From assembly GCF_000018865.1 (NCBI RefSeq), contig NC_010175.1, positions 2,976,001 to 3,040,000 on the forward strand: DNA of 64,000 bases. The letters run 5' to 3'. A model generated the notes under the pieces. The model was not told the DNA's origin. It saw nothing but the letters and a program-made list of their open reading frames with translations, and did not search any database. The stretch comes from Chloroflexus aurantiacus J-10-fl. GTDB taxonomy: Bacteria > Chloroflexota > Chloroflexia > Chloroflexales > Chloroflexaceae. Positions within the stretch are counted from its first letter, which is position 1. Each line of letters begins with the position of its first letter. Both the position numbers and the translations under genes were made by a program. Of this stretch, positions 1 through 64,000 are shown piece by piece.

Positions 1-910
1 TGCCCTGGCGATCTACCGCCTTGCCCAGACTCTCGGCCCACAATTGGGCAAACCAGTCGGCGACATCACGGAGCCGGTTCGCATACGGCATCATCACCAC
101 AATCGGCTTGCCTTTGCGGAAGCAGAGGTAGTTGATGAGTGCGCCAAGGGCTGCCGGGTTCCGCAACGGATCGGGGTTGGCGGCCAGTTCGCGACCGTAA
201 GCGGCACCGGCCAGTAGCTCACGAATATTCACCCCCGTCATCGCCGCCGACAACAACCCGACCGAGGTCAATACCGAGAAGCGGCCACCGACCTTTGGCG
301 GGAGATCGAACATCGTCCAGCCCTCACGCTGCCCAATCTGGCGCAGAAAACCACTGTTGGGATCGGTCGTCAACACGATATGGTCACCGAGCCGGTCTTC
401 GCCGACTGCCTCGACCAGCGCCTGGCGAAAGTAAAGAAATGAAGCCATCGTCTCGGCGGTAGTGCCGCTCTTGCTAATGACGTTGAACATCGTCCGCCGG
501 AGATCGAGCATCCGTAGCGCACCTGCATTCAATTCCGGGTCCGAATTATCGAGTACCAGCAGCCGCGGCCAGCCACGTTGCTCGCGTGGTAGCAGGTTAT
601 AAAACGGCCCATTGATTGCCGTCTGCACTGCGATGTTCCCCAACGCCGAACCACCAATGCCCAGCACGACAAAGGTATCAATCCGATCACGATGGGCAGC
701 GGCAAACTGCTCAAACGGCGTCACGTCCTGATCCGGCAACAACGGCCAGCCGAGATCGGCCCGTCGTTCCTGGACGGCAGCAATCGCTGCGGCGGCGCGT
801 GGAGCTTCTGCTTCAAGTTCAGCCGGGGTCAAACCATGCGTTCCAAACACATTATTCACATCGAGCCGAATGCGTTGCTTCTCCCGCCACGCGGCATCCT
901 CATAGCGCAT
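1..910 (-). CDS. pgi: Glucose-6-phosphate isomerase, N-terminal 303 codons (cut by window edge)
   Basis: Interconverts glucose 6-phosphate and fructose 6-phosphate in glycolysis and gluconeogenesis. Reading the minus strand from ATG at 910 gives an unbroken frame to the window edge. It contains the phosphosugar-binding stretch VLGIGGSALGN and the strongly conserved SKSGTTAET motif of the SIS domain, then a PKVGGRFSVLTSVG segment typical of the family. An AAGGAG Shine-Dalgarno lies 7 bases before the ATG. The C-terminal part, with the catalytic Glu/His/Lys region, lies outside the window. The gene is divergent from the cupin gene at 1205. Identification is confident from the motifs; the full length is unknown. 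Confidence 0.95.
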   Translation of the reverse strand, partial: MRYEDAAWREKQRIRLDVNNVFGTHGLTPAELEAEAPRAAAAIAAVQERRADLGWPLLPDQDVTPFEQFAAAHRDRIDTFVVLGIGGSALGNIAVQTAINGPFYNLLPREQRGWPRLLVLDNSDPELNAGALRMLDLRRTMFNVISKSGTTAETMASFLYFRQALVEAVGEDRLGDHIVLTTDPNSGFLRQIGQREGWTMFDLPPKVGGRFSVLTSVGLLSAAMTGVNIRELLAGAAYGRELAANPDPLRNPAALGALINYLCFRKGKPIVVMMPYANRLRDVADWFAQLWAESLGKAVDRQG

Positions 911-1204
911 ACTCAACTCCTTCACTAATTGGTGTGTACGCAACTTCCGCAAACGCAGAAGTGAAGCAGTGCCGTCACTTGCATGTGATCACAATGAGCT
1001 TATCAGTGCTGATTGTCATTGCGCACACAGTATAACACTCATCTGCGTGGTGCTATAGACGGGCTTCGGCTCGGCAACGTGCTGTGTGAGGCACTAACAA
1101 TCACTCCCTTGCGTTTCCGTTCAGATAGCGATAAGATGCACTCAACAAATGCACAGTCCCGGTCATCCCCAAACGACAGCATTTCATCACCTGAAGGAGT
1201 CGCT

Positions 1205-1546
1205 ATGCATGCCGTCCAGAGCGCAGACATCAAAAGTTTTGCCATCGGCTTGATGAATCTCCGCCCCTTTGCCGGTCAGCAATTAATGGCAGTGCGGGTT
1301 GATGCGCCAAAGGGGGCCACGGCACCAGCCCACAGTCATCCCCACGAACAGATGACCCTCGTCATCAGTGGTCGTCTACGGTTTCGCGTAGGTGATGAAT
1401 GGCGTGAACTCGGTCCGCTCGAGATTGTCCACATTCCCGGTGGGGTCGAACACGAAGCGATTATGGAAGAAGATTCCGTCTTCTTCGATCTCTTCCATCC
1501 AATACGAGCCGATTTTCTGCAGCGACAGGCTGAAGCCGGATCATGA
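1205..1546 (+). CDS. Small single-domain cupin protein
   Basis: A 113-residue protein that is essentially one cupin barrel. The first cupin motif is visible as PAHSHPHEQMTLVISGRLRF, with the metal-binding His, His, Glu set; the second is PGGVEHEAIMEEDS with its His. Cupins of this size bind a divalent metal and may be enzymes or sensors, and the substrate cannot be told from sequence. The ATG at 1205 was chosen because AAGGAG precedes it by 7 bases, although the frame stays open further upstream. The last six bases overlap the convergent gene on the other strand. Confidence 0.85.
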   Translation: MHAVQSADIKSFAIGLMNLRPFAGQQLMAVRVDAPKGATAPAHSHPHEQMTLVISGRLRFRVGDEWRELGPLEIVHIPGGVEHEAIMEEDSVFFDLFHPIRADFLQRQAEAGS

Positions 1547-1882
1547 TGACGAGTTGGACATCCGCTCGTTGCTGGCCCGGCGAGCTGCGGCATATTCCTC
1601 TGCTGTAATTACCTGACCGCCAACAATATCCTGACTCAACAGGCGGCGTTGGCGGTCGAAGCGCAACTCCGCCGTCATCAGTCGAAAACAGCGGTCGTCC
1701 ATCATCTCTTTACGTATCCAGTAACCACTAATCTCCTCGCGGTCGTCGTACTCTGCCGACAGATCGTTGTAGAGATTAATCCGCACCTGTACCACTGCGC
1801 CGCATCGCTGACAGCGCACATGGAGCAGCATAAACGGTGCCTCCTCGCTCCGCCCTCCAAAGAGTCTGCGCAACCATTGCAT
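1541..1882 (-). CDS. Conserved hypothetical protein with CxxC zinc-ribbon-like motif
   Basis: A 113-residue protein of unknown function. Residues around 26-29 form VRCQRCGAVVQVRI, a single CxxC knuckle as in small zinc-ribbon proteins, but no second Cys pair is visible. The rest is charged, and the C-terminal part runs QDIVGGQVITAEEYAAARRA. The ATG at 1882 is preceded by AGGGAG at good spacing; an upstream start at 1909 lacks such support. It converges with the cupin gene, overlapping by six bases. No operon partner is evident. The coding call is good, the function unknown. Confidence 0.7.
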   Translation of the reverse strand: MQWLRRLFGGRSEEAPFMLLHVRCQRCGAVVQVRINLYNDLSAEYDDREEISGYWIRKEMMDDRCFRLMTAELRFDRQRRLLSQDIVGGQVITAEEYAAARRASNERMSNSSS

Positions 1883-1975
1883 GGGTTCACTCCCTGGCAA
1901 TCTGTTCACCGGTGATACTCTTCATCATAACGTACTCTGAAGTCAACGGCAAACCGATAGGGAACGATTGCCCAT

Positions 1976-2004
1976 TTGCACAAAACGACAGATTGTGCTA
2001 GAAT
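1976..2004 (+). promoter_or_regulatory. Sigma-70-type promoter for the tRNA-tuf operon
   Basis: TTGCAC at 1976-1981, 17-base spacer, TAGAAT at 1999-2004 with an upstream TGC (extended -10). It lies about 40 bases before the first tRNA and nothing else lies between, so it most likely starts the tRNA-Thr/Tyr/Thr-tuf transcript. Confidence 0.7.
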
Positions 2005-2042
2005 GCTACACGCTGAGCGATGGCTCAACGCCGTCGATATGC

Positions 2043-2118
2043 GCCGGCGTAGCTCAATTGGCAGAGCAGCGGTTTTGTAAACCGCCGGTTCAGGGTTCAA
2101 GTCCCTGCGTCGGCTCCA
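2043..2118 (+). tRNA. tRNA-Thr (anticodon TGT)
   Basis: A cloverleaf can be drawn by hand. The acceptor GCCGGCG pairs with CGTCGGC; the anticodon arm is GCGGT-TTTGTAA-ACCGC, giving anticodon TGT; the T arm carries GGTTCAAGTCC. The CCA end is encoded. It is first in a tRNA cluster upstream of tuf, an arrangement also found in Escherichia coli (thrU-tyrU-glyT-thrT-tufB). Confidence 0.96.
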
Positions 2119-2130
2119 TCGTTAACAAAC

Positions 2131-2216
2131 GGGTCGGTACCGAAGTGGCCAAACGGGGCGGTCTGTAAAATCGCTGGCTTACGCCTTCGCAGGTTCGAAT
2201 CCTGCCCGGCCCACCA
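2131..2216 (+). tRNA. tRNA-Tyr (anticodon GTA)
   Basis: The acceptor GGGTCGG pairs with CCGGCCC, the anticodon is GTA in the loop CTGTAAA, a long variable arm marks a class II tRNA, and the CCA end is encoded. It lies 12 bases after the first tRNA-Thr and is presumably processed from the same transcript. Confidence 0.95.
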
Positions 2217-2258
2217 CAAGTGAATAGAGTAGCGCGTTCTGCTTCTCTATTCCTGTTC

Positions 2259-2334
2259 GCCTACGTAGCTCAGTCGGTAGAGCACGTCTTTGGTAAAGAC
2301 GAGGTCACGGGTTCAAGTCCCGTCGTAGGCTCCA
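2259..2334 (+). tRNA. tRNA-Thr (anticodon GGT)
   Basis: The acceptor GCCTACG pairs with CGTAGGC. The anticodon stem CGTCT/AGACG encloses the loop TTGGTAA, giving anticodon GGT. CCA is encoded. It is the last tRNA before tuf, which starts 108 bases downstream with no terminator visible in between. Confidence 0.96.
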
Positions 2335-2442
2335 GCCGACAGTGATGGCGAGAGAAGCGCGAATCTCGCCTGGCTGCTCGTGCCATAGTTGTTGGCACGA
2401 GCGGCATATTTTCGCGCCTTTGTCTTAAGGAGCAAGAAATCC

Positions 2443-3648
2443 ATGGCCAAACAGAAATTCGAGCGGACAAAACCGCACATCAACGTCGGCACCATCGGTC
2501 ACGTAGACCACGGTAAGACGACCCTGACCGCTGCGATTACCAAGGTGCTGTCGCTCAAGGGTGCAGCTCAGTTTATGGCGTATGACCAGATCGACAACGC
2601 CCCCGAAGAGCGCGCCCGTGGCATTACGATTGCTATTCGTCACGTCGAGTATCAGACCGACAAGCGCCACTATGCGCACGTCGACTGCCCCGGTCACGCC
2701 GACTACATCAAGAATATGATTACCGGCGCGGCCCAGATGGACGGCGCCATTCTGGTGGTGAGCGCTCCCGATGGCCCGATGCCGCAGACCCGTGAGCACA
2801 TTCTGCTCGCCCGCCAGGTGCAGGTGCCGGCCATCGTGGTCTTCCTGAACAAGGTCGATATGATGGACGACCCGGAGCTGCTGGAGCTGGTCGAGCTGGA
2901 GCTGCGCGAGCTGCTCAGCAAGTACGGCTTCCCGGGTGATGAGATTCCGATTGTGCGCGGCAGCGCCCGCAACGCGCTGGAAAGCCCGAGCAAGGACATC
3001 AACGCCCCAGAGTACAAATGTATTCTGGAGCTGATGAATGCGGTGGACGAGTACATTCCGACGCCGCAGCGGGCAGTGGATCAGCCGTTCCTGATGCCGA
3101 TTGAGGACGTGTTCGGGATCAAGGGGCGCGGTACGGTGGTGACGGGCCGGATCGAGCGCGGGAAGGTGAAGGTCGGTGACACGGTTGAGATCGTGGGCAT
3201 GACCAACGACGCGCCGCGGCGAACGGTGGTGACCGGCGTGGAGATGTTCCAGAAGACGCTGGACGAAGGGATTGCTGGTGACAACGTCGGCTGTCTGCTG
3301 CGTGGCATTGAGCGCACCGATGTGGAGCGCGGGCAGGTGTTGTGCGCACCGGGCAGCATCAAGCCGCACAAGAAGTTCGAGGCGCAGGTCTACGTGTTGA
3401 AGAAGGAAGAGGGTGGCCGCCACACGCCATTCTTCTCGGGGTACCGCCCGCAGTTCTACATTCGCACGACCGACGTGACGGGGGCGATTGGCCTGCCGGC
3501 GGGGATGGAGATGGTGATGCCGGGCGATAACGTGGTGATGACGATTGAGCTGATCGTCCCGGTGGCTATCGAAGAGGGCTTGCGCTTCGCAATCCGCGAA
3601 GGTGGCCGCACCGTCGGTGCTGGTGTTGTAACCAAGATCCTCGATTAA
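2443..3648 (+). CDS. tuf: Translation elongation factor Tu
   Basis: GTPase that delivers aminoacyl-tRNA to the ribosomal A site. The 401-residue product shows all G motifs: [10 protein letters not shown] (G1, about residues 18-27), a switch I region with [13 protein letters not shown] (G3), NKVDM (G4) and GSARNAL (G5). The beta-barrel domains 2 and 3 follow, with [13 protein letters not shown] and [19 protein letters not shown] at 2443 follows AAGGAG by 11 bases and gives the normal N-terminus [12 protein letters not shown]. An open frame extends upstream but has no family support. It sits between the tRNA cluster and secE, the common bacterial order. Confidence 0.98.
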
Positions 3649-3668
3649 CGTCTGAGGCCGGATTCGCT

Positions 3669-3702
3669 AAGCTGTCGGCGGCTTTCATGCCGTCGGCAGC
3701 TT
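3669..3702 (+). terminator. Long hairpin between tuf and secE
   Basis: AAGCTGTCGGCGGC (3669-3682) pairs along all 14 positions with GCCGTCGGCAGCTT (3689-3702), with two G-T pairs and a six-base loop. There is no T run after it, so it may be a processing site or weak terminator rather than a full intrinsic terminator. Confidence 0.5.
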
Positions 3703-3720
3703 CAAAGTGAAGGGTATAAA

Positions 3721-3948
3721 ATGGCCGTGGCCAAAGATACTGAGCGTGACGTTCAAGAAAACATCCTCGTGCGCACATTTCGCGAAACGCGCAGCGAGTT
3801 ACGGCAAGTCGTTTGGCCAAGCCGCGAAGAGACGATCCGTCTTACAATGCTCGTGATTGCGGTGTCGATTGTGATTGGCTTGCTGCTCTTCATCGGTGAT
3901 ACGATCTTCACCTTCCTCTACACGAGCCTTGTCAGCCTCGTCCAGTAA
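3721..3948 (+). CDS. secE: Preprotein translocase subunit SecE
   Basis: Small essential subunit of the SecYEG channel. The 75-residue product has the short bacterial form. A charged N-terminus is followed by the conserved amphipathic segment FRETRSELRQVVWPSREET (about residues 19-37) and one membrane-spanning helix, LTMLVIAVSIVIGLLLFIG and beyond. The start ATG at 3721 follows GAAGGG. The gene lies directly before nusG, the near-universal bacterial neighbourhood. Confidence 0.96.
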   Translation: MAVAKDTERDVQENILVRTFRETRSELRQVVWPSREETIRLTMLVIAVSIVIGLLLFIGDTIFTFLYTSLVSLVQ

Positions 3949-3971
3949 GCTGTTCGCGAACGGGGATTGCC

Positions 3972-4535
3972 ATGTCTGAGGAAAAGGAAAAAGAAAAAGA
4001 GGCCGATGACCGGCGCTGGTATGTGATCCATACCTATTCGGGCTATGAAAACAAGGTAAAGAAAAACCTGGAACATCGCATTGCATCCATGGAGATGCAA
4101 GACCAGATTTTCCGGGTTATTGTGCCTACCGAAGAGGAAATTGAGATCAAGAATGGGCAGCGCCGCACGGTAAATAAGAAGATCTATCCCGGCTATGTCC
4201 TGGTACAGATGCGCCTTACCGATGATTCCTGGTATGTGGTGCGCAATACCCCTGGCGTAACCAGCTTCGTTGGGCATGGCAATAAGCCTACTCCCCTTGA
4301 TGATGAAGAGGTCAAGGCTATTTTGCGCCAGATGGAAGGCGAAACACCGAAGGTGCGTGTGAGCTACCAGAAGGGCCAGGCTGTCAAGATTATCGATGGC
4401 CCCTTCACCGACTTCGAGGGCATTGTCGATGCCATTGATCACGAGCGGGGTCGAGTGCGTGTTCTGGTCTCTTTCTTTGGCCGCGAAGCGCCGGTTGAGC
4501 TTGATTTCTTGCAAGTAACACGATTGGTAGAATAG
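3972..4535 (+). CDS. nusG: Transcription termination/antitermination factor NusG
   Basis: Binds RNA polymerase and affects elongation, pausing and coupling to translation. The 187-residue product has a Lys/Glu-rich N-terminal tail, an NGN domain starting [20 protein letters not shown], the loop VPTEEEIEI, and [11 protein letters not shown] with GVTSFVG. A C-terminal KOW domain follows ([21 protein letters not shown]). The start at 3972 lies 23 bases after secE, consistent with co-transcription. The acidic and basic N-terminal extension of about 13 residues is slightly unusual but not rare. Confidence 0.97.
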
Positions 4536-4546
4536 GATATCCGTCA

Positions 4547-4592
4547 CCTCGCTGGTTGTGCGAGGGAGGGAAAGTCGTTTATGCGCTTTCCC
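4547..4592 (+). promoter_or_regulatory. Paired hairpins in the rplK leader, possible L1-type operator
   Basis: Two adjacent stems lie just before the rplK ribosome-binding site: CCTCGC/GCGAGG (4547-4552 with 4560-4565) and GGGAAAG/CTTTCCC (4568-4574 with 4586-4592). In other bacteria ribosomal protein L1 represses this operon by binding a structured site near the start of rplK. That role here is inference; only the stems are seen. Confidence 0.35.
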
Positions 4593-4612
4593 GTTATGCA
4601 AGGAGTTGTGTC

Positions 4613-5038
4613 GTGGCTAAGAAACTCGTCGCAGTCGTTAAACTGCAATTGCCGGCTGGCAAAGCTACACCAGCGCCACCCGTTGGTCCGGCGCTCGGTC
4701 AGTACGGCATTAACATCATGGCCTTCGTGAAGGAGTATAACGAGAAATCGGCATCTCAGGCCGGTAGTATTGTGCCGGTTGAGATTTCGGTTTACAGTGA
4801 TCGCTCCTTCGTTGCCCGTCTGCTGACCCCACCTGCGGCCGATTTGCTGCGGAAGGCAGCCGGTATTCAGAAGGGTGCCAGTACGCCGAAACGCACGACT
4901 GTTGGTACAATTACTCGTGCCCAGTTGCGCCAGATTGCTCAGCAAAAGCTGCCTGATATGAATGCCAATGACATTGAGGCTGCTGAGCGGATTATTGCCG
5001 GTACGGCACGCAGTATGGGTATCAAGATCGTTGAATAG
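4613..5038 (+). CDS. rplK: 50S ribosomal protein L11
   Basis: Component of the ribosomal stalk base that binds 23S rRNA in the GTPase-associated centre. With GTG at 4613 as start the protein is 141 residues, the usual L11 length. The N-terminal domain contains [20 protein letters not shown], including the Pro-rich helix. The C-terminal rRNA-binding domain ends [15 protein letters not shown] at 4601-4605 positions this GTG; an upstream ATG in the same frame would add residues absent from the family. rplA follows after 58 bases. Confidence 0.97.
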
Positions 5039-5096
5039 TGATTGTTAGTTGGTGGGAGGATTCGTCGATCCGCCATCACCACCTGGAGTAGTTGCT

Positions 5097-5810
5097 ATGC
5101 CAAAGCACGGAAAAAAGTATCTCGCCGCTCTGGCGAAGGTTGACCGGACTCGCCTCTATTCACCGACCGAAGCGCTGGCGTTGGTGAAAGAGACCTCGTA
5201 CACAAAGTTTGACGGTACAGTCGAGGCGCACTTGCGGCTGGGTATCGATCCGCGTCACGCCGATCAGAATATTCGCACGACTGTTGCCCTGCCCCACGGC
5301 ACCGGCAAGACGGTTCGTGTGCTGGTCTTCGCCCAGGGTGAAGCGGTGCAAGCTGCGCTCGATGCTGGTGCTGATTACGCCGGTAGCGATGACCTGATTG
5401 CCCGTATCGACCGCGAGAACTTCTTCGATTTCGATGTAGCCATTGCAACGCCCGATATGATGGGTAAGGTCGGTCGGATTGGTCGCAAACTCGGTCCGCG
5501 TGGCTTGATGCCCAACCCGAAGAGCGGTACTATCGTTCCGGCCGCCGATCTGGCACGCACGATTCGTGAAGTGAAGGGCGGTCGCGTTGAGATCCGCAAC
5601 GATAAGACCGGTATCCTGCACGTGGCTATCGGCAAAGTGAGCTTCACCCCACAGCAGTTGAGCGAGAATTTCGTTGCGCTGATGGACGCGGTGAAAGCAG
5701 CCAAGCCGAGTGGTGCAAAGGGTACATATATCCGTAGTGTAACCCTGACCAGTACGATGGGTCCGGGCGTGCCGGTTGATCCGGTGGCTGCCCAGAATCT
5801 GAAAGCCTGA
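5097..5810 (+). CDS. rplA: 50S ribosomal protein L1
   Basis: Forms the L1 stalk at the E site and often acts as translational repressor of its own operon. The 237-residue product begins [16 protein letters not shown], carries the [16 protein letters not shown] and [13 protein letters not shown] motifs of domain I, and the signature [16 protein letters not shown] near residues 133-148. ATG at 5097 follows TGGAG and matches the family start; an earlier in-frame start would add 16 unrelated residues. Confidence 0.97.
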
Positions 5811-5831
5811 TAGATTTGCATCGTTAGCTGC

Positions 5832-5993
5832 CTGAGACAGTCGGTGAGCATTGCTCCTAATGGCCTGTGGGCCGCCGACCGAGGTGGCGTCTGAGATGAG
5901 ATAGTCGTGAGTTGCTGACTCACTCTGTCGATAGTGCGCAGCTATGGCTGCGCTGTGCTCGGTCGCCTGTCTCAGAGACGGGCGACCGTTTTT
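5832..5993 (+). promoter_or_regulatory. rplJ leader with intrinsic terminator and competing pairing (attenuator-like)
   Basis: The 210-base gap before rplJ contains a strong intrinsic terminator. GGTCGCCTGTCT (5961-5972) pairs with AGACGGGCGACC (5976-5987), 12 pairs with one G-T, followed by TTTTT (5989-5993). Upstream, CTGAGACAG (5832-5840) is perfectly complementary to CTGTCTCAG (5967-5975), so it could pair with the terminator's 5' arm and loop and prevent termination. In many bacteria L10(L12)4 binds the rplJ leader to set stalk-protein output. Seeing a mutually exclusive terminator fits that, but the mechanism is inferred. Confidence 0.7.
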
Positions 5994-6020
5994 GATCTGC
6001 TTTGAGAGGAGGTGAAATGG

Positions 6021-6569
6021 ATGCCAACGCCGCGTAAAATTGAAACGGTCAGCACGCTGACCGAAAAGCTAAACCGCGCTCAGTTGGTTGTCGTGGCCGA
6101 CTATCGCGGTGACGGCAAGGGTATGAGCGTGGCCGATATGACCGAGTTGCGCCGCAAGTTGCGCGAGCATGGCGGTGAGGTTGTGGTGGCGAAGAATACG
6201 CTCCTCAAGATTGCTGCTCACAATACCGGCCACGAGGCACTCGATCCGTTGCTGGCCGGCCCAACCGCTGTGACTCTCGGCTACGATGATGTCTCGAAAG
6301 TGGCAAAAGCCCTGCTCGATTACCTCAAGTCGGGGAATAAGAGCTTCACCGTTCGCGGGGCTTTGCTGGGTAACACCTTGCTGCCGGCAGATGCACTTGA
6401 GCAGGTGACCAAGCTCCCGTCACGCGAGCAGGCACTCGCCCAGGTCGTGGGTGGTATCGCTGCTCCGGTCTCTGGGGTTGTCGGTGTGCTTAACGCCGCG
6501 ATTTCCAACGTGCTCTACGTTTTGCAGGCACGGATTGATCAGCTTCAGCCGCAGGGAGAAACGGCGTAA
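6021..6569 (+). CDS. rplJ: 50S ribosomal protein L10
   Basis: Anchors the L7/L12 dimers on the ribosomal stalk. The 182-residue product starts MPTPRKIETVSTLTEKLNRA and contains the N-terminal rRNA-binding domain with ADYRGDGKGMSVADMTELRR and VVAKNTLLKIAA. A C-terminal helix for L7/L12 binding ends LQARIDQLQPQG. The start at 6021 was chosen because GGAGG at 6008-6012 is eight bases upstream; the ATG at 6017 is out of frame. It is preceded by a terminator-containing leader and followed by rplL. Confidence 0.96.
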   Translation: MPTPRKIETVSTLTEKLNRAQLVVVADYRGDGKGMSVADMTELRRKLREHGGEVVVAKNTLLKIAAHNTGHEALDPLLAGPTAVTLGYDDVSKVAKALLDYLKSGNKSFTVRGALLGNTLLPADALEQVTKLPSREQALAQVVGGIAAPVSGVVGVLNAAISNVLYVLQARIDQLQPQGETA

Positions 6570-6638
6570 TCGTCGCCTGCGGATTGTATATGTGATGTCT
6601 GAATAGTTATCTCTATCACGATAAGGAGTGTACCTACC

Positions 6639-7037
6639 ATGTCGAAGATCGATTCAATCATCGAGATGATTGAGGGCCTGAATGTCCTCGAGCTGGTTGA
6701 GCTGAAGAAGAAGATGGAAGAGAAGTGGGGCGTTACCGCTGCTGCCCCCGTGATGGCGATGGGTGCGGCGATGCCGGTCGCTGCGGCCGGTGATGGTGCT
6801 GCCGCTGCTGCTCCGGTTGAGGAGAAGACTGAGTTTGATGTCATCCTCAAGGAGGCCGGTCCGAACAAGATTCAGGTCATTAAGGTCGTGCGCGAGCTGA
6901 CCAGCCTCGGTCTGAAGGAGGCGAAGGACCTGGTTGAGGGTGCTCCCAAGCCGGTTCGCGAGGGTGTGAGCAAGGAAGAGGCTGAGGCAGCCAAGGCGAA
7001 GCTGACCGAGGCCGGTGCAGTGGTCGAGATCAAGTAA
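6639..7037 (+). CDS. rplL: 50S ribosomal protein L7/L12
   Basis: Stalk protein that recruits translational GTPases. The 132-residue product has the N-terminal dimerisation helices ([20 protein letters not shown]), an Ala/Pro-rich flexible hinge (about residues 35-60), and the C-terminal factor-binding domain with [33 protein letters not shown] and the usual VVEIK ending. AAGGAG lies 10 bases before the ATG. A terminator follows about 100 bases downstream. rpoB, often next, is not here; an insertion sequence is. Confidence 0.98.
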
Positions 7038-7140
7038 TTCTGCTCGACTCTTCCATGCGCAAGCTGCACAAGGTGTCATAGGCATTTCGATACCGGTAGG
7101 GGTGGGTTGCCAACCCGCCCCACCATCTTGCGCACAAAAT

Positions 7141-7177
7141 GGGGTGTGGTGAGGTTGTTACCTTGCCACACCCCTTT
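7141..7177 (+). terminator. Intrinsic terminator after rplL
   Basis: GGGGTGTGGTGAGG (7141-7154) pairs with CCTTGCCACACCCC (7161-7174) over 14 positions, with two G-T pairs and loop TTGTTA, followed by TTT. It ends the ribosomal-protein operon. Confidence 0.85.
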
Positions 7178-7212
7178 GCTATTGATTGGAATGCTGAACG
7201 TTTGATACTTCC

Positions 7213-8335
7213 CAGGAGTTACGCAGTTGAGAGCTGGGTAGAGCGTGGATGGGCCAGGTAGGCTCGTATCGCTTCACGGACAATGGCGGCTTTAGCCGCA
7301 CACCACAACGTGCCTGTCCGCAGGCGGTGCCATGCCAGGCGGCGGAAGGCCCACAGCGCCAGACCGATAGGATTCCGCTGGGCACGGGCAGCGCGGTGCT
7401 GGGCACGTTCACTGCCACAGTCCTGCGTGCTACCGCGATGGTATGCTTCGATGCGCCACCGGTACCGGGCAAACTCCGCCCACTGGTCGGCACGCACCGC
7501 CAGGTCGCTCGTGGCCCAGTCGTCACGGCCACCGGCTGGGGTGGCCAGCGCGACCACCGTGCTGACGCCATCGCCCGTCAGCTGCACGACCGCGCCTTCA
7601 GCTGGAATCGGGACGTCCCGGATCGGTCGCTTGCCCGACCCAGCGGGATCACCCAGGCGAGTGGCGTTCAGGTGCGTCAGCCACGGCCAGGGCCGTGAGC
7701 GCACCAGGTTCAGGTGCTCCAGGCTGGCATACCAGCTAGCGACGGCGAGGAGGCGGGGGTGAAACCCGCGTGCTGCTGCTGCCTGCACCATCGCCCGGAC
7801 GTGGTCGGTCGTGGTCACCCCGTCGTGGGCGTTGTCGTCGCTACGGACGTCGCAGGGCAGGTGAGCGTTCCCATCGGTCCACAGCATCCTGATCAGATTG
7901 ATGCCCACCACCACCCGCTGCTGGTTGCCCAACCACTGGCGCGTGACCAGCTCGATGGCCCGGCTCTACGGCTTATCCACCGTCGTGTCATCGATACTGA
8001 GGAAGCCCGTGGTCACCGACAGACAGGGGCGTACCGCTTCCCACACGGCAGTGCCATCCGCACGACACCGGTGCCGCAGACGCGTGGAGGCAGCATGCGC
8101 CGGACCATTCGTCGTGGCACCCGGATGGCAGCGTGCTGCTTCGGTGGTGCTGACCACGCGCTGCGCTGCGACCAGAACGTGGATATAGTCCAGTTCGTCA
8201 CATGTCGGTGGGTTCATCAGCGCACCCCTCCATCATCAGCCAGGAACACGGGAGACGGAGCGACGAGTACAACAAGCGTGAACACGGTTTATCGCCTCAC
8301 GTATACTTCATCGGGAAGGAACTGCGTAACTCCTG
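7213..8335 (-). mobile_element. Insertion sequence with 16-bp perfect terminal inverted repeats
   Basis: CAGGAGTTACGCAGTT at 7213-7228 is exactly the reverse complement of 8320-8335. Between them lies one DDE-type transposase gene filling nearly the whole 1.1 kb, as expected for a simple IS. No target duplication is visible at the two outer flanks, so the copy is old or a flank was rearranged. It sits between the rplL terminator and an orphan coding-like fragment, so it may have come with a deletion. Confidence 0.9.
7219..8217 (-). pseudogene. IS701/IS4-like DDE transposase interrupted by an in-frame amber codon
   Basis: A 332-codon frame starts MNPPTCDELDYIHVLVAAQR with GGAGGGG upstream. 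It carries the catalytic-region motif FLSIDDTTVDKP, then TAG (7966-7968), then continues in the same frame as SRAIELVTRQWLGNQQRVVV, INLIRMLWTDGN and YRWRIEAYHRG, to LSTA at 7219. Relatives have an aromatic residue where TAG stands (a pattern I recall as KPYA), so a single-base change from a Tyr codon would explain it. Without readthrough, only an 83-residue N-terminal piece is made. Family placement is from remembered sequence patterns, so IS701 versus another IS4-superfamily group is not certain. Confidence 0.85.
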
Positions 8336-8817
8336 TCTATGTCTTGAGGCAGGGTTTCAACTTGCCGATTTGTATCAACCCGCCGCCATATTAGCTCGCC
8401 AGCTTGCAACTGCTCCCGCTGCCGTCAGACAGGTTGACGCCCTCCCTGACGAGGTGACAGCCCTGCTGGGACCATGAATCTGTCCATACCGGAACCTACA
8501 TGTTTTGCAAGACGCCAGCTTTCAGCTCAGGTAAGCGAAAGATGGCATACCATCTCCTGGTATGGTACAATGATGATGTACATCCAAAAAGATTTATCAC
8601 AACAGATGGGTATTCGCTGAACACTTCATAAACATCAGCTCACGTTCATGAAGTGTAAATCAGGGATCACGTTCCTCTGCCTGTAGTGATAATTTGCGCA
8701 ACGTGTATGTATCTTCAAAATGTTTTACTTTCCATTTTGATACGTCTACCTGTATCGTTGAAATCACGGTCAAGATAGTCTGAAATGGTTGCAATATACT
8801 CCACAGGAGTGAATGCT
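8336..8817. other. Intergenic remnant region between the IS and the broken gene pair
   Basis: About 480 bases. The first 140 (to a TGA at 8475-8477) form an open plus-strand frame reading LEAGFQLADLYQPAAILARQ and onwards to ALLGP. This looks like the tail of a gene whose front is missing, perhaps removed when the IS arrived. I do not recognise it. From about 8500 the DNA turns AT-rich, with no convincing gene or RNA. Confidence 0.4.
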
Positions 8818-9751
8818 ATGAATAGATTTCTGGAAGTGATGCTGGAAGGCGAGGCGGTTCGCGGGGGTCGCATCCCTGTGTCGTACCTTTCAGCCTTTTT
8901 GTCGGGTTTTCAGAAAGTGTTATACCGAACGGGCTTCCTTCTCCTTGGTCGCAAAGACAAGACTGATAAGACTTTCACCAGGCAGCATCTTCGACAACTG
9001 ATCGACATAGACCTGGTAAAAATTACTCATGGCAGTCCTTCAACTGTACTTTCCTTTGCGAGAACTACCGCATCACGATCAGTCTGGGATGACGAAGAGG
9101 TGATGTACATTTTTGAAACTGCCCTTATCAATTTGAACGAATTTCAAGCATTTTCAGATGTTGTAAACCCTGTTTTTGATCGAGAACTATTGCTTGCCTG
9201 GAGTACAATTGGTCATCTATTTCTGAAGGGTGTCTCGCGTATAACGTTTACCCTTTATCGAAATGATTATCCGCTACGAGTCAGGTACACGTCCCGCGAA
9301 TTTGATTTGATTCGACAGCACGTCCTGACGACAGTGGAAGGTTATATGTTTCTGACCGATCTCAGGCGTCGGCGCATATCGTTGCAACCGCATTCAGGCA
9401 ATGCTGTATCGTGTGTATTTACCGAGGAGCAGGAGCCTGATGTCCGGTCCATGATAGGACGCTTCGTGCGGGTCGTGGGGGAAGCAGTGATCAATGATCA
9501 ATCCGGCTACCGGTACACTTCGCTATGTGCGTACACATAGCATTGAGCCATTAGAGCTTGATACAGAAAGCGATGCATACGATTTCTGGACTTCCAGAAC
9601 AATTGATGAACTGGCACGACAACAGCGTGTCCAACCGGTAGATAACATGGAATCATTGTATGGTACATGGCCCGGTGCAACTGATGATGGTTTTGAGCAG
9701 TTTGTCGAAGATCTACGTAAATGGGGAGATGCTGAAGAGCACTCGTTATGA
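8818..9751 (+). pseudogene. Unknown protein upstream of a PIN gene, frameshifted by a 7-bp tandem duplication
   Basis: The frame opens at ATG 8818 (AGGAG upstream) and reads about 225 residues, including VSYLSAFLSGFQKVLYRTGF and VRYTSREFDLIRQHVLTTVE, then hits a stop at 9538-9540 after SGYRYTSLCAYT. GATCAAT occurs twice in tandem (9489-9495, 9496-9502). Removing one copy joins the frame smoothly into NPATGTLRYVRTHSIEPLEL and on to WGDAEEHSL, a 308-residue protein ending at 9751. The last bases overlap the PIN gene start as ATGA. I do not recognise the family. Its position suggests a partner, possibly the antitoxin, of the PIN protein; that is inference. Confidence 0.75.
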
Positions 9752-10151
9752 GATCTGATTATTTGCTCCTCGATACAAATATTGTCTCGTATATCATGAA
9801 AGGGGCTTCCACAGCAGGACTTTATAAGGAACATCTTTCCGGTAAGCGATTGGCTATCTCATTTATACTGTCGGTGAGCTGTGGGCCGGCGCAGAACTTG
9901 CACGTTGGGGCGAAAAAAGACGAGACCAGCTTCGTGAAACTATCCGTCGATTTGTGGTAATTCCCTACAACTATGAAATAGCGTAGTGTTACGGAGAGAT
10001 TGTTGCTCACCGAAAGCGTGTTGGTCGGCCTATCTCTTGTGCTGATGCCTGGATCGCTGCTTGTGCGTTACGCCACAATATTCCGCTTGTTACTCATAAT
10101 ACAAAAGATTTTGTGAACATTCCTGATTTACACATAATATCCAAACCTTGA
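9748..10151 (+). pseudogene. PIN-domain (VapC-like) nuclease, broken by a frameshift and an amber stop
   Basis: Begins MRSDYLLLDTNIVSYIMKG, the PIN start with its first catalytic Asp. Near 9866 the frame is lost. The next frame restores VGELWAGAELARWGEKRRDQ, then has TAG at 9984-9986 after IPYNYEIA, and continues CYGEIVAHRKRVGRPISCAD, AWIAACALRH and THNTKDF to TGA at 10151. All acidic PIN positions (Asp, Glu, Asp, Asp) are recognisable across the pieces. PIN proteins of this type are RNases, usually the toxin of a type II pair. With two lesions this copy should be dead. It overlaps the upstream gene by four bases. Confidence 0.85.
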
Positions 10152-10294
10152 GTGATACTGTGAATCACTGCCTGTTACCAGATATGCTGCGCACCGTAAT
10201 TGTCCATACCCTCCGCAACTATCCGTTGGTATCACCTGCATGATCCGAATGGGCGGGTAGGGTGGGTTCTGTTGGAGCGGGTTCTGAACCCGCC

Positions 10295-10305
10295 CCTACT
10301 ACCAC
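10295..10305. repeat. Left copy of the 11-bp direct repeat (target duplication) flanking the element at 10306
   Basis: CCTACTACCAC is present here and again at 10776-10786, immediately outside the two inverted termini of the element. This exact flanking duplication is the footprint of a transposition. Confidence 0.85.
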
Positions 10306-10775
10306 CTATGCATTACCCATAACTGGTGTCAACCACGTGCGCATCAGCGGGTATGATGGCTATTGGTGTTGGTTTGAGCGACTGGCCCGGTGGCAGTGCG
10401 TAGCTCCAGCCGTATTATCATGTGCCGAATGGGTTGCCTTACGCGGGCATCATGTGCGTGTCGCAGGGTTTGGAGTGCGGCAGCCATGCTGCCGCGCCAG
10501 CCGTACACACGATCCGGCGCGTGGTATACCGTAAACCATCTGGTCACGGGGGGCTGAATGTGATCATGCCGATCATCGAGTCGATCAGGCATGAATACGA
10601 CACCTGCGCGTAGACGTTTGGTTGTACCAGGTTCGTGCCTGTACACCAACGGCCACGGCCAGCACCTGACGGCGGTCGCGAGGATGCCTGCACGCAGGCT
10701 GGAAGCCTGCGCCACGGGCCACGGGGAGCGCTTGCAGCCCGGTCTGACGCAGCGTGACATGTGGGTGATGCATAG
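10306..10775 (+). mobile_element. Short inverted-repeat element (MITE-like), family A, intact copy
   Basis: A 470-bp element with no gene. The left end CTATGCATTACCCA matches the reverse complement of the right end (CTATGCATCACCCA) at 13 of 14 positions, and an 11-bp direct repeat flanks it. Inside are the hairpin GCGGCAGC-CAT-GCTGCCGC, a stretch around GATCCGGCGCGTGG, and CAGGCTGGAAGCCTGCGCCA. The same modules recur at 20836-21301 (inverted), in the 25.7-27.8 kb array and, in part, in the family B elements. Lacking a transposase, it must be moved in trans. I could not identify which transposase; the IS at 7213 has different ends. Confidence 0.8.
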
Positions 10776-10786
10776 CCTACTACCAC
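10776..10786. repeat. Right copy of the 11-bp target duplication
   Basis: CCTACTACCAC, identical to 10295-10305, directly after the terminal CATAG of the element. Confidence 0.85.
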
Positions 10787-10853
10787 GGACGCAGACTCCC
10801 CCACAGCGCTCCCGCCAATAGGGCCATGCATCTTGTGGTATATTACATGCTTG

Positions 10854-13811
10854 ATGAAGCCGATACTACCGTGCGCATTTCGCGCTGTTGAGCAATTTCC
10901 TGAGTTGTACGCTGCTGTGGCACCGGCGTTGCGAGCGCAGCAGGCACGGGTGCAATCCTGCCTACGCTCTGCGATTGATCGTTCGGTGCTGCGTGAGGCT
11001 GTGCTTGCTACACTGCGTGAACAGCGCGGGATTATTGCGCTTGACGCCCCTATTGGGTCGGGGGCGACGACTCTGTTGTGCCAGTTGGCAGTGCTTGCTG
11101 AGTGGCCACTCTGGCTGGCCGATGATGATGATGGCAACGGTGCTCTGGCATTCTATGCCCAGATCGTGGCTACACGACGCCCGAATCTGCCCTTGCTCGA
11201 TCCGGCTGCGTTGACCGATCCGGCGGCCTGTGAGCGGCTGTTGCACGAAGTTGCCGATCCCGACCATCCATTGGTGTTGCTGGTGAGTGCCCCAGACCGC
11301 GACCGGCAACCACTGCGCCCGCTGCCGTTACCGCTGCCGTTTGATCTACCGCCTGGGGTAACGCTGATCGTCCACGGCCAGTTGCCAATTGAACCGGATG
11401 CCCGGCTGTCTCTGCCCACCGCTGACCGTGCGCTTCTGCAAACGCAAATGGAATTGCTGGATCGGCGTCATTGTCCACCGAAATGGCGTGAAGCGCTGTT
11501 GAATGCGGCCCAGGGTAATCTGCTCTACCTCAGTTGGGCTGAGCGCTGGCTGCATCTGGGTTTGCTCGATATAAGCAAACTTCCCTCCGATCTTGATCGT
11601 CTTCTGTATCACTGGTGGCAGACGCTGACACCGTCTGAGCAACGACTGGCGATGTTTTTAGCCGCCGCGGGTGAGCCGTTGCCGGTGACAGCACTGGCAG
11701 CAGTAAGTGCCGAACATCCCCAACTGATCCTGGATCGCTGGGAAGAGCAGGGGCTGGTGCATATTCATCTCTGGCGCGTGAGTGACGATGACTCGCTGTT
11801 GCTGGTGCGTTATGCTCATCGTGCATTGCGCCTGTTTCTGGCCCATCATTTTCCCGACAAAATAGACATTGCGCATAGCGAACTGGCCCAGTGGTGTGCC
11901 GGGCAATTACGTCGCAATCCTCTCGATCCGGCGAATCGCTATTTGGGTCGGCAATTGGCCCGTCATACTGTCTTGTGTGCGCCGGAGCGTCGTTCAGCCG
12001 ATTTGCCGACAGCGCAACCACTCGCCTGGCTACGTGAACGAGAGCTGCGTGAAGGGTTAACCGGTGCGTTGCGTGATGCCGGCTGGATGCTTCAGGATAC
12101 GACTGTTACGACGCCACTGACGCTCACCCGCATGGCCGCCGTGACCGGTACGCTGGCGTCGCGTGCTCGTCAGTTGAGTGGTGAACTGGTGACTGCGGCA
12201 TTTCTCACCGCCGTCAACGCCTCTGGCCGTGAGGGAAGTTTGCGTCGGGTGACGGCGATTGTTGAGCAGTTGCCTGATGGCGTGCCGAAGGCAGCGGTCT
12301 TGCGTCAGCTCGGCGAAGCCTGTTACAGCGTCAATATGCGGAGCGCGGCGATGCGACTGCTCTCGCGCGCACTCGATCTTGAAGCGCAGCCGGTCTCGCG
12401 CGCCTGGCGTGATGCTCGCGACCAGATGATTGAAGCACTGGCAACGGCCTGCATTGAAGCCCACGATCCCGATCAGGCTCTGGCCTGCGCCGAGCGGATC
12501 GATCTGCTGGAACGGCGTGCCCATGTCGAGACGCTGGTGGTGCGGTATCTGTTGAATAACGGCCAGTACGACCGGGCCTGGCGATTGGCACGCTCAATTC
12601 TGCATGAAAACCGGGCCGCCTGGGCACAGGCCGAGGTAGCCGTGGCGCTGGCGCGGATCGCCGATCCGCGTGGTCAGATGCTGCTGGAAGAGATTCGGAT
12701 CGAGACGGCGCGGGCCTGGGCCGAAATTGAGCTGGCATGTGATCTGGCATTGCGTGACGAAGATGCGGCGTTACAACGGATTATGGCGCTACCGGGTCAA
12801 CATCAACGGGATCGCGGCCTGGCCCGCTTAGCACGGGTCTTCGCGTTGGCCGAAAAGGACGGTGACGCCCTGGCAGCCGCTGAACGCATCAGTAGCCGTG
12901 AATTGCGCGTGACAACCCTGCTGGAGTTACGAATCTTGCTGCAAGGTCTGGTCGCTAATCTGGCGACCGAACGGGCAACCCGCGAGATCGATGCGCTTCA
13001 GGGTGATGATCGCCCGATCTTGCTGGCAGCGCTTGCCGCTGCTCACGCTGCCATCGGGCGTCGAGAGCGTGCGTTGGCCATTGCGCACCAGTTGAGTGGC
13101 GAGGAACTTGAGCGTGCGCTATCGCGGGTAGCCGTGGCCTGCGCTCAGGCTGGCGATTACGCCGGAGCGCAGGCTGTACTGGCCGAGATGACCGACGACG
13201 ATGAGCGTGATTGGGCACGTGACGAGATTGCCCGTCAGTTGGCGGCTGCCGGCAATTGGGATGCAGCGGTTGCCCAGGCCTCTGCAATAGTTGCTCCCGA
13301 ACAACGGGCACGTACCTGTGCCGACCTGGCAATTGCCCGCATGCGTGCCGGCGATGTGATCAATGCCATCTCATTAATCCGTTCGTTGGACGTTGTTGGT
13401 GAGCGGGCGCGGGCGTTGATTGTGTCGGCGCCATATCTGGTCGCTGCTGATGCCACGCTCGCCGATCAGCTTGCCGATGAACTGCTGACCGGTGAGGCCC
13501 GGAGTCGCTATCGCGCCGCGTTAGTGGTAGCCCTGGCCGGAAAAGGTCAGATCGCATTAGCGAGCAGAGTGGCCCGTCGTATCCGCCGGCGTAACGAACG
13601 GGTGCGGGCTGAGCTGGCCATTGTCGCTGCACTCGATCCTGCCGACCCGCTAATGCTCCAGCGCCTGGCAGCGATGCTGCGCCAGGCCGCTATCGGTCGT
13701 GAAGAGATGTTCCGGGCGCTTGAGCAGACAGTTCCCATCCTGTGTCGTATCGGTGGTACGTCACTGCTGGCTGAAATCGCTGCGGCTATTGTGGCCGATG
13801 ATCGAGCCTGA
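10854..13811 (+). CDS. Large alpha-helical-repeat protein with degenerate P-loop-like N-terminus
   Basis: A 985-residue protein I cannot name. About residues 59-73 read GIIALDAPIGSGATT, shaped like a Walker A loop but with Ala where the Lys should be. HPLVLLVSAPDRD further on resembles a Walker B strand. A winged-helix-like stretch follows (SEQRLAMFLAAAGEPLPVTA), and the C-terminal half (about 430-970) is a long array of roughly 30-35-residue helical repeats such as RALAIAHQLSGEELERALSR. This layout resembles STAND-type ATPases with TPR/HEAT-like repeats, but ATP binding is doubtful. No clear Shine-Dalgarno precedes ATG 10854. A TATATT at 10839-10844 lies so close that the message could be nearly leaderless. 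Confidence 0.75.
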   Translation: MKPILPCAFRAVEQFPELYAAVAPALRAQQARVQSCLRSAIDRSVLREAVLATLREQRGIIALDAPIGSGATTLLCQLAVLAEWPLWLADDDDGNGALAFYAQIVATRRPNLPLLDPAALTDPAACERLLHEVADPDHPLVLLVSAPDRDRQPLRPLPLPLPFDLPPGVTLIVHGQLPIEPDARLSLPTADRALLQTQMELLDRRHCPPKWREALLNAAQGNLLYLSWAERWLHLGLLDISKLPSDLDRLLYHWWQTLTPSEQRLAMFLAAAGEPLPVTALAAVSAEHPQLILDRWEEQGLVHIHLWRVSDDDSLLLVRYAHRALRLFLAHHFPDKIDIAHSELAQWCAGQLRRNPLDPANRYLGRQLARHTVLCAPERRSADLPTAQPLAWLRERELREGLTGALRDAGWMLQDTTVTTPLTLTRMAAVTGTLASRARQLSGELVTAAFLTAVNASGREGSLRRVTAIVEQLPDGVPKAAVLRQLGEACYSVNMRSAAMRLLSRALDLEAQPVSRAWRDARDQMIEALATACIEAHDPDQALACAERIDLLERRAHVETLVVRYLLNNGQYDRAWRLARSILHENRAAWAQAEVAVALARIADPRGQMLLEEIRIETARAWAEIELACDLALRDEDAALQRIMALPGQHQRDRGLARLARVFALAEKDGDALAAAERISSRELRVTTLLELRILLQGLVANLATERATREIDALQGDDRPILLAALAAAHAAIGRRERALAIAHQLSGEELERALSRVAVACAQAGDYAGAQAVLAEMTDDDERDWARDEIARQLAAAGNWDAAVAQASAIVAPEQRARTCADLAIARMRAGDVINAISLIRSLDVVGERARALIVSAPYLVAADATLADQLADELLTGEARSRYRAALVVALAGKGQIALASRVARRIRRRNERVRAELAIVAALDPADPLMLQRLAAMLRQAAIGREEMFRALEQTVPILCRIGGTSLLAEIAAAIVADDRA

Positions 13812-13999
13812 AAAAGCATGCGCCGCGAACACCCAGAGGAACTCGCGTACCGTTGCTACCTTTCGGTCCTGGCGGGGTTCCGCAAGTATCTGCCGTTCGC
13901 GGCACACCTGTATTATACGCGAAAATCCGCATTGTGCAACCCTTGCATCTACGAATAGCCGTGGTATTATTCCAGACAATCATAGTTGCAGGAGGTTGT

Positions 14000-14653
14000 A
14001 TGAGCAGCGAAACCACTTCTCGCCCCCCAAAGCGCTATGCGCGGATCGCCCCTCTCTACAAGGCGATGATCTGGACATCCTTCATCATGAATGCCGTTCT
14101 GCTGATTGTGCTTGGCATCGTCATCGGCATTCTGGTGATGTATCAGCGTCAGGTAGCGCAGCTTACCGAGAATCTGCCGGCCTTTGCCGCTAATAACCTG
14201 GCTGAGCTGCAAGATGTGGTTGATAAACTTGAATCGGCGACGATTGTGTATACCGTGCCTCTAAGCACACGTCTGCCGATTGAGCTTGATGTTCCGATCA
14301 ACGGCGAGACAATCATGACCGAGCGCAACGTAGTGACGCTGACTGAGCCAGTGTCACTTCAGGCCCCTGCCCAAATCGCGTTTCCCGGTGGTGGTGGTAA
14401 TCTCAATGCCAGTGTAGCGATTGTGTTGCCGGCCGGCCTGGAATTGCCGGTCGATCTGAATATGAATGTCAAACTGGTCACGTCAATCCCGGTTGAGCTT
14501 GACGTACCGGTGAATATCCCACTTGCCCAGACTGAATTAGGGCCACAGTTCACCCGACTGGGAGCTATCGTTGATCGGCTGGTGGCGCCGGTTGCGCCAT
14601 TGTTGCCGATGCCGGCTACGCCGCCAGATAGCAGTCAGCCTCGCCGCGAATAG
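14000..14653 (+). CDS. Single-pass membrane protein of unknown function
   Basis: A 217-residue protein. A short basic N-terminus (about residues 1-22) is followed by one hydrophobic helix, MIWTSFIMNAVLLIVLGIVI and beyond (about 23-48). The rest, presumably outside the membrane, has many short segments such as LPIELDVPINGE, LPVDLNMNVKL and IPVELDVPVNIPL, an alternating beta-like pattern. ATG at 14000 follows GGAGG by four bases. It lies 188 bases after the large repeat protein and may be expressed with it. A repeat element begins at 14652, so the element's first bases form the end of the TAG stop. The original C-terminus may have differed. Confidence 0.75.
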   Translation: MSSETTSRPPKRYARIAPLYKAMIWTSFIMNAVLLIVLGIVIGILVMYQRQVAQLTENLPAFAANNLAELQDVVDKLESATIVYTVPLSTRLPIELDVPINGETIMTERNVVTLTEPVSLQAPAQIAFPGGGGNLNASVAIVLPAGLELPVDLNMNVKLVTSIPVELDVPVNIPLAQTELGPQFTRLGAIVDRLVAPVAPLLPMPATPPDSSQPRRE

Positions 14654-15017
14654 AACTTATTTCATAAAAGCTATACGGTCGTGCTACCCGACCATTGCAC
14701 AGGTGCATGAACGCTTGTCAATGACTAATGATAGTCTATCCTGCATCCAGGCTGCCGGTATGAACGCGAGGCGGGCTGACGACCATCACCAGTGTCCTCG
14801 CTCGTTGGATGGGGTGCCTTACCCGCCTGTCATGCGCATGACGCAGCGTTTGGCGTGCGCCAGCCATGCTGCCGCGCCAGCCGTGCTCACGATCCGGCGC
14901 GTGGCACGCTGTTGATCCGGCTGGTCACGTGGATACAGGGTGTTCTCATCACGATCCTGGAGTCGCCCGGCAATGAATGAGATAACTTCTAAGTAGATGT
15001 TTTTTGAAATAGGTTCT
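14652..15017 (+). mobile_element. Short inverted-repeat element, family B, copy 1
   Basis: The left end AGAACTTATTTCATAAAA (14652) mirrors the right end, whose reverse complement is AGAACCTATTTCAAAAAA (ending 15017), with two mismatches in 18. The 366-bp interior has no gene but shares the GCCATGCTGCCGCGCCAGCC and GATCCGGCGCGTGGCA core with family A. A second copy lies at 18426-18750 in the same orientation. No clear target duplication is visible. Confidence 0.7.
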
Positions 15018-15286
15018 GGTATCTTTTACCGGCGAGCAGGCGGGTGAGATGTTCGCACTGGCGTGTGGGAGTTATGCTGCCACACGTACCCTTCCCGGTA
15101 CTCCTGATGTCAAATCCGCAACGATCTGTGAGGATCATCTGTCTGGCACGGATGGGCGAATGCCGTAGGGGCGGGTTGCAAACTCGCCCCTATGGACTGT
15201 ACATATGCCCGTTCATATTGCCGTTCCGCTCGTTGCATATCTACCTGGTTGATGATGCCGACAGCAACCCCTGCCTTGCGCTGGTT
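15018..15286. other. Intergenic DNA downstream of cdd
   Basis: About 270 bases with no gene. It contains an inverted repeat of the GTAGGGGCGGGTT...ACTCGCCCCTA type (about 15168-15192), similar in style to the palindromes at 33.9 and 34.1 kb. It may act as a bidirectional stem at the 3' end of the cdd operon. Confidence 0.4.
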
Positions 15287-15694
15287 CTATCTGGTGAGCT
15301 GATCTGGCCCAAATCCGAAGGGCAACAACTCCTGTGGCGTGGTCAGACGGCGTTCGCTACCGTCGTGGTTGAGGAGAACGATCTGCGCCTGTGGCGCGAG
15401 TTCAAAGATCACCTGACGACAGGCGCCACATGGGCTGGCAACTGTTGGTGTTGGGGTCACCACAGCCAGCGCAACGACCGGCCCGGCTGCCGCCATGTGA
15501 GCGCAGAACAGGGCTACCCGCTCGGCACAGATGGTGAGAGGATAGGATGCGTTCTCAATATTGGCACCGCTAAAGATACGGCCATCATCGGTTAGGACGG
15601 CGGCACCAACCGCGAAGTGTGAATAGGGTGCATATGCACGCTGCCGGGCATGCAATGCCGCGGCGATCAATTGCTCAAGGGCCACTGGATCCAT
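15287..15694 (-). CDS. cdd: Cytidine deaminase
   Basis: Deaminates cytidine and deoxycytidine to uridine forms in pyrimidine salvage. The 135-residue product has YAPYSHFAVGAAV, the zinc and catalytic motif TICAERVALF (Cys and Glu), and SPCGACRQVIFELA with the two further zinc Cys. The size matches the homotetrameric bacterial type. ATG at 15694 was chosen because it begins the family N-terminus (MDPVALEQLI). It lies inside the last 20 bases of the upstream CNNM gene, so the two are translationally linked. An upstream in-frame start would overlap more and add unrelated residues. Confidence 0.95.
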   Translation of the reverse strand: MDPVALEQLIAAALHARQRAYAPYSHFAVGAAVLTDDGRIFSGANIENASYPLTICAERVALFCAHMAAAGPVVALAVVTPTPTVASPCGACRQVIFELAPQAQIVLLNHDGSERRLTTPQELLPFGFGPDQLTR

Positions 15695-17027
15695 GCAATT
15701 CTTTAGGAAGCGGCAACAGCGGTTTTTCGGCATCCACCGGCGCTGCCGCTGTTATTTCAGCCGGTGCCTGCCGGACAATCCGTAATCGTTCGGCACGAAT
15801 CCCCTTGATCGAGAGCACGGTGATGGTCACATCGTTGCAGACCACCTGATCGCCTTCACGCGGGATACGCCCCAATTGCTCGTAGACCAGACCACCGATG
15901 CGATCCGCAGTCGTTTCGGGAAATTCGACCTCTAATAACCCGGCGACATCATCAATCGGCACCCGGGCATCAACGATCAGCTCGTTCGGCCCAACCTCAA
16001 CGATGGCCGGCTCTTCGGTATCGTACTCATCACGAATTTCACCAACAATCTGTTCAATCAAATCTTCGAGCGTTACAATACCGGCAGTACCACCGTATTC
16101 ATCAACCACAATGGCCATATGCACTCGCCGCCGCTGCAAATCTTCTAACAGGGCAGCGACCTTCATCGTTACCGGCACAAAGTATGCCGGTCGGAGCAGA
16201 TCGCGCAACGGTGTATCGTGCTTACCATCGCGCAAGACGGGGATCAGGTCTTTGACGTAGAGAATACCGACAACGTTATCAATGGTCTCTTCATACACAG
16301 GAATCCGCGAATGGCCGCGCGTAATCGCCACATCAAGCGCACGTTTCAGCGGGCTATTGACTTCCAGTGCTACCACATCGACCCGCGGAATCATAATCTC
16401 GCGCACCAGGGTATCACCGAAATCCATGACCCCCTCAATCATCTCGCGCTCTTCATGCTCGATCCAACCGGCCTTTTCGCCGGCACTCATCATCAGCCGC
16501 AACTCCTCTTCGGTTACCAGTGGCGTGGGAGGAGCCGGTTGGCCGCTTAAGAGGGTAAAAATGGGGCGCGTAATGATATTGATCACTGCCATCACCGGCC
16601 ATAACACCATTGCAATGGCGACCAGTGGCCGGGCGAGGATCAGGATCGTCGTGTCGGGACTCCGCAGAGCAAGGGCTTTGGCGACAACTTCGCTCAGGAG
16701 TAAAATGGCAAACAGCAATCCCGCCAGACTGCCGATAATCATTGACAGCCCATACGGCGCAACGAGCTGGATAGTCAGGGCCGTGACGGTAATCGTCAGG
16801 GTTGCGTTGAGAAAGATAATGGCAGATTTGATGCGGTATGGTTCATCGAGAAAATGGGCCGCAAAGCGGCGTGTACCGAGACCAGCCGAAGCGAGCAGGC
16901 TGCTCAGCCGGGGACGACTCACCGTTATCAGGGCTGTGTCGGCGGCTGAGGTAATACCCAGCGCAATTAGACACAGGCCAATACCGATAACGAGCGAACT
17001 AGGGCCAGGGTCTTCCAAGAGAATCAT
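15675..17027 (-). CDS. CNNM/CorC-family membrane transporter with CBS domains
   Basis: HlyC/CorC-type protein linked to Mg2+ or Co2+ export in relatives. The 450-residue product has an N-terminal DUF21 membrane domain with three or four helices (about residues 8-160), the junction motif TEEELRLMMSAGEKAGWIE, and a CBS pair containing VREIMIPRVDVVAL and VVDEYGGTAGIVTLEDLIEQ. A C-terminal transporter-associated domain follows. ATG 17027 touches its own AAAGGAGG, so the TTG three codons later or the GTG at 17060 remain possible starts. It overlaps cdd downstream. Confidence 0.9.
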   Translation of the reverse strand: MILLEDPGPSSLVIGIGLCLIALGITSAADTALITVSRPRLSSLLASAGLGTRRFAAHFLDEPYRIKSAIIFLNATLTITVTALTIQLVAPYGLSMIIGSLAGLLFAILLLSEVVAKALALRSPDTTILILARPLVAIAMVLWPVMAVINIITRPIFTLLSGQPAPPTPLVTEEELRLMMSAGEKAGWIEHEEREMIEGVMDFGDTLVREIMIPRVDVVALEVNSPLKRALDVAITRGHSRIPVYEETIDNVVGILYVKDLIPVLRDGKHDTPLRDLLRPAYFVPVTMKVAALLEDLQRRRVHMAIVVDEYGGTAGIVTLEDLIEQIVGEIRDEYDTEEPAIVEVGPNELIVDARVPIDDVAGLLEVEFPETTADRIGGLVYEQLGRIPREGDQVVCNDVTITVLSIKGIRAERLRIVRQAPAEITAAAPVDAEKPLLPLPKELHGSSGP

Positions 17028-17113
17028 CCTCCTTTCGCGGAACAGAGTGGCGCGCTTCACTCAACAATGGCGCCCGAATTGATACTCCCTTCGGGCGCAC
17101 AACGACCGCGTCA

Positions 17114-18052
17114 TCAGGAAAAAAGCGCGCTCAGTGATAGATCTTTGTGGATACGCATAATCGCTTCAGCAAACAATGGTGCCACACTAATCGTGCGCAC
17201 CCGGGCTGCTGCGGCGGTTGGTGGTTGAGGGATCGTGTTGGTGACTACCGTCTCGACGAGATCGGACTCGGCGATCAACTGTAAGGCGTTTTCGGCAAAA
17301 ATACCGTGGGTAGCACAGGCATACACAGCCCGTGCGCCACGGGCCAGCAGCGTTTGGGCTGCTTCAATCAGGGTTCCCCCGGTTGAGATCATATCATCGA
17401 CGATGATTGCCGTCTTCCCCTCAACCTCACCGACCATTTCGATAACTTCGGCTGTATCTGGTTCGGGTCGTTGTTTGGCAATAATCGCCAGTCCGGCACC
17501 AATCCGCTCACGAAAGCGATTGGCCCGCCCCACGCCCCCGGTATCGGGAGAGACGACAACCGGGTTAGGCAGGTTCAGTTCGCGAATGTAATCGGCCAGC
17601 AGTGGCGAGGCTTGCAGGTGGTCAACCGGAATATCGAAGAACCCTTCAATGGCTGGAGCGTGCAGATCCATCGTCAGAACGCGGTCAGCGCCGGCGGTGC
17701 GGATCAGATTAGCTACCAGCTTGGCCGAGATTGGCTCACGGCCCGAGGTCTTCTTCTCTTGCTTGGCATACCCATAGTAGGGAATGACCGCCGTGACCCG
17801 CGCTGCCGAGGCTCGCCGGAAGGCATCGATCATGATGAGCAATTCCATCAGGTGATGGTCCACCGGCGTACAGGTGGGTTGAATCACAAACACATCACAG
17901 CCACGGACATTGTCGTGAATCTTGACCCGTGTCTCGCCATTTTTGAAGGTACCAACCAGTGCCCGGCCCAGATTGATGCGCAGGTTGCGGGCAATCTCTT
18001 GCGCTAATGCCGGGTTGGCATTGCCGGTAAAAATGAGCAAACGACCATCCAT
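17114..18052 (-). CDS. prs: Ribose-phosphate pyrophosphokinase (PRPP synthetase)
   Basis: Makes phosphoribosyl pyrophosphate from ribose 5-phosphate and ATP for nucleotide, His and Trp synthesis. The 312-residue product shows FKNGETRVKIHDNVRG, the catalytic flexible loop region YYGYAKQEKK, the metal-binding MDLHAPAIEGFF, and the PRPP-binding signature IIVDDMISTGGTL (about residues 216-228). The start gives the common N-terminus MDGRLLIFTGNANP. The CNNM-cdd unit lies 53 bases downstream on the same strand; co-transcription is possible. Confidence 0.97.
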   Translation of the reverse strand: MDGRLLIFTGNANPALAQEIARNLRINLGRALVGTFKNGETRVKIHDNVRGCDVFVIQPTCTPVDHHLMELLIMIDAFRRASAARVTAVIPYYGYAKQEKKTSGREPISAKLVANLIRTAGADRVLTMDLHAPAIEGFFDIPVDHLQASPLLADYIRELNLPNPVVVSPDTGGVGRANRFRERIGAGLAIIAKQRPEPDTAEVIEMVGEVEGKTAIIVDDMISTGGTLIEAAQTLLARGARAVYACATHGIFAENALQLIAESDLVETVVTNTIPQPPTAAAARVRTISVAPLFAEAIMRIHKDLSLSALFS

Positions 18053-18204
18053 GGTTCAGCAGTTCTTTCCTGAATAGAAACGCGCAGCGAGCATGCTCAC
18101 TGCGCACCTGTTACACGCGAGACCAGAAGTGCTGACCTCTTCCACGTTGTTGATAAATTGTGTGAGTTCAGCAGTTCCATTACCGCATCGCGTCATCGGA
18201 GGGT

Positions 18205-18278
18205 TGGCTGCCGGGCCAGGATTCGAACCTGGACAAACGGATCCAAAGTCCGTGGTGCTACCATTACACAACCCGGCA
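18205..18278 (-). tRNA. tRNA-Gln (anticodon TTG)
   Basis: On the minus strand TGCCGGG pairs with CCCGGCA in the acceptor, the anticodon arm CGGACTTTGGATCCG gives TTG, and the T arm contains GGTTCGAATCC. The discriminator is G and CCA is encoded. It lies upstream of prs on the same strand. Confidence 0.95.
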
Positions 18279-18425
18279 CCTCGCTGAGTATTATACCATA
18301 AGTGTATGGGTCTGTTGTCAACGATCTGGTGACGAACACACCCACCGCACAGGCTATCTGCTGCGGCTGCCCATTGTTACGCTGTTCCAACGGGATGCCA
18401 GTGCCGCGCAGTTGTCGCGTAGACG

Positions 18426-18750
18426 AGAACTTGTTTCATAAAAGCTGTGCTGTTGTGCTACCCGTCCGTCGCACAGGTTCATGAACGCTCGCTAAACGCC
18501 AACGACAACATATCCTGCTCCCAGGCTGCCGACCATCGTCAGTGCCATCACGCACTGGATTGGTTGCCTTGCCCGCTCGTCATGCGCGTGACGTTGCGTT
18601 CGGCGTGCGGCAGCCGTGCTCACGATCCGGTGCGGGTCACGTCGTTGGCCCTGCTGGTCACGGAGATGCTATGTGTGCTCGTCACGTTGATAGAGTCGGT
18701 CAGGAGTGAATGAGCTAGCCTCTATGTAGATGTTTGTTCAAACAGGTTCT
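18426..18750 (+). mobile_element. Short inverted-repeat element, family B, copy 2
   Basis: Starts AGAACTTGTTTCATAAAAGC and ends with the mirror GTTTGTTCAAACAGGTTCT. It is collinear with the copy at 14652 but about 40 bases shorter, lacking part of the GCCATGCTGCCGC core. Flanks end GACG and begin ACG, which may be a short target duplication but is not convincing. Confidence 0.65.
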
Positions 18751-18894
18751 ACGTCGCGATCTGGACAACACTAGAACAATCACCAACAGCTTTTTGTAAT
18801 CACTTCTCGTCAAACAGGCGACATCGATCTGCCGACCATATCGCAGCCTATGCTACACTAGGGGGCAGCGTGGAGTAGTCGCAAGGAGTATGCT

Positions 18895-20571
18895 ATGACC
18901 GATACCCAGAAAATTATCTTCTCGATGTATCGCGTAGGGAAGGTGGTACCACCTAACCGCGAAATCCTGAAGGATATAAGCCTTTCCTTCTTTTACGGTG
19001 CCAAGATCGGTGTCATCGGTGTTAACGGTTCGGGAAAGAGTTCGTTGCTGCGGATTATGGCCGGGATTGACCAGGACTACACCGGTGAAATTACCCGCTC
19101 TCCCGGCTATACGGTGGGATTGCTCGAACAGGAGCCATATCTCGACAATACGAAGACGGTACGTGAGATTGTCGAGGAGGGAATGGCCGAAACGGTGGCG
19201 TTGCTGCGGCGCTACGACGAAATCACCGAGCTGTTCAATGACCCGAACGCAGATTACGATGCGTTGATTGCCGAGCAGGCCGAACTTCAGGACAAGATCG
19301 ATCATGTCGATGGTTGGAACCTCGATAGCCGGTTAGAGCTGGCAATGGATGCGTTGCGTTGTCCACCCGGTGATACGCCGGTAGCGGTCTTGTCGGGGGG
19401 AGAGCGCCGGCGCGTCGCGCTCTGTCGCCTGCTCCTTCAGCAGCCCGATATTCTCTTGCTCGATGAGCCAACCAACCATCTTGACGCCGAGTCGGTGGCC
19501 TGGCTCGAACGCCATTTGCAAGAGTACAAGGGAACAGTGATTGCGGTGACGCATGACCGCCACTTTCTCAATAATGTCGCCGGCTGGATTTTAGAGCTTG
19601 AGCGTGGGCATGGCATTCCCTGGCGCGGCAACTATTCGAGCTGGCTTGAGCAGAAGCGCCAGAAGCTGGCCGAGAGCGAGAAGGCCGAATCGCAACGACA
19701 AAAGGCTCTACAGCGTGAGCTGGAGTGGATTAATATGGCACCGAAGGGGCGGCACGCCAAGTCGAAAGCCCGGATTGCCGCCTACGAACGACTGCTCAGC
19801 GAGAATCAGGATCAGCGTGATCGAGAACTCGAAATCTACATCCCACCAGGCCCTCGCCTCGGTGATCTGGTGATCCGGGCGAACGGGGTGACGAAGGCTT
19901 ACGGCGATAAACTGCTGTACGAAAATCTCAGTTTTGATGTTCCGCCAGGGGCAATTGTGGGTATCGTTGGCCCAAATGGTGCCGGTAAAACCACGCTCTT
20001 CCGTATGATCGTCGGGCAGGAACAGCCTGACAGCGGAACACTGGAGATTGGGGCTTCGGTAAAGCTGGGTTATGTCGATCAGAGTCGGGAAGTGCTCGAC
20101 CCCAGGCAGACCGTCTGGGAAGCGATCTCGGAAGGAAACGACCAGATTGTGCTGGGTGGTCGTCAGGTTAACTCGCGTGCCTATTGTGCCCGCTTCAATT
20201 TTAGCGGCAGCGACCAGCAGAAGCTGGTAGGCAGCCTCTCCGGTGGTGAACGTAACCGTGTCCATCTGGCCCGCATTCTCAAATCCGGGGCCAATGTGCT
20301 GCTGCTCGACGAGCCGACCAACGATCTTGACGTGCATACCTTGCGGGCACTCGAAGAGGGACTGGAAAACTTTGCCGGTTGTGCCCTGATCATTTCGCAC
20401 GACCGCTGGTTTCTGGATCGGGTTGCCACGCACATTCTGGCGTTCGAGGGCGATAGCCAGGTGGTCTGGTTCCCCGGTACCTATTCTGAATACGCTGCCG
20501 ATTACCGACGGCGGAAAGGTGCTGAGGCCGATCATCCACACCGCATCGTCTACCGTCGTCTGACACGGTAG
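18895..20571 (+). CDS. ettA: Energy-dependent translational throttle protein EttA (ABC-F ATPase)
   Basis: Soluble ABC-F protein that binds the ribosomal E site and gates early elongation by ADP/ATP ratio. The 558-residue product has two ATPase domains: GVNGSGKSS Walker A (about 42-50), LSGGERRRVALC signature and LLLDEPTNHLD Walker B; then GPNGAGKTT, LSGGERNRVHLA and LLLDEPTNDLD. The linker MAPKGRHAKSKARIAAYERL is the EttA P-site tRNA-interaction motif. AAGGAG precedes ATG 18895. The length and ending YAADYRRRKG match the subfamily, so I prefer EttA over Uup or other ABC-F members. Confidence 0.95.
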   Translation: MTDTQKIIFSMYRVGKVVPPNREILKDISLSFFYGAKIGVIGVNGSGKSSLLRIMAGIDQDYTGEITRSPGYTVGLLEQEPYLDNTKTVREIVEEGMAETVALLRRYDEITELFNDPNADYDALIAEQAELQDKIDHVDGWNLDSRLELAMDALRCPPGDTPVAVLSGGERRRVALCRLLLQQPDILLLDEPTNHLDAESVAWLERHLQEYKGTVIAVTHDRHFLNNVAGWILELERGHGIPWRGNYSSWLEQKRQKLAESEKAESQRQKALQRELEWINMAPKGRHAKSKARIAAYERLLSENQDQRDRELEIYIPPGPRLGDLVIRANGVTKAYGDKLLYENLSFDVPPGAIVGIVGPNGAGKTTLFRMIVGQEQPDSGTLEIGASVKLGYVDQSREVLDPRQTVWEAISEGNDQIVLGGRQVNSRAYCARFNFSGSDQQKLVGSLSGGERNRVHLARILKSGANVLLLDEPTNDLDVHTLRALEEGLENFAGCALIISHDRWFLDRVATHILAFEGDSQVVWFPGTYSEYAADYRRRKGAEADHPHRIVYRRLTR

Positions 20572-20835
20572 CAGGTAGAGAGTTCGGGCCTGCACGTCGT
20601 GGCTGCCCCATACCACACCCCCTTGCCTCCGCTCCTCTCCCACCGGGGAAGAGGAGCGGGGGATTGACGATGCGTTGATCGCCTTCACCCCCGGCTGCTT
20701 TTCGGCTGCACGCTATGCATTACCCATACGTCACACAGTAGCCGGTATGATGCATCGGTCGTGCCATTGGGCAACAGGGATCGCCCTGACCGCACCCGGT
20801 AGGGGCGCACGGCTATGCGCCCCTCTCGATGCCGG
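20572..20835. other. Intergenic DNA after ettA with G/C hairpin
   Basis: Contains a 10-bp stem, CCGCTCCTCT (20629-20638) with AGAGGAGCGG (20650-20659), 58 bases after ettA with no T run. A nearly identical stem occurs at 52763-52797. A solitary family A terminus (CTATGCATTACCCATA) lies at 20713. No gene seen. Confidence 0.5.
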
Positions 20836-21301
20836 CTATGCATTAGCCACATGTCATGCTGCGTTAGGCCAGGCTGCAAGCGCTCACCGTGGCGCGGGCT
20901 TCCAGCCCGCGTGCCGGCATCATCTCCACCGCCGTCAGGTGCTGGTCGTGGCCGTTGTTGTACAGGCACGAACCAAGTGCAACAACACCTCTACGCCCAG
21001 GTATCGCATTCATGCCTGACCAACTCAATGATTGGTCACGAGCACATCCAGTACTGCCGTGACCAGGATGGGTAATGGCGGGCCATGCGCCGGATCGTGT
21101 GTACGGCTAGCGCGGCAGCCATGCTGCCGCACGCCAAACCCTGCGCCACGCACATGGTGCGCACGTAAGTCAACCCATCCGGCACGTGATAGCACGGCTG
21201 GAGCTGTACGCTGCTACCGAGCCAGTTGCCCACAATAGCATACATGGCGATCATATCCGCTGATACACACGTAGTTGACATAAGTTGTGGGTAATGCATA
21301 G
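20836..21301 (-). mobile_element. Short inverted-repeat element, family A, inverted copy
   Basis: A 466-bp element bounded by CTATGCATTAGCCA on the left and TGTGGGTAATGCATAG on the right, internally the reverse complement of the modules at 10306-10775: the ...GCGGGCTTCCAGCCCGCG stem, GTACAGGCACGAACC, CATGCGCCGGATCGTG and the GCGGCAGCCATGCTGCCGC hairpin appear in reverse order. No flanking direct repeat is visible. Confidence 0.65.
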
Positions 21302-21485
21302 GGAGTGGGAACGGCGTACCACGCGCTGGATCGTGAGCATGGCTGGCGCGGCAGCATGGCTGCCGCACTCCAAACCCTGCGACACAGCTGCGCACGGTCA
21401 CCGGGCCAGTCGCCCAAAACAGCACCCATGGTGATCATGCTCGCTGGTACACCCGTGGTTGACACCAGTTGTGGGTAATGCATAG
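21302..21485 (-). repeat. Partial family A module, inverted
   Basis: Directly after the previous element, a second inverted copy of the outer third repeats: the GATCGTGAGCATGGCTGGCG, TGGCTGCCGCACTCCAAACC and GACACCAGTTGTGGGTAATG stretches, ending in CATAG at 21485. It lacks the other half, as in a tandem duplication or nested insertion. Confidence 0.6.
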
Positions 21486-21611
21486 CCATGCCGGTGCGGG
21501 ATGATGCCGCTATCCACAGGATGTCAGGCGCGTGTCACCCTGCTCACCCTGCTGGTCGCCGGGATGGTGTGAACTCTCTCACAATCATGTAGTCTGTCAG
21601 TAACTAATGAG

Positions 21612-21640
21612 TTGACAGCCCACCATTTTCCGGGTATCGT
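21612..21640 (+). promoter_or_regulatory. Promoter of the riboflavin operon
   Basis: TTGACA (21612-21617), 17-base spacer, TATCGT (21635-21640). Initiation near 21647 would place the FMN aptamer about 30 bases into the transcript. Confidence 0.6.
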
Positions 21641-21675
21641 ACCCCATATACGTCGCTACGGCGACAAAATCCGAA

Positions 21676-21802
21676 GACCTTCGGGGCAAGGTGAAATTCC
21701 TGATCGGCGGTAATGGTGGCGTGCCCACACAAGCCCGCGAGCCGTAAGGCAGGACCCGGTGTGATTCCGGGGCCGACGGTATAGTCCGGATGGGAGAAGG
21801 TC
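21676..21802 (+). ncRNA. FMN riboswitch (RFN element)
   Basis: Conserved blocks follow the known order: ACCTTCGGGGCAAGGTGAAA, ATTCCTGATCGGCGGTAA, AGCCCGCGAGCC, CAGGACCCGGTGTGATTCCG, GGGCCGACGGTATAGTCCGG and ATGGGAGAAGGT. The closing helix P1 is ACCTTC (21677-21682) with GAAGGT (21796-21801). It senses FMN and here precedes ribD and the rest of the riboflavin pathway. Confidence 0.97.
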
Positions 21803-21834
21803 GGCGGTTGGTTTGGCACGATAGCAGATGAAGA

Positions 21835-21866
21835 GGCAAGAGCTATTGTATGCTCTTGTCTGTTTT
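21835..21866 (+). terminator. Riboswitch-linked intrinsic terminator
   Basis: GGCAAGAGC (21835-21843) pairs with GCTCTTGTC (21852-21860), followed by TGTTTT. It lies between the FMN aptamer and ribD, so FMN binding most likely causes early termination. Confidence 0.75.
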
Positions 21867-21956
21867 GGCGACTGCGCCGGTAGTAGCCGGGCGCTCGCTT
21901 CCTCTGCGTTGCCGCTTCCTCCGCGATGCCCCGAAGGTGTGTTCAGGGGTGTCGCG

Positions 21957-23132
21957 ATGAACCATCAACCACACGTTTTCACGCTCGAATATGCCGTAGA
22001 ACTGGCTCTGCAACAGGCGGCGGCGGTTGTCGGTCGCACCAGCCCCAATCCGCCGGTTGGGGCGGTGGTTGTGCGTGATGGGCAGGTAGTTGGGCTTGGC
22101 GCAACCCAGCCCGCCGGTGGTCCACACGCCGAACGGATAGCCCTGGCCGCAGCCGGTGAGCGGGCACGCGGGGCCGACCTCTACACCACGCTCGAACCAT
22201 GCACCTTCTACGGGCGCACGCCGCCCTGCACTGAGGCGATCATCGCCGCCGGGATCCGGCGGGTCTTCTTCATTGCCCACGATCCCGATCCGCGCATGGG
22301 AGACGGGGCAGCCGCTGTGTTGCAGCCTGCCGGGATCGAGGTGTACCGGATCACGACCGGAGCGGCAACTGTAGCCGGGCAACTGGCTCCGTTTCGCTGT
22401 CGGGTGCAGTGTGGTCGGCCACTGGTGACCGCCAAGTACGCCATGACGCTCGATGGCCGTATTGCCACTGCGAGTGGTGATAGCCGTTGGATCACCGATC
22501 CGGCAGCCCGTGCCCAGGTGCATCGCCTGCGCGATCAGGTGGATGTGATTATGGTGGGTGTTGGCACTATCCGCAATGATGATCCGCAGTTGACGACGCG
22601 CCTTGATCAGCACTGGCGCGAACCACGCCACCCCCTGCGGGTCATTGTTGATAGTCGCGGCCAGACACCTCTGCACGCCCGTGTGGTACGTGGTGATCTT
22701 CCCGGTCAAACGCTCATCGCCTGTGTTCAGCCTGAGCCAGCCTGGCTGGCTGCCATGCAGTCCCGTGGCGTGCGGGTTGTGCAATTCCCGCCAGATGCTA
22801 CCGGGCGCGTCGCTCTCGCACCGTTGTTGCACTATCTGGCTCACGAGGGCTACAACCACCTGCTGGTTGAAGGCGGAGCCATGTTGCTCGGCGCATTGCA
22901 TGCCGAGTGTTTGATTGACGAGATTTGGGCATTTATCGGGGCGCGTGTCGTGAACGATGCCCTGGCGCCAGGGCCAATGGCCGGACCTGGCGTCGCTTGC
23001 ATGGCGATGGCTCGCCGTTATCGGCTCCGGCGGCTTGAACAATACGACCAGGATGCGTTGTTGATTGCCACGGCAGTTGATGCACCGTGGTGGGATGTTG
23101 AGGAGGTTGCTGATGTTTACCGGCATTGTTGA
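21957..23132 (+). CDS. ribD: Bifunctional pyrimidine deaminase/reductase RibD
   Basis: Second and third steps of riboflavin synthesis: deamination, then NADPH reduction of the pyrimidine intermediate. The 391-residue product has the deaminase zinc motif PHAERIAL and TLEPCTFYGRTPPC (about residues 50-90). A C-terminal reductase domain follows with AKYAMTLDGRIAT, MVGVGTIRNDDPQLTTR and LVEGGAMLLGA. Start ATG 21957 follows AGGGG; an earlier in-frame ATG at 21828 lies inside the riboswitch terminator and is unlikely. Its end overlaps ribE by 20 bases. Confidence 0.95.
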   Translation: MNHQPHVFTLEYAVELALQQAAAVVGRTSPNPPVGAVVVRDGQVVGLGATQPAGGPHAERIALAAAGERARGADLYTTLEPCTFYGRTPPCTEAIIAAGIRRVFFIAHDPDPRMGDGAAAVLQPAGIEVYRITTGAATVAGQLAPFRCRVQCGRPLVTAKYAMTLDGRIATASGDSRWITDPAARAQVHRLRDQVDVIMVGVGTIRNDDPQLTTRLDQHWREPRHPLRVIVDSRGQTPLHARVVRGDLPGQTLIACVQPEPAWLAAMQSRGVRVVQFPPDATGRVALAPLLHYLAHEGYNHLLVEGGAMLLGALHAECLIDEIWAFIGARVVNDALAPGPMAGPGVACMAMARRYRLRRLEQYDQDALLIATAVDAPWWDVEEVADVYRHC

Positions 23133-23721
23133 AGAGATGGGCACAGTTGCTCATATCGTAAGCACGCAAGAACAGGCCAACCAGATCACGATTACCTGTC
23201 GCACTGTGCTTGAGGGAACGCGTATCGGCGATAGCATTGCCGTCAATGGCACCTGTCTGACGGTGACGGCACTCACCGCAGATAGCTTCACCGTCGGCCT
23301 GAGTCCAGAGACCTTGCGTCGCACCAATCTGGGCCGGCTGCACGTCGGTGACCCGGTGAATCTCGAACGGGCACTGGCGTTTGGTGGTCGGATGGGTGGG
23401 CATTACGTGCAGGGGCACGTCGACGGCGTTGGCGAGATTGTAGCGATTGTGCCTGAAGGTGACTCAAAGCGAGTGACAATCCGCCCGCCGGCTGCTTTGC
23501 TGCCGTATATCGTCGAAAAAGGCTACATCGCGGTTGACGGCGTCAGCCTGACGGTGGCCGAGATGGGGCGTGAGACGTTTACCGTTGCCCTGGTTGCGTA
23601 TACCCAATCGGCAGTCATCATGGGCCGTCAGACGGTGGGAGCATTGGTGAATATAGAGGTTGATATTATCGCCAAGTATGTTGAACGCCTGCTTGAGGCG
23701 TATCGCCAGGAGGCTCGCTAA
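23113..23721 (+). CDS. ribE: Riboflavin synthase, alpha-type
   Basis: Dismutates two 6,7-dimethyl-8-ribityllumazine molecules to riboflavin. The 202-residue product begins MFTGIVEEMG, the invariant N-terminus, and shows the internal duplication of two lumazine-binding barrels: GDSIAVNGTCLTV in the first, KGYIAVDGVSLTV in the second, and GGRMGGHYVQGHVDG at the junction. AGGAGG lies before ATG 23113, within the end of ribD. The stop overlaps the ribBA start by one base. Confidence 0.96.
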   Translation: MFTGIVEEMGTVAHIVSTQEQANQITITCRTVLEGTRIGDSIAVNGTCLTVTALTADSFTVGLSPETLRRTNLGRLHVGDPVNLERALAFGGRMGGHYVQGHVDGVGEIVAIVPEGDSKRVTIRPPAALLPYIVEKGYIAVDGVSLTVAEMGRETFTVALVAYTQSAVIMGRQTVGALVNIEVDIIAKYVERLLEAYRQEAR

Positions 23722-24929
23722 TGTTCGCATCAGTGGAAGAAGCGCTGCGCGATTACGCGGCTGGCCGGATGATCATCATCGTTGATGATGCTGATCGCGA
23801 GAATGAGGGCGATCTGGCCTGTGCTGCACAACACGTCACTGCTGAAACAATTGCATTTATGGCGCGCGAAGGGCGGGGGCTGATCTGTCTGGCGCTCGCC
23901 GGCGAGATAGCCGACCGTCTGGGGCTAGAGCCGATGGTACGGCAGAATCGGGCTCGTTTCGGTACCAATTTTACGGTATCAATTGAAGCTGCTCACGGCG
24001 TTACCACCGGTATCTCGGCTGCCGACCGGGCGCATACGATTCGCGTTGCGGTTGACCCACACAGTGGCCCGCACGATCTGGTACAACCGGGTCACGTCTT
24101 TCCCCTGCGGGCTGCGCCCAACGGTGTCCTGGAGCGGCGCGGTCAGACGGAAGCGGCAGTTGATCTGGCCCGGCTGGCGGGCCTGCGACCGGCTGGTGTC
24201 ATCTGCGAAATAATGAACGACGATGGTACGATGGCCCGTGGCCCTGATCTTGTCCGCTTCGCCGTCAGGCACAACCTCAAGATCATCAGCGTCGAGCAAC
24301 TGGTTGCCTACCGCAAACGTCACGAACGTCTGATTGAGCGCATGGCCGAAGCGCAGCTTCCAACCCGCTATGGCACGTTTCGCGCCGTCTCGTACAGCGC
24401 CCGTTGTGCCCCCCACGAAGCAGTTGCGCTGATCATCGGTCATCCCAAACCTGATCAGCCGATCCTGGTGCGCCTCCACTCTGAATGCCTGACCGGTGAT
24501 GTATTTGGGAGTCTCCGCTGCGATTGCGGCGAGCAGATCGATACCGCGCTGCATCAGATGGCTGCTGCCGGCTGTGGGGTATTGGTCTACCTGCGCCAGG
24601 AAGGTCGTGGCATCGGCCTGCACAACAAACTGCGCGCCTATGCCCTACAAGAACAGGGATTTGACACCGTGGCCGCAAACGAACAACTCGGCTTCCCTGC
24701 CGATCTGCGCGACTATACGGTTGGCGCACAGATTCTTACCGATCTCGGCGTGCGCACCGTTCATCTGCTGACCAACAACCCGCAGAAAGTAGCTGCCTTA
24801 CGCGAATTTGGCTTTGCCGTGACGCAGGTTCCCATCTGTGGTACACCAAATCCGCACAACATTGCCTATCTGCTCACCAAACGGAATCGTCTAGGACATC
24901 AACTGGAGTGCATCTATGACCATCTATGA
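23721..24929 (+). CDS. ribBA: Bifunctional 3,4-dihydroxy-2-butanone 4-phosphate synthase / GTP cyclohydrolase II
   Basis: Supplies both riboflavin precursors, from ribulose 5-phosphate and from GTP. The N-terminal RibB domain has [17 protein letters not shown] with the acidic metal site and [15 protein letters not shown]. The C-terminal RibA domain (from about residue 205) has [18 protein letters not shown] with the zinc cysteines, then [14 protein letters not shown] and LLTNNPQK. The 402-residue length is standard. Overlap with ribE is one base and with ribH 14 bases. Confidence 0.97.
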
Positions 24930-25383
24930 AGGCACGTATATCGGCAGTGGCTTACGGATAGCGATTGTCGTCAGCCGCTGGAACGACCTGATTACCAACC
25001 GTCTGCTCGAAGGTGCGCGAGATGGACTGCTGCGGCATGGCGTAGCTGCGGATCATATCGACATTGCCTGGGTACCAGGCTCATTCGAGTTGCCGCTGGT
25101 ATGCCATCGCCTGGCCGAGAGCAGTCGCTACGATGCAATCATTGCCCTCGGTGCCGTGATTCGCGGTGCCACCACGCATCACGAGCACGTCGCTGCCGCT
25201 GCCAGCAGCGGGATTGCCCAGGTCAGCCTGCAAACCGGCGTCCCGTGTATCTTCGGCGTCATCACCACCGACAACATCGAGCAGGCTATCGAGCGCGCCG
25301 GTACCAAAGCCGGCAACAAAGGCTTTGAAGCGGCCACCGCCGCGATTGAGATGGCTACGCTGTTGCAGAGGCTAAATGGTTGA
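24916..25383 (+). CDS. ribH: 6,7-dimethyl-8-ribityllumazine synthase
   Basis: Condenses the two pathway branches to lumazine, the substrate of RibE; usually a 60-subunit or pentameric shell. The 155-residue product has [48 protein letters not shown] with the catalytic His, and [24 protein letters not shown] precedes ATG 24916 inside the ribBA end. It is the last gene of the operon; repeats begin about 100 bases later. Confidence 0.97.
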
Positions 25384-25488
25384 TGGTATCGAGTCCGGTT
25401 TAATATGAGTCATGGCAAGCCACCTGCCATCACCCTCACGCGGTGCCTTTAAGTGCTCCATCGTGGCACGCAAGCGTCGGTATACCCT

Positions 25489-25681
25489 GGGAGCGCACGC
25501 CTCCGGCGCGCTCACCGGGAGCACACCCCCCCAATCGCTCACTGGGAGCGCGCGCCTCCGGCGCGATCACCGGGAGCACACCCCCCCAATCGCTCACTGG
25601 GAGTGCGCGCCTCCGGTGCGCTCACCGGGAGCACAACCCTCCAATCGCTCACTGGGAGCGTGCGCCTCCGGCGCGCTCGAC
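25489..25681. repeat. 55-bp tandem repeat, about 3.5 copies
   Basis: GGGAGCGCGCGCCTCCGGCG, with small variations, starts at 25489, 25544, 25599 and 25654, a constant 55-base step. The remainder of each unit reads CACCGGGAGCACACCCCCCC then AATCGCTCACT. The same GGGAGCG...CCTCCGGCGCGC motif is scattered at 31.18, 35.44, 35.72 and 36.0 kb. It is itself an inverted repeat (GCGCGC...CCTCCGGCGCGC). Confidence 0.85.
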
Positions 25682-25692
25682 ACCTGACATCG

Positions 25693-27493
25693 CCCCCCTC
25701 CCAACCTCCCCCCGCTGGGGGGAGGAGCCGAGAACGTACACCCGTCCCCGCCGGCTATGCATTACCCACACCTGGTGTCAACCACGTGCGTACCAGCGGG
25801 GATGATCGCCATAGGTGCTGTTGTGGGCGATTGGTCCGGTGGCAGTGCACTACTCCAGCCGTGCTATCACGTGCTGGATGAGTTGTCTTACTCGCGCATC
25901 ATGTGCGTGGCGCACGGTTTGGAGTGCGGCAGCCATGCTGCCGCGCCGGCCGTGCTCGCGATTAAGGGCGGGGTACAGCGGATTCCTCATCGGTCACTTT
26001 TTCATTACCCATACGTCGCCTGACAGCCGGTCTCCTCTGAGAGACGATCCGGAGGTTCACTCACCGTTTGCAACAGCCCCCCTCCCAACCTCCCCCCGCT
26101 GGGGGGAGGAGCCGAGAACGTACACCCGTCCCCGCTGGCTATGCATTACCCACACCTGGTGTCAACCACGTGCGTACCAGCGGGGATGATCGCCATAGGT
26201 GCTGTTGTGGGCGATTGACCCGGTGGCAGTGCGCTACTCCAGCCGTGCTATCACGTGCTGGATGAGTTGTCTTACTCGCGCATCAGGTGCGTGGCGCACG
26301 GTTTGGAGTGCGGCAGCCATGCTGCCGCGCCGGCCGTGCTCGCGATTAAGGGCGGGGTACAGCGGATTCCTCATCGGTCACTTTTTCATTACCCATACGT
26401 CGCCTGACAGCCGGTCTCCTCTGAGAGACGATCCGGAGGTTCACTCACCGTTTGCAACAGCCCCCCTCCCAACCTCCCCCCGCTGGGGGGAGGAGCCGAG
26501 AACGTACACCCGTCCCCGCCGGCTATGCATTACCCACACCTGGTGTCAACCACGTGCGTACCAGCGGGGATGATCGCCATAGGTGCTGTTGTGGGCGATT
26601 GGTCCGGTGGCAGTGCACTACTCCAGCCGTGCTATCACGTGCTGGATGAGTTGTCTTACTCGCGCATCATGTGCGTGGCGCACGGTTTGGAGTGCGGCAG
26701 CCATGCTGCCGCGCCGGCCGTGCTCGCGATTAAGGGCGGGGTACAGCGGATTCCTCATCGGTCACTTTTTCATTACCCATACGTCGCCTGACAGCCGGTC
26801 TCCTCTGAGAGACGATCCGGAGGTTCACTCACCGTTTGCAACAGCCCCCCTCCCAACCTCCCCCCGCTGGGGGGAGGAGCCGAGAACGTACACCCGTCCC
26901 CGCCGGCTATGCATTACCCACACCTGGTGTCAACCACGTGCGTACCAGCGGGGATGATCGCCATAGGTGCTGTTGTGGGCGATTGGTCCGGTGGCAGTGC
27001 GCTACTCCAGCCGTGCTATCACGTGCTGGATGAGTTGTCTTACTTGCGCATCAGGTGCGTGGCGCACGGTTTGGAGTGCGGCAGCCATGCTGCCGCGCCG
27101 GCCGTGCTCGCGATTAAGGGCGGGGTACAGCGGATTCCTCATCGGTCACTTTTTCATTACCCATACGTCGCCTGACAGCCGGTCTCCTCTGAGAGACGAT
27201 CCGGAGGTTCACTCACCGTTTGCAACAGCCCCCCTCCCAACCTCCCCCCGCTGGGGGGAGGAGCCGAGAACGTACACCCGTCCCCGCCGGCTATGCATTA
27301 CCCACACCTGGTGTCAACCACGTGCGTACCAGCGGGGATGATCGCCATAGGTGCTGTTGTGGGCGATTGACCCGGTGGCAGTGCGCTACTCCAGCCGTGC
27401 TATCACGTGCTGGATGAGTTGTCTTACTCGCGCATCATGTGCGTGGCGCACGGTTTGGAGTGCGGCAGCCATGCTGCCGCGCCGGCCGTGCTC
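25693..27493 (+). repeat. 384-bp tandem repeat array, 4.7 near-identical copies
   Basis: Units start at 25693, 26077, 26461, 26845 and 27229, exactly 384 bases apart. Each begins with a C/G hairpin (CTCCCCCC-GCT-GGGGGGAG) and carries the family A left end (CTATGCATTACCCA), the CAACCACGTGCGTACCAGCG block and the GCGGCAGCCATGCTGCCGC hairpin. It ends with a family-A-like CATTACCCATACGTCGCCTG segment. Copies differ at only a few bases (for example TTGGTCCGG versus TTGACCCGG), so the amplification is recent or is being homogenised. Short open frames repeat with the units but have no coding character. Confidence 0.95.
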
Positions 27494-27768
27494 ACGATCC
27501 GGCGCGTGGCATACTGTTACCCATCCTGGTCACGGGGGTGCTGGATGGGATCGTGCCGATCATCGAGTCAGTCAGGCATGCATACGATCCCTGCGCGTAG
27601 ACGTTTGGTTGTACCAGGTTTGTGCCTGCGCACCAGCGGCCACGGCCAGCACCTGACAGCGGTGGCGATGACACCTGCACGCGGGCTGGAAGCCCGCGCC
27701 ACGGGGAGCCGCCACAGGGATCGCTGGCAGTCCAGCCTGACGCAGCGTGACAGGTGGGGAATGCATAG
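27494..27768 (+). repeat. Right half of a family A element closing the tandem array
   Basis: The last unit leaves the 384-bp pattern at GCCGTGCTC and continues as family A does at 10.5-10.8 kb: CACGATCCGGCGCGTGGCAT, GCGCGTAGACGTTTGGTTGT, GGCCACGGCCAGCACCTGAC, and the right end GGTGGGGAATGCATAG (27768). The whole array therefore looks like one family A element (25755 to 27768) whose left part was amplified. Confidence 0.7.
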
Positions 27769-27927
27769 GGGAGCGGGGAGCATGGCGAGCTGCACTGGGG
27801 CGTCCTGATGCCATGACGGTAGGTGCGCTCATCTGTTCTGCCTGTTCCTCCCCCCAGCGGGGGGAGGTTAGGAGGGGGGCCGGGATTGCGGTGAACGAGC
27901 ACCAGTATGGAGCACGCCTCCACTGGG

Positions 27928-28242
27928 CTATGCATGACCCATAACCAGGTTGTCAACCGCTTCGCTCATCAGCAGTACCTATCTCATCATACACGATCCT
28001 GGCACTATCGCGTTGCACTGCGGTGGTGAGGGTATTACGTCACGAACGGAAAGCGGATGGTCGCAGTGGTGGCGATGGTAGACGGTGTATCAATCCGTGG
28101 CGCAGGTGGGAAGCCTTTACACCAGCGGCCACGACCAGCCCCTGACGGCGGTGGCGATGACACCTGCACGCGGGCTGGAAGCCCGCGCCACAGGGGGTAC
28201 TTGCAGCCGGCCTGACGCAGCGTGACAGGTGGGTAATGCATG
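27928..28242 (+). repeat. Diverged, shortened family A element
   Basis: Begins CTATGCATGACCCATAACC and ends GGTGGGTAATGCATGG. The interior keeps only outer modules, such as GGCCACGACCAGCCCCTGAC and GCGGGCTGGAAGCCCGCGCC, and has lost the central hairpin. Between 27769 and 27927 lies a G/C hairpin (CCTCCCCCCAGCGGGGGGAGG) and nothing else seen. From 28243 to 28503 I see no gene or clear RNA. Confidence 0.5.
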
Positions 28243-28503
28243 GAGAAAGCAAGCACGCCGTGATACCGATACGCCGGCAGGCACCTGCTTTCCGGCAGAT
28301 AGACTGAACATTTCAGATTAGAACATTAGTTCTGAAAACGGACGTTTACCTCTCACCACCTGACTGGTAGGCTGAAGCATCTGCCACCCGCACAGGCGAA
28401 CGACTATTCGGCGCTGGACGATGTACGGCTCATCCATAGTAACGCACGGCTTCAGCAAAGGCCGACCATTGACAGCGTTACGTATGCAGGGTACGATGAT
28501 AAT

Positions 28504-29457
28504 ATGAGCACAAAACGCATTATCATCACCGGGGCAACTGGCCTCATCGGGCGCAGGCTGGTTGCCGAATTACGCAACGACTACCACCTGGTCATCTTCA
28601 GTCGTGACCCGGCGCGGGCACGGTCAACCCTGCCCGGTGCTGCCGATTATGTTGCCTGGCAGCCATCTGAACAGGGGCCGTGGGCGGCTGCGGTTGATGG
28701 TGCCTGGGCGGTGGTTCATCTGGCCGGGGCACCGATTTCGACCGGTTTGCTCGGCAAACGATGGACACCCGAATACAAGGCAGAGATTCGCGACAGTCGG
28801 GTGATTGGCACCCGTGGTATCGTCAATGCCATCGCTGCCGCGTCGCAGCGACCCAGCGTCTTCGTCTGTGCGTCGGCGGTTGGCTACTACGGCCCGTATC
28901 GCGACAACACCCCGCTCACCGAAGATTCGCCGCCGGGACGTGATTTTCTGGCGCAGGTCTGCGTGGCGTGGGAAGCAGAAGCCGTGCGTGCGGAAGAGTA
29001 CGGCGTGCGCACCGTGCGCTTACGCACCGGTCTGGTGCTCGATCCCACATCGGGAGCGTTGCCGCAGATTATGCTGCCCTTCAAGCTCATGACCGGCGGC
29101 CCCATCCTGCCCGGCACGCAGGTCTATCCCTGGATTCACCCTGACGACGAGGTAGGCTTAATTCGCTTTGCCCTGGAAAACGATCAGGTGCGTGGCCCGC
29201 TCAACGCTGCCGCGCCGGGGGCATTGTCCAACCGCGACTTCGCCGCTATCGTCGGCAAAGTGCTCGGCTCACCCTCCTGGCTACCGGTTCCTGAATTCAG
29301 TTTGCGGATTGCCCTGGGCGAAATGGCCGATCTGGTCGTCTACGGCCAGAATGCCGTTCCCCGCAAAGCTCTCGACCTCGGCTACCAGTTCCGGTTTCCC
29401 ACATTGGAACCGGCCCTCCGCGATCTGCTCGATCTGCCGGAGCCGGTGAAGCGCTGA
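28504..29457 (+). CDS. TIGR01777-family NAD(P)-dependent epimerase/oxidoreductase
   Basis: A 317-residue extended short-chain dehydrogenase of the family often called YfcH or SULA-like. It starts with the Rossmann loop IIITGATGLIGRRLVAEL, and has VVHLAGAPI, KRWTPEYKAEIRDSRVIGTR, CASAVGYYG with the active-site Tyr region, and a C-terminal domain with WLPVPEFSLRIALGEMADLV (DUF1731-like). The physiological substrate of the family is unclear. The start at 28504 gives a full Rossmann strand; no strong Shine-Dalgarno is visible. It stands alone between repeats. Confidence 0.9.
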   Translation: MSTKRIIITGATGLIGRRLVAELRNDYHLVIFSRDPARARSTLPGAADYVAWQPSEQGPWAAAVDGAWAVVHLAGAPISTGLLGKRWTPEYKAEIRDSRVIGTRGIVNAIAAASQRPSVFVCASAVGYYGPYRDNTPLTEDSPPGRDFLAQVCVAWEAEAVRAEEYGVRTVRLRTGLVLDPTSGALPQIMLPFKLMTGGPILPGTQVYPWIHPDDEVGLIRFALENDQVRGPLNAAAPGALSNRDFAAIVGKVLGSPSWLPVPEFSLRIALGEMADLVVYGQNAVPRKALDLGYQFRFPTLEPALRDLLDLPEPVKR

Positions 29458-29582
29458 GCGGGGTAGGGGTGGGGGAACTTTGAGTTAGGCAGATACATCG
29501 TTTCGGCGGCACGAGTTTCCTTCACGGTCAAACGGTTGTATTTCTTACTGAGATTACGGAAGCAAGTCCCCCCACTCGTCCG

Positions 29583-29764
29583 CAATACCCCAATATCACT
29601 CACCCCCCCTCCTCTTCCCCTCCTACCTTCTACCTCCTATCTTCTATCTCCTATCTTCTATCTTCTATCTCCTATCTTCTACCTCCTACCTCCTACCTCC
29701 TACTTCCTCCCCCAAAATCTCATCACCTTCTAACAACCTTCTAACCAAACATTAAAAACTTCCC
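29583..29764 (+). repeat. G-free pyrimidine-rich tract with 7-bp repeats
   Basis: There is no G on the plus strand for 182 bases. The core (about 29630-29712) is a run of TATCTTC, TATCTCC and TACCTCC heptamers. A sister tract lies at 52915-53028. This kind of sequence can form triplex (H-) DNA. It lies between the TIGR01777 gene and htrA; whether it matters for either is unknown. Confidence 0.8.
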
Positions 29765-29825
29765 GTCATGATACTCTTAGCGAAAACGACGGCATCGTTG
29801 TCGTCTGACGCCAGGGAGGTGTACG

Positions 29826-30998
29826 ATGAATGTTAATCGTTTAGCATTAATCTTTGTCTTCTTACTCGGCATCTTTATCGGCGTTGCCGGTGGTGCCGCA
29901 ACCGGCGGTCTGGTCAGTTATCTGGTGGCCCGCCAGACCGTGGCTCAGGTCGCGGCCACAGTCACGACCATCAATGCCCAGCCGGTCACTGCAAGCAATG
30001 GAACTTCGTCCGCAAACCAAACCGTTACCCAACCGGTCGAGGTTGTCAGTGTCTCTGATGCGATGGTTGAAGCCGTGAAGCGCGTAGCGCCGGCAGTTGT
30101 CACCGTCACCGTTACCGGCAGCACCGGTCAGGGGAGCGGGAGCGGTGTCATTATCAGTGATCAGGGCTACATCATCACCAACAACCACGTTGTCAGTGGG
30201 GGTAATCGTTATTACGTACTCTTCGCTGATGGTACCCGCCGCGAAGCTGAGCTGGTTGGTACCGACTCGCTCAATGATATTGCAGTGCTGAAAGTCGATG
30301 GCGAGGTGCCGGGTGTCGCCGCTATCGGTGACTCGTCGGCGTTGCAGCCCGGCGAAACGGTGCTGGCTATCGGTAGTCCACTCGGTAATTTCCGCAACAC
30401 GGTGACTGCCGGTGTGGTCAGCGCACTGAACCGTTCGGTGCCCGGTAGTGGGATGGAGGGTCTGATTCAGACCGATGCCGCGATCAACAGTGGGAACAGC
30501 GGTGGCCCGCTGATCAACCTGCGCGGTGAAGTCGTCGGCATCAACACGCTGGTTGTACGCAACGATCTCGGTTTCGGGTCGAGTGCGCCGGTTGAGGGAC
30601 TTGGCTTCGCGGTGCCGAGCAGCATCTTCGCCAACGTTGCCGACCAGATCATCCGTACCGGTCAGGTGCGCTATCCGTTCCTGGGTATTACCTACCTGAT
30701 GATCGATGGTGAAGTTGCCGCAGAGTACAATCTGCCGGTGCAGAATGGCGCTTATATCAATGCCGGTATCAGTGGCCAGCCCGCCGTCTTGCCGAACACC
30801 GCCGCAGCACAGGCCGGTTTGCGTGAAGGCGACATTATCCTCGCCGTGAATGATCAGCGCCTCGATGGCACCGTCTCGCTGCGCCAGCTTCTCTTGCAGT
30901 ATCGCCCTGGTGATACGGTGGAATTGACCATCCTCCGCGATGGACAGGAGCAGCGGGTGTCGGTGACCCTGGGTGAACGTCCGGCTGACCTGCGTTGA
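29826..30998 (+). CDS. HtrA/DegP-family serine protease with PDZ domain
   Basis: Membrane-anchored protein-quality protease. The 390-residue product has an N-terminal hydrophobic anchor (about residues 5-37, LALIFVFLLGIFIGVAGG), a Ser/Thr-rich linker, and a trypsin-like domain with the triad in ITNNHVVSGG (His), NDIAVLKVD (Asp) and NSGNSGGPL (Ser). One PDZ domain follows at the end with AGLREGDIILAVNDQRLDG. GGGAGG sits before ATG 29826. One PDZ points to DegS/HtrA-like rather than DegP. A terminator follows 30 bases after the stop, so it is monocistronic. Confidence 0.95.
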   Translation: MNVNRLALIFVFLLGIFIGVAGGAATGGLVSYLVARQTVAQVAATVTTINAQPVTASNGTSSANQTVTQPVEVVSVSDAMVEAVKRVAPAVVTVTVTGSTGQGSGSGVIISDQGYIITNNHVVSGGNRYYVLFADGTRREAELVGTDSLNDIAVLKVDGEVPGVAAIGDSSALQPGETVLAIGSPLGNFRNTVTAGVVSALNRSVPGSGMEGLIQTDAAINSGNSGGPLINLRGEVVGINTLVVRNDLGFGSSAPVEGLGFAVPSSIFANVADQIIRTGQVRYPFLGITYLMIDGEVAAEYNLPVQNGAYINAGISGQPAVLPNTAAAQAGLREGDIILAVNDQRLDGTVSLRQLLLQYRPGDTVELTILRDGQEQRVSVTLGERPADLR

Positions 30999-31028
30999 GA
31001 GCCAGGCGTGTTCGCGTCACAGGTTTGG

Positions 31029-31056
31029 GGTGTGGCAGAAATAGTGCCACACCTTT
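31029..31056 (+). terminator. Intrinsic terminator after htrA
   Basis: GGTGTGGCA (31029-31037) pairs perfectly with TGCCACACC (31045-31053), loop of seven bases, followed by TTT. Confidence 0.75.
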
Positions 31057-31680
31057 AGTCATGTTACGGGTGCGTGTGGAAGCCATGCTGCTGCGCCTGT
31101 TGTGTTCTGTGCCGTATCAAATCTAACGTAATAACGAACAGGACACTGCACCCGAATATAGTCCCGCTGTGCGCAAACACTGGGAGCGTGCGCCTCCGGC
31201 GCGCCATCTGGAAAACGCTGGGAGCATGCGCCTCTGGCTCGCCGCCTGCTGTCAGCGGAATATTGCCACCCTGCACCGGCGCACGACAGCGGGAACTATC
31301 CTGCTCCGGCGATCCCCGCCCCAGTAGGGGCAGGCAGGGGTGGGGGTGTGTCGTAGTATCACCCGTCACCCGCTGACCACCCATCACGCCGGCGCTGTCT
31401 TTGCACACATGCGATCTCACGTCATAACCCAAGTTGCCACCTACGCCGCAAGCAGGTCATGTGAGGCTGCCTGCCAGGATGAACAGTAAGACTCTACGCG
31501 CAACACCTGCACCGTAACTGCATGAACGATTTGGGTAGCAGCCGGTTCTTATAGACGCGCCTACGTCACGTTTCAAAGTAGCAACTCGTGTTCCTATCCT
31601 CTGTGTCTCCGTGCCTCTGTGGTGACAAAGGTAGCAACCTGGGCGATCATGCCCCACCCCAACTGAGTTATTCAGACAGC
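31057..31680. other. Intergenic DNA, degraded repeats, no gene
   Basis: About 620 bases. Two copies of the CTGGGAGCGTGCGCCTCCGG-type motif lie near 31182 and 31219. Around 31310-31350 is GATCCCCGCCCCAGTAGGGG, with more G-rich text after it. Near 31590-31635 is CTGTGTCTCCGTGCCTCTGT, a common low-complexity phrase. No coding potential or RNA seen. Confidence 0.5.
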
Positions 31681-32322
31681 CTATCCCTGCCCCGCGCGCC
31701 GCAACCGCGCCACAAATTCACTCAGCAGCAGCGCAGTTGCCCCCCATACCTTGTACCCGTTCAAGGCAAAAAAGGGTACCCGCATCGGCGTACCGTTGCG
31801 CTCCCAAATCTCCTCGCGCACCGTGGCCGGATCGAGAAGTGTCGCCAGGGGGACGGTGAAGACGTGTTCCACCTCTTCGGGATCGGGCTGCAGCTCGCAT
31901 GAGGTTGGGTACAAGCCAACGATTGGCGTCAGATAGTTATTACTCGGCGGAATGTAGAACGTCGAGAGTTGACCGATCACGACAACCTGGGTTGGATTGA
32001 TACCTATCTCTTCCTGAGCTTCGCGTAGCGCCGCCCCCACTGCCCCATCGTCGGTTGGATCAATGCCACCACCCGGTAGCGACACCTCACCGCGATGGGT
32101 GGTCACCCGACTCGAACGGACTGTCAGCGGAATGTGTAAGGTGTCGGCGTGGGGGATGAGTAAGAGCAGCCCTGCCGATGCGCGTGGGGTTACACCTGGC
32201 GGCGGCTGAAACGGACGCAGTGGCGTACCGTCGAGCCGACGTAACACGAGTAGCTCGCTCGACGGTGGCGACGGGGCGGCCAGGGCCGCCTCGATCAACT
32301 CGATCTGTCTTCTCCAGCTCAT
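31681..32322 (-). CDS. Nudix hydrolase, CoA pyrophosphatase-like
   Basis: A 213-residue Nudix protein. The sequence before the Nudix box, LTVRSSRVTTHRGEVSLPGG, matches the extra motif of CoA diphosphatases (NudL/PCD1 type), which split CoA into 4'-phosphopantetheine and 3',5'-ADP. The Nudix box GIDPTDDGAVGAALREAQEE keeps the REAQEE metal site but has Asp for the first Glu. ATG 32322 has GGAGA seven bases upstream; a TTG at 32334 is less likely. Divergent from the aminotransferase gene. Confidence 0.85.
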   Translation of the reverse strand: MSWRRQIELIEAALAAPSPPSSELLVLRRLDGTPLRPFQPPPGVTPRASAGLLLLIPHADTLHIPLTVRSSRVTTHRGEVSLPGGGIDPTDDGAVGAALREAQEEIGINPTQVVVIGQLSTFYIPPSNNYLTPIVGLYPTSCELQPDPEEVEHVFTVPLATLLDPATVREEIWERNGTPMRVPFFALNGYKVWGATALLLSEFVARLRRAGQG

Positions 32323-32466
32323 AGCTGTCTCCAACCTCTATGTGTCTGTCTGATATTGTACCCTATCCACTGCGTACCACCTGCCGCGCAGGTACAGCTT
32401 GCCGTCTCTCCACTTCTCCGCTACAATCCAACCATCAACACCGATATTCCCAACAAGGAGGAGCGC

Positions 32467-33822
32467 GTGAACACCCTGCAAGAACAGCTTCAGGCCGACC
32501 ATGAGTATCTCATCCACCCCCTCACCCACCCGACGGCGCACCAGAATCCGAAAATCTGGGTTGCCGGTCGTGGTTCAATTGTGATTGACGCCGAGGGGCG
32601 CGAGTATATTGACGGTCTGAGCGGACTGTGGAATGTCAATGTCGGCCATGGTCGGGCCGAGCTGGCCGAAGCGGCCTGCAACCAGATGAAGCAACTGGCC
32701 TACTACTCGGCTTACGTTGGCTCGACGAACCTGCCGGCAATTGAACTGGCGCGGAAACTCAGCGAACTCTTCTATCCGAGTATCAACCACTTCTTCTTCA
32801 CCTCGGGCGGTGCCGAGAGCACCGAAAGCTCGTTCAAGACCGCACGTTTCTACTGGAAGGCGGTCGGCAAGCCGGAGAAGGTCAAGTTTATTTCGCGCAT
32901 GAAGGGCTATCACGGCGTCACTATGGCGGCGATGAGTGCTACCGGCCTGCCCGCGTACTGGCCGATGTTTGAGCCGCGTGTACCGGGATTCATCCATATC
33001 GAGTCGCCGTACCCCTACCGCTTCGTCAATCCTACCCCGCACCTGAGCGATGGGGTGGCCGCAGCCAACCTGCTCGAAGAGGCGATTGTACGTGAAGGGC
33101 CGGACACGGTTGCAGCCTTCATCGCTGAACCGGTGCAGGGGGCCGGTGGCGTCATTCCCCCGCAAGACGACTACTTCAAGCGCATTCGCGAAATCTGCGA
33201 CTACTACGATGTGCTCTTGATCAGCGATGAAGTCATCACCGGGTTTGGGCGTACCGGGCGCTGGTTTGGGCTGGAACACTACGGAATCGAGCCGGATATT
33301 GCCCAGTTCGCGAAGGGGATTACATCGGGCTACATTCCCCTCGGTGGCATCGGCGTGAGCGACCGCATCTACGAGGCTATCCAGTCGGTGCCACCCGAAC
33401 AGCGCTGGATGCACGCCTTCACCTATTCAGGCCACCCGACCGCCTGTGCCGTTGCCCTGGCCAACATCGCCATCATCGAACGCGAGGGCCTGGTGCAGCG
33501 GGCCGCCGAAGTTGGCGATTACATGCTGCGGCGACTGCAAGAGCTGTACGCCCTACCGCATGTCGGGAACGTCCGAGGTAAAGGTATGATGGCCGGAATT
33601 GAACTGGTCGCAGACACTGCAACCAAAGCGCCCTTCCCTGCCAGTGCCAACGTCGGCGTGCGCGTCCAAAAAGAGATGACTGCTCGCGGCCTCTTCACCC
33701 GTGTCGTGGGGGACACGATCTGTCTGGCGCCGCCGCTGGTCACCACCTACGAACAGATCGATCAGATCGTGCAAATCATCGCCGACTCGATTGAAGCCAC
33801 GGTAGCTGCGGTTAAGGCGTGA
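32467..33822 (+). CDS. Class III aminotransferase (omega-amino acid type)
   Basis: PLP-dependent transaminase of 451 residues. It shows WVAGRGSIVIDAEGREYIDG near the start, the PLP phosphate site TSGGAESTESS, HGVTMAAMSATG, the cofactor Asp in LLISDEVITGFGRTG, the Schiff-base Lys in FAKGITSGYIPLGG, and HAFTYSGHPTACAVAL. The closest named types I know are beta-alanine/omega-amino acid:pyruvate and putrescine-type enzymes; the donor cannot be fixed here. GTG 32467 directly follows AAGGAGGAGCGC, which decides the start. Its neighbours (CoA Nudix, panC, panB) make a beta-alanine link attractive but unproven. Confidence 0.88.
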   Translation: MNTLQEQLQADHEYLIHPLTHPTAHQNPKIWVAGRGSIVIDAEGREYIDGLSGLWNVNVGHGRAELAEAACNQMKQLAYYSAYVGSTNLPAIELARKLSELFYPSINHFFFTSGGAESTESSFKTARFYWKAVGKPEKVKFISRMKGYHGVTMAAMSATGLPAYWPMFEPRVPGFIHIESPYPYRFVNPTPHLSDGVAAANLLEEAIVREGPDTVAAFIAEPVQGAGGVIPPQDDYFKRIREICDYYDVLLISDEVITGFGRTGRWFGLEHYGIEPDIAQFAKGITSGYIPLGGIGVSDRIYEAIQSVPPEQRWMHAFTYSGHPTACAVALANIAIIEREGLVQRAAEVGDYMLRRLQELYALPHVGNVRGKGMMAGIELVADTATKAPFPASANVGVRVQKEMTARGLFTRVVGDTICLAPPLVTTYEQIDQIVQIIADSIEATVAAVKA

Positions 33823-33917
33823 TGTCGGCAAGTTGCCCCTCACTTCTCCCGCTCTGGGCAAAGTTCAGGGGTGGGTAGACGCGGTACAAGGTGTCCATTG
33901 GCGAAGCGGTGAGTGTC

Positions 33918-33945
33918 GTAGGGGCGACGCATGCGTCGCCCCTAC
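33918..33945. repeat. 28-bp perfect palindrome, copy 1
   Basis: GTAGGGGCGACGCA (33918-33931) followed at once by its reverse complement. It is followed by AGGCGAGGGGTGCAGCGTTTA, a context shared with copy 2 at 34138. It lies in the 570-base gap between the aminotransferase and panC, which otherwise holds only C/G-rich hairpins (for example CCCCTCTCCCGCG with CGCGGGAGAGGGG, 34337-34363) and no gene. Confidence 0.85.
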
Positions 33946-34137
33946 AGGCGAGGGGTGCAGCGTTTAGCTCTACCGGTACGTGCCCCCGATGCAGGGAATG
34001 CATGAGCTTAGGCTGGCAGCCTGTTCCACGTCCGAACACCACATCTTGCGCAACAACCTGCATCGTTCAGGTGTGATCCTTGTATCGAAGCGATACCAGG
34101 CATTCATTGGCGAGGTGCGGGTGAGGTCGGCGTCGTC

Positions 34138-34165
34138 GTAGGGGCGACGCATGCGTCGCCCCTAC
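34138..34165. repeat. 28-bp perfect palindrome, copy 2
   Basis: The 28 bases are identical to 33918-33945, exactly 220 bases later. Shared context is CATTGGCGA upstream and GGGTGCAGCGTTTA downstream, so the whole unit was probably duplicated. Confidence 0.85.
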
Positions 34166-34395
34166 AGGCGTGGGTGCAGCGTTTATCCCGGATTGATAGA
34201 GCGCGATTTCTACCGCATCAGAATGCCGTGGCAGAGGTCTCTAGTCCCCTCTCCCGCAATGCTTATGGGTAGACGGAAAACATCAGCCAACTCAACGTCT
34301 ACCGCATCAGGAAGCCCTGAATCAAACCTCTCATCTCCCCTCTCCCGCGCCGCGGGAGAGGGGCCGGGGGTGAGGGTCAACCCGCTCACTATCGT

Positions 34396-35241
34396 CTATT
34401 TTCCTTCCCCTTCCAACAGCCAGTTGTCGATCAGGCGCACCTGGTCGAAGCGCACGGCCATCGACAACAAAGCACCGTCCGCACCAATCCGATCCAGTTC
34501 ACGCAACGTGAGCGGATGGGCCACGCTAACGTAATCCGGTCGGGCCAGCGGCTCCCCGGCGAGCACACTTCGCATCACTGCTCGCAGCGTCTCGGCGTCA
34601 CGCTCACCGGCAGCGTAGCGTTCGGCAGCGGTGCGCAGTGCCCGGTAGAGCACCGGTGCGGCGGCTCGCTGTTCGGCGTTCAAATAGACGTTACGACTAC
34701 TGAGCGCCAGACCATCAGGTTCGCGTACCGTCGGTACAATCACAATCTCAACCGGGAGATTTAGATCGCGAACCATCTGACGCACTACAACCGTCTGTTG
34801 GGCATCCTTCTGCCCGAAGTAGCTCTTGGTCGGCTGCACAATATTAAACAGCTTACAGACAACGGTCGCGACACCCCGAAAATGGCCGGGTCGGGCCGCC
34901 CCTTCCAGCACCTCATCAGCGGCAGGCTGAATGACATAGGTGCCGAATCCGGGCGGATACATCTCTTCGACCGAAGGGATAAATACCAGATCAACACCGG
35001 CTGCTTCGAGCAGCGCCAGATCGCGGTTAGTATCGCGTGGATAGCGGGCATAGTCCTCGTTAGGGCCAAACTGCGTTGGATTGACAAAGATACTCACCGC
35101 TACTGCCGGGCATTCGCGACGGGCCTGTTCAACCAGCGCCAGATGTCCCTGATGCAAATACCCCATCGTCGGCACGAACCCCAGGACATCAAACGCCGCC
35201 CGTGCCTGTCGAAATTCGGCGACTGTGTGTAGGACTTTCAT
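34396..35241 (-). CDS. panC: Pantothenate synthetase
   Basis: Joins pantoate and beta-alanine with ATP to give pantothenate, the CoA precursor. The 281-residue product has VPTMGYLHQGHLALVEQAR (HIGH-like nucleotidyl-transfer motif), SIFVNPTQFGPNEDYARYPR, KLFNIVQPTKSYFGQKDAQQ and LALSSRNVYLN. ATG 35241 follows GAGGAAA on the minus strand and gives the family start MKVLHTVAEFRQ. panB lies upstream on the same strand but 850 bases of repeats separate them, so they may not share a transcript. Confidence 0.97.
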   Translation of the reverse strand: MKVLHTVAEFRQARAAFDVLGFVPTMGYLHQGHLALVEQARRECPAVAVSIFVNPTQFGPNEDYARYPRDTNRDLALLEAAGVDLVFIPSVEEMYPPGFGTYVIQPAADEVLEGAARPGHFRGVATVVCKLFNIVQPTKSYFGQKDAQQTVVVRQMVRDLNLPVEIVIVPTVREPDGLALSSRNVYLNAEQRAAAPVLYRALRTAAERYAAGERDAETLRAVMRSVLAGEPLARPDYVSVAHPLTLRELDRIGADGALLSMAVRFDQVRLIDNWLLEGEGK

Positions 35242-35429
35242 AGCATGTTTCCTCGTTGTCTTGCTCAACGTTGAGCCTGATCGCACCCATCATCAATAAC
35301 AATGTGGCATTTCTGAGTCTCTGCTCACCCTCATCCCGCGAGGTGAGGCTACACCATCTTACAACAATTGGTTACGTAGTGTTGCGTTGAGCGTATGGTG
35401 AAGGAAGAGCATATCACAGCGGTACGCCA

Positions 35430-36025
35430 GCACCGGCATCCCCTGGGAGCGCGTGCCTCCGGTGCGCCCACCACCTGCACCCACCTTCGTCTAGCGAGGC
35501 ATCACCCCCCCTGACCCAACCCGTGCCGGAGGTTCCTGCCCAGCGGGGATGGGGTAGGGTGGGGGCGGGTCAGGACATCCTGTAACCGCCCGCTATGCCT
35601 TCATCTGGCGAGGTCACGCAAGCCAGACCCACCACGCGCCAGCGGGAGCCAGCCGTCGCCGGAGGTTCCCACCCCCGCTGGGGGTGGGGTAGGGTGGGGG
35701 CGGGTCAGCATCCCCTGGGAGCGCGCGCCTCCGGCGCACCCATCACCTGCAACCACCTGCTGTACCTTCGTCTAGCGAGGCATCACACCCCCTGACCCAA
35801 CCCGTGCCGGAGGTTCCCGCCCGGCGGGGGCGAGGTAGGGTGGGGGCGGGTCAGGAAACCCCGTAACCGCCCGCTATGCCTTCATCTGGCGAGGTCACGC
35901 AAGCCAGACCCACCACGCGCCAGCGGGAGCCAGCCGTCGCCGGAGGTTCCCACTCCCGCTGGGGGCGGGGTAGGGTGGGGGCGGGTCAGCATCCCCTGGG
36001 AGCGCACACATCCGGCGCGCTCACC
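35430..36025. repeat. 281-bp tandem duplication in the panC-panB gap
   Basis: The block with CGCCCGCTATGCCTTCATCT, CACGCAAGCCAGACCCACCA and AGCCAGCCGTCGCCGGAGGT occurs at about 35580-35680 and again 281 bases later. The flanking GGGTAGGGTGGGGGCGGGTC phrases and GGGAGCGCGCGCCTCCGGCG motifs repeat with it, giving a little over two units. No gene is seen in the whole 35242-36093 gap. Confidence 0.8.
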
Positions 36026-36093
36026 AAGCCGCAACGAGCAGCTTTGCAAACCGCTGCGGGATGATGCCCGAAGAGGTTCTTCGTCATCGTTGC

Positions 36094-36939
36094 CTATTCC
36101 GTCGCCTGATCTTGACTCCCCAGCGCTGCGGCTAGCTCTGCCGGATCCATCCGACTGCTATGTTCAGGGCCAGGGAACGTACCATTACGCACATCACTGG
36201 CGTACTGACTCAGCGCCTCGGCAATAATTGTTGCCAGATCGGCGTACCGCTTTGCGTGACGGGGTAAAAAGTCGCTGTACAGACCGAGCATATCGTGCCA
36301 GACCTGCACCTGACCGCTACAGCCGGCTCCGGCACCGATCCCGATAGTCGGAATCCGCAACCGTTCCGTAATGGCCTGGGCCAGCTCTGCCGGTACCAGC
36401 TCCAGCACAATCGCGAAGGCACCGGCTTCTTGCACGGCCAGCGCATCGGCGAGCAGTCGTTGCGCCTCAGCAGCCCGTCGCCCTTGCACGCGCAACCCAA
36501 TCTGGTTAACCGCCTGTGGCGTAAAGCCAATGTGCCCCATCACCGGAATCCCGGCCTGAACCAGGCGGGCAATGGTAGGAGCGATATGCACACCGCCTTC
36601 CAGCTTGACGGCCTGCGCACCGGCTTCCTGCAACATCCGTCCGGCACTCTGCATCGCCTGCTCTGGTGATGTGTAGGTAAGGAATGGGAGATCACCGATA
36701 ACCAGGGCTTTTTGCGTACCACGCACGACGGCGCGCGTATGGTGAATCATGTCGTCAAGCGTCACCGGTACGGTAGAATTGTAGCCCAGCACGACCATGC
36801 CTAACGAATCCCCTACCAGAATCAATGGAATTCCGGCGCGATCAGCAATCTGAGCCGAGGTATAGTCATACGCGGTGACCATTGGGATTCGCTCGCCGCG
36901 ATCGCGCATCTGCTGAATATCGCGAATGGTTATGCGCAT
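36094..36939 (-). CDS. panB: 3-methyl-2-oxobutanoate hydroxymethyltransferase
   Basis: Adds a hydroxymethyl group from methylene-tetrahydrofolate to ketoisovalerate, giving ketopantoate. The 281-residue product begins [20 protein letters not shown], then [33 protein letters not shown] with the Mg-binding Asp, [23 protein letters not shown] and [18 protein letters not shown] precedes the ATG. With panC it covers two pantothenate steps; panE and panD are not in the window. Confidence 0.97.
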
Positions 36940-37162
36940 TGCCGGCTCCTTATTAGTTGTGCTCTGCCGGTCGTTCCGGCTATTTGATTGCTCGATTGTA
37001 GCACACCAACGGAAAAAGCTGGTTGTTTCGCTAGATGCCCTGCTTTTTTATGCCTTATTGAGTTGTTATCTCAATATTGATAAATACCTTTGATCACATC
37101 TCACCGTAAATCTACGACGTACCATCGTGTAAAAATAGTAGTGTTGTCATGCTTAAAAACAT

Positions 37163-37191
37163 TTGACAAACCAACTTGTGTATTCTAAAAT
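37163..37191 (+). promoter_or_regulatory. Near-consensus promoter of the alpha/beta hydrolase gene
   Basis: TTGACA (37163-37168), 17-base spacer, TAAAAT (37186-37191). Initiation near 37198 rules out an in-frame start codon at 37163 and supports ATG 37223. Confidence 0.8.
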
Positions 37192-37222
37192 TAGAAAAGA
37201 TTCCTTGCATAAAGGTAGCGCC

Positions 37223-38164
37223 ATGAAGCGAGAACCCACGATGGATATCCCCGTTGATCTTGTCCCTTACGCTCGTCGGGTTGCGCTGCGTGATGTGGAC
37301 ATCTTCTACTACGCTGCCGGTTCCACTAACCTACCACCGCTCCTTCTCTTGCATGGCCTGGGTGATGAAGCCGATACCTGGCGTGCGATTATTTCACCAC
37401 TCTCGCAAATGTATCGGGTGATCGCCCCTGATCTACCGGGTTTTGGCCGTAGTTCCGGGCCTAAAGGCGGGTATAGCCTGACGTTTTTTGCCCGCACCAT
37501 GGCCGAATTTATCACCACGTTGCAACTCCAACAGATTACGCTTGTTGGCCATTCAATGGGGGCAATGATTGCCCAACGTCTCAGCATTGGCCTGCCTCAC
37601 CTGATCCAGCAACAGATTCTGATTAGTGGATGTTTACCGGTTAAACGGCGTACTCCACCGCGTCAGTGGTGGCCACTGCTCATTCCCGGTCTTGGTGAGC
37701 TGGTGATGAACAGTATGCGTCGTTCGCAGGAACTGGCTTTTCTGAGCCTACAGCCGTTCTACTATAGCCTCTACGACTTGCCGGCTCGTGAACGACGGTT
37801 TCTCCGTCGGCGCGTCTGGAAGCGCCTTCATCATCCGCTGCAACGCCGGGCAACTCTCTCGGCCTTGCGCTGGCTGGCGATTGATGCCTTCTTCCGGGCA
37901 GAACAGTATCTCGATCTGGTCAGCGAATGTCAGACGCCAACGGTCTTAATCAGTGGTGATCACGACGTGATTGTCGATGGTGAATTGATTGAGTCGATGG
38001 AAGTCGTGCTGGAGGGACGGGCACAATACATTTACCTTTCTCGCTGTGGTCACGTGCCACAGCAGGAGCAGCCCGATCTCATTTGCGAATTGATCAGTGG
38101 GCTATCTCCTGCTATGTCTGCGGTAGATCTGGAGCTTCAGGGTGAGCCGTTAGACTGTATTTGA
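37223..38164 (+). CDS. Alpha/beta-hydrolase fold protein
   Basis: A 313-residue predicted serine hydrolase. It shows LLLLHGLGDEADTWR (oxyanion strand-turn), PDLPGFGRSSGP, the nucleophile elbow LVGHSMGAMIA with Ser near residue 116, the acid in LISGDHDVIVDGE, and the catalytic His in LSRCGHVPQQEQP. All three triad positions are therefore visible. There is no signal peptide, so it is probably cytoplasmic. The substrate cannot be inferred. A strong promoter lies just upstream, and its 3' end overlaps the convergent terC gene by 15 bases. Confidence 0.9.
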   Translation: MKREPTMDIPVDLVPYARRVALRDVDIFYYAAGSTNLPPLLLLHGLGDEADTWRAIISPLSQMYRVIAPDLPGFGRSSGPKGGYSLTFFARTMAEFITTLQLQQITLVGHSMGAMIAQRLSIGLPHLIQQQILISGCLPVKRRTPPRQWWPLLIPGLGELVMNSMRRSQELAFLSLQPFYYSLYDLPARERRFLRRRVWKRLHHPLQRRATLSALRWLAIDAFFRAEQYLDLVSECQTPTVLISGDHDVIVDGELIESMEVVLEGRAQYIYLSRCGHVPQQEQPDLICELISGLSPAMSAVDLELQGEPLDCI

Positions 38165-39154
38165 TGGAGCGGCATGTTCGCTGCTCTCAACCAGTCGCGC
38201 CCTGATCAGCGAGGCTACGATTGATACCGTGATAATCGTGGCAACCACGCCGAGTGAAATACCGGTAGGAATCTTCCAGCTCGTACCGATCAGGGCTGCG
38301 CTCACATCAGGCAGCAGCATCTTCACACCGACGAAGGCCAGCACTACTGATAAACCCAGTTTCAAGTAGTGGAAGAGATGAACGACACCGGCCAGCACAA
38401 AGTACAGTGCCCGCAAGCCCAGGATTGCGAAGACATTCGATGTGTACACGATAAACGGATCTTGGGTCACCGCAAAAATGGCCGGAATTGAGTCGACTGC
38501 AAAGATCAGGTCGGTTGTCTCAACCATCACCAACACCAGCAGCAGCGGGGTTGCCATTAGTACGCCATTCTGGCGGGTGAGAAACTTTTGCCCGTCGTAG
38601 CGATCACTGATCGGCATAAAGCGCCGGAAAAGGCGTACTACCGGGTTCTTATCAGGCTCTACTTCCTCGTGCTGCGAGGTGGCCATGCGAATACCGGTAA
38701 AGATCAGGAAGGCGCCAAAGACCCAGATGATCCAGTGAAATTGCTTGATGAGTGCCGCGCCGGCGGCGATCATGGTGCCCCGCATGATCAGCGCACCGAG
38801 AATCCCCCAGAACAGGACGCGGTGCTGGTATTTGGCCGGCACTGCAAAATACGAGAAGATCAATACGAAGACAAAAATATTGTCAACGCTCAGCGCTTTT
38901 TCGATTAAATAGCCGGTGAGGAAGGCCAGCCCGGCCTCGCCGGCACTCAAGCTGCTACCCGGCATGATCTGATCCCAGAAGAGATACAATCCAAGATTGA
39001 AGACCAGCGCCAGTGAAATCCAGACGACACTCCAGATTGCCGCCTCACGTAACGAGACTTCGTGCGCGTCACGGTGAAATACCCCCAGATCGAGGGCCAG
39101 CAGGGCCAGTACAAAGAGGTTAAAACCGATCCAGACCCACACTGCATCGAACAT
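38150..39154 (-). CDS. TerC/Alx-family integral membrane protein
   Basis: Membrane protein of the TerC family, linked to tellurite resistance and, in better-studied relatives, Mn2+ export. The 334-residue product has about nine helices and the family blocks FLTGYLIEKALSVDNIFVFV, HRVLFWGILGALIMRG and VLVMVETTDLIFAVDSIPAI, with the acidic intramembrane residues. ATG 39154 follows GGGAG at nine bases. Its leader carries a yybP-ykoY manganese riboswitch with terminator, which strongly supports a Mn2+ role. Confidence 0.93.
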   Translation of the reverse strand: MFDAVWVWIGFNLFVLALLALDLGVFHRDAHEVSLREAAIWSVVWISLALVFNLGLYLFWDQIMPGSSLSAGEAGLAFLTGYLIEKALSVDNIFVFVLIFSYFAVPAKYQHRVLFWGILGALIMRGTMIAAGAALIKQFHWIIWVFGAFLIFTGIRMATSQHEEVEPDKNPVVRLFRRFMPISDRYDGQKFLTRQNGVLMATPLLLVLVMVETTDLIFAVDSIPAIFAVTQDPFIVYTSNVFAILGLRALYFVLAGVVHLFHYLKLGLSVVLAFVGVKMLLPDVSAALIGTSWKIPTGISLGVVATIITVSIVASLIRARLVESSEHAAPSNTV

Positions 39155-39196
39155 TGTGCTTTTCTCCCTGTCGTACAGTTTGTTTTTTACCACAAC

Positions 39197-39223
39197 AAAA
39201 AGGCGAGCCAAACGCAGCTCACC
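39197..39223 (-). terminator. Riboswitch-linked terminator before terC
   Basis: On the minus strand GGTGAGC (39223-39217) pairs with GCTCGCC (39208-39202), followed by TTTTT. The overlapping stem ACGCAG/CTGCGT (39229-39224 with 39216-39211) cannot form together with it and is the likely antiterminator. Confidence 0.75.
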
Positions 39224-39230
39224 ACTGCGT

Positions 39231-39340
39231 CGGTCTCGCCAGTACGGTTGCCCGATACGCGATGCCACCGGGAATGTTGCATTCCGTCTTGACGGCGACA
39301 TCAACCCGCAGTCGGCGGGCGGCTACTCCCCAACGTTACG
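39231..39340 (-). ncRNA. yybP-ykoY (manganese) riboswitch
   Basis: The minus strand reads TTGGGGAGTAGCCGCCCGCC, then GATGTCGCCGTCAAGACGG, and ends CGTACTGGCGAGACC. These match the conserved GGGGAGUAGC, CGUCAA and CUGGCAAGACC blocks of the yybP-ykoY class, which binds Mn2+. It lies directly upstream of a TerC-family gene, a usual partner of this class. Confidence 0.88.
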
Positions 39341-39513
39341 CACTATACAGGATTTTTGCCATTCCTCATAGGGGAATTTTCCCTATTGCTGCTGCTCTCC
39401 TTCGGTAGCGCATACAACGAAGATTCGCCCTCGCAAGGGCGATGGTTGTTACGTATAATGTATAAACGTGCATCGTGTCAAATCCTGTGCAAAAGGAGAA
39501 CATCAATAATCTT

Positions 39514-40617
39514 ATGGATGCCATAACAATCGGCTTGATGCTAGGCGGACTGGTTTGTCTGGCGATTGGCGGCGAGCTGTTGGTGCGTGGTGCGAGTCAC
39601 CTGGCAGCCCTGGTTGGAGTTTCACCGCTCGTCATCGGTTTGACAGTGGTCTCATTTGGTACCAGTTCACCGGAGCTGGCGGTGAGTGTTCAGGCCGGTC
39701 TGGCCGGCAAAAGTGATATTGCGATAGGTAATGTAGTAGGGAGTAATATTTTCAATATTCTGTTCATCCTGGGTGCCTGTGCCCTGATTAGCCCACTGAT
39801 CGTTGCCGTACAACTCATTCGACGTGAAGTACCCTTCATGATTGCGGTGTCTCTCTTGTTAGCAGTGCTGGCATTCGACGGTACGATTGGCTGGTTGGAT
39901 GGATTGTTACTCTTCAGCTTACTGCTTGGTTATACCATCTGGTCAATCTATGCCAGCCGTAAGGAGAGTGCCGCCGTGCAGGAGGAGTATGCACAGGAGT
40001 ATGGTTCACAAAAACTGCGCGAACGCCCGACTATTGCGGTCTGGGTTATGCAGCTTGTGATGATTATTGTTGGATTGGGGTTACTGGCACTCGGCTCGAA
40101 CTGGCTGGTCGAAAGTGCAACAGCTATTGCGCGTGCCATCGGGATTAGTGATGTTGTGATTGGCTTGACGATTGTGGCTGCCGGTACCTCGTTACCGGAA
40201 GTCGTTGCTTCTATTGTTGCCACTCTCAAACAGGAACGCGATATTGCGATTGGCAATGCAGTAGGGAGCAACATTTTCAATATTCTCGGTATTCTGGGGA
40301 TTGCATCGCTGGTAACACCTGGTGGTCTGGTGGTGGCGCCGTCGGTCATCACGTTTGATCTGCCGGTGATGATTGCCGTGGCCTTTGCCGTTATGCCGAT
40401 CTTTGTTTCTGGCCTGAGCATCAACCGCTGGGAGGGGGCACTCTTTCTCGGTTATTATGTGGCGTATACAGCCTATCTCATCCTGGCTGCGACTGAACAC
40501 GATGCGTTGCCCGCGTTCAGCGGCATCATGATGCTCTTCGTCTTGCCGATCACGCTGCTCACCCTGGCTATTCTGACCATCAACGCCATCCGTCGGCGTG
40601 ACTGGGCGACCTCGTAA
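39514..40617 (+). CDS. Ca2+/cation antiporter (CaCA family, YrbG-like)
   Basis: A 367-residue membrane protein with about ten helices and the two alpha-repeats of the family: GLTVVSFGTSSPELAVSV with IAIGNVVGSNIFNILF, and GLTIVAAGTSLPEVVASI with IAIGNAVGSNIFNILG. These carry the ion-binding Glu and Asn residues. It is probably a Na+/Ca2+ or H+/Ca2+ exchanger. The start is uncertain: ATG 39514 is 15 bases from GGAG, while GTG 39475 has no ribosome-binding site. A TATAAT lies at 39454-39459. Divergent from terC, whose riboswitch points the other way. Confidence 0.92.
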   Translation: MDAITIGLMLGGLVCLAIGGELLVRGASHLAALVGVSPLVIGLTVVSFGTSSPELAVSVQAGLAGKSDIAIGNVVGSNIFNILFILGACALISPLIVAVQLIRREVPFMIAVSLLLAVLAFDGTIGWLDGLLLFSLLLGYTIWSIYASRKESAAVQEEYAQEYGSQKLRERPTIAVWVMQLVMIIVGLGLLALGSNWLVESATAIARAIGISDVVIGLTIVAAGTSLPEVVASIVATLKQERDIAIGNAVGSNIFNILGILGIASLVTPGGLVVAPSVITFDLPVMIAVAFAVMPIFVSGLSINRWEGALFLGYYVAYTAYLILAATEHDALPAFSGIMMLFVLPITLLTLAILTINAIRRRDWATS

Positions 40618-40626
40618 TGACGGTCA

Positions 40627-41004
40627 TCATGGGGTAACGACCAGAACACCCTGTTGGGCTTCATGGCCGGGAATACGACAGTAGAAACGGTACTCTCCAG
40701 GGGCTGGAGCGCGAAAGGCCAGTACCGCATCAACACCCGGATCAGCCGAGACGGTACGGTCTCCGGCGGGTAGCTCAATGGTCAGACTATGCGCTATTTC
40801 GCCGCGGTTGCGTAAGCGTAAGAAGACCTGTTCTCCGGTGCGAGCCTCTACGCGGTCGGGATCAAAGCGCATTTCGGTAGCTGTTACCTCAATGCTACGT
40901 TCACGCAGCGGTTCACCGCAGGCGCTGAGAATTGTCAGAAACAGAAGAGCGATACCGATGACCTGAAGTGCTTTCAAGATGGAGATGGTGTGTACTTTGC
41001 TCAT
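40627..41004 (-). CDS. Cupredoxin-domain lipoprotein
   Basis: A 125-residue exported protein. The signal peptide ends in the lipobox LTILSACG, with Cys near residue 29 as lipid anchor. The remainder is a plastocyanin-like barrel with copper ligands in IAHSLTIELP (His) and YRFYCRIPGHEAQQG (Cys, His). The usual axial Met after the second His is replaced by a Gln-Gln pair, reminiscent of Gln-ligated stellacyanin. It may be an electron carrier or copper-binding protein at the outer face of the membrane. It converges with the CaCA gene, with nine bases between the stops. Confidence 0.85.
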   Translation of the reverse strand: MSKVHTISILKALQVIGIALLFLTILSACGEPLRERSIEVTATEMRFDPDRVEARTGEQVFLRLRNRGEIAHSLTIELPAGDRTVSADPGVDAVLAFRAPAPGEYRFYCRIPGHEAQQGVLVVTP

Positions 41005-41351
41005 AGCTCACTCGTACTCAAACATTGTTTTCTTGCATGATAACTCTACCAGATATTCGCTGAGTGTGTGGCGAGCCGGGCTGGACACGATCACGGTGCG
41101 TGGTAATCGTGTCCAGCGCCGTTATTATCAGGAGTGTGACAGCATCCCCGTTTTGGAGTACAATGGCTGCAAACCCAACACATTCAAATGTTGTTCAGGC
41201 AATAGTGCTGGTAAAAAAGTGGTACACGATATCCCTACCAGCAGGCTGATACAACTGGAACGTTGTCCAGCCGTTGCCACTTTCGCTGATGGTGTCGTAC
41301 CGTGCCACGTCAGGTGGTAGTAGCGTTTTGTAGTGTTTGAACGAGGAGAGC
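41005..41351. other. Divergent intergenic region with a long hairpin
   Basis: Between the cupredoxin and mrpA genes. GCTGGACACGAT (about 41080-41091) pairs with ATCGTGTCCAGC (about 41107-41118), 12 perfect pairs and a 15-base loop, with no T run. It could be an operator or a transcript stabiliser. No gene seen. Confidence 0.5.
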
Positions 41352-43724
41352 ATGATCTATCCGCTTGTATTCATTGCGCTAGCGGCAGCTCCCCTGGCAT
41401 TACTCGCCCGCTTCCCGGCGCGTGACCGAATTGCGTGGGGGTTGGCGTTGATCCCGTTGCTCATCTTCGGTCTGACGCTGGCGCAGGCTGCGCCGGTGTG
41501 GGAAGGCGGGCTGGTGACTGAACGGATAGAGTGGGTGCCGGCGCTAGGGTTGCATCTGAGCTTTACGCTTGATGGTTTGAGCCTGCTGTTTGCCCTCATT
41601 ATCTCTGGCATTGGGACATTGATCGTCGGTTATGCCGGCCACTATCTCGGATCTGACAGCGGTCTTGGCCGTTTTCTGGCTTACCTGATGCTGTTTATGG
41701 GTGCGATGCTGGGGCTGGTGCTGGCCGGCAATGTGCTGACGATGTTTGTGTTCTGGGAATTGACCTCGGTAACGTCGTATTTGCTCATTGGCTACAAGCA
41801 CGATTATGCCGATGCCCGGCGGGGCGCCCTACATTCACTCCTGGTAACCGGTGGCGGTGGACTGGCGCTGCTCGTCGGCTTGTTACTGCTTGGTCAGGCG
41901 GTTGGGAGCTACGAGTTCAGTGATATTCTGGCGGCTGGCGATACGTTGCACGCGCATCCGCTTTACCCGGCAGCAGTGATCTTAATTCTGCTTGGCTGTT
42001 TCACCAAATCGGCCCAGATACCCTTCCACTTCTGGCTTCCCGGTGCGATGCAGGCACCGACACCGGCCAGTGCCTTTCTCCACTCGGCCACAATGGTCAA
42101 GGCCGGGGTATACCTCATGGCGCGACTCAGCCCGGCACTGGGTGGAACCGCGCTGTGGGATGTGACGCTGGCAGTGGTTGGCGGGGCGACAATGACCTTC
42201 GCTGCGATTGTGGCGATGCGGCAGTTCGATCTGAAGGCGATGCTGGCCTATACCACGATCAGCATGCTGGGTGCCTTGACGATGCAGATCGGATTGGGTG
42301 GGAAGTACGGTGCCGAAGGTGTGGCGACAAATATTCTGGCCCACGCGCTGTACAAATCGGCCCTGTTTATGCTTGCCGGGGTGATTGACCACGAGTGTGG
42401 GACGCGCGATCTCCGTCGTCTCGGCGGACTGCGTAAGTACATGCCGCAGACGATGGTGATTACGATGCTGGCTTTGCTTTCATTTGGTGGCATTCCGGTG
42501 ATGTTTGGCTTTGTAGCCAAAGAGCTAATGCTCGAAGCAGCGCTGGAAACCGAGTTGGGTGCGACATTAAGTGTGCTGGCGGTGGCAGCCATTGCCATCA
42601 CTGCTATCGCCTATCTGATTACTGGCTGGCGCCTGTTCAGCAATGCCTTCCTCGGTCAGCGCAGTGTTGCAGCGATGCAGCAGCATATTACCGATCCGGC
42701 ACCGGGGATGTTGATCGGTCCTGGTGTTCCGGCAGTATTGTCATTGATCATCCCTATCGCGTTTTTGGGACCGATCAGTACGTTGATCGCTGCGGCCAGT
42801 GCATCTATTTATGGTCAGCCGCTTGACGTGAAACTGGCGCTCTGGCACGGGATTAATCCCGCACTGCTGGTGAGTCTGAGCGCGATTGTGATTGGCGTCG
42901 TGATGTTCCGTTTCGTCGATCAACTGGCCGGTTTACGCGGTTGGCCGGCCTGGTCACGCGGCGATATGATCTTCGACCGTCTGATCGAGAGTACCCTGAC
43001 CGGTGCTACCGCGTTGACGCGAACCATTCAGGAAGGCCGTCTGCGCCGATATATTCTGCTCACGGCGCTCACCATGCTGGTTTTCGTTGGTGTTCCGTTT
43101 GTCAGTTTTGGACTTGGGGCGATTCGCTTCGATCTCGATCCACAGTTGCAGCTCTACGAGATACTGGCGGCGGCTCTCATACCGATTGGAGTTATTGCCA
43201 CGATTAACGCTCGCACCCGTCTGGGAGCCATCATTGCTGTTGGTGTTGTCGGCGCAATGGTATCGCTCCTCTTCGTTCTCTTCTCAGCGCCTGACCTGGC
43301 ATTGACCCAGTTGCTGATTGAAGTGCTCTCAACCGTGTTTCTGTTACTGGTCTTCTCCGTCCTACCGGTACGCTTCGAGAGCTTCTCGTCGGCCTGGGTG
43401 CGGCGGCGCGATGCGATTGTGGCGACGGTCATGGGTGTGCTGATGGGTGGTCTGGTACTGGCAGCGGCCACAAACGATAGTTTTGCGCCGTTAGCACCCT
43501 TCTTCCTGGAAAATAGTCTGGAACTGGGCAAAGGCGCCAACGTCGTGAATGTAATCCTGGTTGACTTCCGCGGTTTCGATACCATGGGCGAAATTACGGT
43601 CTTGTTCATCGCGCTCCTTGGTATCTATGGCTTGTTACGGTTACGACAGGGGAAAGACAATGCGACACCAGAGCGGGTCACCACAACCGAACCGGTCAAC
43701 GAACCGGTCGATGCCCAGAGATAG
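41352..43724 (+). CDS. mrpA: Mrp Na+/H+ antiporter subunit A
   Basis: Largest subunit of the multisubunit cation/proton antiporter, related to NuoL. The 790-residue product has many helices, the NuoL-like core with [57 protein letters not shown] and the [12 protein letters not shown] motif. A C-terminal MbhD/MbhE-like region (about 580-770) has [26 protein letters not shown] precedes ATG 41352. First gene of a seven-gene operon with tight spacing. Confidence 0.95.
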
Positions 43725-44199
43725 TGCCTTATACGACTCGTTAATTCTGCGCACGATTAGCCGGTTGATGATGCCGGTGCTGTTGTTGCTTTCAATCTTT
43801 ATGCTCCTGCGCGGCCATAATTTGCCGGGTGGTGGCTTTATCGGTGGTCTGCTGGCTTCAAGTGCGATCATTTTGCAGATAGTCGCCTTTGGCCCGAAAA
43901 CGGCCAAACGCATTTTGCCGGTCAATTACCTGCTGCTGGCGGCTTTCGGTGTCTTTTTCGGGGCAATCTGGGGGTTGCCGGCGCTGTTTGCCGGTCTCCC
44001 CTATATGCAGGCGTTCTGGATACCAGAACCCATTCCCGGGGTAGGTAAGATTGGTACGCCGGTCTTGTTTGATGTTGGAGTCTACTTTACGGTTATTGGT
44101 GTAACCACGAAGATTGCACTCCTGCTGGTAGAAGAGCCGACACTCTTCCCCTTGCCGGAAATGAAATCGGCATCTGTTGAGCAAGAGGAGGTTGCATGA
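43711..44199 (+). CDS. mrpB: Mrp antiporter subunit B
   Basis: A 162-residue, four-helix protein with the family core [20 protein letters not shown] followed by [19 protein letters not shown], and [15 protein letters not shown] near the end. ATG 43711 gives the usual N-terminus and overlaps mrpA by 14 bases. An in-frame ATG at 43660 has a better Shine-Dalgarno (GGGGAAAG) and would add 17 residues, so the start is open. Confidence 0.92.
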
Positions 44200-44546
44200 T
44201 CATTCTGCTGGCGATAGCAATCGGCTCTCTGTTTGGTGGGGCCACTTATCTGATCTTGCGCCGTTCGGTAGTGAAGCTGATCCTGGGTCTGATTATGTTG
44301 AGCCATGGCGTCAACCTGCTCATTTTCACAATGGGTGATGGTGTGCGACGTGGTGCACCACCGCTGGTTGATGCCAGCGGACAACCGCTCCCCGGATCGG
44401 CTGATCCATTGGTGCAGGCATTGATCCTGACGGCGATTGTGATTAGTTTCGGTTTCACTGCCTTTGTACTGGCTCTGGCCTATCGCTCGAATCAGGCGGT
44501 GGGGAGCGACGATCTCGATGATCTGTCAACAACCGATAAGTTATAG
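44196..44546 (+). CDS. mrpC: Mrp antiporter subunit C
   Basis: NuoK-like, three-helix subunit of 116 residues: [34 protein letters not shown], and [20 protein letters not shown] with the conserved [13 protein letters not shown] block. Start ATG overlaps the mrpB stop as ATGA, showing translational coupling. Confidence 0.95.
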
Positions 44547-44573
44547 TGTTGCGATCTGGCGTAGGAAAGAAGC

Positions 44574-46091
44574 ATGGTCTTTCATCTCTTCGTTCCAATA
44601 GTCTCACCATTGATCGGTGCTGCTCTGGCCGTTCTGTTTGGTCATCAGCGTATGATTGCACGTGCAATTACGCTGGCGAGTGTGCTCATTAATCTCGGCT
44701 ATGGTCTCTGGCTGATGAGCGTGGTACCTCAGAGTGGCCCACTGGTCGCCCAGGCGTCGGGCTGGCTGGCACCGTTTGGTATTTCGCTGGTTGCCGATGG
44801 CATGAGCGCGTTGATGGTCATGCTGGCCGCGCTCCTCATGCTGACGACGGTTGTCTATAGCTTTTACTCGATTGATCGCGAGCGTGAACGCTATTTCTAC
44901 TACCCACTGTTGCTGTTATTGCTGCTAGGGGTGAGTGGTGCGTTTCTTACCGGTGATCTCTTCAACCTGTACGTTTGGTTTGAAGTCTTGCTGGTTTCCT
45001 CATTTGGTTTGATTACCCTCGGTGGTAGTCGCGATCAGCTCGAAGGTGGCTTGAAATACGTTGTGCTCAACCTGCTCGGCAGTACTGCCTTCTTGTTTGG
45101 TTGTGGCCTGATGTACGGCTTTGCCGGCACGTTAAATATGGCGCACATCGCCGAGCGTATGGCTACATTGACCAATCCCGGTTTGCAGACTGTGCTGGCC
45201 GGCGTTTTCCTCTTCGCATTCGGTAGCAAAGCGGCGATTGTGCCTCTCTTCTTCTGGTTGCCATCGAGCTACCACACGCCACCGGTAGCGGTAACCGCAA
45301 TCTTCAGCGGTTTGATGACAAAGGTGGGTGTCTATTCGCTATACCGGGTCTTTGGGCTGATGCTGCAAAACGAGCTGGCGATCTACGCGCCGTGGATTAC
45401 GCTGCTGGCCGGGTTGACGATGGTGATAGGTGTGTTGGGTGCGGTTGCCCAGATGAATGTGCGGCGTATTCTCAGCTTCCACATCATCAGTCAGATCGGG
45501 TATAGCGTGATGGGGTTGGGATTAGCCAGTGTAGCCGGGCTGGCTGCCGGTCTGGTCTTCACCGCCCATGTGATGATTGTGAAGATGGCGCTCTTCTTTA
45601 TCGGTGGCGCTGCTGAACAGATTTACGGTACCGGTGATCTGAAAAAGATGGGTGGGTTGGCCCGGCGTGAACCGTGGCTGGCAATCTTCTGGTTCGTCGG
45701 TATTCTGTCGCTGGCCGGCATTCCACCGCTGAGTGGGTTCATCGGCAAGCTGATCTTGCTCCAGGTCGGCGTGAGTCAGCAGGCGTATCTGATTACAGCA
45801 GTGGCTGCCGGTACCAGTATCCTCACCTTCTTCTCGATGTTGAAGATTTGGAATGAGGTCTTCTGGAAGAAATCCTACGAGGACGTGAATCGGCTGCCAC
45901 GGGTTAGTTTCGGCTTGCTGGCGCCAGGGGCTGCTCTGGTGATTTTGAGCATCGCGCTTGGGCTACTGGCCGGGCCGCTGGTCGATTACAATACTATCGC
46001 CGCGCAACAGTTTTTTGATCGGACAATCTACATTACGGCTGTCTGTGGTAGTGATGGCTGTGAAGCGGTATATCAGGCGGCTATGCGGTAG
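44574..46091 (+). CDS. mrpD: Mrp antiporter subunit D
   Basis: NuoM/NuoN-like proton-translocating subunit of 505 residues with about 14 helices. Visible blocks are LYVWFEVLLVSSFGLITLGG, FGSKAAIVPLFFWLPSSYHT with the key Lys, TPPVAVTAIFSGLMTKVGVY and HIISQIGYSVMGLGLASVAG. It begins 27 bases after mrpC. The last 40 residues, with a CGSDGCEAVYQAAMR ending, look longer than usual. Confidence 0.95.
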   Translation: MVFHLFVPIVSPLIGAALAVLFGHQRMIARAITLASVLINLGYGLWLMSVVPQSGPLVAQASGWLAPFGISLVADGMSALMVMLAALLMLTTVVYSFYSIDRERERYFYYPLLLLLLLGVSGAFLTGDLFNLYVWFEVLLVSSFGLITLGGSRDQLEGGLKYVVLNLLGSTAFLFGCGLMYGFAGTLNMAHIAERMATLTNPGLQTVLAGVFLFAFGSKAAIVPLFFWLPSSYHTPPVAVTAIFSGLMTKVGVYSLYRVFGLMLQNELAIYAPWITLLAGLTMVIGVLGAVAQMNVRRILSFHIISQIGYSVMGLGLASVAGLAAGLVFTAHVMIVKMALFFIGGAAEQIYGTGDLKKMGGLARREPWLAIFWFVGILSLAGIPPLSGFIGKLILLQVGVSQQAYLITAVAAGTSILTFFSMLKIWNEVFWKKSYEDVNRLPRVSFGLLAPGAALVILSIALGLLAGPLVDYNTIAAQQFFDRTIYITAVCGSDGCEAVYQAAMR

Positions 46092-46099
46092 AGGTGATT

Positions 46100-46612
46100 A
46101 TGATTGTATTGATCCTTTTGCTGACAATCACCTGGATGGCATTGCAGAGCAGTTTTACCCTGCCCGATTTGATCGTCGGTTTCCTGGTCAGTTTTGCGAT
46201 TGTGTCACTGGCCAGCCGCTTCCTGAGCATGCCGTTTACCGATGGCGGGTTGGGGCGATCTCGGATTGATAACCGGCACTATGCTCGCCTGACCTTCAAA
46301 TGGATCGCCTTTATCGGTTTTGCCTTGTGGAGTATTCTCAAGGCGAACCTGGATGTGGCCCGAATCGTGCTCTTTCGGCGGGTGGCCGATATTCGGCCCG
46401 GTATTATTGCGATTCCACTTGATGTAAAAAGTGATGCCGGGATTACAGTGCTCGCCAATCTGATCACCTTAACGCCGGGTACCGTCTCGCTCGATGTGGC
46501 GACTGATCGCCGTACAATTTACATTCACTGTATCGATGTTCAAGATGCCGATGCCGTGCGTGAGGATATTAAGCAAAACTTCGAGCGGCGGGTGATGGAA
46601 CTGTTTCCATAG
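46100..46612 (+). CDS. mrpE: Mrp antiporter subunit E
   Basis: A 170-residue protein with two N-terminal helices, LTITWMALQSSFTLPDLIVG and a following FLVSFAIVSLASRF, and a cytosolic domain with GITVLANLITLTPGTVSLDV and HCIDVQDADAVREDIK, the family hallmarks. ATG 46100 is chosen over GTG 46094 because the GAGG lies at workable distance only from the ATG. It follows mrpD by eight bases. Confidence 0.94.
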   Translation: MIVLILLLTITWMALQSSFTLPDLIVGFLVSFAIVSLASRFLSMPFTDGGLGRSRIDNRHYARLTFKWIAFIGFALWSILKANLDVARIVLFRRVADIRPGIIAIPLDVKSDAGITVLANLITLTPGTVSLDVATDRRTIYIHCIDVQDADAVREDIKQNFERRVMELFP

Positions 46613-46624
46613 AGGTTGCACGCC

Positions 46625-46894
46625 ATGACGCTATTTACGATGATTATTGCCGGTTTAATGGGGGTCGTTGCCATCTCCATGATCCTTTGCACCGCTCGCC
46701 TCCTGATGGGGCCGAGCATTCCTGATCGGGCAATGGCCTTTGATACGCTGATGGTTCACGTGGTGGCGCTGGTTGCGCTCTACGTAGTGATTACCGACCA
46801 ATTGAGTCTGGTCGACGCAATTCTGGTTGTCGCCGTACTGGGATTTCTGGGTACCGTGGCGATTTCGCGGTATATCGAGGAGGGGCGCAGTTGA
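46625..46894 (+). CDS. mrpF: Mrp antiporter subunit F
   Basis: An 89-residue, three-helix protein with RLLMGPSIPDRAMAFDTLMV, the signature of the family, and VDAILVVAVLGFLGTVAISR. It begins 12 bases after mrpE and its TGA overlaps the mrpG start by one base. Confidence 0.94.
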   Translation: MTLFTMIIAGLMGVVAISMILCTARLLMGPSIPDRAMAFDTLMVHVVALVALYVVITDQLSLVDAILVVAVLGFLGTVAISRYIEEGRS

Positions 46895-47247
46895 TGAGCC
46901 TGAACGAGATTGTGACCCTGATCCTGGCAACCATCGGGGTGCTGTTCATGCTGCTGGCAGCAATCGGGATGCTGAAATTGCCCGACCTCTATACGCGCGT
47001 TCATGCGACCGGTAAAGCGGGGACGTTGGGTATTACCGGTGTTCTGCTGTCGGTGGCGGCGCATCACGGCGATCTGGTGGCAGCGGCCAAGATGGTTGCC
47101 CTGATCGCCTTTTTCTTCCTGACGGCACCGGTCGCCGCTCATATGCTCGACCGGGCAGCCTACCTGACCGGCGTGAAGCGGGCACCACAGACAGTGCAGG
47201 ACGATCTGGCGGGGAAGTACGATATGGAGCAGGGGCGGTTGCGTTAG
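46894..47247 (+). CDS. mrpG: Mrp antiporter subunit G
   Basis: A 117-residue, three-helix protein with FMLLAAIGMLKLPDLYTRVH, ATGKAGTLGITGVLLSVAA and FFLTAPVAAHMLDRAAYLTG, all typical of MrpG. GAGGAGGGG lies before ATG 46894. It closes the complete A-to-G operon; a terminator follows about 90 bases later. Confidence 0.95.
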   Translation: MSLNEIVTLILATIGVLFMLLAAIGMLKLPDLYTRVHATGKAGTLGITGVLLSVAAHHGDLVAAAKMVALIAFFFLTAPVAAHMLDRAAYLTGVKRAPQTVQDDLAGKYDMEQGRLR

Positions 47248-47333
47248 CCTGGATCAGGTGTACTGTTCACATATCGGGAGATGGTCGTTCATAACGATCA
47301 GGTATCTCGCACGACGGGAACCGTTGCGCGTAC

Positions 47334-47365
47334 ACGTCACCCAGGATAAGACCGGGTGACGTTTT
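47334..47365 (+). terminator. Intrinsic terminator after the mrp operon
   Basis: ACGTCACCC (47334-47342) pairs with GGGTGACGT (47354-47362) and is followed by TTT. It separates the operon from the tRNA-Sec promoter. Confidence 0.8.
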
Positions 47366-47457
47366 GTCAATTCCCGCCAGGCCGTGTGGTCATCACCACG
47401 TTCAAAACCTCGATAGTGAATGTGCGCTACCTCCGACCTGCACGCTGCACCGCAGAG

Positions 47458-47486
47458 TTGACAACCCCCCTGGCTCACTCTACAAT
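47458..47486 (+). promoter_or_regulatory. Near-consensus promoter of tRNA-Sec
   Basis: TTGACA (47458-47463), 17-base spacer, TACAAT (47481-47486). A start site about seven bases downstream falls at 47493-47494, the first base of the tRNA. Confidence 0.85.
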
Positions 47487-47493
47487 CGCTGGT

Positions 47494-47587
47494 GAGAGCG
47501 CATGTGGCCCGGTGGCTGTCGCGGTCTTCAAAACCGTTGGGCGGAGTGACGAACTACGCCGGTGGGTTCGACTCCCACGCGCTCTCG
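47494..47587 (+). tRNA. selC: Selenocysteine tRNA (anticodon TCA)
   Basis: All tRNA-Sec hallmarks can be drawn. There is an 8-bp acceptor, GAGAGCGC with GCGCTCTC, plus a 5-bp T stem (GTGGG/CCCAC), a 13-bp stack. A 6-bp D stem, GTGGCC/GGCTGT, closes a four-base CGGT loop. The anticodon arm GCGGT-CTTCAAA-ACCGT reads UGA codons. A long variable arm contains GGCGGAGT...ACTACGCC. The discriminator is G; CCA is not encoded. It inserts selenocysteine at UGA with SelA, SelB and SelD, none of which are in the window. A consensus-like promoter sits directly upstream. Confidence 0.93.
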
Positions 47588-47827
47588 TGTGATAGACTTC
47601 ACGAGTTTCCTGGCGTTGTGTATCCGCAATCCCATAATGCGCCGGTATCGATGAAACCTCAAACATCCCGGCAGCATTCAACCGATCAGCGATTGCTTAA
47701 CGTTTGCAATCCCATCGCCTGATTGTATTTCAGTAGCGCTTGCTCATCGCCTTCGCCGGTAACCGTATGATAGACAGGGCGGAATTGTGAGCAAGTTGTA
47801 TGGCGTACACGCCTCTCTCCGCATACA

Positions 47828-49114
47828 ATGACACCGCTCAATCATGACGATTTTCAGGAACGCAGCGTCTGGCGTAACCGTCATTTTCTCTGTCTCTGGG
47901 GGGCAACGGCGATTAGCCAGCTGGGCACCCAAATCACCTTTCTCGGTCTGCCTATTCTCGCCGTTACCACCTTGAACGCTACGCCCCTCGAAACCAGTGT
48001 CCTGGCGATGCTTGGCTGGGTACCGATGGTAGTATTGGGCTTTGTGGCGGGCGCTATTGTAGATCGGAGCAAACGTCAACCCCTGTTGATCTGGTGTGAT
48101 ATTGCCCGGGCGTTGATCCTGATCACTATTCCTGTGGTCTACATGTCAGGTTGGCTCTCGATCTGGTATCTCTACGTGGTCGTTCTACTCAGCGGGGTAT
48201 TCACCACATTCTTTGATACCGCCTATCAGGCCTGGGTTCCAACTCTGGTTCCGCCAAAGCAGCTTGTGGCAGCAAATAGCGGTTTAGAAGTAGCTCAATC
48301 TGGAACACGAATTGTTGGTCCAAGCCTGGCAGGCGCATTGATAACGCTGCTGACCGCCCCCATCGCGATTATCCTGGATGCCCTCAGCTATCTCATTTCA
48401 GCCCTGTTTCTTTTTGGTATTCGCCATCAGGAAGCGCGATCTGACATAACCGCATCAAAACCACAACAACCACGCTCCCTGGGGATGGAGATTAAGGAAG
48501 GGCTGACCTACTTCTGGCGGCAGCCGCTCTTGCGCTCGATTCTGGGCTGTACGATGTTGATGAGTGTGGGTTGGGCTTTGGTGGAGGGTATTTTGCTGTT
48601 TTATATCATTCGCACCCTGGGGTTGGATGCCGGACTAACCGGTCTAATCTTCAGTGCAGGCAATGTGGGTCTTCTGATTGCTGCAACCTTAACGGGTCGT
48701 TTTGTCCGACACTGGGGGTTAGGGCCGACCCTCTCCGTAGCTCTCATTCTGCACGCTGTTGGTATCCTCCTGATGGCACTGGCACCATTGGCTCCATTAC
48801 CGTTGATCATCGCGGGATACCTGGTACGTGCACTGGGAGTAGTAGCCTACAACATCAGTCAGTTAACGATCCGCCAAAGCATCACTCCACCGTCTATGCT
48901 GGGACGAGTCACGGCAACGGCTCGGGTAATCGCCTGGGCCAGCATTCCGAGCGGTTTGTTGATCGGCGGTCTCCTGGCAACCTCCATCGGTTTACAGCCA
49001 ACCGTCTGGGCAGGAGCTATGCTTAGTTTCCTCGCTCTTCTTCCCCTTGCATTCGGGGGTGTGTGGCGGGTAAGGAGCCTGCCACCGCTCAGTACAGGTG
49101 AACTCGAGAGCTGA
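47828..49114 (+). CDS. MFS transporter (EntS/MFS_3-like)
   Basis: A 428-residue major facilitator with 12 predicted helices, starting RNRHFLCLWGATAISQLGTQ and showing the loop signature GAIVDRSKRQPLLIWCDIAR, then FDTAYQAWVPTLVPPKQLVA and NSGLEVAQSGTRIVGPSLAG, typical of the EntS-type exporter group. The substrate is unknown, possibly a drug or siderophore. ATG 47828 is the only reasonable start. TACAAT overlaps it (47823-47828), so no promoter can be assigned with confidence. It stands alone. Confidence 0.9.
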   Translation: MTPLNHDDFQERSVWRNRHFLCLWGATAISQLGTQITFLGLPILAVTTLNATPLETSVLAMLGWVPMVVLGFVAGAIVDRSKRQPLLIWCDIARALILITIPVVYMSGWLSIWYLYVVVLLSGVFTTFFDTAYQAWVPTLVPPKQLVAANSGLEVAQSGTRIVGPSLAGALITLLTAPIAIILDALSYLISALFLFGIRHQEARSDITASKPQQPRSLGMEIKEGLTYFWRQPLLRSILGCTMLMSVGWALVEGILLFYIIRTLGLDAGLTGLIFSAGNVGLLIAATLTGRFVRHWGLGPTLSVALILHAVGILLMALAPLAPLPLIIAGYLVRALGVVAYNISQLTIRQSITPPSMLGRVTATARVIAWASIPSGLLIGGLLATSIGLQPTVWAGAMLSFLALLPLAFGGVWRVRSLPPLSTGELES

Positions 49115-49297
49115 TTCCTGTTATGCACATGTGCCGTGGCACGTGGTTCGGTCTGGCGCCGAAGGATCGTACGGAAGGGTGACATTGATCAGCCCACGAC
49201 CGCTGTGTTACGCGGGGCACACGTCCAGTTGATGAAATAGCTCATACCATACGTACATCCCTTTGCCTCCCCTAACCGGCTGCGTTCCCAACCTATA

Positions 49298-49326
49298 TTG
49301 ACAATGTGCGTGGTGTCGTGTACAAT
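49298..49326 (+). promoter_or_regulatory. Consensus-like promoter of the TetR gene
   Basis: TTGACA (49298-49303), 17-base spacer, TACAAT (49321-49326). The palindromic operator begins two bases later and would cover the start site. Confidence 0.85.
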
Positions 49327-49327
49327 T

Positions 49328-49343
49328 GAGACCGAAAGGTCTC
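49328..49343. promoter_or_regulatory. TetR operator, copy 1
   Basis: GAGACC-GAAA-GGTCTC, a palindrome over the predicted transcription start of the TetR gene, matching the one at 49984. Binding here would block the gene's own promoter. Confidence 0.75.
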
Positions 49344-49362
49344 TTTTTTGACGGAGAAAGCT

Positions 49363-49959
49363 ATGCGGAAGGGGCAGGAGACCCGCGAGCGGGTCGTGGC
49401 ACAGGCGGCGGCGCTTTTCAATGTTTCAGGCTATGCCGGCACCGCGATCAGTGACATTATGGCAGCGACGGGGCTGGAGAAAGGAGGGATCTACCGGCAT
49501 TTCGAGAGTAAAGAGCAGCTTGCGCTGGCTGCGTTTGACTATGCTGCTGAGAAAGTCCGTGAGCGGTTCGCAGTTGGTCTGGCAGGGCACAAGCACACAG
49601 TGGATACGATCATCGCTTTTCTGGATGTCTTTCGTAGTTACGCTGAACGTCCACCGCTGGTCGGCGGCTGCCCGATACTCAACACTGCCATCGAGAGCGA
49701 TGATACCAACCCGATGTTACGTGAGCGGGTACGTGCCGTTATTGACGAGTGGCGCGAGACCATCCGAACGCTGGTACAGACCGGTATTGCCCGTGGCGAG
49801 ATTCGCCCGGAGGTTGACGCTGACCGGCTGGCACTGCTCATCATTGCGACGATGGAAGGAGCAGTGATGCTTGCCCGTATTCTGGAAACCGCCACGCCCT
49901 TAGAACATGCATATACACATCTTGCCACCTATATCACGCAGCAGGTGCGGTTGGCCTGA
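49363..49959 (+). CDS. TetR/AcrR-family transcriptional repressor
   Basis: A 198-residue regulator. The N-terminal helix-turn-helix is VSGYAGTAISDIMAATGLEK followed by GGIYRHFESKEQLAL, the TetR recognition block. The C-terminal ligand-binding domain contains PLVGGCPILNTAIESDDTNP, a pattern of the subgroup often found beside exporters and NADPH enzymes. ATG 49363 follows GGAG. It lies under a strong promoter with an overlapping palindrome and is followed by an exporter gene with the same palindrome upstream, so autoregulation and exporter control are likely. Confidence 0.92.
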   Translation: MRKGQETRERVVAQAAALFNVSGYAGTAISDIMAATGLEKGGIYRHFESKEQLALAAFDYAAEKVRERFAVGLAGHKHTVDTIIAFLDVFRSYAERPPLVGGCPILNTAIESDDTNPMLRERVRAVIDEWRETIRTLVQTGIARGEIRPEVDADRLALLIIATMEGAVMLARILETATPLEHAYTHLATYITQQVRLA

Positions 49960-49983
49960 TCTGCTCTTTTTTTGGTCTGTTTT

Positions 49984-49999
49984 GAGACCGAACGGTCTC
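49984..49999. promoter_or_regulatory. TetR operator, copy 2
   Basis: GAGACC-GAAC-GGTCTC, differing from copy 1 only in one loop base. It lies between the TetR gene and the DHA2 exporter, about 124 bases before the exporter start; no clear promoter could be read around it. Confidence 0.7.
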
Positions 50000-50122
50000 A
50001 TTGTGGCGCCGTCTGGCGAAAGGAGGAAACCCTGCTTCATCACGACATTGCGTCAATTCCAACCACTCTGATTCGCTCACGTTTCCATTCTCTATGCCGT
50101 GCAAACTGAGAAAGGCATTCTC

Positions 50123-51529
50123 ATGAACGACCCTACCATCCGTTCGCCCTGGCTCGTCTTCGCCATCACCTGTCTGGCCGTTTTTGCTGTGATGCTGGAC
50201 AGTCTGGTGCTCCTGGTCGCTTTCCAGGCGATCCAGGCCAGCTTCGCCTCTGTTGATGTGGCTCAACTGTCCTGGGTGTTGAACGCTTATACCATTGTCT
50301 ACGGTGCACTGCTCGTGCCTGCCGGTAGTCTGGCTGACCGGTTTGGACGGCGGCGTATGTTTTTGTTGGGAGCAATCATCTTTACGCTTGCATCCCTGCT
50401 TTGCGGGATGGCATCCGAGATTAACTGGCTGATAGGCTTTCGTGCGCTTCAAGCTCTCGGTGGCGCACTTCTCTCACCGGCGGCACTAGCCCTCGTGCTC
50501 GCCGCCTTCCCGATTGCCCGCCGCACGCTGGCAGTGTCGCTTTGGGGTGCGGTTGGTGCGCTCGCAGTTGTCGCCGGGCCGCCGCTTGGTTCATGGGTTG
50601 TGCAAGTCTTCGGCTGGCCGGGAATCTTCTTCCTCAATCTACCGATTGGGCTGCTGACAGTTGGTTTGGGCTGGCGAGTGATCGCCGAGTCACGCGACAT
50701 GTCTGCCGCCGGTTGGCCCGATCTGCTAGGTGTGGCCCTGCTCTGTCTGAGTGCCGGCCTGCTCACGGTTGGTCTGGTGCAAAGCGAGCATTGGGGATGG
50801 CAGTCCCCGGCAACCGTTACCGCCCTTTGCGCTGGTCTGGTCGTTCTCGGCCTGTTTCTCCGTCGTTCACAGCTCGTGGCACAACCGGCCCTTGATCTGC
50901 GGCTCTTCCACGAGCGCAATTTTCGGCTGGCGAACCTGGCGAATGTGCTTTTTGGCATTGCATTCACTGCGATGTTCTTTGGCTCGATCCAGTTTCTGAC
51001 CCGCGTCTGGGATTACAGTCTGCTCCAGGCCGGGCTGGCCATCACCCCTGGCCCCCTGATGGTGGTACTCGGCGCACCGCTGGCCGGTCGGCTGGCGACA
51101 CGCTGGGGGCAACGGATACTGCTCATTCCGGGGGGACTCTTCTACACTGCCGGGGCATTTCTGCTGCTGGTGGGAGCCGGATCATATCCTCAGTTCCTGT
51201 CGGTATGGCTACCCGCAATGTTGCTCTCCGGTTTGGGGGTTGCGCTCATCATTCCGCTCTTGAGCAGTGTAGCCGTTCAGCACTTGACGCCCGACCAGCT
51301 AGCCGGCGGGAGTGGGGTCTTCCAGGCGTTACGCCAATTCGCCAGTGTTATCGGGGTCACTCTGAGTGTACTTCTGCTCGGTGCCACGCCTGCCACTGCT
51401 CAGGCTTTCACACCGATCTTTGCCCTGATGATGGCTGGTGGTTTGGGGGTGACGCTGATGAGCTTTGGTCTGGCGACCGCGCCGCAGCCCGTGATCGTAC
51501 CCGCCGCTGTCCAGCCCACCGAACTGTAA
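50123..51529 (+). CDS. DHA2-type MFS drug exporter
   Basis: A 468-residue transporter with 14 predicted helices, as in EmrB/QacA proteins. Motifs include DSLVLLVAFQAIQASF in the first helix, WVLNAYTIVYGALLVPAGSL, ADRFGRRRMFLLG (motif A) and motif C-like VVAGPPLGSWVVQVFGW. The first helix keeps an acidic Asp at the usual proton-coupling position. ATG 50123 has AAAGG seven bases upstream. Its place after the TetR gene and the shared operator suggests induction by a toxic compound. Confidence 0.92.
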   Translation: MNDPTIRSPWLVFAITCLAVFAVMLDSLVLLVAFQAIQASFASVDVAQLSWVLNAYTIVYGALLVPAGSLADRFGRRRMFLLGAIIFTLASLLCGMASEINWLIGFRALQALGGALLSPAALALVLAAFPIARRTLAVSLWGAVGALAVVAGPPLGSWVVQVFGWPGIFFLNLPIGLLTVGLGWRVIAESRDMSAAGWPDLLGVALLCLSAGLLTVGLVQSEHWGWQSPATVTALCAGLVVLGLFLRRSQLVAQPALDLRLFHERNFRLANLANVLFGIAFTAMFFGSIQFLTRVWDYSLLQAGLAITPGPLMVVLGAPLAGRLATRWGQRILLIPGGLFYTAGAFLLLVGAGSYPQFLSVWLPAMLLSGLGVALIIPLLSSVAVQHLTPDQLAGGSGVFQALRQFASVIGVTLSVLLLGATPATAQAFTPIFALMMAGGLGVTLMSFGLATAPQPVIVPAAVQPTEL

Positions 51530-51583
51530 CGAGGATTGTTGTACAGCACGTCTGCTGTGCGACCACATTGTGGAGATATTTTT

Positions 51584-52120
51584 ATGAATGCTACTCAAAT
51601 CTTCGGCTTGCAAGTCATCCTTAGCCTGGTCACCTATGCGCTGATCGCTCGCTGGTACATCGTCCCGCGTCTGGCAGGGCTGGAACTTACGGCAGCGCTG
51701 ACCCCGCTCCTTCTCTTTCACACCCTCCGCACGATTGGCCTGGTCTTCCTGGTACCTGGTGTGACCGACACGCTTCCCGCTGCCTTCGCGATACCGGGCG
51801 CATATGGCGACCTGATCACCGTTGGGCTGGCATTTCTCGCTCTGGTCGCGATCCGATTGCGCTGGCGTCGTGCACTTATCCTCGTCTGGCTCTTTTCACT
51901 GGTTGGGCTGCTCGATTTCGTTAATGCCTTTGCCCAGGGGATATGGAATGACATTGCGGCGCAATACGCGCTTGGGCCGGGCTGGTTCATCCCGACCTTC
52001 ACTGTCCCGGCCTTCGTTGTTACCCACATGATCGTGATCTGGCTCCTTGTCACACGTGGCGCCACTTATCACGCCGTTGGTTCGTCTGTTCACCTTACCC
52101 CCCAAAAGGAACTCGCATGA
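51584..52120 (+). CDS. Small integral membrane protein of unknown function
   Basis: A 178-residue protein with about five hydrophobic helices: IFGLQVILSLVTYALIARWY, LTAALTPLLLFHTLRTIGLV, GDLITVGLAFLALVAIRL, ALILVWLFSLVGLLDFVNAF and a final PAFVVTHMIVIWLLVTRG. I do not recognise the family. GGAG lies nine bases before ATG 51584. It begins 54 bases after the exporter with no terminator seen, so it is probably the third gene of the TetR-controlled unit. Confidence 0.8.
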   Translation: MNATQIFGLQVILSLVTYALIARWYIVPRLAGLELTAALTPLLLFHTLRTIGLVFLVPGVTDTLPAAFAIPGAYGDLITVGLAFLALVAIRLRWRRALILVWLFSLVGLLDFVNAFAQGIWNDIAAQYALGPGWFIPTFTVPAFVVTHMIVIWLLVTRGATYHAVGSSVHLTPQKELA

Positions 52121-52914
52121 TGAACGACTGCCAGGCAGATCGGTCACAGTGGAATGCGACTGGTTTGTTCAGGAGAGAACCGATCACCTGGTTGCCCACG
52201 TGACCGGCTGAGAGCAGTAGGGGCACGGCAGGCCATGCCCCTACTCTTACATCACATCTGGCTTAATAGTCATAGAACGCTATCTACCATCACCCTCACA
52301 CGGCATCCTTGAGCGATCCGCTGCGGTGCACGAGCGTGGGAATACTCCCCGAGAGCATGAGTCTCCGGCTCGTCCACCATCTGGTACACCACGTGCTACT
52401 GTCCCACATGCGCTGGAGGCGGGAGTCAATGGTTCAGCGCGGTTCAGCAATGCATGCAGTTCCGGGTGATACGCGAGCCGGAGGCTCGCGATCTCAGGGG
52501 AAACCTACCGGTCTTGTGTACGACGGTGCTCAGGTGGAGCGTCGAAGTGACGTTGGTTTGAGGTTTATGAACGCTCTTACACCAGACTGGAAATGTTGCA
52601 GCACAACCTGCATTGGTCTTGTCAGATGCCAGCAGGGATTGTCCTGACCACACCCCACCAGGCATCATCCCAAGACACACCAGCACGGCTCTGGTTTCGT
52701 ATGCCTGCATTTGGTGTGTCCCTCAGAAACAAAAAAATGTGCACTTCCTCTGAAACAATCATCCCCGCTCCTCTACTCTGGTGGGAGAGGAGCGGGGGCA
52801 TGGGGTGAGGTGAGGGGCTGATCCGCAATCATCGAACCGATACTCACCCAAATCACACCAACTGCTCCTACCATCCCACCACCCTGCACAGCTCTCCAGT
52901 ACTTCTACTTCCTG
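52121..52914. other. Intergenic DNA with degraded repeats and a 12-bp hairpin
   Basis: About 800 bases without a convincing gene. It contains the phrase CACGGCAGGCCATGCCCCTA, a CCCGAGAGCATGAGTCTCCG motif, the inverted pair GAGCCGGAGGCTC (about 52473), and a stem CCCCGCTCCTCT (52763-52774) with AGAGGAGCGGGG (52786-52797). That stem nearly copies the one at 20629-20659. Short open frames here have no family or start-site support. Confidence 0.5.
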
Positions 52915-53028
52915 CCTTCTCACTCCTATCTTCTATCTTCTATCTTCTATCTCCTATTTTCTATCTTCTATCTCCTATTTTCTATCTTCTATCTCCTATC
53001 TCCTCTCCCTCCACATCATCCCTTATCC
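52915..53028 (+). repeat. G-free pyrimidine-rich tract with 7-bp repeats, second copy
   Basis: There are 114 plus-strand bases without G, built mainly of CTATCTT, CTATCTC and CTATTTT heptamers, closely like 29583-29764. It runs into the 3' end of the small gene at 53016, so that gene's transcript tail would be purine-rich. Confidence 0.8.
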
Positions 53029-53315
53029 GCATCATTGGTTGCGAGCCGATTGGCGGCAGCCACAATTTGCTGGAGGTAATGCTGCCAGTGCTGTTGATTG
53101 GCTCTTGTCAGGCGTCGTACTGCGGCCAGATCACCTGCCTCACCGGCTTCAACTGCTGAGGCGAGCGATTCCTGAAATGCGCGAGCCAGATCGGCAACTG
53201 CCCGGCGCAATTCGGCATTGAGCGCCCGTTGTCGCTCAAGCTGCTCGTAGAGCCACTCGTTCAGACGAATCTGTTCCTCTAACTGTTCGCGCAGCCGTTG
53301 CTCGACCGGTGTCAT
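53016..53315 (-). CDS. Small coiled-coil protein
   Basis: A 99-residue, highly charged, Glu/Arg/Gln/Leu-rich protein: VEQRLREQLEEQIRLNEWLY, EQLERQRALNAELRRAVADL and a C-terminal ANQQHWQHYLQQIVAAANRL. Heptad-like spacing of Leu suggests a coiled coil through residues 5-55. There is no known domain and no Cys. GAGGTGAT lies before ATG 53315, which supports it as a true gene. It sits between a tRNA-Ser gene (upstream on the same strand) and a pyrimidine tract. Confidence 0.65.
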   Translation of the reverse strand: MTPVEQRLREQLEEQIRLNEWLYEQLERQRALNAELRRAVADLARAFQESLASAVEAGEAGDLAAVRRLTRANQQHWQHYLQQIVAAANRLATNDADKG

Positions 53316-53371
53316 ACATCACCTCAAGAATCGGTGCGCCCAACCTGATAACAGGTCGGGCGCCGGTATGT

Positions 53372-53461
53372 TGGCGGGGAGAGTGAGATTCGAACTCACG
53401 AGGGCTTATTAGGCCCTACCCGTTTTCGAACGGGCACGTTCAACCACTCCGTCATCTCCCC
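53372..53461 (-). tRNA. tRNA-Ser (anticodon CGA)
   Basis: On the minus strand the acceptor GGGGAGA pairs with TCTCCCC, the anticodon arm CCCGTTCGAAAACGGG gives CGA, and the long variable arm TAGGGCCTAATAAGCCCTC is typical of tRNA-Ser. The discriminator is G and CCA is encoded. Confidence 0.95.
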
Positions 53462-53534
53462 GTGCCACGTCATGTCATCGCCTATTATAATGGGCTGTTC
53501 GGATCTGTGCAAGTCAGGCAGGACTGGCAGGTAA

Positions 53535-55307
53535 TCACACGCGCTTGATCACGACCATGGTCATATCATCGGTTTGGGGCGTATCGCCGGTAAATTCGCG
53601 CACTGCGGCAAGTACAGCATCAACGATGTCACCCGGTGCATGCTGATGAGAGGCGCGCAAGACTGCCGCCAACCGCTCATCGCCGAAGAGATCGCGTTGT
53701 GGGTTCATTGCCTCGGTGATACCATCGGTGTAGAACAGCAAAATATCACCGGGGTCAAGCACAATCTCGCCCGGTACGAAGTGCGGATCCGGGATAATCC
53801 CCAGGACAATGCCCTGGGCGGCGAGGGGGATGACCTGACCGGTTGCCTGACGGTAGAGGAGTGGATAGTTGTGACCGCCGTTAGCGTAGGTAACGCGACC
53901 GGTAGCCGGATCGATGAGCGCATAAAAGCAGGTGACGAACAATCCTGCGCGCGAGTCGGCCAGGATCAGGCGATTGGCTCGCTCCAGGACAGCAACCGGC
54001 GAACGTCCATCAATGGCGCTGGCGCGCAAGAGTGTGCGTGAGAGGGCCATGAAGAGGGCGGCTGGCACGCCTTTATCAGTTACATCAGCGATGACAACCC
54101 CAAAACGAGACTGACCATCAGGTGTGGTAGCCGGTATCTCAATAAAATCGTAGAAGTCGCCACCAACCTGACGGGCCGCCTGGTAAAACGCCTCAATCTG
54201 GAGGCCGGGTACAAATGGACAACAATCGGGTAAGAAACTGGCCTGGATTTCACTTGCCAGATCGAGTTCCCGTTCGAGACGCTGACGGGCCAATGCTTCT
54301 TGATACAGGCGCTCACGATCAATCATCTGAGCCAGTTGGCTGGCGAGCAGCCCAAGCAGCTCGGCTTCACTGTCGAGAAAACTGCGCGGATTGATGGTAT
54401 TCACCATGAGCAAGCCAATTTGCACACCACCAAGTTCGACCGGTGCCAGCAGGTGACCTTGAAAACTCTGGCGCCGCAGCAAAATGGGCAGGCGCATCAG
54501 CGCATCTGCGGCTAGCTGTGAGCTTCGTTCCGGGAGATACCACAGATGCGGGTGGTTCTCATCAAGAATCAGCGGCCATGCGCTAACGGTGGGCAATTCC
54601 CAGCCGTGGCATGCGCGTAGAAGTGCCCGTCCACCTGCTTCATCGGCTTCGATAAACGCACAGGCATCAGCGTCCAGCAAGCGTGCACCGATCCGTACCA
54701 GCCGTTGAATCGTCGGTTCGAGGTCATCCGTCACCAGCAGCTCCTGGGAAAGAGAAAGCAGCGCGCGCCGTTCCTGCACACGGCGCACGCTGAACTCTTC
54801 GTAGAGGTGAGCACGGGCAATAGCTGTACCTAACAGATCACCGATGGCTGCGATGAGCTGCTGATCAACAGCTTCCAGTTTGGCCCATTGGGTCGTCGCC
54901 AGATTAAGAATACCCACCGGGCGAGAGCTATCACGTAACTCAACCGAAATATGGTGTGTCAGACCCCGCTTGTCGCCAACAGCACCGCGCAATCGTGAGC
55001 ACGGCATAAGTATCGGTTCCTGGCGGATCTGGCCGGTACGACAGGCTTCCTGGCATACACATTCACCCTGCCAGATCGTTCCGGGATAGGTCAAGGCCGG
55101 TGGCAATCGCTGGCGCGCTGCCAGAATAAACTGATCACCTTCATCACGGAGATAGATCCAGCCGGCTTCCTGGCCGGTCAACTCAAGAATATGGATGAGT
55201 GCTGCGTCAAGCGCCGACCGCAGGTTCAGCGTTTGGTTCAGTGTTTGGGCCAGCAATCGCAACGCAGACCATTCAGCGATACGGTTTTGTCGTTCCGAAG
55301 ACGGCAT
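53535..55307 (-). CDS. GAF-GAF-SpoIIE (RsbU-like) serine phosphatase
   Basis: A 590-residue regulator. Two GAF sensor domains (about 15-175 and 190-340) are joined by helices to a PP2C/SpoIIE domain with QVGGDFYDFIEI, FGVVIADVTDKGVPAALFMA, YANGGHNYPLLYR, LLFYTDGITEAMNPQRDLFG and TDDMTMVVIKRV, all metal-site motifs present. The first GAF carries GECVCQEACRTGQ and MPCSR, a Cys cluster that might hold a cofactor. Such enzymes reset anti-sigma or anti-anti-sigma switches. ATG 55307 follows GGTGGA. No partner STAS or kinase gene is nearby. Confidence 0.92.
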   Translation of the reverse strand: MPSSERQNRIAEWSALRLLAQTLNQTLNLRSALDAALIHILELTGQEAGWIYLRDEGDQFILAARQRLPPALTYPGTIWQGECVCQEACRTGQIRQEPILMPCSRLRGAVGDKRGLTHHISVELRDSSRPVGILNLATTQWAKLEAVDQQLIAAIGDLLGTAIARAHLYEEFSVRRVQERRALLSLSQELLVTDDLEPTIQRLVRIGARLLDADACAFIEADEAGGRALLRACHGWELPTVSAWPLILDENHPHLWYLPERSSQLAADALMRLPILLRRQSFQGHLLAPVELGGVQIGLLMVNTINPRSFLDSEAELLGLLASQLAQMIDRERLYQEALARQRLERELDLASEIQASFLPDCCPFVPGLQIEAFYQAARQVGGDFYDFIEIPATTPDGQSRFGVVIADVTDKGVPAALFMALSRTLLRASAIDGRSPVAVLERANRLILADSRAGLFVTCFYALIDPATGRVTYANGGHNYPLLYRQATGQVIPLAAQGIVLGIIPDPHFVPGEIVLDPGDILLFYTDGITEAMNPQRDLFGDERLAAVLRASHQHAPGDIVDAVLAAVREFTGDTPQTDDMTMVVIKRV

Positions 55308-55560
55308 AAAAATCCACCGGAAGTTATGAATCCGCACAGATTAGCAAACACATGTCATTGAAGAGGCGTGAATGTAACTGCGATTGATGGTTATTCCGGA
55401 AAATAACGACTGCTGACGGTGAAGAAAGAAGAAAGCGATTACCAATCGTTGTTGGTATACCTGGCTGCGCGCCAGGTCAGATCGAACACTCTCTCTCAAA
55501 CCAACAACAACGACTGGTAATCAATTCGTGAAATACATCAAGCAGCGCATGGGCCAATCA

Positions 55561-56214
55561 TCACTTCCTCTTGCGACTGATCGACACGCCGTCGCGCAAT
55601 GGAATAATCACCGACTCCAGCAGTGGGTGTTCCATAATTGCACGGTTGAAACGTTGAATGCCGCGTACCAGCGGTGAAGCGTCTTCTTCGAGCACCTGAG
55701 CGCTGCACAAGACATTGTCTGCGATCAAAACACCACCCGGACTGAGCAATGATACACACAACTCAAGCGCCTGCAGGGCCTGTTCATCGTTCGATGAATT
55801 ACGCAGAATGTCGAGGAAAATGAGATCGAACTCTTGACGGAGTGACGGCAACAGCTCGCGCCATTCGCCCAGATGAATGGTAATCAAATCGCGCATGCCG
55901 GCGGCTTCAATCACCTCACTGGCAAGTTTGACTCGCTCAGGATTCCGTTCAATAGCGGTCATCTTGCCACCGGTCTGACGAAGTGCCTTCATAATGTAAA
56001 TGGCGGCGTACCCAGTGGTAATACCAACCTCCAGCGCATGACGGGCGTTCATCATCAGCGCTTGCAGGTAAAGAAATTGCCCCTGTACCGGCCCAACCAG
56101 CGATAAACCTTGCTGTCTGGCACGTGCTTCAAGATTAGCCAACACCTCATCGCGCGGCGGCATCAGGTCGTGCAGATAGTCTTCGATTGCAATATTCGTG
56201 ATATCGTAGCGCAT
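55561..56214 (-). CDS. O-methyltransferase-like SAM-dependent methyltransferase
   Basis: A 217-residue class I methyltransferase resembling the caffeoyl-CoA O-methyltransferase group (COG4122). The SAM loop reads ALEVGITTGYAAIYIMKAL, followed by MTAIERNPERVKLASEVIEA (ribose-binding acidic residue) and FDLIFLDILRNSSNDEQALQ, with the metal-type Asp, then SPGGVLIADNVL. The loop has EVGITTGYA, common in this group. GAGGAG lies six bases before ATG 56214. The substrate is unknown. Divergent from the ANTAR regulator. Confidence 0.88.
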   Translation of the reverse strand: MRYDITNIAIEDYLHDLMPPRDEVLANLEARARQQGLSLVGPVQGQFLYLQALMMNARHALEVGITTGYAAIYIMKALRQTGGKMTAIERNPERVKLASEVIEAAGMRDLITIHLGEWRELLPSLRQEFDLIFLDILRNSSNDEQALQALELCVSLLSPGGVLIADNVLCSAQVLEEDASPLVRGIQRFNRAIMEHPLLESVIIPLRDGVSISRKRK

Positions 56215-56383
56215 CACGCTCTCCTCACCCTGCTCACGTTGGCGGTGTGTACGGCTGCCGCTCTTGTAGCGTCAGTTGCATACGCAAACACTTCGTCGTT
56301 CGCTTAAATTGTATCACACCATCGGGCATCTTGTGGTATGATCTTAGTCATCACTTTTGGATAGCTTGCAGCGGGAGGCAGCC

Positions 56384-56968
56384 GTGGCCGCGATTCGCAT
56401 CCTGATTGCCGAGGATAATGATCTCGTGTCGCTCACGTTGGAGGACCAACTGAAGGGGTTGGGGTACGAGGTGGTTGGGATTGCCCGGACTGGCACCGAG
56501 GCAGTGATGCTGGCATCACGCCTGAAACCAGACCTGGTGATTATGGACATTCGGATGCCGGAGATGGACGGCACCGAGGCAACTGCCCGAATCCGGGATC
56601 AAACCGGTATTCCGGTGGTGATGTTAACGGCGTTCGCCGACAAAGAGACCATCCGGCGGGCGGAGGCGGCGGGGGCGCTGGCATACCTGGTGAAGCCGGT
56701 GAACGAGCAGGAATTGCCACCAGCCATCACGATTGCGCTGGCCCGTCATCGTGAAATCCAGAATCTGCGGAACGAAAATCTCGAACTGCAAGAGGCACTT
56801 GAAGCACGTAAACTGATCGAGCGGGCAAAAGGTATCTTAATGCAACGTCTCGGTCTGAGCGAACGCGATGCGTATGAACGTTTACGTCAGCGTGCCCGTG
56901 ATAAACGCACGAAGATGAAGGATATTGCGCAGGCGATAATCGAAGCGGAAGAGCTGCTCGGTTCATGA
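56384..56968 (+). CDS. Response regulator with ANTAR RNA-binding output domain
   Basis: A 194-residue two-domain protein. The receiver domain (about 1-120) has IAEDNDLVSLTLE, phospho-acceptor Asp in LKPDLVIMDIRMPEMDG, Thr-like switch residue in VVMLTAFADKETI and Lys in AYLVKPVNEQEL. A coiled linker leads to the ANTAR domain ARKLIERAKGILMQRLGLSE, with the helical bundle that binds paired hairpins and prevents termination. GTG 56384 has GGGAGG before it. No cognate kinase is adjacent. The next gene downstream has a terminator in its leader, but its loop does not fit an ANTAR target. Confidence 0.93.
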   Translation: MAAIRILIAEDNDLVSLTLEDQLKGLGYEVVGIARTGTEAVMLASRLKPDLVIMDIRMPEMDGTEATARIRDQTGIPVVMLTAFADKETIRRAEAAGALAYLVKPVNEQELPPAITIALARHREIQNLRNENLELQEALEARKLIERAKGILMQRLGLSERDAYERLRQRARDKRTKMKDIAQAIIEAEELLGS

Positions 56969-56974
56969 AGGTGC

Positions 56975-57003
56975 TTGACGGAACATTGCGGCTGTGGTAT
57001 AGT
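56975..57003 (+). promoter_or_regulatory. Promoter of the aroH-aroF operon
   Basis: TTGACG (56975-56980), 17-base spacer, TATAGT (56998-57003), placing the start near 57010, 34 bases before the leader peptide. Confidence 0.8.
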
Positions 57004-57043
57004 TGCCTCGTCGAAGCGAGTAGATAGTCAAGGAAGCGATCTC

Positions 57044-57127
57044 ATGGTCGGTTCGCGCTTTTATACCTACTTTTTCTACTTTACCAGCCGAAAACCGGAC
57101 TGGTCGCTTCGCATTTCCTGGAGATAG
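57044..57127 (+). CDS. Phe/Tyr-rich attenuator leader peptide of the aromatic operon
   Basis: A 27-codon frame from ATG 57044 to TAG 57127, with AAGGA about ten bases before it. The peptide contains FYTYFFYF at positions 6-13, four Phe and three Tyr in eight codons, and two Trp near the end (DWSLRISW). It lies between a promoter and an intrinsic terminator, directly upstream of chorismate mutase and DAHP synthase genes. This is the textbook layout of ribosome-mediated attenuation: shortage of charged tRNA-Phe or tRNA-Tyr would stall the ribosome and favour readthrough. The stem ACCAG/CTGGT (57083-57104) lies just past the Phe/Tyr run. Confidence 0.85.
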   Translation: MVGSRFYTYFFYFTSRKPDWSLRISWR

Positions 57128-57151
57128 ACGATAGCATAGAGCAATCACAAA

Positions 57152-57190
57152 GGGGCGCGAGGCGAAAAACCTCGCGCCCCTTCTGTTGTT
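57152..57190 (+). terminator. Attenuator terminator before aroH
   Basis: GGGGCGCGAGG (57152-57162) pairs perfectly with CCTCGCGCCCC (57170-57180), a seven-base loop, then TTCTGTTGTT. TCGCGC inside the leader peptide (57053-57058) is complementary to GCGCGA in the 5' arm (57155-57160). CGAAGCG (57012-57018) is complementary to CGCTTCG (57105-57111). These are candidate competing pairings. Confidence 0.82.
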
Positions 57191-57208
57191 GCCCAGGGAG
57201 GAGAGCCG

Positions 57209-57628
57209 ATGGACGTTCGTTGTCGTGGAGTACGAGGGGCGACGACCTGTAGCGAGAACACACGCGAAGCTATTCTGTCCGCAACGCACGAATTGCTCAC
57301 ATTGTTGATCGAAGCCAACGACATTAAGCCGGAAGACATCGCCAGTGCCATTTTTACAACGACTCCCGACCTGAATGCCGAATTTCCCGCTGTGGCAGCC
57401 CGCGCAATTGGCTGGGTAGATACTGCCCTCCTCTGTGGTCACGAAATGGCTGTGCCAGGTAGTTTACCCCGTTGTATTCGTGTTTTGATCCACTGGAATA
57501 CCACCAAACGCGCCGACGAAGTCGTCCATGTGTACATTCGCGGTGCCCGTGGTCTGCGACCCGAACGGGCTGCTGCGATGAACGCCTTTCGCGTGGTGAC
57601 ACCACTTTCACCGGAGGAGTTGCCATGA
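57209..57628 (+). CDS. aroH: Chorismate mutase, AroH type
   Basis: Rearranges chorismate to prephenate, the branch point to Phe and Tyr. The 139-residue product is the monofunctional trimeric type of Bacillus subtilis: [19 protein letters not shown] with active-site Arg, [40 protein letters not shown] with Cys, Glu and Arg, and [13 protein letters not shown] with Tyr. GGGAGGAG precedes ATG 57209. It is controlled by the leader just upstream. Its stop overlaps an in-frame upstream ATG of the aroF frame as ATGA. Confidence 0.95.
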
Positions 57629-57723
57629 GTCGTCGTCAAGACCCTGCCGGACACGCAGCGTTGCGTGTTGTGCCCGTTTTGTCTACCGATGCCTGTTCTT
57701 GTATGCCTGAGGAGGACCGTTCC

Positions 57724-58740
57724 ATGATTGTCGTCATGCAAACCGACTCAACCCCTGGACAGATTGAAGCGGTGTTAAACCGGCTGCGCGAACACAATTT
57801 GCGCGGCCATCTGACCGTTGGTGAGGAGCGCACGGTGATCGCGGTGGTGGGGGCAGCGATCCCGCCAACCTTGCGGGAAGAGCTAGAACACTTTGCCGGT
57901 GTGAAGGAGACCCTGCGCATCACGCAACCCTACAAGCTGGTATCCCGTGAGGTAAAGCCCAGCGATACGGTGGTGACGGTTGGTGATGTAAAGGTTGGCG
58001 GTGGGCACCTGGCAATTATTGCCGGCCCGTGCTCGGTTGAGAGTGAAGAGCAGATTATGGCGACCGCCCGTGCAGTACGCGAGGCTGGGGCGAACATGTT
58101 GCGCGGTGGTGCGTTCAAGCCTCGCTCATCGCCTTACAGTTTCCGTGGCCTGGGTGAGGTTGGTTTACAGTTGCTGGCGCAGGCACGTGCCGAGACGGGA
58201 TTGCCAATTGTGACCGAAGTTATGACTCCGGCTGACGTTGATCTGGTTGCCCGCTATGCCGATGTCTTGCAGATCGGCGCCCGCAACATGCAGAATTATC
58301 AGTTGCTGGAAGAGGTCGGGCGTACCGGCATGCCGGTGCTGCTCAAGCGCGGTTTATCGGCTACGATTGAAGAGTGGTTGTTGTCGGCTGAGTACATTAT
58401 TGCCCAGGGTAATCCAAATGTGATTCTGTGTGAGCGCGGAATCCGCACGTTCGAGACGGCGACCCGCAATACCCTCGATCTGAATGCAGTAGCCGTAGCC
58501 AGGAAGCGCTCACATCTACCGGTAATTGTTGATCCGAGTCACGGTACCGGGAAGTGGTATCTGGTTCCACCATTAACCCTGGCTGCAATTGCCGCCGGTG
58601 CTGATGGTGTGATCATTGAAGTTCACCCCGATCCTGATCGGGCAAAGTCGGACGGCGGCCAGTCACTGAACCCAGAGAACTTCATGGGCCTGGTGCCCCA
58701 AATGCGAGCCATCGCGAAAGTTGTTGGCAAGACCTGGTAA
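57724..58740 (+). CDS. aroF: 3-deoxy-7-phosphoheptulonate (DAHP) synthase, type I-beta
   Basis: First step of the shikimate pathway, joining PEP and erythrose 4-phosphate. From ATG 57724 the product is 338 residues, the length and start ([17 protein letters not shown]) of the Thermotoga-type enzyme with an N-terminal ferredoxin-like regulatory domain (about 1-70), the likely feedback site. The barrel has [48 protein letters not shown] and [24 protein letters not shown] precedes this ATG. An earlier in-frame ATG at 57625 would couple it to aroH and add 33 residues with no family support. Confidence 0.95.
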
Positions 58741-58930
58741 TTACCACGCATGTCAGGAGCGCACAACGAAGTGCTCTCCTCCCCGGCATAGCTGCCCAAA
58801 CGCCGCACAATGACTGTGCTCCTCGTAAAATACGGTGATCTGTGGCCGTCTCGTGATCTGGTTGACGTTACTTGTGGCCGCGGATGATTGGCCTGCTGAT
58901 GCGCTATCCTGCGTTCCGCCTTGCGATGCA

Positions 58931-58959
58931 TTGCCCTCACCGGTACAGCGTGGTACAAT
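58931..58959 (+). promoter_or_regulatory. Promoter of pdxST
   Basis: TTGCCC (58931-58936), 17-base spacer, TACAAT (58954-58959) with a TGG just before it. It lies 50 bases ahead of pdxS. Confidence 0.6.
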
Positions 58960-59008
58960 ATTATGACGAGATTTACCAGCGTCACCTGATATTTTAGAGC
59001 GAGGCAAT

Positions 59009-59890
59009 ATGGAAAAATCGACATGGACGACGAAAGTTGGGCTGGCGCAGATGCTGAAAGGTGGCGTCATCATGGATGTTGTCACCCCAGAGCAGGCGCG
59101 AATTGCTGAAGAGGCCGGGGCAGTGGCAGTGATGGCGCTGGAACGGGTACCGGCTGACATTCGCGCTCAGGGTGGCGTGGCCCGTATGAGCGATCCAGAG
59201 CTGATCCTGGCGATCAAGCAGGCGGTAACCATTCCGGTGATGGCAAAAGCACGGATTGGTCACTTCGTTGAAGCGCAGGTATTGGAAGCGATTGGCGTTG
59301 ATTATATTGACGAAAGCGAAGTATTGACTCCTGCCGACGAAGAGCATCACATTAATAAACATAAGTTCCGTGTGCCGTTTGTCTGCGGTTGTCGTAATCT
59401 TGGTGAAGCGCTGCGCCGTGTCGCCGAGGGTGCGGCAATGCTGCGCACGAAAGGCGAAGCCGGTACCGGTAATGTGGTCGAGGCTGTGCGACACGCCCGT
59501 GCGGTGTACAGCGAGATTCGGCGCTTGCAGTCGATGAATGAAGATGAATTGTTCACCTACGCCAAGCAGATCCAGGCTCCCTATGAGCTGGTAAAGCAGG
59601 TGGCGACTGAAGGTAAATTGCCGGTCGTCAACTTTGCCGCAGGTGGTATTGCTACCCCGGCTGATGCTGCGCTCCTGATGCAGCTTGGCGTTGATGGAAT
59701 CTTCGTTGGTTCGGGTATCTTCAAGAGTGGCGATCCGGTCAAGCGGGCACGGGCCATTGTTGAGGCAACAACCCACTACAATGACCCGGAGATTATTGCC
59801 GAGGTGAGCAAGGGCCTCGGTGAGGCAATGGTTGGTATCAACATTGATCAGATTCCAGCCGATCAGTTGATGGCTCGCCGCGGCTGGTAA
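59009..59890 (+). CDS. pdxS: Pyridoxal 5'-phosphate synthase, lyase subunit PdxS
   Basis: Builds PLP from ribose 5-phosphate, glyceraldehyde 3-phosphate and ammonia from PdxT. The 293-residue barrel has [20 protein letters not shown] with the ribose-binding Asp and [20 protein letters not shown]. It also has [18 protein letters not shown] with the key Lys, [49 protein letters not shown] and [21 protein letters not shown] lies before ATG 59009. pdxT follows after 43 bases that hold a strong hairpin. Confidence 0.98.
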
Positions 59891-59897
59891 TGAGGGG

Positions 59898-59921
59898 GCG
59901 GACGGGGTCACCCCCGTCCGC
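59898..59921 (+). terminator. Hairpin between pdxS and pdxT
   Basis: GCGGACGGGG (59898-59907) pairs perfectly with CCCCGTCCGC (59912-59921), with loop TCAC. There is no T run, so it is more likely an mRNA stability or partial-termination element within the operon. Confidence 0.55.
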
Positions 59922-59933
59922 ATAGAATGAGGT

Positions 59934-60506
59934 ATGACAGTTGGTGTGTTAGCCCTTCAGGGCGATTTTCGTGAACATTGTGCCGTGCTACGCCGAATCG
60001 GGGTTGAACCGATTGAGGTGCGTCTGCCACGTCAGCTTGAACAGGTCGAACGGTTGATTATTCCCGGTGGCGAAAGCACGACGATAGGTCGGCTGCTAAC
60101 GATTTATCAGATGCTGGAACCAATCCGGGCGCGTGCCGGTCGTGATCTGGCGATTTGGGGTACATGCGCTGGAGCCATTTTGCTTGCCAGTGTCGTTACC
60201 GATCAGAAACAGGGCGGTCAGCCTACGTTGAGCCTGATGAATCTGACCATTCAGCGAAATGCTTACGGTAGCCAGCTCGACAGCTTCGAGGCACCGATTA
60301 CAATGCCGATTATCGGTGAGAAGCCATTGCAAGGTGTCTTCATTCGGGCCCCGCGTATTATCAGCGTGGGGTCGGGGTGCGAGGCGGTTGGCTGGCTGGA
60401 GGACGGCAGCGTGGTGGCTGCCCGGCAGGGTCGCTTGCTGGCGACTACGTTCCATCCTGAGCTGACCGATGATGATCGGGTTCACCGGCTCTTTCTGGAA
60501 CTATGA
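59934..60506 (+). CDS. pdxT: Pyridoxal 5'-phosphate synthase, glutaminase subunit PdxT
   Basis: Hydrolyses glutamine and passes ammonia to PdxS. The 190-residue class I glutaminase shows [45 protein letters not shown] with the nucleophile Cys, VFIRAPRI, and the His-Glu pair in [10 protein letters not shown]. The start at 59934 gives the family N-terminus. Its last four bases overlap the next gene as ATGA. Confidence 0.97.
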
Positions 60507-61498
60507 TTCGAACTGTAACGCCGGGTGATCTCTGGTTGCTGCGGCGTAAACCTCGCTATCAACAGGTGCTCTACACCGAACGACTGCTGGCGTATAGCCA
60601 TCGGCCGCTCTGGTTTGCTCTGCAAAGCATGCTGGCCGGCAATCATCGGGAACGAACAACCCTGGTGCTGGCTGAAGGTGGTGGGTTTGCCCTGGCACAG
60701 GCGATGGGTCGTCGTGGCCGGCCAGAACAAGATGTGATCTATCTGGCGACCAACGGAACGCGGAGCGAACATACTCCCAGTGATTACGAGCTTTGGTTCC
60801 ATCTGCTGCACCAGTTGTGCGCGAATGCTGCGCACCACTCGGTGCAGCGCCTCTACGCAGCGCTACCCTGTCAGCACAACGAATTGCGGGAAATCTTCCG
60901 TCAGGTTGGCTTCCAGGCCTACACCCATCGTCATCTCTTTCATCTCTCTGGCCCGGACTGGGATCAGGGTACGCGCCTGGCCCCTATGCGTATGCAGGCA
61001 CGTCGAGACCACTGGGCGATACATAAACTCTACGGTATGGCAACACCGCATCTCGTCCAACAGGCGGAAGTGTACAACGCCCGTAACTGGACGCTGCATG
61101 AGGCCTATTCCCTGGTACGTCGCCAGGCATGGGTGCTTGGCCCTGATGATGATCTGGTGGCTTATTTGCGTCTGCTCAGTGGGCCGAATGGCCACGTCTT
61201 TTCGTTGATCATCCGGCCTGATGAACGTGAGCAGGCAGTAGATGTCTTGCGGTTTGGTCTGGCGCAGCTCAGCGATAGCCGTCCGGTCTATCTCTTGCTG
61301 CGCGAGTATCAACAAGAATTGTTTGAACCGGCAATGCGCCTCGGCTTTCAACCGGTTGGCGAGCAGACCTTACTGGTGAAACATATGGTGATGCCGATCC
61401 GTCGAGCGGTACTGGCACCATCGCTAGAGGTTGGGTTGGAGCCGAGAGTGTCAGTGCGTCGGTATGTGTTGCCACCAACTGCACGGGAGGAGTGCTAA
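60503..61498 (+). CDS. GNAT-like protein of unknown function
   Basis: A 331-residue protein whose centre and end resemble the acetyltransferase fold ([20 protein letters not shown] with [20 protein letters not shown] and [12 protein letters not shown]; later [20 protein letters not shown] with [16 protein letters not shown]). I see no clean acetyl-CoA loop (R/QxxGxG/A), so activity is uncertain. It overlaps pdxT by four bases and precedes the R3H ATPase by six, so it belongs to a pdxST-GNAT-R3H-tmk set. The role in that set is unknown. Confidence 0.75.
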
Positions 61499-61504
61499 GC
61501 AGGT

Positions 61505-63124
61505 ATGGCTGTAACGGATACGAGCAATGATATTCAGCTCTTGTTAGCAACGCTGCCGCCGGCGATTAGCGAGGCGATTCGGAAGGCAAATGATCAGGAT
61601 AATTTGCTCGAAATTGTGATGGATTTGGGACGCCTGCCAGAAGCCCGGTATCGCGGTCACGAGCTGTTCCTGAGTGATCGTGAAGTGACGTCCGAAGACA
61701 TCCAATATGTGATCGAGCGTATTGGTGAATTTGGTGAAGATAATCGCGCAGGTATTCCGCGTACTCTGCACCGCATCTCTGGGATTCGCAACCGCCGTGG
61801 GGTGGTGATTGGTCTGACCTGCCGCGTTGGGCGGGCGGTGTATGGGACGGTTGATATTATTCGTGATCTGGTCGAGACCGGTCAGAGTATTCTGCTGTTA
61901 GGGAAACCGGGTACCGGCAAGACAACCCTGTTACGCGAGACGGCGCGTGTCCTGGGTGATGAACTGCGGAAGCGGGTAGTGATTGTGGATACCTCAAATG
62001 AGATTGCCGGTGATGGTGATATTCCCCATCCCGGTATTGGGCGGGCCCGCCGGATGCAGGTGCCACGACCTGCCGAACAGCATAACGTGATGATCGAGGC
62101 GGTCGAAAACCACATGCCGGAAGTGATCGTCATTGATGAGATCGGTACTGAGCTGGAGGCGGCAGCAGCCCGTACTATCGCTGAGCGCGGCGTTCAGTTG
62201 GTCGGGACAGCGCACGGGAATACACTTGATAATCTTATGGTCAATCCAACGCTGTCCGACCTGGTCGGTGGTATTCAGGCAGTGACCCTGGGTGATGAAG
62301 AGGCCCGGCGCCGTGGCACGCAGAAGACGGTGTTAGAGCGGAAGGCGCCACCGACCTTCAGCATTCTGGTTGAGATTCAGTCCTGGGATAGGGTGATGGT
62401 CTATCCCGATGTTGCGGCAGCCGTCGATGCGATTTTGCGCGGTGAAGACCCTCCCTGCGAACAGCGCTTCCGTGATGCAAACGGTGTGGTCCACCGGGAA
62501 CCGGTGCGACGGGCGCCAATTGATGCCCCGGCATTTGGTCTGCGGCGCGGTCGTGGTGGCCGTGAACAAGGCCAGATGGGTGGTAGCGGTCCCCGCTTAC
62601 GTGATCGCAATGGCTCCGCTTCCTCCACACTAACAATGCCACCACAGCGCATCTTTCCATTCGGCGTCAGTCGTAACCGGTTGCAAAGCGCGATTGAACG
62701 CCTGCGAGTGCCGGCGGTGATTGTACGTGATTTGAAAGAGGCTACTCTGGTCATGACGCTGAAAAACTACTACCGGCAAAGTTCGCAACAGTTGCGGCAG
62801 GCGGAAGAGCAGGGTGTGCCGGTCTATGTGTTGCGCAATAATACGATTACCCAGATGGAACGACAGCTCGCCCAGGTCTTCCAGTTACGCGAGCTGGTTG
62901 ACGATGAACCAGCGCCCTTTGGCAACGATTCGGTGGTTGAAGAGGCGTTGCTGGAAACGGAGCAGGCGATTACGCAGGTGATTAATGGCGAGCGGAACGC
63001 AGTAGAGTTAACGCCGCGCAGCAGCTATATTCGTCGCTTGCAACATCAGATGGCTGATCGGTATAATCTGCGCTCGGAGAGTCGGGGTGATGATCCTAAC
63101 CGACGGGTGAAGATCTTCCGGTAG
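61505..63124 (+). CDS. AAA-type ATPase with R3H domain (Ycf45/SpoIIIAA-like)
   Basis: A 539-residue protein related to plastid Ycf45 and to SpoIIIAA. The N-terminal part has RFRGHELFLSDREV-type sequence (here YRGHELFLSDREVT). The ATPase core has LLLGKPGTGKTTLLRETAR (Walker A), VIVDTSNEIAGDGDIPHPG, VIVIDEIGTELEAAAARTIA (Walker B) and LVGTAHGNTLDNLM (sensor). A basic Gly-rich linker follows, then a C-terminal R3H-like nucleic-acid-binding segment ending QMADRYNLRSESRGDDPNRR. GGAGG precedes it. The function of the family is not well established. Confidence 0.9.
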   Translation: MAVTDTSNDIQLLLATLPPAISEAIRKANDQDNLLEIVMDLGRLPEARYRGHELFLSDREVTSEDIQYVIERIGEFGEDNRAGIPRTLHRISGIRNRRGVVIGLTCRVGRAVYGTVDIIRDLVETGQSILLLGKPGTGKTTLLRETARVLGDELRKRVVIVDTSNEIAGDGDIPHPGIGRARRMQVPRPAEQHNVMIEAVENHMPEVIVIDEIGTELEAAAARTIAERGVQLVGTAHGNTLDNLMVNPTLSDLVGGIQAVTLGDEEARRRGTQKTVLERKAPPTFSILVEIQSWDRVMVYPDVAAAVDAILRGEDPPCEQRFRDANGVVHREPVRRAPIDAPAFGLRRGRGGREQGQMGGSGPRLRDRNGSASSTLTMPPQRIFPFGVSRNRLQSAIERLRVPAVIVRDLKEATLVMTLKNYYRQSSQQLRQAEEQGVPVYVLRNNTITQMERQLAQVFQLRELVDDEPAPFGNDSVVEEALLETEQAITQVINGERNAVELTPRSSYIRRLQHQMADRYNLRSESRGDDPNRRVKIFR

Positions 63125-63194
63125 CAGATCGACAGATTGCTGAAGATCGGCTATCCTTAACGAAGGTTAAACCGTCATTGCTGGTAGCGATTTC

Positions 63195-63875
63195 ATGAAA
63201 CAAGGGTTCTTTATCACATTTGAAGGGCCGGAAGGAGCCGGGAAAAGCACACAGGCTCGACGATTGTATGAGCGATTACAGTCTATCGGCTACCCTACAA
63301 TTTTGACTCGTGAGCCAGGTGGTACTCGCATCAGTGAATTGATTCGGCGCATTCTGGTGGATCTCCGCCATACCGAGATGGCACCAACAACCGAGATACT
63401 GCTGTTCTCGGCAGCCCGGGCCCAATTGGTGAGCGAGTTGATCCGGCCATACCTGGCAACCGGTGGTATCGTGGTGTGTGATCGCTACGCCGACTCGACG
63501 TTTGCCTATCAGGGGTACGGTCTGGGTCGCGATCTTGAAGAGTTACGGACGATTACCGATATTGCTACCGGTGGTTTGAAACCCGACCTGACCCTGTATT
63601 TGCGAATTGATGTTGAAGTCGGTTTGCAGCGTAAACGCGCCAGTCGTGAACGAATTGAACCTGGCAGTGTGCAACCACCGGAATGGAATCGACTCGATGC
63701 TCGTGATCTGGCGTACCATCAACGGGTAGCTCAGGGCTTCAACGAGTTGATGGCGCAAGAGCCTGAGCGCTGGTATGCGTTGGATGCCGATCAACCGGTA
63801 GATGAGTTAGCCGAACAGATCTGGCAGGTTGTGATGGCCCGGTTAGCGCAGGTGATGCCGCTTGCTGCGCAATGA
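63195..63875 (+). CDS. tmk: Thymidylate kinase
   Basis: Phosphorylates dTMP to dTDP. The 226-residue product has FEGPEGAGKSTQARRLYERL (P-loop), the DR-type motif VVCDRYADSTFAYQGYGLGR, LTREPGGTRISELIR and a lid region QRKRASRERIE. The C-terminus is somewhat longer than the usual 205-215 residues. The start has no strong Shine-Dalgarno, but the family N-terminus begins here. A DarA-like gene follows after 34 bases, a neighbourhood also known in Firmicutes. Confidence 0.96.
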   Translation: MKQGFFITFEGPEGAGKSTQARRLYERLQSIGYPTILTREPGGTRISELIRRILVDLRHTEMAPTTEILLFSAARAQLVSELIRPYLATGGIVVCDRYADSTFAYQGYGLGRDLEELRTITDIATGGLKPDLTLYLRIDVEVGLQRKRASRERIEPGSVQPPEWNRLDARDLAYHQRVAQGFNELMAQEPERWYALDADQPVDELAEQIWQVVMARLAQVMPLAAQ

Positions 63876-63909
63876 TGCGTGTATTGCATAGCATATAAGG
63901 GTGAAGATC

Positions 63910-64000
63910 ATGCGCCTCATTCTTGCTGTTGTTCAGTCTCAAGACGCAACAAATCTGGTAGAAGCGCTAACCGAGCACGGCTATCGGGTAACACGCCTGA
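63910..64000 (+). CDS. DarA/PstA-like cyclic-di-AMP receptor, N-terminal 30 codons (cut by window edge)
   Basis: ATG 63910, preceded by AAGGGTGAAG, opens MRLILAVVQSQDATNLVEAL followed by TEHGYRVTRL, closely matching the start of DUF970 (YaaQ/DarA) proteins, PII-like trimers that bind cyclic-di-AMP. Location after tmk supports this. The rest lies outside the window. Confidence 0.85.
   Translation, partial: MRLILAVVQSQDATNLVEALTEHGYRVTRL

What the first reader, a model, noticed from the sequence alone, without database searches (positions are those of the whole stretch)
47458..47587. Selenocysteine tRNA with a promoter that starts transcription at the tRNA's first base
Seen: tRNA with 8+5 stack, 6-bp D stem, long variable arm and TCA anticodon; TTGACA-17-TACAAT ending seven bases before it. 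A normal start distance puts +1 at 47493-47494. The primary transcript may have no 5' leader and so need no RNase P cut, as known for eukaryotic tRNA-Sec. CCA is not encoded, unlike most other tRNAs in this window. It also predicts a selenoprotein set in this genome.
Basis: partly seen in the sequence, partly recalled or inferred. Interest (0 to 1): 0.7.

Follow-up and report, generated by a model that had tools for sequence, protein, structure and literature searches.

The report
Leaderless selenocysteine tRNA in Chloroflexus
The selenocysteine tRNA gene of this Chloroflexus-like bacterium carries a promoter placed so that the RNA most likely begins exactly at the tRNA's first base, unlike nearly every other tRNA gene compared, so this tRNA may skip the usual 5' trimming step, as the human one does.

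Summary
ARAGORN and Rfam find one tRNA-Sec at 47494-47587; TTGACA-17-TACAAT ends seven bases before it. The genome has selA, selB and a selD with an in-frame UGA, so the gene is no relic.

The leaderless reading holds as a comparative prediction. In 28 of 30 loci of the order a TANNNT hexamer ends 6 or 7 bases upstream. Among ordinary tRNA units with a clear promoter, 2 of 25 here, 0 of 72 in three relatives and 0 of 21 in two other families are that close; the two are not conserved. In 93 ordinary promoters a pyrimidine-then-G start signature lies at bases 7-8 after the -10; in tRNA-Sec that G is base 1. RNase P RNA is present, so this would be a bypass.

It recurs in families f5, f6, f13 and f46 but is not general: E. 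coli selC has its -10 31 bases upstream. No 5' end was measured. Best filed as a new variant of a known kind.

The parts
47334..47362 (+). 9-bp inverted repeat followed by TTTGTCAATT; possible weak terminator of the upstream Mrp antiporter operon
   Evidence: not reported by the pattern scan, which allows loops of at most 8 and wants at least 5 T
47458..47463 (+). -35 hexamer TTGACA
   Evidence: relatives
47481..47486 (+). -10 hexamer TACAAT
   Evidence: TANNNT at 6-7 bases from the tRNA in 28 of 30 loci of the order
47487..47493 (+). 7-base discriminator region; last base a pyrimidine (T here; C or T in 29 of the 30 loci of the order)
47494..47494 (+). predicted transcription start = base 1 (G) of the tRNA
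   Evidence: inferred; not measured
47494..47587 (+). tRNA-Sec (selC), 8+5 stack, TCA anticodon at 47528-47530, discriminator G at 47587, no encoded CCA

Best explanation
A working selC gene. A housekeeping-type promoter fixes the start of transcription on base 1 of the tRNA, so the primary transcript has no 5' leader and carries a 5' triphosphate. RNase P, which other tRNAs of the cell need, is bypassed for this tRNA. The 3' end is trimmed and CCA is added by a nucleotidyltransferase. SerRS, SelA and SelB then use the tRNA to decode UGA, at least in selD. Shown here: the gene, the promoter-like sequence, its conserved position, the contrast with other tRNAs, and the presence of sel genes, RNase P RNA and PolyA_pol-family enzymes (the family of CCA-adding enzymes). 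Inferred: the start site, the triphosphate, the bypass, and the reason (a 13-bp acceptor-T stack as an awkward RNase P substrate).
For: Spacing: TANNNT at 6 (6 loci) or 7 (22 loci) bases in 28 of 30, 0.36 expected per position. Controls with a clear promoter: 2 of 25 ordinary tRNA units here and 0 of 72 in G012+G025+G026, 0 of 21 in G080+G132 have 7 or fewer; random window 150-mers reach the score in 1.2%. The two exceptions (Lys CTT, Leu TAG) have 11-22 in relatives' units with the same anticodon. Start signature: in 93 ordinary promoters base 7 is C/T in 71% and base 8 is G in 63 of 93; in tRNA-Sec with 7 bases, 18 of 18 have Y then G1. Recurrence in f5, f6, f13, f46. Two genomes with a tRNA-Sec match but no selA and no above-cut-off selB or selD have a changed -10 (G004, GACAAT) or none that the scan finds (G020). 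RNase P RNA and PolyA_pol-family enzymes are present.
Against: No 5' end was measured. A purine at -2 in 22 of 30 loci would also allow a 2-base leader. Read-through from the operon upstream is not excluded and would give a precursor with a leader. By the looser TANNNT count, 5 of 140 ordinary units have a hexamer at 6-7 bases (3 expected by chance). G022 has selA/B/D but no promoter at this place. In the rest of the phylum 61 of 92 tRNA-Sec genes show no clear promoter, and 13 of the 31 that do have it 8-54 bases away, one of them (f8, 18 bases) in the same class. G001 and G002 keep the promoter but have no above-cut-off selD (G001 99%, G002 82% complete). Loci of one order are not independent.
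Confidence: 0.75

Rival explanations
1. Transcription starts at the purine at -2 (47492), leaving a 2-base leader that RNase P removes as for other tRNAs; the gene merely lies at the short end of a genome with short tRNA leaders.
For: Ordinary tRNA genes here also have close promoters, mostly 9-15 bases; purine at -2 in 22 of 30 loci.
Against: The start signature in ordinary promoters sits at base 8, not base 6, after the -10; -1 is a pyrimidine in 29 of 30 loci; six loci have only 6 bases, which puts base 1 at the 7th position.
Confidence: 0.17
2. The position is a neutral accident inherited in the lineage; nothing selects for a leaderless transcript.
For: Related sequences share spacing by descent; two ordinary tRNA genes of this genome show 6 and 7.
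Against: Spacer and discriminator sequences vary while the distance stays at 6-7; same distance in f5, f6, f13, f46 with other -10 sequences; the two ordinary cases are not conserved.
Confidence: 0.06
3. Relic tRNA gene in a genome that no longer makes selenoproteins.
For: None found; CCA is not encoded, but PolyA_pol-family enzymes that could add it are present.
Against: selA 586.7 bits, selB 312.8 bits, selD 367.9 bits with one in-frame TGA, all above the curated cut-offs; motif CAGUAAK.
Confidence: 0.02

Closest known systems
Eukaryotic tRNA[Ser]Sec gene (RNA polymerase III, upstream TATA/PSE/DSE)
   Different: Bacterial two-hexamer promoter here; 8+5 instead of 9+4 fold; leaderless state predicted, not measured.
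Nanoarchaeum equitans leaderless tRNAs
   Same: Promoter placement sets the tRNA 5' end; 5' triphosphate expected (PMC10100707, abstract and passages read).
   Different: There all tRNAs are leaderless and RNase P is absent; here RNase P RNA is present and, of the tRNAs compared, only tRNA-Sec keeps the arrangement across relatives.
E. coli selC
   Same: Same family, own promoter-like sequence.
   Different: TATAAT ends 31 bases upstream (E. coli W), so a leader and RNase P cleavage are expected; CCA is encoded.

Membership tests
Bacterial tRNA-Sec (RF01852) | Covariance model above gathering score, UCA anticodon | tested here: met
   70.7 bits against 47; anticodon tca
Bacterial tRNA-Sec (RF01852) | 8-bp acceptor and 5-bp T stem, G73 | tested here: met
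Bacterial tRNA-Sec (RF01852) | 6-bp D stem and long variable arm | tested here: met
   placed by the covariance model; by my reading three D-stem pairs are G-U, and a free fold keeps 4 pairs
Bacterial tRNA-Sec (RF01852) | Encoded CCA (usual, not strictly defining: 93% of bacterial tRNA-Sec genes, PMC5330540, passage read) | tested here: not met
   TGT follows G73
Sec-decoding trait | selA, selB, selD in the same genome and a UGA-containing gene | tested here: met
Leaderless tRNA | Promoter placed so that +1 is tRNA base 1 | tested here: met
   as a prediction from sequence
Leaderless tRNA | Mapped 5' end with triphosphate at base 1 | not testable with these tools
   needs RNA
RNase P-free tRNA maturation (N. 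equitans type) | Genome lacks RNase P | tested here: not met
   RF00010 match over the full model, 94.8 bits, E 2.6e-29, just under the gathering score of 100

The most novel reading that the evidence does not exclude
In several lineages of Chloroflexota (families f1-f6 of this genome's class, and f13 and f46 outside it), tRNA-Sec is the one tRNA under selection to be born with its mature, triphosphorylated 5' end, escaping RNase P although the cell has it: a bacterial counterpart of the eukaryotic leaderless tRNA-Sec. Within the family of this genome the freed gene later also lost its encoded CCA.
Probability: 0.55. Interest if true: 0.72.

Novelty: new variant of a known kind. Interest (0 to 1): 0.6.

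Why it matters
RNase P, in one form or another, is taken to make the 5' ends of bacterial tRNAs, and tRNA-Sec is one of its odd products because of the 8-bp acceptor stem (PMC11143913, passage read). A tRNA-Sec that avoids the enzyme in cells that still have it would be a natural experiment on why some tRNAs escape 5' processing, and would show the same solution in bacteria and eukaryotes. It is testable with one 5'-end mapping experiment.

Tried and rejected
Relic gene: rejected. A general bacterial rule for selC: rejected. Of 74 distinct tRNA-Sec loci from the scan of named genomes (two of them, L168 and L200, are labelled Dehalococcoidia and Chloroflexi, so not all are other phyla), 21 show a clear promoter by the relaxed scan and 2 have it at 6-7 bases (L175, L182). 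The looser TANNNT count has 6 at 7 bases, L200 among them, and 1 at 6 (0.91 expected per position). Pairing of base -1 with base 73 as an argument against RNase P use: 27 of 30 tRNA-Sec and 60 of 140 ordinary tRNAs could pair, but this is confounded by G73 and I do not rely on it. The L15/CCA-binding part of the RNase P RNA could not be aligned, so a link with the missing CCA stays open. Whole-genome selenoprotein inventory: not done; only selD was checked. The UGA reading of the selA neighbourhood was used only to look at its open frames.

Papers: ten searches; I saw their listings, and passages of seven papers (PMC3848588, 12 of 24 places shown; PMC10941002; PMC11143913; PMC5330540; PMC7609411; PMC6627462; PMC10100707). 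No listing or passage that I saw reports a leaderless bacterial tRNA-Sec. Two archaeal reviews that hold both 'tRNASec' and 'leaderless' (PMC2943090, PMC8211752) were not opened. Only open-licence papers are held, so absence there is weak evidence.

Rows dropped before counts. Of 32 genomes with a match, 30 loci form the order set; the G020 match was fetched later (ARAGORN starts it two bases early by my reading; no promoter found) and the G036 match is not called tRNA-Sec by ARAGORN. Rest of phylum: 76 loci, 74 called tRNA-Sec, 73 after dropping L275 with 2 bases of upstream, 92 of 94 loci remain (L414 not called, L275 too short), and one of nine f13 loci (L468) has no clear promoter. One search listed only part of its matches, and I fetched some of those. 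Named genomes: 80 loci, 76 called, 74 after removing duplicates. Controls: 141 matches in G012, G025, G026 give 105 first genes of units by coordinates, 103; for G080 and G132 only the 30 best-scoring loci of 92 matches were used, giving 28 units. Units without a clear promoter (12 of 37, 31 of 103, 7 of 28) do not enter the distance counts. The Fisher values (1e-22 by locus, 1e-7 by family) assume independence that related genomes do not have.

Full report
What is there. The window lies at G000:C1:2976001-3040000 of a one-contig genome of 5,258,541 bases. From recall, that size is that of Chloroflexus aurantiacus J-10-fl; no tool named the organism. A tRNA-Sec gene sits at 47494-47587 on the + strand and is the only strong match in the genome. 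The acceptor stem has 8 of 8 pairs, the T stem 5, the anticodon is TCA and base 73 is G. TTGACA (47458-47463), a 17-base spacer and TACAAT (47481-47486) precede it, with 7 bases between the -10 hexamer and tRNA base 1. The genes upstream are an Mrp-type Na+/H+ antiporter operon (subunits D, E, F and G match, most below the curated cut-offs) ending at 47247. A 9-bp hairpin at 47334-47362 followed by a short T stretch may end that operon; read-through into the tRNA is not excluded.

Is it used? Yes, by genome content. selA (G000:C1:1414093, 586.7 bits), selB (310404, 312.8 bits) and selD (1171907, 367.9 bits) are all above their curated cut-offs. The selD match holds one in-frame TGA. So do all 29 of 41 genomes with an above-cut-off selD: 28 in one match each, this genome among them, and G016 in one of its two fragments. 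Here the TGA falls in CAGUAAK, which from recall is the active-site motif, and a hairpin (-20.2 kcal/mol in 55 bases) follows it.

Conserved placement. In 30 tRNA-Sec loci of the order (four families, f1-f4), a TANNNT hexamer ends exactly 7 bases upstream in 22 and 6 bases in 6, against 0.36 expected per position. A full -35/-10 pair with score 9 or more is found in 23, all at 6 or 7. The two without TANNNT there are G004, with GACAAT at 7 bases, and G022, with nothing. The G004 genome has no selA match and no selB or selD above cut-off, so its one-base change in the -10 fits decay after loss of the trait; G020, likewise without them, has no promoter that the scan finds. G022 does have the sel genes and is a true exception. 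G001 and G002 keep the promoter without an above-cut-off selD. Spacer and discriminator sequences differ among the loci; the distance hardly does.

Controls. The same score was applied to first genes of ordinary tRNA units. This genome: 25 of 37 have a promoter, at 6 and 7 bases in one each and at 9 or more in the rest. Three relatives (G012, G025, G026): 72 of 103, none below 9. Random window 150-mers reach the score in 1.2% (all). G080 and G132, from families f13 and f46, where tRNA-Sec has 7: 21 of 28, none below 8. By the looser TANNNT count, 1 of 140 ordinary units has a hexamer at 6 and 4 at 7, against 1.49 expected per position, with the peak at 10-14. The two exceptions here, tRNA-Lys(CTT) and tRNA-Leu(TAG), have 22, 14, 14 and 12, 11, 14 bases in relatives' units with the same anticodon, so of the tRNAs compared only tRNA-Sec keeps the short distance. 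Short leaders are thus general in these genomes, but a distance that leaves no leader is nearly private to tRNA-Sec.

Where does transcription start? I calibrated this on 93 ordinary tRNA promoters with 10-30 bases, where the first ten bases after the -10 belong to the leader. Base 7 is C or T in 71%, base 8 is G in 63 of 93 and base 9 is C or T in 76%: a pyrimidine-purine start signature at base 8. It appears in each set separately: G at base 8 in 12 of 21, 47 of 69 and 10 of 19. In tRNA-Sec with 7 bases, base 7 is a pyrimidine and base 8 is tRNA G1 in 18 of 18; with 6 bases, G1 is at base 7 preceded by C in 5 of 5. The predicted start is therefore base 1. A start at -2 is not excluded: a purine stands there in 22 of 30.

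How far does it go? Of 92 further tRNA-Sec genes from 44 families of the phylum, 31 have a clear promoter by a relaxed scan and 18 of these are at 6 or 7 bases: f5 (4 of 4 loci), f6 (1 of 1), f13 (8 of 9), f46 (5 of 5). The other 13 lie 8-54 bases away, one of them in f8 of the same class, and 61 have none that the scan recognises (kinship). The same scan on 168 ordinary tRNA units finds 131 promoters, 2 of them at 6-7. Among 74 loci of named genomes, nearly all of other phyla, 2 of 21 promoters are at 6-7. E. coli W selC has TATAAT 31 bases upstream. So it is a lineage trait, not a rule for bacterial selC.

The missing CCA. All 48 other tRNA genes found in this genome encode CCA; tRNA-Sec does not. 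In the 30 loci, CCA follows G73 in 10 of 11 loci outside family f1 (not in G025) but in only 3 of 19 within it (G012, G015, G022). Loci with CCA also have the short promoter distance, G022 excepted, so the leaderless placement looks older than the loss of CCA. In six f1 loci the sequence right after G73 is conserved and, read on the other strand, looks like the 3' part of a protein gene (by reading); the window keeps a diverged version. PolyA_pol-family enzymes, the family of CCA-adding enzymes, are encoded.

Mechanism and relation to known systems. RNase P RNA is present at 243897-244332 (94.8 bits over the full model, just under the curated 100). The arrangement therefore differs from Nanoarchaeum equitans, where all tRNAs are leaderless and RNase P is absent (PMC10100707, abstract and passages), and resembles human tRNA[Ser]Sec, whose precursor is 5' leaderless (PMC6627462, passage) in a cell that has RNase P. 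A plausible reason, inferred only, is that the 13-bp stack is an unusual RNase P substrate; tRNA-Sec is noted as an exception with an 8-bp acceptor stem (PMC11143913, passage). No listing or passage seen in ten searches of the held library describes this in bacteria; that library lacks most subscription journals.

Verdict. What is missing is a measured 5' end.

Noticed in passing
window 53372-53461 (-): tRNA with an 8-base anticodon loop (TTCGAAAA); ARAGORN gives a four-base anticodon 'cgaa', Ser or Phe. No other Ser(CGA) gene appeared in this genome's list of 49; one relative's unit (L365, G012) is called Ser(CGA) in the ordinary way.
   Followed up: partly
window 47587-47609 and the same place in L016, L017, L021, L022, L023, L028: Conserved sequence directly behind tRNA-Sec in six relatives that looks like the 3' part of a convergent protein gene; those loci lack the encoded CCA. 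The window has a diverged version.
   Followed up: partly
G004 (L017) and G020 (L120): Genomes with a tRNA-Sec match but no selA and no above-cut-off selB or selD; the -10 is GACAAT in one and no promoter is found in the other.
   Followed up: partly
own genome 1661487 (-) tRNA-Lys(CTT) and 3987732 (+) tRNA-Leu(TAG): Two ordinary tRNA genes whose -10 lies 6 and 7 bases upstream here, but 11-22 in relatives; possible recent leaderless tRNAs.
   Followed up: partly
own genome and relatives G012, G025, G026, G080, G132: Their ordinary tRNA promoters share a start signature: pyrimidine at base 7 and G at base 8 after the -10.
   Followed up: yes
window 21673-21805 (+) and 13811-13909 (-): FMN riboswitch (113.6 bits) and small SRP RNA (66.1 bits).
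   Followed up: no
L117 (own genome 1404000-1418000): selA lies near a molybdopterin oxidoreductase with an open frame and directly before a gene that looks like a molybdenum-cofactor nucleotidyltransferase (by reading).
   Followed up: no
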